Virus record (IMG/VR): IMGVR_UViG_3300044645_001180
Coordinates: 1 to 24,076 of that record
Origin: a virus
Length of the DNA: 24,076 nucleotides
Strand: one strand, 5' to 3'
The notes beneath the pieces are model-generated. The model ran no database searches, had not been told where the DNA came from, and was given only the letters and a program-made list of their open reading frames with translations. How positions within the stretch are numbered: position 1 is the stretch's first letter; every line of letters begins with the position of its first letter. A program made the translations under genes and the position numbers. This document shows, piece after piece, positions 1 through 24,076 of this stretch.

Positions 1-102
1 AAAGTTTCTCGTTAATCCAATTGTCAATCCATCCCATCCAATAGGCTCAATGATATCCGTTTCATCTAAGTTGCTTTCAATTATTGTAAACTTCCAATTC
101 AT
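1..102 (-). CDS. Tail protein after the tape measure gene, 5' end only
   Basis: The reading frame opens with ATG at 102 and stays open for 34 codons to the window edge, starting MNWKFTIIESNLDETDII. Its ATG overlaps the tape measure stop codon in an ATGA arrangement (99-102), which suggests translational coupling. By position, directly after a tape measure gene, it is probably a distal tail or tail-tip component. That is inference from gene order only, since too little of the protein is present to recognise a family. Confidence 0.6.
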   Translation of the reverse strand, partial: MNWKFTIIESNLDETDIIEPIGWDGLTIGLTRNF

Positions 103-2363
103 TTTCTAAATTTTTTGTTTAGATACTCATTCTTGCCATTCTCAGTAATCAAAAACTTTCTAAATCCACTTTCATCCATATTTATGTTAGTGGTGCTTTT
201 GTTTTTGCTAAACAACCTATCTAACTTATCATAGTCAATGGCTACTGAACTATTAACATACACTGGACTATTATAATCGTGTGAAATATTGTAGTTTCCT
301 TTTGATGCTTCCAATAATAATTCGTTGGCAATACTTGGGCTTACCTTTTTATCAAAGATTAAATCTAAGGCAGGGAAATAGCTTTCTTTTGTTTTTGTAG
401 GGATGACCATTTCTCCTTTCGATAGGTAGGCAAGTATTGAATCGCTTGTATCTGTTCCCGGTCCTTCAACTCCTTTTGTTCCTTTGGCAAACTTTGGTAT
501 CGGTTGATTCTTGATGGATGCAATTTGTAAGGCTGTCAATGTTGCTATTCCTACTGCGGCAATACTTGCTGAAATTGGATCCATTGTTGCGTATGCCTTT
601 GTAATTGCTATTGCTCCATTGATACCTGCTTGAACTACATCCGCTTGTCTTTGCTTTCGTGCCGCCTCAGTTTTAATCCTTGCTATTTCTCTTTGGGTAT
701 TCCTCTCGATTGCTTGTTGCTGTGATGCTGAAAGCTCACGACCTTCCAATTGTTTCCGTTGTTCTTCTTCTGCTGCGGCAACTTTTAAATCTGTTTCTTG
801 TTGTAGATTTTGTTCTATTGTGCTAAATGTAAATGCCGCTGCATTTTCTAACATTTGAAAGGCTGTCTGCTGTGCTAATTTTCTATATTCTTCTTCTTTC
901 TTTGCCTTTTCTTCTAAGTATTTTGTATCAATATCAGATTGCTTTTTCTTTAAATCCTCGTAATCTTTTAACTCTTTTTCTACTTGAGCATAAATTTCTT
1001 CGGAAGTTTGATAGCGACCTTCTGAGGCAATTCTGCTGTATATTTCATCAATCTCAAGACTGCTTTTTTGATATTCTTTTTGAATATCTAATTGCCTATA
1101 GTAATTCTTTTTGAGTTGTGAGGTTGAATCAACATCCTCCATTGCTCTTTTGTTGGCTTCTTCTGTGGCTTTGGCTTCTGCCTCTGCTCTTTTTCGTGCT
1201 TCTTCTTCTGCCTTTTTTAATGCGGCAGCATCTGAAATTGCCTTTAATTTTGCTGTTTTCTCTTGTTGTTCTTTTAATTTGTTTTTTTCTTTTTCATCCC
1301 ACTTTTTATTTATTTCTGCAACATTGTATTTGTATTCCTCTAAGCTAGATTCTTGGAGTTTCCAAAACGCTTCTGATGTTCCACCTTCTTTAATGTATTT
1401 TCTTTCAGCTTCTTTTTGTTCTCTATCATAAGATATTTTCAAAGCAGCCAATTCTCCATCTCTTGATGTTTTTAATTTTTCTAACTTTCTGTTAAGTACT
1501 TTTTCATAAATCTCTAAATCCCTTTCATACCCCTTAGATAATCTTTCATTCATCTCTTGCGATCTACCTCCCGCATTATCCATTTCCATAATCAAATAAG
1601 CAAGCCCCGCAACTAACAAAGATATTCCAGCAGTAGCAACAGCAGTAGCAGCAGAAATTTCAACTCCCATTACCGTTGCACTTTTACCCGCTAACTTTTC
1701 TGATGTCGATAAAAATAAATTACTTAAAGCGTTTTTATCGGTTGCTAATTTTGCCAATTCTTGAACACCTGTTAATACAGCCATTGCACTTTGAACTTTT
1801 AACAAGGTCTTTTCAAGGTCTTTGTTTTCATCGCCCATTAATCCAATAGCACCTTGAGTAACTGCTACCCCTGCTGCCAATCCTCTGAATCCTTCAACTA
1901 CTGCATCAATCCTCTTGGTATCGCTTGACAATGCCTTAATCTTATCATTGACATCGCCTAAATGGTCGGTAAGTTCTGCCGCTCTTTTTGTTGCTTCTGA
2001 TAATTGTTTAGCATCTAATCCACCACTTGCAATCTGTGTTTTTAAATCTTTTAATTCTTGTTTTAATGTTTTGCCTTTTTTTGCAGTCTTTTCCATTTCC
2101 ACTCCCATTTCTGCAAAATGTTCCGCAACTCCCTCTAATATTCCTGCTTGTATTTCGTTTTTAAGGTGCGACATTTCATCGCTAAAATTACCCGCTTCTT
2201 GAGTAGTCTTTTTAAGTGTGTTTAAATAACGTGCTTGTGATTGATTTATTTCATCAATCTTTCTTGCATCCTCATCGGTTATCTTTCCAAGTAGTTTAAG
2301 TTGGTCAACTGCTGGTTGTAATCCTGTGGTGTCGGCAGTAAACTTTATAATGACATTTTCCAC
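99..2363 (-). CDS. Phage tail tape measure protein
   Basis: A 754-aa protein that should set tail length and be threaded through the tail tube. Residues 90-150 and about 275-560 are long charged coiled coils rich in K, E and A. A hydrophobic alanine/glycine-rich stretch lies near residues 227-262, and a second one (AGINGAIAITKAYATMDPIS and following) lies near 580-615. Just after it comes the segment PKFAKGTKGVEGPGTDTSDS followed by a KGEMVIP motif, which is common near the C-terminus of tape measure proteins. The ATG at 2363 follows a 127-bp non-coding gap. The stop overlaps the start of the next tail gene by 4 bases. The length is modest, which would fit a fairly short siphovirus tail. The class is clear; the exact family is not. 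Confidence 0.88.
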   Translation of the reverse strand: MENVIIKFTADTTGLQPAVDQLKLLGKITDEDARKIDEINQSQARYLNTLKKTTQEAGNFSDEMSHLKNEIQAGILEGVAEHFAEMGVEMEKTAKKGKTLKQELKDLKTQIASGGLDAKQLSEATKRAAELTDHLGDVNDKIKALSSDTKRIDAVVEGFRGLAAGVAVTQGAIGLMGDENKDLEKTLLKVQSAMAVLTGVQELAKLATDKNALSNLFLSTSEKLAGKSATVMGVEISAATAVATAGISLLVAGLAYLIMEMDNAGGRSQEMNERLSKGYERDLEIYEKVLNRKLEKLKTSRDGELAALKISYDREQKEAERKYIKEGGTSEAFWKLQESSLEEYKYNVAEINKKWDEKEKNKLKEQQEKTAKLKAISDAAALKKAEEEARKRAEAEAKATEEANKRAMEDVDSTSQLKKNYYRQLDIQKEYQKSSLEIDEIYSRIASEGRYQTSEEIYAQVEKELKDYEDLKKKQSDIDTKYLEEKAKKEEEYRKLAQQTAFQMLENAAAFTFSTIEQNLQQETDLKVAAAEEEQRKQLEGRELSASQQQAIERNTQREIARIKTEAARKQRQADVVQAGINGAIAITKAYATMDPISASIAAVGIATLTALQIASIKNQPIPKFAKGTKGVEGPGTDTSDSILAYLSKGEMVIPTKTKESYFPALDLIFDKKVSPSIANELLLEASKGNYNISHDYNSPVYVNSSVAIDYDKLDRLFSKNKSTTNINMDESGFRKFLITENGKNEYLNKKFRK

Positions 2364-2400
2364 TATTTCTTATTAGCGGTGCTTTGTTTTAATTGTTGGC

Positions 2401-2421
2401 TTTTCGCTTCGTTTGCGAAAA
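2401..2421. other. Short perfect hairpin before the tape measure gene
   Basis: TTTTCGC and GCGAAAA form a 7-bp perfect stem with a 7-nt loop in the 127-bp gap between the 203-aa gene and the tape measure gene. On the coding strand the T-run lies before the stem, not after it, so it does not look like a terminator for these genes. It could adjust tape measure translation or mRNA processing. The function is unknown. Confidence 0.35.
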
Positions 2422-2490
2422 AAAAGAAATCGTACAAATTTAATGTATTTATTTGATATGTAGGAGGTAAAAATTTCATTACAACTAACT

Positions 2491-3102
2491 TTAATCGTTC
2501 TCTGCTTTCAATTCCTCGTCTAACAGAATCAATGAATGAGCCGTTGCTTGTAGCTTTTCTATCTGGTCTACTATTCTCAAATACGTTTGGGAAGTTTCTC
2601 CGTATTGACTTAAAAACGGAATCAATTTCCTCAAGGGTGTGTACAAAAAAAAACCATCACCAAATTTTTTCCAACTTTCAATCTTATGCTTATTGTATTC
2701 GTGGTCATATTTTAAAACGCTTTCCTTTTCATCTACAAAGGCAACAGAAGCAACCTTATAGATAATCTCTGGGCTTATGATGTACTTCAATCGTTCCTCA
2801 AATCGTGCTATCTCAATAAACATATTTTTTAAGTCTAAAGATTTACCATTCTTTACCTCAATACATTTTTTCATTACTTCGATGTGATTGAGAATATAAT
2901 CCCTTGTAACTCCATTTTGTAGTTCCTCAAAAAATATTAAGGCATCCAATCCCCTTTGAAATGGCATTGAATTTTTATCTTTAAACTCGTAGTATTTTAC
3001 TTTATTACACTCGAATGCAAACTCTAAAGTAAATCCATCCTTTACAATTACATTAGAACTCGGATTCAAGCTCTGTAATCGCTTTTTTATCGCTCCAAAC
3101 AT
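2491..3102 (-). CDS. Pre-tape-measure protein, possible tail assembly factor
   Basis: A 203-aa soluble, mostly helical protein with no signal peptide or membrane segment. I do not recognise the family from sequence alone. It sits directly upstream of the tape measure gene, the usual place of tail assembly chaperones, so a role in tail assembly is a position-based inference. Its 5' end overlaps the preceding small gene by 50 bp. The next in-frame methionine is 45 residues further in and would remove a well-formed segment (IVKDGFTLEFAFECNKVKYY), so I keep the ATG at 3102. I saw no slippery site for a programmed frameshift. Confidence 0.7.
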   Translation of the reverse strand: MFGAIKKRLQSLNPSSNVIVKDGFTLEFAFECNKVKYYEFKDKNSMPFQRGLDALIFFEELQNGVTRDYILNHIEVMKKCIEVKNGKSLDLKNMFIEIARFEERLKYIISPEIIYKVASVAFVDEKESVLKYDHEYNKHKIESWKKFGDGFFLYTPLRKLIPFLSQYGETSQTYLRIVDQIEKLQATAHSLILLDEELKAEND

Positions 3103-3256
3103 TATTTATTTTTATTTGATATTGGTTTAATTTCTTGTAAACTTTTACTTCTGTTGATCCGTTTGCAAATCTATGATATTGATTGTTGCCTTGACATCCG
3201 CAAGAATGCCCTTGAGCAACAAATCCATTATTGTTTAAGATTAGCAACCAATTCAT
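3053..3256 (-). CDS. Small Cys-containing protein of unknown function
   Basis: A 67-aa product with a GHSCGCQG motif near residues 16-23, perhaps a metal site, followed by a short basic region (VKVYKKLNQYQIKI). It starts right beside the stop of the upstream membrane protein gene (3257) and its end overlaps the next gene by 50 bp. The tight packing and plausible composition support a real gene, but no family is recognised. The long overlap is the main reason for doubt. Confidence 0.55.
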   Translation of the reverse strand: MNWLLILNNNGFVAQGHSCGCQGNNQYHRFANGSTEVKVYKKLNQYQIKINNVWSDKKAITELESEF

Positions 3257-3604
3257 TTAATCTCGGTAAATTATTGAGGTTAGTATTTTATTCACTCCGC
3301 TTAGGGCCATACAATAGGCAAACATCCAAAAATATCCATAAGGCTGACCATCGTAAACAAAGAAAGCAAATGGAAATCCATAGAGTAGTATCATACAAGG
3401 TGGGCAGTTATAAAGTGGCTTTGTTATCCAAAACCATTCATCGCCAATCAACTTTTCAAATCGTTCTGTTATCGGCTTAAAAATCATTCCTTCCCCTGCA
3501 AAGATGTTGTGAATACCAATTATTGCAAGTGAGTTAAAAAAAAGTAACATAAAGACTTGAAATGCTTCAATCTTTGTGTTTAGAATCCATAGTTGTTCTT
3601 CCAT
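3257..3604 (-). CDS. Small membrane protein with CPPC motif
   Basis: A 115-aa protein with three likely membrane segments (about residues 15-36, 70-84 and 88-108). A YNCPPCMILLYG motif near residues 65-76 lies at the membrane face, which could bind metal or form a disulfide. It lies in the morphogenesis operon between a probable structural gene (3634-4008) and the small Cys protein gene. Small membrane proteins with a CPxC segment occur in Bacteroidota phages, but I cannot name a function. Early lysis or superinfection functions are possible and untested. Confidence 0.65.
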   Translation of the reverse strand: MEEQLWILNTKIEAFQVFMLLFFNSLAIIGIHNIFAGEGMIFKPITERFEKLIGDEWFWITKPLYNCPPCMILLYGFPFAFFVYDGQPYGYFWMFAYCMALSGVNKILTSIIYRD

Positions 3605-3633
3605 TGTTTTGTTTATTTTGGTTTATACTTTTT

Positions 3634-4008
3634 TTATGAGCAACAAGGCACGTTTTCAGTTCTTATTGCTGCATCTATCAATACCTTAGTAAAGTTTAAA
3701 ACTATTTGAGAATAATCGTTTTCACATAGTGTTAAAATAACTGGTGTACATAGGTCCGTTAATTCAAATATCTGAACTATTATCTCTCCCGTTCCATCGT
3801 TCCAAAATCCACTTAACAATCCATCTTTAGATAGTGATAGCGTTCCTCCTGCATTAGTTGTTATCCTTGTCTTTAAGACCATACCATTAGCAAAGGTAAA
3901 CCTTACTTCATAAATTGTTGTTGCCTCTAAATCTAAATTTAATGCGATGAAATCAATACATCCCGGTACATCTTGTTTGTATGTTGCGTTGCAATTAAGT
4001 AGTGCCAT
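3634..4008 (-). CDS. Probable structural protein, beta-rich
   Basis: A 124-aa protein with alternating hydrophobic/polar beta-like strands (IYEVRFTFANGMVLKTRITT; EIIVQIFELTDL) and several cysteines, including a CC pair near the C-terminus. No signal peptide or membrane helix is visible. Its place between the terminase group and the tape measure gene suggests a minor head-tail or tail component. That is inference, as the sequence gives no family match I trust. The gap to the methyltransferase stop is 3 bases. Confidence 0.6.
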   Translation of the reverse strand: MALLNCNATYKQDVPGCIDFIALNLDLEATTIYEVRFTFANGMVLKTRITTNAGGTLSLSKDGLLSGFWNDGTGEIIVQIFELTDLCTPVILTLCENDYSQIVLNFTKVLIDAAIRTENVPCCS

Positions 4009-4011
4009 ATT

Positions 4012-4563
4012 TTATCTTTTTATTCCCCAAAAGTACAAATCTTGAGGATATTCTAATCGTGTTTTAAATTGATAAATTAAAAAGTCTTTTTCAAAATTAA
4101 AGTTGCCAAAGAAATTGCCCTCAGTTAAATTCATGTAGTAATCTTCCCAATCTTCGGCTTTACTTGTAAATGGTGAATCGCTTGGGGATGTTCGTTTTGT
4201 TCCGTGTTCAGGTCTGCCTGTGGTGGCACAAGTAAATAAAAATAAACCTCCACTCTTTAAAAGATTGTCGATTACATTCCTTACCGTTTCCCTCCAATGC
4301 TTATCATGTTCAAAGCATTCAGTTGAAATAACAACATCAAATTTGTGGTTCTCAGCAGGTTTAAATTCGTGTCCTTTGCAAACAATATCCACATTCTTGC
4401 CTTCACCAATATCAATGCCAGTGTAATCGTAATTCTCAAATAAATAACGGTTGTTTCCGTTTATATCCAAACTACCAATATCTAATACGCTAACTCCTTT
4501 GAAGAAGTCAGGCATAAATTCTTTAACTGATTTGCAAAAGTTGATTTGCTCTTGATGGGCCAT
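4012..4563 (-). CDS. SAM-dependent methyltransferase (class I)
   Basis: A 183-aa protein with a class I methyltransferase core. Motif I is VLDIGSLDINGN (about residues 25-36), an acidic residue ends the next strand (YTGIDIGEG), and a motif IV-like strand reads FDVVISTECFEHD. The pattern resembles small-molecule or sugar methyltransferases (Methyltransf_11/23 type) more than DNA methyltransferases, because no NPPF/DPPY or PC motif is present. Its ATG and the stop of the glycosyltransferase gene share one base (TAATG), so the two are probably coupled. Together they may decorate a virion or host glycan; the substrate is unknown. Confidence 0.8.
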   Translation of the reverse strand: MAHQEQINFCKSVKEFMPDFFKGVSVLDIGSLDINGNNRYLFENYDYTGIDIGEGKNVDIVCKGHEFKPAENHKFDVVISTECFEHDKHWRETVRNVIDNLLKSGGLFLFTCATTGRPEHGTKRTSPSDSPFTSKAEDWEDYYMNLTEGNFFGNFNFEKDFLIYQFKTRLEYPQDLYFWGIKR

Positions 4564-5180
4564 TATTGATATTTTTCTATGTAAATTCTATTATCTTCAA
4601 ATTGAATCATCCCGAACTCAGGAAGTCTTGTTGTCGTGCTTATATCACTTTCAATCTTGCATCCGTATAGCTTCTTTGCTTTGCCTTTAGCATATTTAAT
4701 CAAATAATCATCACCACAAGCTATCTTCAAGTCAAATGGAATATCTACATAGTTAGATTTGTGGATGAACATTGCACAACCAAATCCATAAGGTCGTTCA
4801 ACTACATCGGTAAGGTTCATTGATACGGATTGTTTTAAGGCATAGTTTTCAAAGCACATACCAATTACTCCGCAATCTTCTAACTTATCGTTTAAGAAGC
4901 TAAAAACATTAGTATCGATTAGGATGTCATCGTTAAGGATGGCAATGTTATCATTGTCGGCAAGTTTAACTCCATAATTCCACGACTCATTTACAAATAA
5001 ATTTTCAACCCTTTTATCAATATAAAGTTTGGTGTTGTAAATCAATAACTCTTTTTCTAACTCGCTTCTTTCATTTGAAATTATAGTTATATCATTCACC
5101 AACTCGCAATCTATTAGCGATTGAATTAATGGCTTTATCTTGTCAGATTTCCAAAGGGTAGGTATGATTACTGAAAACAT
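4563..5180 (-). CDS. Glycosyltransferase, family 2-like (GT-A)
   Basis: A 205-aa protein starting MFSVIIPTLWKSDKIKPLI, the usual first strand of GT-A glycosyltransferases. A NESWNYGVKLADNDNIAILN segment leads into NDDILID (about residues 78-84), which fits the DXD-type metal/nucleotide-sugar site. The GT2 core is complete but short and there is no membrane anchor. It lies directly after the large terminase gene and is coupled to the methyltransferase gene downstream. Likely roles are sugar addition to a virion protein or to host surface polysaccharide; the sequence does not tell which. Confidence 0.78.
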   Translation of the reverse strand: MFSVIIPTLWKSDKIKPLIQSLIDCELVNDITIISNERSELEKELLIYNTKLYIDKRVENLFVNESWNYGVKLADNDNIAILNDDILIDTNVFSFLNDKLEDCGVIGMCFENYALKQSVSMNLTDVVERPYGFGCAMFIHKSNYVDIPFDLKIACGDDYLIKYAKGKAKKLYGCKIESDISTTTRLPEFGMIQFEDNRIYIEKYQ

Positions 5181-5215
5181 ATTTTAATTGTTGTTTGCAA
5201 ACTTACTATTTTTTT

Positions 5216-6466
5216 TTAATCTCTTACCAAAAACTTTGAACAAAATGTATTACAAGCGTATCTAAAGGTATCTAAGGCATCGGATTGTTGGGCAGGGTCG
5301 TTTCTGTCTGCTTTCTTAATTGAGCCATCAGGCAACACCGTAACATTCTCAAAGTCAAATTGCAATGGCTTGGTGTTATCTTTATCCAATAGAACATTCC
5401 CTCTACTCAATAAGCTATTTACCAAAACTCGGTTATCTGCTAATCTTGGATTAACTACCGGCACCATCATTTGATTGTTTGATAGATTTAGTTTGGCTCG
5501 AATTATCTTGTAGTAATTCATATTGTCTTGCACCATTGCAGAAGTTGATGAACCACTTGCATCGCCTGTAATCAAATAAAGTGTGTTTCCGTACTTAGTC
5601 TTAATTACATCGCACAACTCATAAATATCTGAATTAGCAAGTTTAATCGTTTCAATTACTCTTATCGTGTCAAAGGATGGAATTTGTAATACTGAGCAGG
5701 AAATAGGGTTTTTGTTAAAGTCAAAGGATAAAATTATCTCTAAGTTTTTTAGTATCTCAACTTTCTGCAAATGTTTATTAGGCTCAAAAGCATAGGCCCA
5801 AAGCATAGTGTCAAGGGTAACATCCTCAGCCAGGTACTCACAATTGAAATACATCGGATCAAGTGTTGCCTTTGCTGAATCTATTTCTTGAGCATCCATA
5901 AATGGGTTGTCGTAAGTTGTAAACTTCCACCCTTGCCATTCGTGTTGATACTTTTCATCGGTTGACCTTTTAAACAACTCTTTAAAGTAAGTCTTACCGA
6001 ATTGAGGAGTAGATAAAAACCAACAATCACCAATATAATCTGTTAGGGTTGCTCGGATTGTTCCGTTCCAAGCGGTTTTAAGTTTCTTTGCTTTCTCACA
6101 CTCGTCAATAACTACTCTTTTGTATTTTCGACCTCTGCCAGAGTCGGGTTCGTCTAATGACCACATATCAATAACACCTCCCGTTATCAATCTAATCTGT
6201 TTTAACTGTTCATTCTTCTGCTTGATGGCATCGCCAAGTATTTTGACAATGTCAATCCAAAAGTCGTTAAGGTCTTTGTATGTAGGGCAAAAGTAAGCAA
6301 CTGGAAATCCATCCAATGCAGGTTCAATAATTAGTTCTTTGGCAATGGAGGTCTTTCCAAATCTTCTACCACACTTCAAAACATTGAATCGCCTTTTTGT
6401 TTGCATAATCAACTCTTGGTTGATGTGCCTTTTTTGAAGTTTTACGATTATCTCACTCACGAACAA
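5216..6466 (-). CDS. terL: Terminase large subunit
   Basis: The 416-aa DNA packaging motor. Residues 32-40 are the Walker A site (CGRRFGKTS), 117-122 are Walker B with the catalytic acid pair (RVVIDE), and LSTPQ (151-155) is the coupling motif. The C-terminal RNase H-like nuclease is intact: LSFDFNKNP carries Asp249, ITGDASGS carries Asp302, and SDALD carries the last acidic residues (396-399). The length is normal for the family. The start at 6466 overlaps the preceding gene by 14 bp. No portal gene follows, and the next gene is a glycosyltransferase. Confidence 0.95.
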   Translation of the reverse strand: MFVSEIIVKLQKRHINQELIMQTKRRFNVLKCGRRFGKTSIAKELIIEPALDGFPVAYFCPTYKDLNDFWIDIVKILGDAIKQKNEQLKQIRLITGGVIDMWSLDEPDSGRGRKYKRVVIDECEKAKKLKTAWNGTIRATLTDYIGDCWFLSTPQFGKTYFKELFKRSTDEKYQHEWQGWKFTTYDNPFMDAQEIDSAKATLDPMYFNCEYLAEDVTLDTMLWAYAFEPNKHLQKVEILKNLEIILSFDFNKNPISCSVLQIPSFDTIRVIETIKLANSDIYELCDVIKTKYGNTLYLITGDASGSSTSAMVQDNMNYYKIIRAKLNLSNNQMMVPVVNPRLADNRVLVNSLLSRGNVLLDKDNTKPLQFDFENVTVLPDGSIKKADRNDPAQQSDALDTFRYACNTFCSKFLVRD

Positions 6467-6701
6467 CTTTTATAAGTAAATCACTTTTACTTTCAATGTC
6501 TGCTTTTATGTCTGTTGGAATTAGCTTGGCAGCAATCTTATAAAATTCAGTTGTGTTGTTTCTTCCCCAAATTAATAAATTTGCTTTGGGGTCTGCTTGT
6601 AGCTTTTCAAATACATCAAAAACTACTTCTTTAACTGATTTAGTTATTTTATTTTTTGCTCCTTTCGGTTTTCCCGAATTGCCTTTCTCAAATTTTGCCA
6701 T
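6453..6701 (-). CDS. Putative small terminase-like protein
   Basis: An 82-aa protein with the N-terminal pattern FEKGNSGKPKGAKNKITKS, similar to the KGxSGNPxGRPKGxKN segment of the DUF5681 family of phage-associated proteins. The rest is helical. Its position immediately upstream of, and overlapping, the large terminase gene supports a small terminase role (packaging-site recognition), although it is shorter than most TerS proteins. Translation starts 38 bases after a promoter-like site at 6739-6766. Confidence 0.65.
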   Translation of the reverse strand: MAKFEKGNSGKPKGAKNKITKSVKEVVFDVFEKLQADPKANLLIWGRNNTTEFYKIAAKLIPTDIKADIESKSDLLIKVVRE

Positions 6702-6738
6702 TCGTATTTAATCGTATTTATCGGCTATTGCCATTGTG

Positions 6739-6766
6739 CAAATATACAAATTATTTAATTGTCAAA
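6739..6766 (-). promoter_or_regulatory. Candidate promoter of the terminase/tail operon
   Basis: On the minus strand TATATTTG (6746-6739) fits the Bacteroidota -7 box TAnnTTTG. A TTTG lies upstream at 6766-6763, with a 16-bp spacer that is shorter than the usual 19-21. It is the only good candidate in the 135-bp gap before the small terminase gene. The short spacer could mean that an activator is needed. Confidence 0.4.
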
Positions 6767-6780
6767 TTTTAAAAGTTTTC

Positions 6781-6824
6781 TTTGTCAGTTTATAACCTTA
6801 CTTTTTTGATTTGTTTGTCAGTTT
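6781..6824. repeat. 11-bp direct repeat upstream of the late promoter
   Basis: TTTGTCAGTTT occurs at 6781-6791 and again at 6814-6824, 33 bp apart from start to start (about three helical turns). Both lie upstream of the candidate late promoter, in the only sizeable gap near the terminase genes. This spacing suits a dimeric activator or repressor site; no regulator is identified. Confidence 0.45.
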
Positions 6825-6836
6825 GTTAAAATAATT

Positions 6837-7517
6837 TTATTTGTTTGTTTTTAAGTATTCACCCCATTGTTTTGCCATTGCTTCTGCTATTCCCGGAAAT
6901 GTTTTGCTTCTTAATTTACTTCTTTCGGCTGCATTTATACCGTGTTTTCTAAAAGCGTCTGCATACCATAGTGGTTGTTTTTTTGTTTTGCCTGTTTTTT
7001 TATCAATCCACTCAAACATTTCACCTTTTCCGCTATGTGTTATAACTTCATCAAATAAATTTGGCTTTTCATTGTGATATAATGGAGGTAAGTTTTTAAG
7101 CCATAAGCACGTTGTTTTTTGTGCTTCATCTCCAAAATAATAAGGTTGTATTTTTTGTGTTGGTGGCTTGTAAATACTGCTCATAATTCCTACTGGATTT
7201 TCAACAGCAATATGTTTTATTGGTGCATTTATCATTGCCATAAAAAAATCTATTCCCTCTTGCTGTCTGCCATCTTTTCGCTTTTGTTCAAACCAAGCTG
7301 CCCCACTTACTGCTAAGTGTGTGCAAGGTGGAAAGGCTATCATTGCATCCCAATTATCATTTATAATGTCAAAAACATTTCCTTGATAATGCTTTGCTTT
7401 AGGGTTTCTATTTTCTTGCAAATCGCAACTCCAAGCATCAAATCCCATTTGCTCAAATCTGCCCCTTACTTCATCACTTTCTTCACACGCTACTAAAATT
7501 CTTATTTGGTTGTTCAT
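6837..7517 (-). CDS. DNA cytosine methyltransferase-like protein
   Basis: A 226-aa protein of the short phage family usually annotated as DNA cytosine methyltransferase. Residues 7-32 (ILVACEESDEVRGRFEQMGF, then SCDL) form the SAM-binding start. FPPCTHLAVSGAAWF (62-76) contains the PC catalytic pair. ENPVG (106-110) replaces the ENV motif, and TCLWLKNLPPL follows. It is shorter than restriction-type C5 methyltransferases and has little room for a target recognition domain. It could methylate phage DNA to evade restriction, or act on free nucleotides. It is the last gene of the replication operon, 12 bases after the primase-helicase gene. Confidence 0.8.
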   Translation of the reverse strand: MNNQIRILVACEESDEVRGRFEQMGFDAWSCDLQENRNPKAKHYQGNVFDIINDNWDAMIAFPPCTHLAVSGAAWFEQKRKDGRQQEGIDFFMAMINAPIKHIAVENPVGIMSSIYKPPTQKIQPYYFGDEAQKTTCLWLKNLPPLYHNEKPNLFDEVITHSGKGEMFEWIDKKTGKTKKQPLWYADAFRKHGINAAERSKLRSKTFPGIAEAMAKQWGEYLKTNK

Positions 7518-7529
7518 TTTATTTTGTCG

Positions 7530-9365
7530 TTAAAAGGCATCGTTGCTAATATCTGAAAATTCATTCTTTGGGATGAAGTCCCAATTATCTTTTTTGTTTA
7601 TTGGTGTGTCGAATGCTCCGTTAGGCTTTATTGGGGTTGGTGGTAGTTCAAATGCTTCTACTTGTTTCTTTTCTCCTAATATCCAATTGGTATTATCAGG
7701 AATAAATGTATAATATCTGCCATTGATAAAATGCCATCCCAATGAACACATTGTGCCTGACTGACCCCAGTGTTTAAATTTTACTTTTTGTATGTATATT
7801 TCTGTTTTCTTGGAATCATAGTTGCGATATACGGTTAATCCGTTGTGAGTTTTATTAAAGAAGTTTGCAGATCCATTTATGTTGTAAAGGTTTGGCACTT
7901 CAAATAATCCTGTTTTTTTATCTTTCATAATCTTTGTTGGGTGAGCCACAAGAAAACAATGTACCATATTTCTTTCACAAAATGTTGCCAATATATCCAA
8001 TTGTTTTGAAACATAGTGTGTTGAATCCTCATTGTGTTCAAGTTTATTCCAAGCATCAATTACAAAAGCATTTACTCCGTATTTTCGGATTAAACTTTTT
8101 ACCATTCTCAATATATCCTCAAGTTTAAAATCATTTTCGGGTTTTATGAAAAAAAAGTTTTTAGAAAAGTAATCTTTGGCCAATTCCAATTCCATTTTAT
8201 TCATTTTGTAATTTCCATCAAATGCTTTGCCTATTAATTTTTCAGCAAACTTGCTAAAGTGAAGTTCTAAAGGATAGTTTTCAGGGCTGAATAAACCAAA
8301 CTTCCACCCGGCACGAATGTTTAACGATGCACAAATAAAATCTAATACCTCCGACTTTCCGTGATTTGGGATGCCTGTAATCGTTGTGATGTATCCTAAA
8401 TGAAATTTAAGGTTTTCATCAAATGTTTCTAAGCCTATTGTTTCTCCTTGTGGCAATCCGTTGTTGTAATAATTATCTATCTCTTCGTTTAAGTCTGTGG
8501 AGGTAAATATGCCTACCAATGGATACTCTATTTTGTTGTTTATGCTTTCCAATACTCCATCCATTCCATACTTAACCAAGCATTCATTTGCATCCTTGCA
8601 ATCTTTGAACGCTACCTTTGAGCAGTTTTCAACTCCTAATCTTCGTGCAAATTCATCTCTTAAACTATTCCCTGCTTGGTCATTATCTAATGCCAATATA
8701 AACCTTGTATCTTCATCAAATAAGTCAATGCAATTATCTAAGTAAGTAAGATTGTTTCTGCCTATTGTAGCACCATTTGGAACGCTAATAACATTTTCAA
8801 TTCCGCACTCAATTAAAGTTAAGCAATCAATTTCACCCTCAACAATTATTATTTCTTTTTGGTCTTTTATTGCATCCAAATTATAAAAAATCAACTCAGC
8901 ATCTTTTGCTAACTTAAATTGTTTGTTACCAGTGCGATATTTTACGTTTATCAATTCACCATCTCTAAAGTAGTTAAATTGTACGGTGTTGATGTTTCCA
9001 TTTGTTTGTGGCATCCATTCTAACCCCTCTGTAATCTTTGCCTTTAAAAGTGTTTTTTGACTAATCTTTCTGCCCTCAAACCACTTAACCAACTTTTCAG
9101 ATAGTGTTGTTTCGTTTTTCCAAATCGGTCGTTTATATTCAATCCTTTGGTAGTTGTTTTCTAATTTCTCTAACTTCTTGTAAAAAGCCTTACCACAATG
9201 AGAGCAACTTCCTACTTCCTTTGTTGCATTGTAGCTAAAGCATTTATCTTTTGACTTTTTCCTTTCGTGAGAACATGCTGGGCAAGTCTGTTTGTTTTCG
9301 CCACCTTTGGAAATATCAATTTGATATTCACGCTTTGATTCCTTTTCTATTACTGCTATTGTCAT
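7530..9365 (-). CDS. Bifunctional DNA primase-helicase (T7 gp4-like)
   Basis: A 611-aa replication protein. The N-terminal zinc ribbon has CPAC (28-31) and CSHC (54-57). The TOPRIM primase core shows IIIVEGEIDCLTL (173-184) and ALDNDQAGN (225-233). A DnaB-type RecA fold follows, with Walker A GIPNHGKS (331-338) and Walker B NAFVIDAW (432-439), then a VAHP segment (473-476). This is the domain order of T7 gp4 and Twinkle. It should unwind the fork and lay primers for the lagging strand. The start lies 2 bases after the stop of the initiator gene, matching the usual initiator-helicase pairing. Confidence 0.92.
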   Translation of the reverse strand: MTIAVIEKESKREYQIDISKGGENKQTCPACSHERKKSKDKCFSYNATKEVGSCSHCGKAFYKKLEKLENNYQRIEYKRPIWKNETTLSEKLVKWFEGRKISQKTLLKAKITEGLEWMPQTNGNINTVQFNYFRDGELINVKYRTGNKQFKLAKDAELIFYNLDAIKDQKEIIIVEGEIDCLTLIECGIENVISVPNGATIGRNNLTYLDNCIDLFDEDTRFILALDNDQAGNSLRDEFARRLGVENCSKVAFKDCKDANECLVKYGMDGVLESINNKIEYPLVGIFTSTDLNEEIDNYYNNGLPQGETIGLETFDENLKFHLGYITTITGIPNHGKSEVLDFICASLNIRAGWKFGLFSPENYPLELHFSKFAEKLIGKAFDGNYKMNKMELELAKDYFSKNFFFIKPENDFKLEDILRMVKSLIRKYGVNAFVIDAWNKLEHNEDSTHYVSKQLDILATFCERNMVHCFLVAHPTKIMKDKKTGLFEVPNLYNINGSANFFNKTHNGLTVYRNYDSKKTEIYIQKVKFKHWGQSGTMCSLGWHFINGRYYTFIPDNTNWILGEKKQVEAFELPPTPIKPNGAFDTPINKKDNWDFIPKNEFSDISNDAF

Positions 9366-9367
9366 AA

Positions 9368-10015
9368 TTAATGTACCATTGGTCTTTCGGTTGTTTTACT
9401 TTTTTCTGCTTGTTCTTTTTGAAGCCATTTTTTGGCGGTATAGTACAAACTTACATAACTTGTATTTTTTTTGTAGTTTTCTATTGATTCCAATACATCG
9501 TCAATCTGTTGTTTAGTGTAACCCGCTAAATTTAGTTTATGTACTTCTTCATTTGTTATTGAAAGATGCAGAAATGATTTGTATATTTTTATTTCATTCT
9601 TTTCATTGTTATCATTCTTATCATTCTTGTTTGTGTGACTTTGCGTTTGGTTTGCGTTTGGTTTGCGTTTGGAAGTCGTTTGTTTTGCGTTTGAAGTGTC
9701 TTGATAAGTATCATAATTACAAATAGTTATCCGTGTAGAAATTTGAATATTTTCAATTGTAATCATACCATCCTTTGCAAGAAGTTTAAAAAAGTTCCTT
9801 ATGTAGTCTTTTGACACTTTAAATGTGTTTGCCCAACTTAATAAACTGCGTACAGATTGACCTCTTTTGCAGTCATAAATGTTTTGTCCAATGTTTACTT
9901 TTTGGTCTGAGTGATTAACTATTAATAGCAAACCAATCCAAATTCTAAGTTTAACTGGGTCTTGAAAAATCCAATGATTTAACAAACTGCGTTCTAATTT
10001 TATCCATCCATCCAT
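9368..10015 (-). CDS. Replication initiation protein, lambda O-like layout
   Basis: A 215-aa protein. The N-terminal 100 residues (WIKLERSLLNHWIFQDPVKL onwards) resemble the winged-helix DNA-binding domain of phage replisome organisers. A polar N/K/Q/T linker covers about 108-140. The C-terminal part (ITNEEVHKLNLAGYTKQQID, then SLYYTAKKWLQKEQ) resembles DnaD-like helicase-loading regions. The linker is encoded by an 11-bp tandem repeat array and an AT-rich 9-bp repeat array, likely the origin. It lies directly before the primase-helicase gene. I infer that it binds the repeats and recruits the helicase. The family assignment rests on domain style, not on a catalytic motif. Confidence 0.72.
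   Translation of the reverse strand: MDGWIKLERSLLNHWIFQDPVKLRIWIGLLLIVNHSDQKVNIGQNIYDCKRGQSVRSLLSWANTFKVSKDYIRNFFKLLAKDGMITIENIQISTRITICNYDTYQDTSNAKQTTSKRKPNANQTQSHTNKNDKNDNNEKNEIKIYKSFLHLSITNEEVHKLNLAGYTKQQIDDVLESIENYKKNTSYVSLYYTAKKWLQKEQAEKSKTTERPMVH
9594..9629. repeat. AT-rich 9-bp tandem repeats (candidate unwinding element)
   Basis: Four consecutive 9-bp units of the form TCATTCTTW start at 9594, 9603, 9612 and 9621, with few changes. They encode a KND/NNE-type linker repeat because 9 is a multiple of 3. The segment is nearly all A/T and lies right beside the 11-bp iterons, where a DNA unwinding element would be expected. Confidence 0.6.
9640..9694. repeat. 11-bp iterons inside the initiator gene (candidate replication origin)
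   Basis: TTTGCGTTTGG is present three times in perfect tandem (9640-9650, 9651-9661, 9662-9672). A degenerate unit keeping CGTTTG follows (9673-9683), then a fifth unit with one change (9684-9694). The period of 11 is not a multiple of 3, so the repeat is not visible in the protein. Conservation therefore appears to act on the DNA. Lambda carries its iterons in the same place, the linker region of gene O, next to an AT-rich stretch. Confidence 0.68.
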
Positions 10016-10016
10016 A

Positions 10017-10223
10017 CTATTCTAATTGATTGGCTTTTTGTAATAAGTCGTTAGCCATATCAATGGCAGTTTCTTTGCTAATTATAATTTGTGTAGAAAA
10101 CAAGTCATTTGCTGAGTTGTTTTTTGTTTCAATTACAATTTGATTGTTGGTTGTTTTAAATGATTTAATAGTAAATAAATCATTGTCACTTAAATACTCT
10201 TTTATAAATCTTGGGTTTTTCAT
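10017..10223 (-). CDS. Small protein of unknown function in the replication operon
   Basis: A 68-aa protein with a beta-rich middle (QIVIETKNN; TQIIISKETA) and a helical, acidic end (DMANDLLQKANQLE). It has no signal peptide, membrane helix or recognised motif. It lies one base upstream of the initiator gene start, so it is clearly part of the same transcript. Confidence 0.6.
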   Translation of the reverse strand: MKNPRFIKEYLSDNDLFTIKSFKTTNNQIVIETKNNSANDLFSTQIIISKETAIDMANDLLQKANQLE

Positions 10224-10235
10224 AAAATATAATTT

Positions 10236-10430
10236 TTAGTTATTAATTTTTTTTAGTTGTGAAATTACTTTTGATAGTTTTTTGTTAGTTTCTTCAAGTT
10301 CTTCCAAACTTAAATCTTTAACAATTGCACAAGGTGTAGAATCCTCAATGGTTATCTCTTTCCCCGAGCCTAATTTAATTGATACTTTAAAATTGTCATT
10401 GTTATCAATGTTCCAAGTAATATCTTCCAT
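10236..10430 (-). CDS. Small acidic coiled-coil protein of unknown function
   Basis: A 64-aa product starting MEDITWNIDNNDNFKVSIKL. The N-terminal half is beta-like and the C-terminal half (LSLEELEETNKKLSKVISQL) is a coiled coil. An earlier ATG at 10466 would add 12 residues, but its codons would lie inside one arm of the long leader hairpin (10448-10488). I therefore choose the ATG at 10430, which follows the AT-rich leader. It is the first gene after the structured leader and so the gene most directly affected by it. Function unknown. Confidence 0.6.
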   Translation of the reverse strand: MEDITWNIDNNDNFKVSIKLGSGKEITIEDSTPCAIVKDLSLEELEETNKKLSKVISQLKKINN

Positions 10431-10447
10431 AATGTTTATTAACGTCA

Positions 10448-10541
10448 AAACCCTCGATATTTTCACGGCATTGAAAATATGAGGGTTTGATGTATATGCA
10501 ATATTGCTATTGCTTATTTCTATTCGTTGTATGCCGACAAC
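10448..10541 (-). promoter_or_regulatory. Structured leader RNA with two kissing hairpins
   Basis: Hairpin 1 has arms 10448-10465 and 10472-10488 (9 bp, one bulged base at 10456, then 8 bp) and a 6-nt loop at 10466-10471. Hairpin 2 has arms GTTGT (10526-10530) and ACAAC (10537-10541) and a 6-nt loop at 10531-10536. The two loops, CGGCAT and ATGCCG on the plus strand, are exact reverse complements. The element lies between a promoter-like site (10572-10603) and the ATG at 10430, so it would be the 5' UTR of the replication operon. Confidence 0.65.
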
Positions 10542-10571
10542 TATTAATTGTAAATTTTAAGAACGGTTTTG

Positions 10572-10603
10572 CAAGATTACGGATTATTTTTTTAATCTGC
10601 AAA
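10572..10603 (-). promoter_or_regulatory. Candidate promoter of the replication operon
   Basis: On the minus strand TTTG (10603-10600), a 20-bp spacer and TAATCTTG (10579-10572) fit the Bacteroidota consensus with one change in the -7 box. It lies just upstream of the two-hairpin leader and overlaps the end region of the helicase-methyltransferase gene. Confidence 0.45.
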
Positions 10604-10607
10604 TGAA

Positions 10608-12773
10608 TTAGAATGCAGAAATTTGTTTCTTTGTTTCCATTAAAGTTGCAATATTCTTTTTGGCTAAATCAAAGTAACTTTCTTTTAATTCAATTCCAAC
10701 ACCTCTACGCTTCATTTTAACAGCTTGAAATACCTCTGAGCCTATTCCCATAAAAGGTGTAAAAACACTATCCCCCTCGTTAGAATATAAATGTATAAGT
10801 CTTTCAATAGTATCTAATTGCAATGGACAAATATGCTTTTCATCGTTTTCATCTCTTGCATTTCTATACCCTTGCAAAGTATTTCCATAGTCAATATCCA
10901 TCCAAACAGGAGAAGCATATTTTTGCCACAAATCAACTGGTAAATTAGTATTTGTAACTGGATTTGTTCCTTCGCCTTGTTTTCTAAAAATCATTACATA
11001 ATCAGGAATCCCAACTCTTACTTGAGTAGAGTCTTTTTTTACTTGCTTATGCAATAATCCTTTTGCTTTGGTTCTTTGCATTTCAATTACTGGGTCTTTC
11101 CAAATTGTAACTCTTGAATGATAAATAAATCCTGCTTCTTGAAAAGCTGTTAAAATCATTCCTGAAAAATCCCTTAATCCAATATATCCTTCTTTACCCT
11201 TTTGGATTGGCAAATCCATACAATGCACCGCAACATTACGACCATCAATCAAAACTCTGTTTAGTTCTTTTATTAAAAAACCAAACTGAATTAAAAATTC
11301 TTTATAATCTTTAGAGTTTCCCATGTCTTCAATATGATTTGAGTAAGTGTATAGTTCTGCAAATGGAGGAGAAAAAACACTTAATCCCTGACTTTTATCA
11401 GGCACATTTTTAATTAGTTGTACTGAATCTCCTCTCATAATATGATAAAACTCATTCTTTACTTCGTCAATATTGTAAGATGTTTGTAACATTTTATCGC
11501 CTCGTAAATTGGCATTTATTGATTCACTCATTTCATTTTGCATAATTTCAAATTGTTTTTGTTTGTTATCTATTGATTGTTTTACGTTTGCCATTGTATC
11601 TGTTGTGATTAGGTAGATATTAACCTCATTTTTTTGCCCGAATCTATACGACCTCCTAATGGCTTGGTATAAACCCTCAAAACTAAAATCTAATGAAGCA
11701 AAAATTTGATTTCTGCAATTTTGATAATTCATTCCAAAACTTGCAATCTTTGTTTTTGTTATCAAAATCCTAAATTCATTATTTGCAAATCCTAATAACT
11801 TTTCCTTTTTCCATTCGTTAGAATCTGAGCCTTTAACTTCAATAGCTTCAGGTATTAATTTTTTCAATAGTTCGCCTTCTTCATTTTGTTTTATCCAAAT
11901 AATAAAATTTTCATCAGGCTTTTGATTAATTAAATTAACTACTTCATCAAGTCTTTCAATTTTAGTTAATCTTAACTCGCTATTAAAATTTGTTGCTGAA
12001 ATAATTGCATCATTAAACAATTGACCGTTATCTCTATCAGGTGTTATAATTTGTTTTTCAATCAAATTTAAACTAGGCAAATCGTAACCAACCATATCAA
12101 ATCCAATGTCCTGTGGTTTATTTAACATTATTGCCCAAGTACCTATAAATTGATAAAATAGCTTTACAGCATGTCCTTTTAACCTCCATTTAGCTGTTTC
12201 GCCTCCATCGTGGATAAAGTACATTGATAGCATTTGATTTCTGCTCATAACGTCTAAAAATTCACTATGATTACCTAACTCCATAGGGTCGTTTGGGCTT
12301 GGTGTTGCAGTACAAGCTAATTTATAAGGTGTTTTTCTAAACAAATCTAAAATTAGATTTTTTGTAGCACCTTCAAAATTTTTCAAAATAGAACTTTCAT
12401 CTAAAACAATGCCTGAGTAAATAGAACAGTCTATGTTTTCAAGTTGCTCATAATTTTGAACATCTATAAAATCCATATTGATTCCAAACTTACCTCCCTC
12501 TTGTTTAGTTTGTCCTACCACTGCTAAAGGTGCTAATATCAATACTGGCTTACTTGTTTGTATTGATACTTGATTAGCCCATTCCAATTGCATTAATGTT
12601 TTACCAAGTCCACAATCTGCAAATATTGCATACTTACCAGCTTTTAAAGCACGTTTAACAATAAATTTTTGAAAAGGAAACATATTTTTATTAAGTTCAT
12701 TTTCATTAATTTCAAATCCACTTTCAATGTGTTTTTTTTGTTTTGTTTCTAAAAATTTTAAATAGTCTTCCAT
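10608..12773 (-). CDS. SF2 helicase-DNA methyltransferase fusion
   Basis: A 721-aa fusion. The N-terminal half is a SNF2-like SF2 helicase with Walker A ADCGLGKT (52-59), motif II DESS (125-128), motif III TATPSP (155-160) and motif VI QAIRRSYRFGQ (370-380). The C-terminal half is an amino-methyltransferase with motif IV SPPF (468-471) before motif I FTPFMGIGSE (671-680), the beta-class order for N6-adenine or N4-cytosine modification. A single polypeptide that couples translocation and methylation recalls parts of type I/III or ISP systems, but no nuclease domain is seen. The likely role is self-methylation of phage DNA, perhaps linked to replication. The gene has its own promoter and a pseudoknot leader. 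Confidence 0.9.
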   Translation of the reverse strand: MEDYLKFLETKQKKHIESGFEINENELNKNMFPFQKFIVKRALKAGKYAIFADCGLGKTLMQLEWANQVSIQTSKPVLILAPLAVVGQTKQEGGKFGINMDFIDVQNYEQLENIDCSIYSGIVLDESSILKNFEGATKNLILDLFRKTPYKLACTATPSPNDPMELGNHSEFLDVMSRNQMLSMYFIHDGGETAKWRLKGHAVKLFYQFIGTWAIMLNKPQDIGFDMVGYDLPSLNLIEKQIITPDRDNGQLFNDAIISATNFNSELRLTKIERLDEVVNLINQKPDENFIIWIKQNEEGELLKKLIPEAIEVKGSDSNEWKKEKLLGFANNEFRILITKTKIASFGMNYQNCRNQIFASLDFSFEGLYQAIRRSYRFGQKNEVNIYLITTDTMANVKQSIDNKQKQFEIMQNEMSESINANLRGDKMLQTSYNIDEVKNEFYHIMRGDSVQLIKNVPDKSQGLSVFSPPFAELYTYSNHIEDMGNSKDYKEFLIQFGFLIKELNRVLIDGRNVAVHCMDLPIQKGKEGYIGLRDFSGMILTAFQEAGFIYHSRVTIWKDPVIEMQRTKAKGLLHKQVKKDSTQVRVGIPDYVMIFRKQGEGTNPVTNTNLPVDLWQKYASPVWMDIDYGNTLQGYRNARDENDEKHICPLQLDTIERLIHLYSNEGDSVFTPFMGIGSEVFQAVKMKRRGVGIELKESYFDLAKKNIATLMETKKQISAF

Positions 12774-12789
12774 AGTTTATAAATAGTTA

Positions 12790-12873
12790 AACCCCCTATC
12801 AATGCTGTCAACCGCCAAGTTAAGCAACATCAATAGAGGGTTATTTTTTAAGTTTCTTTTCATCTTGGCGGTT
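12790..12873 (-). promoter_or_regulatory. Pseudoknot-forming leader of the helicase-methyltransferase gene
   Basis: On the minus-strand RNA a 15-bp stem forms between 12842-12828 and 12804-12790; its three non-Watson-Crick positions are all G-U. The 23-nt loop contains CTTGGCGGTT (12819-12810), the exact complement of AACCGCCAAG (12873-12864) upstream. The pairings interleave, so the fold is an H-type pseudoknot or a switch between two structures. It lies between a promoter-like site and the ATG at 12773, inside the 5' UTR. Confidence 0.65.
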
Positions 12874-12883
12874 ATTTCGTTGG

Positions 12884-12913
12884 CAAATATATTAAATTTA
12901 TTTAATTAACAAA
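12884..12913 (-). promoter_or_regulatory. Candidate promoter of the helicase-methyltransferase gene
   Basis: On the minus strand TTTG (12913-12910), an 18-bp spacer and TATATTTG (12891-12884) match the Bacteroidota promoter pattern. Transcription would start a few bases downstream, just before the 5' strand of the pseudoknot at 12873. The -33 box lies inside the end of the upstream 93-aa gene. Confidence 0.5.
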
Positions 12914-13187
12914 TTTGTTTAACTTTTCTTTTTGCAAAAAATCCCTTCAACTCAGGATGTTCAGCCTCGTACAACCTTGCATAGTAAGGAGTGTAGTTGT
13001 TGTTTACCTTAAATCCATCTTTCTTTATTTCATCGTGCTTTGTAAATCTTACAATGTGCAATACTCCATCGGATGAATACTTCTTAAATCCTCTGTTTAT
13101 AAGCTGAGCAATTACTCCTTTGTAATACTCGTAAACCTTTGGATATTTGGCATGATACTCAATAAATTTTTGTGGGTAGGTTTCCAT
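12906..13187 (-). CDS. Conserved phage protein of unknown function
   Basis: A 93-aa protein with the pattern KFIEYHAKYPKVYEY at the N-terminus, a mid-region with HIVRFTKHDE, then NNNYTPYYARLYEAEHPELK and GFFAKRK near the end. This layout is one I know from small hypothetical proteins of many phages and prophages, with no assigned function. It is soluble and basic. It closes the recombination operon, 2 bases after the NinB-like gene, and its 3' end contains a promoter box for the next unit. Confidence 0.7.
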   Translation of the reverse strand: METYPQKFIEYHAKYPKVYEYYKGVIAQLINRGFKKYSSDGVLHIVRFTKHDEIKKDGFKVNNNYTPYYARLYEAEHPELKGFFAKRKVKQIC

Positions 13188-13189
13188 AA

Positions 13190-13684
13190 TTAATAATTAA
13201 TTGTTTGTTGTTCTTCTGGTGATGGCAAAGTTATTCCAAGAAAGTCTTTGGCCCAAGTAATTAGGTTATCTACAAAGTCAATAAACTCTGATTTGGTTAA
13301 GGTTTTTGTTGATCCGCTTTTATCATAAGGCTCAACTTTTTCAATGTCGTGAATTTCGCCAGTGCTAACATCAACATAGATTCCATCCTCCAATGCTAAG
13401 ATAACTGATTTGCCATTTACAACACTTATAAAGCGTTTTAATTTTAAAAACTTATATTTTACAAGTTCGTGCATTTCGTCTTTGCTGTAGCCTAATTCTT
13501 GGCTCAAAATGTCGATATAAACCCAATACAGATTATTCTGTTTCAAACTTCTTGAACTCTTTTGCTTTTCAATAGTTACCACCACTCTTTTACCCTCCAA
13601 GTGTTTTAATTCTTGGAGGATATTTTGAGTTGTGTTTTTTTGCAACTTACCATCTTTAACGGTGCTGAAAAAAGTTGATTTCAT
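13190..13684 (-). CDS. NinB-like recombination protein
   Basis: A 164-aa protein. RSLKQNNLYWVYIDILSQEL (about residues 45-64) followed by a helical EMHELVKYKF segment resembles the conserved core of lambda NinB (Orf), a recombination mediator that binds SSB and single-stranded DNA. The C-terminal segment (TLTKSEFIDFVDNLITWAKD, then LGITLP) is typical of NinB-like phage proteins. The neighbours (ERF, Gp157-like and NinG-like genes) support a recombination role. Its start and the Gp157-like stop share one base. Confidence 0.7.
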   Translation of the reverse strand: MKSTFFSTVKDGKLQKNTTQNILQELKHLEGKRVVVTIEKQKSSRSLKQNNLYWVYIDILSQELGYSKDEMHELVKYKFLKLKRFISVVNGKSVILALEDGIYVDVSTGEIHDIEKVEPYDKSGSTKTLTKSEFIDFVDNLITWAKDFLGITLPSPEEQQTINY

Positions 13685-14181
13685 TACTTGATTTGAATGT
13701 TTTGATTAATCTGCAACCTTGCACCAATAACTACTTCGCCTTTCTTGATGGCTTCTTTGATTGCAGTTTTGTCAATTGTGTAAGTCGTTTTTTCCTTTAA
13801 GAATTGTGCAGAAATCTCAGCTTCATTATCAATTTCAACTGATTCTGATTTGCGAAAGCTAATCTTTAAGGTGGGAGTTTCTAACTTATTAATCTGATAC
13901 AATTGCATTGCATTAGATACGGTTGTTTCTAATCGTTCTATAGTTTTAAGCCTTGCCTTTTTAAGTTCGCCCAATCGCTTTATTTCGGCATCTATGATTG
14001 AAACATCACTTTCCATTTGCTTAACTACAAATCCGTATCCTCTTGCTTTTTGTTCTAACTGCTCTTGGTTGATTGTTAATTGCAATTCAAGTTCGGGAGA
14101 ACATTCTCCTCCCGATTCGATTAGTTGATTTGCAAGTTCTAAATACTCTTTTTCTATTTGGTAAATATTAAGGTTGCTCAT
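13684..14181 (-). CDS. Gp157-like phage protein
   Basis: A 165-aa protein matching the siphovirus Gp157 type in its central part: LTINQEQLEQKARGYGFVVK, then SDVSIIDAEIKRLGELKKAR, then RLETTVSNAM, all in a long helical coiled coil. A beta-rich end (LKISFRKSESVEI) follows. Gp157 proteins lie next to single-strand annealing genes in many phages; their biochemical role is unsettled. Here the gene starts one base after the ERF stop, as expected. Confidence 0.8.
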   Translation of the reverse strand: MSNLNIYQIEKEYLELANQLIESGGECSPELELQLTINQEQLEQKARGYGFVVKQMESDVSIIDAEIKRLGELKKARLKTIERLETTVSNAMQLYQINKLETPTLKISFRKSESVEIDNEAEISAQFLKEKTTYTIDKTAIKEAIKKGEVVIGARLQINQNIQIK

Positions 14182-14182
14182 T

Positions 14183-14746
14183 TTACAAAGTTGTTAAAAG
14201 GGTTTCTACTTCTTTAGATAAACGATATTTGGCTTTGATTTTATCAATAGTGCCATCGCCTTGCAACCATTCCTTTGCCTTTGCAAATTGTTCACTATCT
14301 TTATTTAACCATGCCTTTTCTATTTGTGCCGGTTGTGGTGTTGGATTACTTGCTTTGTTGCCATCGTCATCTTCTGCTCCAACATTTACCAAAGATTGCA
14401 AACCGTATCTTCTTGCATAGGTTATCCCTGAGCCTTGCGATTGAGCATCGTTTTGTTTGCTGTAAATGATTTCAGTTAGTGCTTCGATACTTTCTCCACT
14501 TTCGTGCAAAAGGATTGTTTTAATGAAGTTTTTGCCATCAATAAAGGCAGTTGGCTGAAGTACCACAATACCATTGTCGTTAAGGTGTGGCATACATGCT
14601 TCCCGAATGTCATTTAATGAAGCGTAAGAATTTTTAAAGAAAGGATTTAAACTTCCTTTTTTTGCATTTGTCATTTGCTTTTGAGCCTTTAATAAGGCAG
14701 TTGCAATTAGTTTCATAGTTGTTTTTGTTGTTAGTTGATTTTCCAA
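14183..14746 (-). CDS. erf: ERF family single-strand DNA annealing protein
   Basis: A 187-aa ERF recombinase. The N-terminal half has ALLKAQKQMTNAKKGSLNPF followed by FKNSYASLNDI, and residues 101-130 hold the family signature SQGSGITYARRYGLQSLVNV followed by an acidic GAEDDDG. It anneals complementary single strands in phage recombination and replication. With the ATG at 14746 it overlaps the DUF3127 gene by 16 bp. An internal ATG at 14716 would remove the overlap and has a typical AT-rich leader, so the true start may be 10 residues shorter. Confidence 0.9.
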   Translation of the reverse strand: MENQLTTKTTMKLIATALLKAQKQMTNAKKGSLNPFFKNSYASLNDIREACMPHLNDNGIVVLQPTAFIDGKNFIKTILLHESGESIEALTEIIYSKQNDAQSQGSGITYARRYGLQSLVNVGAEDDDGNKASNPTPQPAQIEKAWLNKDSEQFAKAKEWLQGDGTIDKIKAKYRLSKEVETLLTTL

Positions 14747-14982
14747 ATTTCAATAGTGTTGTAATATTTTTCTTTGTGTTCACGCCCTCTAATGTTGATG
14801 TGGGCAGTTACTTCTTCACCTGCAGATTTGTTATTAAACAAATCAATAGTTTTGTTAGATACTTGGCAACTTATCTTCTGAGGATATTCGCCAGATGTTT
14901 CGATTACGATTTCTCTTTTTGAGAATTTATCGGAGATATACTCAATATCTCCGATTTTTACAATTGTTCCTTTTAATTCCAT
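14731..14982 (-). CDS. DUF3127 protein, OB-fold-like single-strand binding candidate
   Basis: An 83-aa protein fitting DUF3127: LKGTIVKIGDIEYISDKFSK, then REIVIETSGEYPQ, then AHINIRGREHKEKYYNTIEI. DUF3127 is common in Bacteroidota and their phages and has an OB-fold look (short, all-beta, five strands). Beside the ERF gene it may serve as the phage single-stranded DNA-binding partner. This role is inference. The family also supports a Bacteroidota host. Confidence 0.78.
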   Translation of the reverse strand: MELKGTIVKIGDIEYISDKFSKREIVIETSGEYPQKISCQVSNKTIDLFNNKSAGEEVTAHINIRGREHKEKYYNTIEIWKIN

Positions 14983-14999
14983 TTTGTTTTTTTTTGTGA

Positions 15000-15350
15000 T
15001 TATTTACGTGTGTTGTAATATACTTCGTGTTCTTCAATGACTTCAAAAACTTGCTCTAATTTGTCGTATAATTGCTCAATCCTTGCATTCTCAAGTAAAT
15101 TAATAGTCATGTAGCTATGTCTATCTTCTTCTATTGGTTCGCCATCAAATTGAGTAAGGCGGTCAATCCTATCAATGTACTGAAAAGTTAAGATACCATC
15201 CTTAACCCAATAATCTACATGCTGATTATCTTTAAAGTAAAATCCGTTCATAACTCTTGCTTGTCTGAACATTTCTATCTTAGCAAATGTAACCAATGGC
15301 AAGAATGGGTCAACTGTTGTTTGTGTTTGTGTTTTTTCTAATGTGTTCAT
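15000..15350 (-). CDS. First gene of the recombination operon, unknown function
   Basis: A 116-aa protein with no recognised family. The N-terminus is T/Q-rich, the middle is beta-like (YWVKDGILTFQYIDRI) and the C-terminal helix is acidic (LLENARIEQLYDKLEQVFEV). It is soluble. As the first gene behind a strong promoter-like site (15377-15407) and directly before the DUF3127-ERF group, it may be an accessory recombination or regulatory protein. Confidence 0.6.
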   Translation of the reverse strand: MNTLEKTQTQTTVDPFLPLVTFAKIEMFRQARVMNGFYFKDNQHVDYWVKDGILTFQYIDRIDRLTQFDGEPIEEDRHSYMTINLLENARIEQLYDKLEQVFEVIEEHEVYYNTRK

Positions 15351-15376
15351 AGTTTTTAATTGTTAATTGTTGAGTA

Positions 15377-15407
15377 CAAAAGTATAAAAATATATTAATA
15401 TATCAAT
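15377..15407 (-). promoter_or_regulatory. Promoter of the recombination operon with palindromic spacer
   Basis: On the minus strand ATTG (15407-15404), a 19-bp spacer and TACTTTTG (15384-15377) fit the Bacteroidota pattern. The spacer contains the perfect 14-bp palindrome ATATATTAATATAT (15390-15403), a possible operator. After the -7 box the leader reads TACTCA, also seen after the cassette promoter at 18727. Confidence 0.55.
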
Positions 15408-15447
15408 ACTATTGATAAAAATAAATTGCAAATAATTGTTAATCAAG

Positions 15448-16149
15448 CTAATTAATTTTTAACTCAGCTAATTTATCTAAGATAGAATTGTTATCAAAAT
15501 CATTGCTTCTAATCTTTTTTTCTACTATGGCCCTAAACTCTCTCAGCCAATTAATAGGATAACTAAATACCTTATAATCTAAACTCAATTTCTTTAGATT
15601 GTTAAAATTATCAAGGCCAATTTTTTTAATTAAATTTGGTGTGTACTCAGCAAGATTTCCATCGTTATATTGGTTGCAATTTACACACTCTGCTGAAACA
15701 TTAAATGGGTGAAATATAACACCGCTAAATATTTCACATTTAAAATGGTGTCCTCCGTCTATTTTATTGTTATTAAAAGGCTTTTCACAGGCTATGCAAG
15801 TATTTATATTATTTGCTTTATCTCGTAGTACACACCACCTTTGAAATGGTTTTTTTGTCAAGATTAATTCTTGTTGGTAGGATCGTGTTTCCTTTTTTTG
15901 CTCACGTTTAAATTTAGGCCAATTAGCATTAGCTTTTTGCTGCCATTCAATTGCAGATTTGTTTTTTGCTTCTTTCTTTTCAATTATCTTCTTTGCCTTT
16001 TCTTTGGCCTCAGCTTGTTTTTTTTGGCCCTCTGGTGTATTGATGAGCCAAGTTATGTAATGCGATTGAGATACTTGTTTTTGCCCTAATTTGGTAGGAA
16101 CAAACTCAGCACCGCAACCACAATTACATATCTTAATTTTTGCCATCAA
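15448..16149 (-). CDS. NinG-like recombination endonuclease
   Basis: A 233-aa protein of the lambda NinG (Rap) type, which processes recombination joints. An N-terminal Cys cluster (CNCGC, residues 8-12) precedes a charged helical region (about 45-95). PFQRWCVLRD (101-110), CIAC (118-121), DGGHHF (131-136) and HPFNVSAECVNCN (147-159) form the HNH-like zinc core of the family. A second Met at residue 2 could be the real start. It lies at the end of the unit beginning with the DnaA-like gene and close to the recombination operon. Confidence 0.85.
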   Translation of the reverse strand: MMAKIKICNCGCGAEFVPTKLGQKQVSQSHYITWLINTPEGQKKQAEAKEKAKKIIEKKEAKNKSAIEWQQKANANWPKFKREQKKETRSYQQELILTKKPFQRWCVLRDKANNINTCIACEKPFNNNKIDGGHHFKCEIFSGVIFHPFNVSAECVNCNQYNDGNLAEYTPNLIKKIGLDNFNNLKKLSLDYKVFSYPINWLREFRAIVEKKIRSNDFDNNSILDKLAELKIN

Positions 16150-16155
16150 ACAAAG

Positions 16156-16698
16156 TTAAGCACTTACCGGCATACTTGCTAATCTCTCCTGCCAATATAC
16201 TATCCCATTGATAAATGTTTCGGCCTCTAAACATTTGTTGCTGAGGAATGGCAACTTTTCGCCATCTTGAGTTGTGATTAAATATTGCCCCAATATTGTT
16301 TTGTAAATAACAAATCCCTTGTAACCAAATCTAACTTTTCCACCCTCCCAATTATGTTCAAAGGCAACTTGCAAGGCATCTATCAAGGCTTTGTTCTCAG
16401 GCAAATATCCATCAATCGCCTTGTCGTACATCTTGCCATAATGGATTATTGTAGCGTGGTCTTTGCCTATTAATGAGCCATACAAATCTAAGCTAATATA
16501 ATCTTTAAACTTGAAATAAGCCATGTAGCCTATAACCTGCCTTTTCATCACTATTTGTCTGAGCCTACTTTTGTTCACAAAAATAGTTTCAAAATCCGTT
16601 CCAATGGAATCTAATAGATAATCTAAGTATTCACGGATTTCACCCTCAATAATGTTGTACTCTCTTTTTTCTTTTAGTTTTCTTCCTGCTTTTTGCAT
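16156..16698 (-). CDS. DnaA domain IV-like DNA-binding protein
   Basis: A 180-aa protein. The segment from KRQVIGYMAYFKFKDYISLD to IGKDHATIIHYGKM (about residues 52-90) matches the DNA-binding domain IV of DnaA, where the GxxHxTIxH signature loop contacts the DnaA box. The AAA+ ATPase domain is absent. The rest is a unique C-terminal region with a beta-rich GGKVRFGYKGFVIYKT part. It may occupy DnaA boxes to redirect host replication or regulate phage genes. Its stop lies 6 bases before the NinG-like gene. Confidence 0.78.
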   Translation of the reverse strand: MQKAGRKLKEKREYNIIEGEIREYLDYLLDSIGTDFETIFVNKSRLRQIVMKRQVIGYMAYFKFKDYISLDLYGSLIGKDHATIIHYGKMYDKAIDGYLPENKALIDALQVAFEHNWEGGKVRFGYKGFVIYKTILGQYLITTQDGEKLPFLSNKCLEAETFINGIVYWQERLASMPVSA

Positions 16699-16720
16699 TG
16701 TTTTATTTTTTGATTGTTTA

Positions 16721-16912
16721 TTAAAATGGACAATAATTGTCCTTACTTTCTTTTATTCCTTTCCAGTCTTTTTGTATTTTTTCCCTGACTGCAATCCTTA
16801 TAAATTCATTGACATTCACATCGTATTTTTCAAGTTTTTTCAATGACTTTTTTTGTTGTTCAGTAAATGAAATTACTTTTTTGTAAGTTAGTTGTAATTC
16901 AGTTGGTTTCAT
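16721..16912 (-). CDS. Small ribbon-helix-helix-like regulator
   Basis: A 63-aa protein with a short strand-like start (QLTYKKVISFTE) and two helices, LKKLEKYDVNVNEFIRIAVR followed by EKIQKDW, arranged as in ribbon-helix-helix/CopG or MobC-type DNA-binding proteins. It may control the neighbouring early promoters. The start is chosen after the leader with TATCAATAAACT. It is the first gene beyond the end of the cassette array. The class is suggested by pattern only. Confidence 0.5.
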   Translation of the reverse strand: MKPTELQLTYKKVISFTEQQKKSLKKLEKYDVNVNEFIRIAVREKIQKDWKGIKESKDNYCPF

Positions 16913-16948
16913 AGTTTATTGATATAGTTTTGGTACGCAAGTCGAGTA

Positions 16949-16957
16949 GTTAGTGGC
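16949..16957 (-). other. Remnant attC R'' core at the distal end of the array
   Basis: The plus strand reads GTTAGTGGC here. Its reverse complement GCCACTAAC lies at 17700-17708, the other end of the same cassette. This is the R'' core expected at the cassette's 3' end, 11 bases after the stop at 16968. No stem arm or R' box follows on the minus strand, so the attC is truncated and the phage gene at 16912 begins soon after. Confidence 0.65.
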
Positions 16958-16967
16958 AAATGCTACG

Positions 16968-17111
16968 TTACTGCTTCGATTTGACATTCTGCTTTTTCAC
17001 AGCGTTGTTTAAAGCATTTTCCATCCATAAAGTAAGATTACCGCCAGTTGTTAAATTGGCTTGTTCTTGCCAGTTTTTTATATCTTCTGCATTAAACCGT
17101 TTCGGGAGCAT
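16968..17111 (-). CDS. Small ribbon-helix-helix-like protein, last gene of the distal cassette
   Basis: A 47-aa product from the ATG at 17111 (MLPKRFNAEDIKNWQEQANL, then NLTLWMENALNNAVKK). The second half has the amphipathic helix style of ribbon-helix-helix or small DNA-binding proteins. Upstream ATGs at 17132 and 17153 would lengthen it to 54 or 61 residues but increase the overlap with the 159-aa gene, which is 20 bp with the chosen start. The stop lies 11 bases from the R'' core of the cassette, as in typical cassette genes. Its role is uncertain, perhaps an antitoxin or accessory to the 159-aa protein. Confidence 0.5.
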   Translation of the reverse strand: MLPKRFNAEDIKNWQEQANLTTGGNLTLWMENALNNAVKKQNVKSKQ

Positions 17112-17571
17112 AGTGTCTCGTTTCTTTTTCATATAAATGTTTGAAATTTCCATCTTTAATTAATACTTCAACTTTAGGCATTGGTATGTCCCATCTTTTT
17201 CTAAAAATTCCGCTTCTTTTAGATTTATTACCATAGTATTCTCTCATGTCATAAGCAGCAATTTTTTCATCAAATCGGTATCTCGGAAAATCATTTTCAA
17301 TAACCCAACCTTGAGTAAGCCACCATTTCCAATTGTTTTTTATAAGTTTTTCAAACTCCAAAGTAGTTGAAGGTAAATATTCACCCATCTTTTCAATTAA
17401 GTCCCCAATCCAAGAAAATGTAACTTCGTCTTGAATTAATGAATTTACAATGTAATCGGATAGTTTAATTTCAAAATAGTGAGAAACAAAATCTCTTTTG
17501 CCAATAACCCTTACAATCCCATTTTTATCTACTTGAAATGGAGTGTCTGAATTTGTTTTGAATTGATACAT
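17092..17571 (-). CDS. Cassette gene of unknown function (159 aa)
   Basis: The main gene of the distal cassette. It is soluble, rich in aromatic residues and basic toward the C-terminus (EYYGNKSKRSGIFRKRWDIP). I recognise no family. A central segment with several tryptophans (LIKNNWKWWLTQGWVIENDF) and a C-terminal basic patch could bind nucleic acid. The gene starts about 130 bp after the cassette boundary, behind its own Bacteroidota-type promoter (17603-17634). Carriage by a cassette suggests an accessory or defence-type role, but nothing in the sequence shows it. Confidence 0.65.
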   Translation of the reverse strand: MYQFKTNSDTPFQVDKNGIVRVIGKRDFVSHYFEIKLSDYIVNSLIQDEVTFSWIGDLIEKMGEYLPSTTLEFEKLIKNNWKWWLTQGWVIENDFPRYRFDEKIAAYDMREYYGNKSKRSGIFRKRWDIPMPKVEVLIKDGNFKHLYEKETRHYAPETV

Positions 17572-17602
17572 AATTTCTTCGTTTTAATTAATTATTGTAA
17601 TG

Positions 17603-17634
17603 CAAATGTATATACAAAAACAATACAAACCAAA
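17603..17634 (-). promoter_or_regulatory. Promoter inside the distal cassette
   Basis: On the minus strand TTTG (17634-17631), a 20-bp spacer and TACATTTG (17610-17603) fit the Bacteroidota consensus. Upstream lies a 30-bp A/T-rich segment (17648-17677) that matches 27 of 30 bases of the segment upstream of the promoter in another cassette (18783-18812). Confidence 0.6.
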
Positions 17635-17699
17635 ATTATTTTCAATTTTTTTAAAATATTTTCTAACTGACTGAAAATGAGTGCTAAAAATCCGCATCA

Positions 17700-17836
17700 G
17701 CCACTAACAAGCGGTTAGCGTCATTGCCGTTTTCGTGGTTTGTTGAAGTTTTGTTTTCCATATCAAATTTTGTTTTTAAGTTAAAGTTTCGTGTTCCAAA
17801 GTCGGCAACGAACGCTAACCGCCATACCGTTATGCC
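17700..17836 (-). other. attC site 1 (137 bp)
   Basis: Bounded by GCCACTAAC (17700-17708) and GTTATGCC (17829-17836). The arms GCGGTTAGCGT (17711-17721) and ACGCTAACCGC (17811-17821) pair perfectly. After a small internal loop, TTGCCG pairs with CGGCAA further in. The middle is a variable region with TTTCGTG. The size is at the upper end of known attC sites. It ends the cassette with the 126-aa gene, whose stop directly abuts it. Confidence 0.82.
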
Positions 17837-18217
17837 TCATGCTAAAGAGACACGGTGTAATCCTTTTTCATTTGGGCTTAAATCGACACTAAAGACAAAT
17901 GAAGACTTACCAGTTTCCAAAAGACCGAAAGTATCATCAAAGAAATTCATCAAATCTTTTGACGAAAACCTTAATGTGTGTGGGTCTTTACGGCTTAATT
18001 TAAAAGCATCGTCTTCATCATCTTTTACGACATAAGCAGTCTTTGCCTTTTGGTTAAATCCAAACATTAAACCATCGTTGTCATCAACATTCAAAACCTT
18101 TGCGACAATATCGCTGACAATAAACCGGCCGTTTTTTAACTCCAGTTTTATGACTGGTTTTTTAAAAGTCCTCAATTGTGAATGAGAACTACGTTTTACA
18201 AATATTATTTCTTCCAT
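17837..18217 (-). CDS. Cassette gene of unknown function (126 aa)
   Basis: A 126-aa soluble protein, basic at the N-terminus with two predicted halves: a beta-rich region (VIKLELKNGRFIVSDIVAKV) and a region with DNDGLMFGFNQKAKTAYVVK then HTLRFSSKDLMNFFDDTFGL. It resembles hypothetical proteins I associate with Bacteroidota mobile DNA, without a known function. The TGA stop at 17839-17837 touches the attC R'' box, and the ATG is about 50 bases inside the cassette start. This is classic cassette gene placement. Confidence 0.72.
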   Translation of the reverse strand: MEEIIFVKRSSHSQLRTFKKPVIKLELKNGRFIVSDIVAKVLNVDDNDGLMFGFNQKAKTAYVVKDDEDDAFKLSRKDPHTLRFSSKDLMNFFDDTFGLLETGKSSFVFSVDLSPNEKGLHRVSLA

Positions 18218-18262
18218 TTTATGATATATTTTTATATTGTTTTATGAGATAAAAAGCACGAA

Positions 18263-18348
18263 GGCATAACACGGGTTTGGCAAAATGGCTTTCCGACACA
18301 CAAGCCAACGCACAAAAGCCACTTCGCCAAGCCCGAAACCGTTATGCG
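18263..18348 (-). other. attC site 2 (86 bp)
   Basis: Bounded by GGCATAAC (18263-18270) and GTTATGCG (18341-18348). The arms starting CGGGTTTGGC and ending GCCAAGCCCG pair with one G/T difference, and a second block (TGGCTTT with AAAGCCA) continues the stem after a 5-nt internal loop. The unpaired spacers are A on one side and AAACC on the other, the same asymmetry as in attC 3. Confidence 0.85.
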
Positions 18349-18506
18349 TCACCTTTAAGACTTCCCGAAACATAATCCTTAACCATTTTTTTAATCGGTT
18401 CGACAAATTCGACACGGACACGAAAAGCAATAGTTTTTGTTTGGTAAGGAGCAGGTTTGCGACCTGCCCCCTTTCTTTTTCCTCCTTGTTTTAGTATTTT
18501 TTGCAT
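18342..18506 (-). CDS. Short GAGRKP-type protein, possible DNA-binding (54 aa)
   Basis: A 54-aa gene starting MQKILKQGGKRKGAGRKPAP and continuing YQTKTIAFRVRVEFVEPIKK, a known style of short bacterial and phage proteins with a KGAGRKP start followed by TKTIxFRV, probably ribbon-helix-helix-like. The ATG (18506-18504) overlaps the end of the 68-aa gene by 16 bp, suggesting coupling. The TAA stop (18344-18342) lies inside the attC R'' box CGCATAAC, a hallmark of cassette genes. Its small size makes it easy to miss. A regulatory or antitoxin partner role for the 68-aa protein is possible but not shown. Confidence 0.75.
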   Translation of the reverse strand: MQKILKQGGKRKGAGRKPAPYQTKTIAFRVRVEFVEPIKKMVKDYVSGSLKGDA

Positions 18507-18697
18507 ACACTTAGAAATAGTTTGTCAGCGATTTCAGTTGCTTTTAAAAATGTGTCAGCAAATTTTTCAATAAATACACCACCTTCTTCGTCATAAACCA
18601 ATACTGAAAAGTTATTCATAAAAGTTTCTTCGATTTCACAAGTGATAGTGTTGATTGAGTTTACTTTTTTTGTTTTGTAGATTGTTGAAGTTTCCAT
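18491..18697 (-). CDS. Cassette gene of unknown function (68 aa)
   Basis: A 68-aa acidic protein with a beta-rich middle (NNFSVLVYDEEGGVFIEKFA) and a C-terminal helix (DTFLKATEIADKLFLSV). I recognise no family. It is the first of two overlapping genes in its cassette and follows a near-perfect Bacteroidota promoter (18727-18757). Paired small overlapping genes in a cassette often are toxin-antitoxin pairs, but neither product shows a toxin motif, so this is only a possibility. Confidence 0.62.
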   Translation of the reverse strand: METSTIYKTKKVNSINTITCEIEETFMNNFSVLVYDEEGGVFIEKFADTFLKATEIADKLFLSVCKKY

Positions 18698-18726
18698 TTT
18701 TTTATTTTTTAATTGTTATCTGAGTA

Positions 18727-18757
18727 CAAATATACAACCTATTTTGATAACTGCAAA
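18727..18757 (-). promoter_or_regulatory. Promoter inside the two-gene cassette
   Basis: On the minus strand TTTG (18757-18754), a 19-bp spacer and TATATTTG (18734-18727) are a perfect match to the Bacteroidota consensus. The next bases TACTCA and a later ACAATTAAAAA stretch also occur in the leader of the recombination operon (15350). Confidence 0.68.
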
Positions 18758-18836
18758 CTTTTTTCAAAGTATTTTTCATTTATTTTTAAAATATTTTATA
18801 AATAACTGAAAATCAACACAAAAAAAATAAGGCGAA

Positions 18837-18923
18837 CGCATAACAGCACATAAGCAAAAGCCCAAATTCCTCGCTAAAGCCAACGCTATTTGTGCCTTCG
18901 CTTATCTGCAAACGTTAGCTGCC
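18837..18923 (-). other. attC site 3 (87 bp)
   Basis: Bounded by CGCATAAC (18837-18844) and GTTAGCTGCC (18914-18923). The inner arms GCACATAAGC (from 18846) and GCTTATCTGC pair with one mismatch, and AAAAG/CTTC blocks lie beyond. The spacers are A and AAAC. It ends the cassette with the SGGxFDYxQY gene, whose TAA stop lies in its R'' box. Confidence 0.82.
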
Positions 18924-19196
18924 ATTTTTAGACAAGTCCTCCGAAAGTCGTTGATGAAATGTTTCCTCTCCATCATCACCTGATAAAAGCAAATCAATTC
19001 TTTGGGCATAAATCTGTGCCTTTTTTAGTAATTCAATTCCTTTTTTGAACTCATTAATTGTTTCTTCTTTAAAATTATTTGGCTCAAACCAATCTTCTTT
19101 TCTTGGTTCGGCATTATTGTTTCTTATTTCTTGTTCAATTCCATCAACTATTTCTGTGATGCTATATTGTAAGTAATCAAATCTTCCTCCTGACAT
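18915..19196 (-). CDS. SGGxFDYxQY family protein (93 aa), cassette gene
   Basis: Starts MSGGRFDYLQYSITEIVDGI and ends with AQIYAQRIDLLLSGDDGEET followed by FHQRLSEDL. This is a small family seen in many bacteria and phages, always starting SGGxFxYxQYxI, with no proven function. An earlier in-frame ATG at 19244 would run across the cassette boundary and attC 4, so the start at 19196 is right; it lies 18 bases after the boundary. The TAA stop (18917-18915) lies inside the attC R'' box GGCAGCTAAC. Confidence 0.8.
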   Translation of the reverse strand: MSGGRFDYLQYSITEIVDGIEQEIRNNNAEPRKEDWFEPNNFKEETINEFKKGIELLKKAQIYAQRIDLLLSGDDGEETFHQRLSEDLSKNGS

Positions 19197-19213
19197 AATT
19201 TGTAATTTAAAAC

Positions 19214-19304
19214 GGCAGCTAACAAGGCTTTGCGTAATAGCCATATCAAGTGTCGTGGTTAATTTTAAGTTTATACTAAGGGCTACTACACAAAGCCCCG
19301 AATC
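19214..19304 (-). other. attC site 4, proximal end of the array, R'' degenerate
   Basis: GGCAGCTAAC (19214-19223) is the intact R' side, with the arm AGGCTTTGCGTAATAGCC next to it pairing with GGCTACTACACAAAGCCC (from 19281) at 15 of 18 positions. Where AAACC-GTT would be expected at the other end, the sequence is AATCTTTATT. The R'' box of this site is therefore degenerate or replaced at the phage junction. Confidence 0.68.
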
Positions 19305-19359
19305 TTTATTTTAATGATTTTTCATACATTATAGACTATAATTATAGTTAATGATTGAA

Positions 19360-19554
19360 TTACTCTCCATCCAACTCTTTGTCAGCATTTTTCTTTTTAA
19401 ACGATTTGAACTCAGGATGGCTCTCGATAAAAATCTTTCCAAATGCCTCTCCTTTTTTCAGACTACTGCTTGGCTCTGTTGCCTTGTAAATTATTGAATT
19501 CACAAATGCTGATTGCAATGGACTAATGACGAATTGTATTTTTTTCTTTGACAT
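19360..19554 (-). CDS. Small basic protein of unknown function
   Basis: A 64-aa lysine-rich protein (MSKKKIQFVISPLQSAFVNS at the start; HPEFKSFKKKNADKELD at the end), soluble and without recognised domains. It is transcribed from the promoter at 19746-19777, together with the gene before it. Its leader CACAATTAATATG matches that of the upstream gene. It ends about 55 bp before the degenerate attC 4, so it might be a former cassette gene, but no attC core fits its ends. Confidence 0.55.
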   Translation of the reverse strand: MSKKKIQFVISPLQSAFVNSIIYKATEPSSSLKKGEAFGKIFIESHPEFKSFKKKNADKELDGE

Positions 19555-19555
19555 A

Positions 19556-19723
19556 TTAATTGTGTTTTGTGGTTATTCCGTTGTGAGTTGTCTGCCAGAT
19601 TCTTATCTTGTTTTCTTCTTTTTTTGGCTCTTGTATTGAGTATCTATCGCGGTGTGATGTACACCATTCATACTTTAGCAATAAATTGTTTAGGTAGTCT
19701 GTAATTTGTTTTAGTTTTTTCAT
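19556..19723 (-). CDS. Small protein of unknown function, first early gene
   Basis: A 55-aa product (MKKLKQITDYLNNLLLKYEW, then CTSHRDRYSIQEPKKEEN). An ATG at 19864 would extend it through the promoter and a terminator, so I take the ATG at 19723, directly after the AT-rich leader. Basic and soluble. It starts the transcript that leads into the cassette array. No family recognised. Confidence 0.55.
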   Translation of the reverse strand: MKKLKQITDYLNNLLLKYEWCTSHRDRYSIQEPKKEENKIRIWQTTHNGITTKHN

Positions 19724-19745
19724 ATTAATTGTGATTTGTTGATTG

Positions 19746-19777
19746 CAAAAATATACAAATATATTAATATAAACAAA
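19746..19777 (-). promoter_or_regulatory. Early promoter with palindromic spacer
   Basis: On the minus strand TTTG (19777-19774), a 20-bp spacer and TATTTTTG (19753-19746) fit the Bacteroidota consensus. The spacer contains the palindrome ATATATTAATAT (19759-19770), also present in the spacer of the promoter at 15377-15407. It lies just behind the two terminators, so it restarts transcription for the early region. Confidence 0.6.
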
Positions 19778-19824
19778 ATTATTTTTAATTAACTGATATT
19801 CAAATAGATTAATTTTATAGAAAC

Positions 19825-19850
19825 GAAAAAACCCACCTAAAAGATGGGCT
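19825..19850 (-). terminator. Intrinsic terminator 2 of the lysis operon
   Basis: On the minus strand AGCCCATC, a short TTTTA loop and GGTGGGT form a stem (with G-U pairs), followed directly by a run of six T. It stands between the lysis operon and the early promoter. Confidence 0.7.
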
Positions 19851-19914
19851 CTCCGAACAATCAATTACCAGTCTATGAAAACTAATTGCACAAATGTACA
19901 AATTATTTTGAAAT

Positions 19915-19940
19915 AAAAAAGCCCCAATATTAATTGAGGC
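19915..19940 (-). terminator. Intrinsic terminator 1 of the lysis operon
   Basis: On the minus strand GCCTCAAT, a TAAT loop and ATTGGGGC form an 8-bp stem (one T-G pair), followed by TTTTTTATTT. It lies about 40 bp after the stop of the spanin-like gene. Confidence 0.75.
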
Positions 19941-19981
19941 AAAAATAGCAGTCCAACTTAATAAGTAAGTTGATTAGCCAT

Positions 19982-20512
19982 TTATTTAAAAAATTGGGTA
20001 AAATTATTTTTTTTTACCTTCCAAATTCCAACAAGGGCAAAAACTACTCCTGTAATAATTAATATAATCCACAATAAAAATTTAAAACTTGGAGTTTTCT
20101 TGACTTCCTTAACTTTTACTAACTCGCTTTTTGACTTGCTTTCTTTTGACTTGTCAAATTTTGACAAATCTATTTTTTTGCTTTCTGCGGAGGTTTCTTT
20201 TTTATCCTCTTTACCTTTTGCAATTATATTGCCTTTGATATTGTTTTTTGTCGTTGTGGTGCGATTAATAACCTTGCCACTATCATTCATAACTTCAAAG
20301 ATAGTAACCTCGCTTAAATCAAAAAATTCTGTTTTTGTATCGGTGGTGAATGTTGATACTATTTCCTTTTCGATTTCTACCTCAGCAACTGAATCAACTT
20401 TTACTTCTTGCTCAGTTTTAGTTTCCTCTTTGCTTTTTTCTTTGCGCAAATTCTTGATGACATTACAACTAAATGTTGTTGCTATAAGTAGAACTAGGAT
20501 TAATTTTTTCAT
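19982..20512 (-). CDS. Lipoprotein with C-terminal membrane anchor, candidate unimolecular spanin
   Basis: A 176-aa protein. The N-terminus MKKLILVLLIATTFSCNVIK is a lipoprotein signal with lipobox TFSC (Cys at 16). A long charged periplasmic region rich in K, E and S follows, and a C-terminal membrane helix (FKFLLWIILIITGVVFALVG) ends in a short basic tail. Outer-membrane lipid anchor plus inner-membrane helix in one chain is the layout of phage T1-type u-spanins, which fuse the two membranes at lysis. It is the last gene of the putative lysis operon and overlaps its upstream neighbour by 4 bases. An ordinary membrane-anchored lipoprotein is the alternative. Confidence 0.65.
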   Translation of the reverse strand: MKKLILVLLIATTFSCNVIKNLRKEKSKEETKTEQEVKVDSVAEVEIEKEIVSTFTTDTKTEFFDLSEVTIFEVMNDSGKVINRTTTTKNNIKGNIIAKGKEDKKETSAESKKIDLSKFDKSKESKSKSELVKVKEVKKTPSFKFLLWIILIITGVVFALVGIWKVKKNNFTQFFK

Positions 20513-20709
20513 AAGTTTTTATTTATAAATTCTTGAATAAACTCTATTATTTCTAATGGAGATGTTTCAGGATTACTATCAAAAAACCATTCCATTTCTT
20601 TAATTAAATTGTGTTGTGTTTGAAATCCTAAATTAGCTTTTTGCACATATTCTAAATGCTCAAACAAATCTTGCTGACTTTCAAATTCTGTTGTTACTGT
20701 TGTTTTCAT
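20509..20709 (-). CDS. Small acidic protein of unknown function
   Basis: A 66-aa acidic, helical protein (FESQQDLFEHLEYVQKANLG in the N-terminal half; PLEIIEFIQEFINKN at the end). An earlier ATG at 20724 adds five residues. I choose the ATG at 20709 because it shares a base with the upstream stop (TGATG). Its own stop overlaps the spanin-like start (ATGA). No recognised domain. Confidence 0.6.
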   Translation of the reverse strand: MKTTVTTEFESQQDLFEHLEYVQKANLGFQTQHNLIKEMEWFFDSNPETSPLEIIEFIQEFINKNL

Positions 20710-20942
20710 CAATCCTTTATCCAACTTGATAAAATAAATATTTTATTTTTTATTCTCTGTAATTCATCATTTGTAAATGGCGATTCCATAAATGGCTCAG
20801 ATGCAAATACCGTTCTTTCTAAATTAACCTTTTGCGATTCCAATAAATTACTAAGCACCACTACCCACTCCCGAAATTCATCAATAGGAATAATCTCTGC
20901 CTCTGCTTTTTCTTTTGGCTTTCTTGATTTTGTTGTTACCAT
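20709..20942 (-). CDS. Small protein of unknown function
   Basis: A 77-aa protein with a basic start (MVTTKSRKPKEKAEAE) and a helical body (EFREWVVVLSNLLESQKVNL). It is soluble and has no known motif. It lies 2 bases after the metallophosphoesterase gene and is coupled to the next gene, so it is a genuine member of the operon. Confidence 0.6.
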   Translation of the reverse strand: MVTTKSRKPKEKAEAEIIPIDEFREWVVVLSNLLESQKVNLERTVFASEPFMESPFTNDELQRIKNKIFILSSWIKD

Positions 20943-20944
20943 AA

Positions 20945-22000
20945 CTATCTAATTTTACCATTGATAATTCTAAGGTTAGTTACTTCAAAGTTTCCTTCTT
21001 CATCCACAACTCTAACGTGGGCAAATCCGTGTGTGTATTTATTGATTGGTGCATAGTCAGGGTGCAATTCACTCAAACAAGCAACACTCCAACAAGTTAC
21101 TACCTTACCGTTAATATTTGGTTCAGTATGTTCACTTGATTGGTGGTGATGTCCGCAAATAGCGTTATCCTTAGCTTTTAGATACAACCCTCTCGCAATG
21201 TTCACTGGCGACATTATACTTGTGCCTAATTCGTGTCCGTGCAAAGCAGTCAACTTGCCTATGTGAACTATCTGCTTGTCGGGTATCATTGTTATATCGT
21301 GGTCTTTCAACTTCAATATACTCTCCAAATTAAATTCACTTAGACCCAATAAGTCTGGTGCTTTTTCAATTAAATAATGTTCCCATCTCACATCGTGATT
21401 CCCTAACTTATAAAATATTTTTGCAAGTGGAAATATTTTTCTGAGGATGCTTAAAAAATCTCTTGTAGTTTTTATCTCCGTTCCTAAATCTCTTTTGCGT
21501 GGATCTTTTTGAAATCTTGAAATTGCATAAAAATCAATTAAATCCCCATTTATAAAAATAGTGTTTACCTTTTTTTCAAATCCATACTTCAAAGCAATAT
21601 TAAGGGCAGTTAATGAATGATAAGGCAAATGAATATCGTTGATAAATAGAATGTCGTTGCACTCTTTTGGTAGCTTGTATGCCTCGTAATGTGTTTCTAA
21701 ACTGTTAGGGAGGTTGTATGTATTGCGTTGCTTCCCTGTAACATTTTCCGCTAACGATAAAAACTCATTTTGATTGTCAACATCTTTTTTAATTTCCTTT
21801 ACAAAACTCTCAACTTGTTTTTGTGGGTTGTTCGGCTTTCCAGAACTACTTTGTTTGCAGTATCGTTTTGCAGCACATCTAATCTGATTGTATTCATCTC
21901 TGTTAGATGTCCAATAAACTCCTAACTCATTAGCTACTTCTCCCGGTGATAGATTCGGTTTTTTTGCTAATACACCTAAAATTTTTTCTTTGAGTTTCAT
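20945..22000 (-). CDS. Calcineurin-like metallophosphoesterase with N-terminal helix-turn-helix-like region
   Basis: A 351-aa enzyme. Residues 1-50 (KEKILGVLAKKPNLSPGEVA onwards) look like a winged-helix region. The phosphoesterase core has all metal-site blocks: NDIHLPYH (121-128), NGDLID (151-156), GNHD (200-203), HGHE (254-257) and GHHH (283-286). It should be a two-metal hydrolase for a phosphoester, perhaps a nucleic acid or nucleotide. Similar phage proteins carry the same arrangement. In this operon it lies among membrane and lysis-type genes, which gives little hint of substrate. Its start overlaps the preceding gene by 4 bases. Confidence 0.85.
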   Translation of the reverse strand: MKLKEKILGVLAKKPNLSPGEVANELGVYWTSNRDEYNQIRCAAKRYCKQSSSGKPNNPQKQVESFVKEIKKDVDNQNEFLSLAENVTGKQRNTYNLPNSLETHYEAYKLPKECNDILFINDIHLPYHSLTALNIALKYGFEKKVNTIFINGDLIDFYAISRFQKDPRKRDLGTEIKTTRDFLSILRKIFPLAKIFYKLGNHDVRWEHYLIEKAPDLLGLSEFNLESILKLKDHDITMIPDKQIVHIGKLTALHGHELGTSIMSPVNIARGLYLKAKDNAICGHHHQSSEHTEPNINGKVVTCWSVACLSELHPDYAPINKYTHGFAHVRVVDEEGNFEVTNLRIINGKIR

Positions 22001-22281
22001 AAGTTTTCATTTGGTGGATTGTCTTGTTTTTTGTTTTTTTCTGATTGTAATAAGTTAAATCCTGCTGCAATAAAAAGAGGCGAAATAAATAAAATAAAAT
22101 CCGTAATAGTGGCTTTAAGCACAACCAAAATAAAGAAAGTCCAATACATAGCAAGAATGGAGGTAACAAATAAACTACGCTCAATTTTTTTGCTACTAAG
22201 GAAACTTTTTTCACTGCTGAAAGTTCTGTAAAAATCTCTTAGAGTATTTAACGAAATATTTTTTATAAATGTTCGCCACAT
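21997..22281 (-). CDS. Small membrane protein, holin candidate
   Basis: A 94-aa protein with two hydrophobic segments (about residues 36-56, LFVTSILAMYWTFFILVVLK, and 60-78, TDFILFISPLFIAAGFNLLQ) and a charged C-terminal tail (SEKNKKQDNPPNEN). Two helices, small size and a charged tail are typical of class II holins. It lies next to the DUF5675 gene and upstream of the spanin-like gene, which fits a lysis cassette, but the family is not identified. Confidence 0.6.
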   Translation of the reverse strand: MWRTFIKNISLNTLRDFYRTFSSEKSFLSSKKIERSLFVTSILAMYWTFFILVVLKATITDFILFISPLFIAAGFNLLQSEKNKKQDNPPNENL

Positions 22282-22748
22282 TATGCTAATGGGATTATCT
22301 TTTTATCAACTATTGTAATTTCCATTTCGCTGTATTTCTTTAGCAAAAACATCAATTCTTTGAATGCAATTCTACTGTCTGAAATCCAATCCTTAGATTG
22401 ATTTTTGCCTACCAAAACACATCCTTTGGAATCTTTAGGGCCATTGCCGGGATGGATTAAAATGTATTTATAATCTTTTACATTCAATAAATGTGGTGTG
22501 TTTATTTTAAATCCTGGAGAATACCTAAACTCCATTTGATACGTTCCACTTGGGATTGCAGTTTCGCCAAATACTTTTGCTTCTCCCTTATCGTCTAAAT
22601 CGCCATCCCTATTCCAATCTCTGCAAGTGTCCTCTAATGTATAACAGATAAATTTAGGATAAATAGTTTGCAAATCTTTGTAGTAAAGTTTACCAATTGT
22701 TGATTTGTCAGTGTAAACTTCTCTCTCTAAAATTAGGCTTATTTTCAT
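22281..22748 (-). CDS. DUF5675 family protein
   Basis: A 155-aa protein. CYTLEDTCRDWNRDGDLDDK, then ETAIPSGTYQMEFRYSPGFK, then LLNVKDYKYILIHPGNGPKD followed by SKGCVLVG is the DUF5675 pattern common in Bacteroidota phages. The conserved His in ILIHPGN and the Cys in GCVLVG recall the His/Cys pair of L,D-transpeptidase folds. A cell-wall-related role in lysis or entry is an inference. No signal peptide is seen, so export would depend on a holin. It shares one base with the next gene's start. Confidence 0.75.
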   Translation of the reverse strand: MKISLILEREVYTDKSTIGKLYYKDLQTIYPKFICYTLEDTCRDWNRDGDLDDKGEAKVFGETAIPSGTYQMEFRYSPGFKINTPHLLNVKDYKYILIHPGNGPKDSKGCVLVGKNQSKDWISDSRIAFKELMFLLKKYSEMEITIVDKKIIPLA

Positions 22749-22975
22749 AAATTAGTTTTAGCGTTCATTTCTTTTGCCTGTTCCTCCAACATCCTCAAAT
22801 TTGCCTCACTCTCTGTTATCACCTCAAATAATTCATCGTATGAAATATTCTTAGTAACTCCATTTAATATTAGCTTTGCCTCCCTCTTTTCGGGATAGTT
22901 GGCAATTACTCTATAAGTTCCATTCTTGTAGATTGCCTGTGGTCCTTGTGTGTAGTTTCTTGGTTCGATCTTCAT
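22745..22975 (-). CDS. Small protein of unknown function
   Basis: A 76-aa soluble protein with a beta-rich start (NYTQGPQAIYKNGTYRVIAN) and an acidic helical end (ESEANLRMLEEQAKEMNAKT). No recognised family. It overlaps both neighbours by 4 bases (ATGA), showing a tightly coupled operon. Confidence 0.6.
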   Translation of the reverse strand: MKIEPRNYTQGPQAIYKNGTYRVIANYPEKREAKLILNGVTKNISYDELFEVITESEANLRMLEEQAKEMNAKTNL

Positions 22976-23337
22976 AGTTGTTTTGTTAATTGTTTTATTG
23001 TTAGTTTCATTTCTTCATGTTCATCTTGAATTTTCTCAAAGTGTTGCATAATTGGCTCCATTCTTTTGATAGCATTTTTTGTATCGCTAATAAACCCGGC
23101 ATCATTGTGTAATTTTTGTGTTACAACCGCTTTAAACTCTGCAAAGTCTTTGATTAGTTGGTCAATCTTGTAAGTGTTGAACGCTTCCAACTCCTTAACT
23201 TTATCATGAATTATTAATCCATTTTGTTCAAGTTTTTCAACCCTTCTAATTATGATGTCGTAAATTATTTTTACTAATCCAAAAGTAACTCCTAAAATCA
23301 AGGTAACAATACCAAAAGCTATTGAGGATGTAATCAT
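22972..23337 (-). CDS. Membrane-anchored coiled-coil protein
   Basis: A 121-aa protein with one N-terminal membrane helix (SIAFGIVTLILGVTFGLVKI) and a long coiled coil (about residues 30-118). The layout resembles an i-spanin or an inner-membrane anchor protein, which may matter since a u-spanin-like gene lies downstream. The lysis link is inference from gene order. Starts and stops overlap the neighbours by 4 bases. Confidence 0.6.
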   Translation of the reverse strand: MITSSIAFGIVTLILGVTFGLVKIIYDIIIRRVEKLEQNGLIIHDKVKELEAFNTYKIDQLIKDFAEFKAVVTQKLHNDAGFISDTKNAIKRMEPIMQHFEKIQDEHEEMKLTIKQLTKQL

Positions 23338-23723
23338 AATTTACTTGCAAAAATGTATTTAAAATGTAATTCAAAAACAAGCCCAAATAAGGCTCTTAAT
23401 AATATCAGATGTATGATTGCCTCCCTAAGAGTAAAATCTTGCAAGGCAACAAAAAATAACGCTAAAAAAAGTGTATTTAAAAATATGAATTGCATCAAGT
23501 GCCATCCATCTGTTAAGAATACAAACAATGTAGAACTAAATGGATAATCTTCTCCAAGTTCAGGCTTTCCATCCCTCCATTTATTTTGCCAACTATATTC
23601 TGAGTTCCAAAATCTATGATTTAACTTTGAAAATATACTCTCGTAAAAATGAAAGTTTAATTTGTCCATCGCTGCCTTTGCAATCGCTGAAAACATTACA
23701 AGTATGTAGATGTGGCTAATCAT
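23334..23723 (-). CDS. Membrane protein of unknown function
   Basis: A 129-aa protein with a short N-terminal helix (ISHIYILVMFSAIAKAAMDK), a polar loop with NHRFWNSEYSWQNKWRDGKP and FVFLTDGWHLMQF, and C-terminal membrane helices (about residues 80-125). Proteins with the RFWxSExSWxNKW pattern appear in Bacteroidota and their phages as unknown membrane proteins. The role is undetermined; a host envelope or holin-type role is possible. It overlaps the preceding gene by 8 bases. Confidence 0.65.
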   Translation of the reverse strand: MISHIYILVMFSAIAKAAMDKLNFHFYESIFSKLNHRFWNSEYSWQNKWRDGKPELGEDYPFSSTLFVFLTDGWHLMQFIFLNTLFLALFFVALQDFTLREAIIHLILLRALFGLVFELHFKYIFASKL

Positions 23724-23946
23724 TTCTTTTTTTGTATTCGGGGATTACACTAAAAAATGTAAAGAAAATAATGCAGATTGAAATAAACAAAACAAATCCA
23801 GCAAATGTAGCTACATTGTTATTATCCACAATTGACTGCTTTTCGTGGAAAGTAGCCAACATTAATATTAAAAACACTAAATAATAAACTAATGAAATTG
23901 TGTTCTTAAACAATAACCATTTTAAAAATTCTTTTATTGTTTTCAT
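23716..23946 (-). CDS. Small membrane protein, first gene of the operon
   Basis: A 76-aa protein with two membrane helices (about residues 17-35 and 46-66; LVYYLVFLILMLATFHEKQS is the first) and a basic tail. It is the first gene behind the promoter at 23960-23990, so it is likely made in high amounts. Holin or antiholin is possible. No family recognised. Confidence 0.6.
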   Translation of the reverse strand: MKTIKEFLKWLLFKNTISLVYYLVFLILMLATFHEKQSIVDNNNVATFAGFVLFISICIIFFTFFSVIPEYKKRND

Positions 23947-23959
23947 AGTTTTTTTTTGA

Positions 23960-23990
23960 CAAATATATTTATTAATACAATATTGACAAA
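23960..23990 (-). promoter_or_regulatory. Promoter of the membrane/lysis operon
   Basis: On the minus strand TTTG (23990-23987), a 19-bp spacer and TATATTTG (23967-23960) are a full match to the Bacteroidota consensus. The boxes lie in the end and just after the stop of the upstream partial gene. The ATG at 23946 follows a short A-rich leader. Confidence 0.65.
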
Positions 23991-24076
23991 GTTTTGATAA
24001 ATAAACTTGGGTCTTTATACTCAGTAATTGACTTTAAATGGTCTGTAATTTGTCTGTATGTTGATTTGTACCAATT
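23972..24076 (-). CDS. C-terminal fragment of an unidentified gene, cut by the window edge
   Basis: The minus-strand frame from the edge reads 34 residues (starting NWYKSTYRQITDHLKSITEY, ending SILY) and stops with TAA at 23974-23972. It is the same strand as everything else and has sensible codon use. The visible part is helical and basic. No function can be given. Confidence 0.5.
   Translation of the reverse strand, partial: NWYKSTYRQITDHLKSITEYKDPSLFIKTLSILY

Follow-up and report, generated by a model that had tools for sequence, protein, structure and literature searches.

What does a run of integron-type gene cassettes do in a phage genome that carries no integrase, and how do such cassettes come and go? 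The window, that is the whole stretch of 24,076 bases analysed here, is an entire IMG/VR virus record. Its genes for the large terminase, a tape-measure protein, an Erf-like annealing protein (14183-14746) and a helicase-methyltransferase all lie on the minus strand, and the cassette segment is itself surrounded by minus-strand genes. We consider it very probable that this segment is a hotspot dedicated to an integron-type cassette array, in a phage that most likely infects Bacteroidota, and that it works by the mechanism proposed below. The features of the segment are as follows.

16931-16951, plus strand: attI-like site (TGGTACGCAAGTCGAGTA followed by GTT), matrix rank 1 of 1025; the extra cassettes of relatives L038 and L047 lie exactly here
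16949-16957, plus strand: R' core GTTAGTGGC of the cassette closest to attI, with its exact reverse complement at 17700-17708
16950-17829, minus strand: cassette 4, adjoining attI, with genes of 159 aa (17092-17571) and 61 aa (16968-17153), no family match
17603-17633, minus strand: Bacteroidota-type promoter (TTG-N20-TAnnTTTG) within cassette 4
17701-17836, minus strand: attC hairpin, model E=8.2e-15, the minus strand fitting the model
17830-18341, minus strand: cassette 3, with a 126-aa gene (17837-18217), no family match
18263-18348, minus strand: attC hairpin, E=3.7e-12
18342-18914, minus strand: cassette 2, with genes of 68 aa (18491-18697) and 54 aa (18342-18506, phrog_8312)
18727-18756, minus strand: Bacteroidota-type promoter within cassette 2
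18837-18923, minus strand: attC hairpin, E=3.6e-10 (match 18921-18837)
18915-19312, minus strand: cassette 1, at the far end, with a 93-aa gene (18915-19196, MSGGRFDY..., phrog_6724)
19216-19312, minus strand: outer attC with decayed R'' (TAAAG for TAACG), E=1e-6, the R'' mismatch being visible
19313-19345, no strand assigned: conserved backbone flank at the far array end; the relatives' homology ends at 19313-19315, and in two of them at 19293-19294

The observations support the reading of the segment as integron-type cassettes. The initial annotation had described four cassettes with self-complementary ends, and all four core pairs are indeed exact over 8-10 nt (GTTAGCTGCC at 19223/18914, GTTATGCG at 18844/18341, GTTATGCC at 18270/17829 and GTTAGTGGC at 17708/16949). 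On folding, 18923-18837, 18348-18263 and 17836-17700 form hairpins, the gene strand being more stable than the opposite strand. Rfam holds no attC family; we built a covariance model from 18 attC hairpins on bacterial contigs and no phage attCs. None of the 18 matches our scan motif, and the contigs that yielded them had been located with a motif derived from the phage attC family. This model gave four tandem matches in a single orientation (minus strand) with E from 8e-15 to 1e-6, and no further match with E < 0.1 in the 24 kb. The matches are the three internal hairpins already proposed between the cassettes and the outer one at 19312-19216, which has an intact counterpart in relative L202. 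The hairpin at 18263-18348 recurs beside different genes in L055 and L056. The four sites counted initially keep their cores. At 16957-16949, however, the core forms the junction to the attI-like site and is not half an attC, which is why no hairpin accompanies it.

We determined the direction of the array from relatives of the window, about 45 contigs obtained from scans with the terminase, a 351-residue protein upstream of the array and an array-adjacent gene. Taken in gene order, their arrays open on a hairpin that varies and close on a bare R'', after which the sequence is conserved; the array is therefore read on the plus strand, as a simple site, cassettes and phage backbone. The attI-to-attC order runs along that strand with the genes against it, the reverse of the cassette polarity first assumed. 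An attI at 19300, with the array in gene order, was rejected since the relatives have a variable hairpin there and none at 16949. A last attC truncated at 16949 was likewise rejected, since the same conserved sequence follows the last R'' in the relatives and the consensus recurs in other phages. We derived that consensus, AGTTGCGTATATCGAGTA followed by GTT, from 51 terminal junctions of other phages' arrays, which have a common motif; the window's relatives were left out. Scored with this matrix, 16931-16951 came first among the 1025 GTT-preceding sites in the window, and it fits an attI-like consensus common to unrelated phages and Bacteroidota chromosomal arrays. By this rank the window appears to have the simple attI-type site that stands at the start of the array in a complete integron, and the exchange point would fall between the G at 16949 and the TT that begins at 16950.

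Promoters of the Bacteroidota type (TTG-N18-21-TAnnTTTG) occur 13 times on the gene (minus) strand, with 1.24 expected. In GTDB genomes, matches to the attC motif covered at least 120 stretches, and most of those listed were from Bacteroidota. Because of the promoter excess, and because this attC type is found mainly in Bacteroidota, the host is probably a Bacteroidota bacterium. When annotated phages were searched at the DNA level, other Bacteroidota phages gave short matches and nothing longer, with no array among them.

Comparison with the relatives showed that the flanks are conserved and that the segment enclosed by them is a hypervariable hotspot. On the attI side, homology to the window ends at 16949-16963, with unrelated sequence inside the segment, and cassette content differs in nearly every relative, both flanks being fixed. 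The array of L048 is the same as the window's. L038 shares 99.8% identity with the window across the array and has a single extra cassette, of 190 bases; L047, at 99.4%, has two extra cassettes, amounting to 1.6 kb. Cassette 4 is identical in all three. The point of insertion is exactly 16949 in both L038 and L047, with ...GCCACTAAC on one side and TACTCGACTTGCG on the other, and every added cassette closes with the reverse complement of the core that opens it. In the array-bearing relatives generally, R' and R'' are complementary over 7-12 nt in essentially every complete cassette. A search of IMG/VR for an empty site, as the predicted joined-flank sequence, gave 0 matches. We infer that L038 and L047 differ from the window by cassette gain rather than loss. 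Single cassettes are therefore present or absent between exact cores among related phages, as an integron reading predicts, and what had been described as the acquisition of an array is better described as a phage lineage with its own attI-like docking point, at which cassettes are turned over singly.

Could the same turnover arise without an integrase, from real cassettes whose similar hairpins undergo homologous or annealing recombination? The phage does encode the Erf-like protein, the 86-nt hairpin is 95-97% alike between different arrays, and the identity of L038 to the window falls from 99.8% to 95% past the attI junction. Exchange within hairpins, however, would not keep R' and R'' of new cassettes matched over 7-12 nt, nor would its joints fall at the core every time, and it leaves unexplained an attI consensus that the phages share with recombinase-linked bacterial sites. 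We regard this explanation as improbable, although it survives better than the others considered here.

Site-specific cassette exchange, the reading that we prefer, is also consistent with cassettes shared by viral contigs that are otherwise dissimilar. L234 has the methyltransferase cassette of L047 (87% over 831 bases) and L263 has a cassette of L050 (92%), in both cases with core-exact ends and different flanks; the L047 cassette also lies beside the recombinase of a 169-kb phage, L407. That cassettes also move between hosts, as first suggested, is plausible, but the movement seen in the data is between phages. Phage attC arrays are also less uncommon than had been supposed. At least 119 IMG/VR stretches match the attC motif, and the same arrangement is widespread in apparent Bacteroidota phages, a recurrence which suggests that viruses exchange genes cassette by cassette; CALINs (attC arrays without an integrase) in phages, and their use by IntI1, were published in 2023 (Qi et al., PMC9892861).

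The window has two or more tandem attCs in the same orientation, complementary R' and R'', and core-bounded gain or loss of single cassettes, as CALINs do, but its genes do not run along the attC direction, the usual CALIN layout. This reversal sets viral arrays apart from bacterial ones. By strand of the covariance model, 33 of 35 bacterial cassettes ran against the model strand and 30 of 30 viral cassettes ran with it (Fisher p=1.6e-16). An independent count by hairpin asymmetry placed bacterial genes with the attC in 24 cases and against it in 4, and viral contigs against it in 100 and with it in 2. The sole solid bacterial exception, L078, is a phage contig binned into a bacterial MAG, since it carries a terminase and a replicative helicase; its cassette matches L051, a relative of the window, over 862 bases at 95%. 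These counts indicate that phages use a cassette pool with flipped genes. The likely reason is that only flipped genes are read with the operon, against which the attI-like site of the phage is oriented. The reversal means that phage and bacterial cassette pools can be distinguished from sequence alone.

Which enzyme moves the cassettes? Neither the window nor any of 22 related records (fragments of up to 37.8 kb) yielded a tyrosine recombinase, in agreement with the initial annotation, and the integrase gene that adjoins attI in a complete integron was thus absent from all of them. A canonical IntI of the host is an unlikely source, slightly less likely than recombination between hairpins. 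In its favor, phage attCs, one of them from a Polaribacter phage, recombine with IntI1 in E. coli (PMC9892861). Against it, only one of 35 attC-scan genomes, mostly Bacteroidota, had a protein above the cut-off of the IntI profile (TIGR02249), and that protein was broken, with no attC beside it; complete IntI integrons are also very rare in Bacteroidetes (PMC9024848). Sub-threshold TIGR02249 matches were rejected as evidence of IntI because every genome, 14 controls included, gave such a match of the Xer type.

We found instead that arrays in Chryseobacterium kimseyorum, Sphingobacterium CZ-2, S. litopenaei and Empedobacter falsenii adjoin a tyrosine recombinase of 274-360 residues that is about equally like XerA, a XerC-like protein and IntI4. 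These array-linked recombinases lack the IntI-specific insertion and score 145-212 bits against TIGR02249 (cut-off 265), matching in two stretches that flank the missing insertion. Their best family was NCBIfam NF040815, 'site-specific tyrosine recombinase/integron integrase' (XerA-like), which the literature searched does not otherwise connect with attC arrays; two bacterial members were above its cut-off of 220, at 234.6 and 223.4 bits, and the two phage members tested were below it, at 206 and 176 bits. When the phage attI matrix was applied to seven bacterial junctions between recombinase and first cassette, six ranked 1, 1, 1, 1, 2 and 6, and the seventh, in L324, did not fit.

We also selected 40 further Bacteroidota loci by recombinase similarity alone. 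In 8 of them outward-polarity attCs lay 5' of the recombinase when a permissive criterion was used (about 5 with a typical 120-base attC), in 13 they lay 3' of it and in 0 on both sides, the layout rule (5' or 3' array) having been adjusted after the control data were seen. The wrong-side control of the attI matrix scored high, and in some members of the recombinase family the array lies 3' of the gene. Several loci had no detectable attC. In a recombinase tree the array-linked members clustered and were not one clade, and the tree was not used as proof of the link. One candidate, G015, was set aside, its recombinase occurring in five near-identical copies and adjoining a transposase-like gene.

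The same family is found in phages. Among 45 other array-bearing viral records, five have a tyrosine recombinase, and four of these belong to the bacterial array-linked family, with 41-47% identity to bacterial members. In L408 and L410 the recombinase is at the attI end of the array, its gene directly after the attI-like site, and in L407 and L409 it is beside the array. To judge from this sequence context, the array-linked recombinase would be the cassette integrase. Since the window's relatives carry no recombinase, the enzyme is probably supplied to this phage in trans.

The observed anatomy and polarity, the shared attI motif, the core-exact differences between relatives, the sharing of cassettes and the co-location of recombinase, attI and attC underlie the mechanism we propose. 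On the plus strand the array would run from the attI-like site through cassettes 4, 3, 2 and 1, each ending in its own attC, to the phage backbone. Circular cassettes, by way of the folded attC strand, would recombine with the attI-like site and so be added at the attI end, and exchange between attCs would also lead to cassette loss and reshuffling. The catalyst would most likely be a tyrosine recombinase of XerA/IntI-like type, such as those found next to arrays in Bacteroidota chromosomes and some larger phages, provided by the host or a co-infecting phage. Inverted cassette genes, captured in the orientation set by attI, would be read with the phage operon, and some cassettes also bring their own Bacteroidota-type promoter.

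That a single event of illegitimate recombination brought in part of a bacterial integron, which the phage has since carried passively, is the reading proposed for published phage CALINs (PMC9892861). It would agree with the missing integrase and the decayed outer attC, but it is very unlikely and strongly disfavoured, given array content that varies in nearly every relative between two fixed flanks, near-identical phages with 0, 1 or 2 extra cassettes at one point, and gene orientation opposite to that of bacterial arrays.

The array, read as an active integron-type system, shares with IntI integrons (class 1, Vibrio) the logic of attI x attC recombination, core-bounded cassettes and polar addition at attI. 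Unlike them, phage cassette genes run against attC polarity, and the integrase is absent or XerA/IntI-like without the IntI insertion. The phage CALINs of Qi et al. (PMC9892861) resemble the window in being attC arrays without an integrase, and both have DNA methyltransferase cassettes. Those CALINs include that of the virulent Polaribacter phage P12002L, which has a hairpin of the window's type and gene polarity, and a weak covariance-model match elsewhere in its genome (E=8e-4). They were reported as rare, passively captured clusters, unlike the window, and the text consulted describes no attI-like docking site, reversed polarity, cassette-wise turnover or non-IntI recombinase. To our knowledge, an attI-like hotspot in a phage, cassette-by-cassette turnover among phage relatives, the reversed polarity of viral cassettes and the association with a recombinase other than IntI, both in Bacteroidota and in phages, are new.

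It is probable, although less so than our reading of the locus itself, that Bacteroidota and their phages have a second kind of integron in common, with a XerA/IntI-like integrase without the IntI insertion, an attI of the form TTGCGTATAT-N6-GTT, its own attC type and a dedicated phage pool of reversed polarity, some phages carrying the integrase and others only the docking site, used in trans. This class seems to have been missed so far, because the authors of IntegronFinder report one complete integron in Bacteroidetes (PMC9024848), and our results suggest that integrons in Bacteroidota are far commoner than IntI-based searches report, with the array-linked recombinase as their candidate enzyme. 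Such an enzyme may account for homology-free integration in Riemerella anatipestifer, also of the Bacteroidota, in which a gene with a 140-b attC-like 3' end integrates without homology (PMC13148043). For phages, a stray attC array becomes a system that makes predictions, in which accessory genes are swapped cassette-wise at a fixed docking site. Many of the swapped cassettes encode DNA methyltransferases, which could counter restriction; the larger cassette genes in the window's relatives include those for N6/N4 and C5 DNA methyltransferases.

XerA/IntI-like tyrosine recombinases adjoin integron-like arrays in Bacteroidota chromosomes (L323, L316, L371 and L380, among others), and these chromosomal loci fall into two layouts:

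Layout 1: recombinase gene divergent from the array
Layout 2: recombinase gene directed toward the array, with attI 66–123 bases beyond the recombinase stop

In Riemerella anatipestifer, a resistance gene with an attC-like 3′ end (140-base) integrates homology-free (PMC13148043), and the array-linked XerA/IntI-like recombinase may be the enzyme sought there. Arrays with the attC type of the window were also observed outside Bacteroidota, in three MAGs named Oscillospiraceae (L083, L118 and L120), where the attC hairpins are long and strongly self-complementary; these arrays reflect either transfer or a binning error.

Viral contig L199 (IMGVR_UViG_3300042540_001822, 219 kb) carries three single-cassette insertions that are separate from one another:

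7618, minus strand, single-cassette insertion
8337, minus strand, single-cassette insertion
9235, minus strand, single-cassette insertion

Each ends at a copy of the same attI-like sequence, TCGTTTATTTGTCCAG. L199 is a phage with multiple putative docking sites for cassettes.

Within the array, up to 16949, the window is 99.8% identical to its near-identical phage relative L038; past the attI-like site the identity drops to 95%, as if this site also served as a phage-phage recombination breakpoint.

Elsewhere in the window, 10608–12773 encodes a single protein of 721 residues with two kinds of family match: those to DNA helicases span the greater part of the protein, and those to DNA methyltransferases lie in its C-terminal half.
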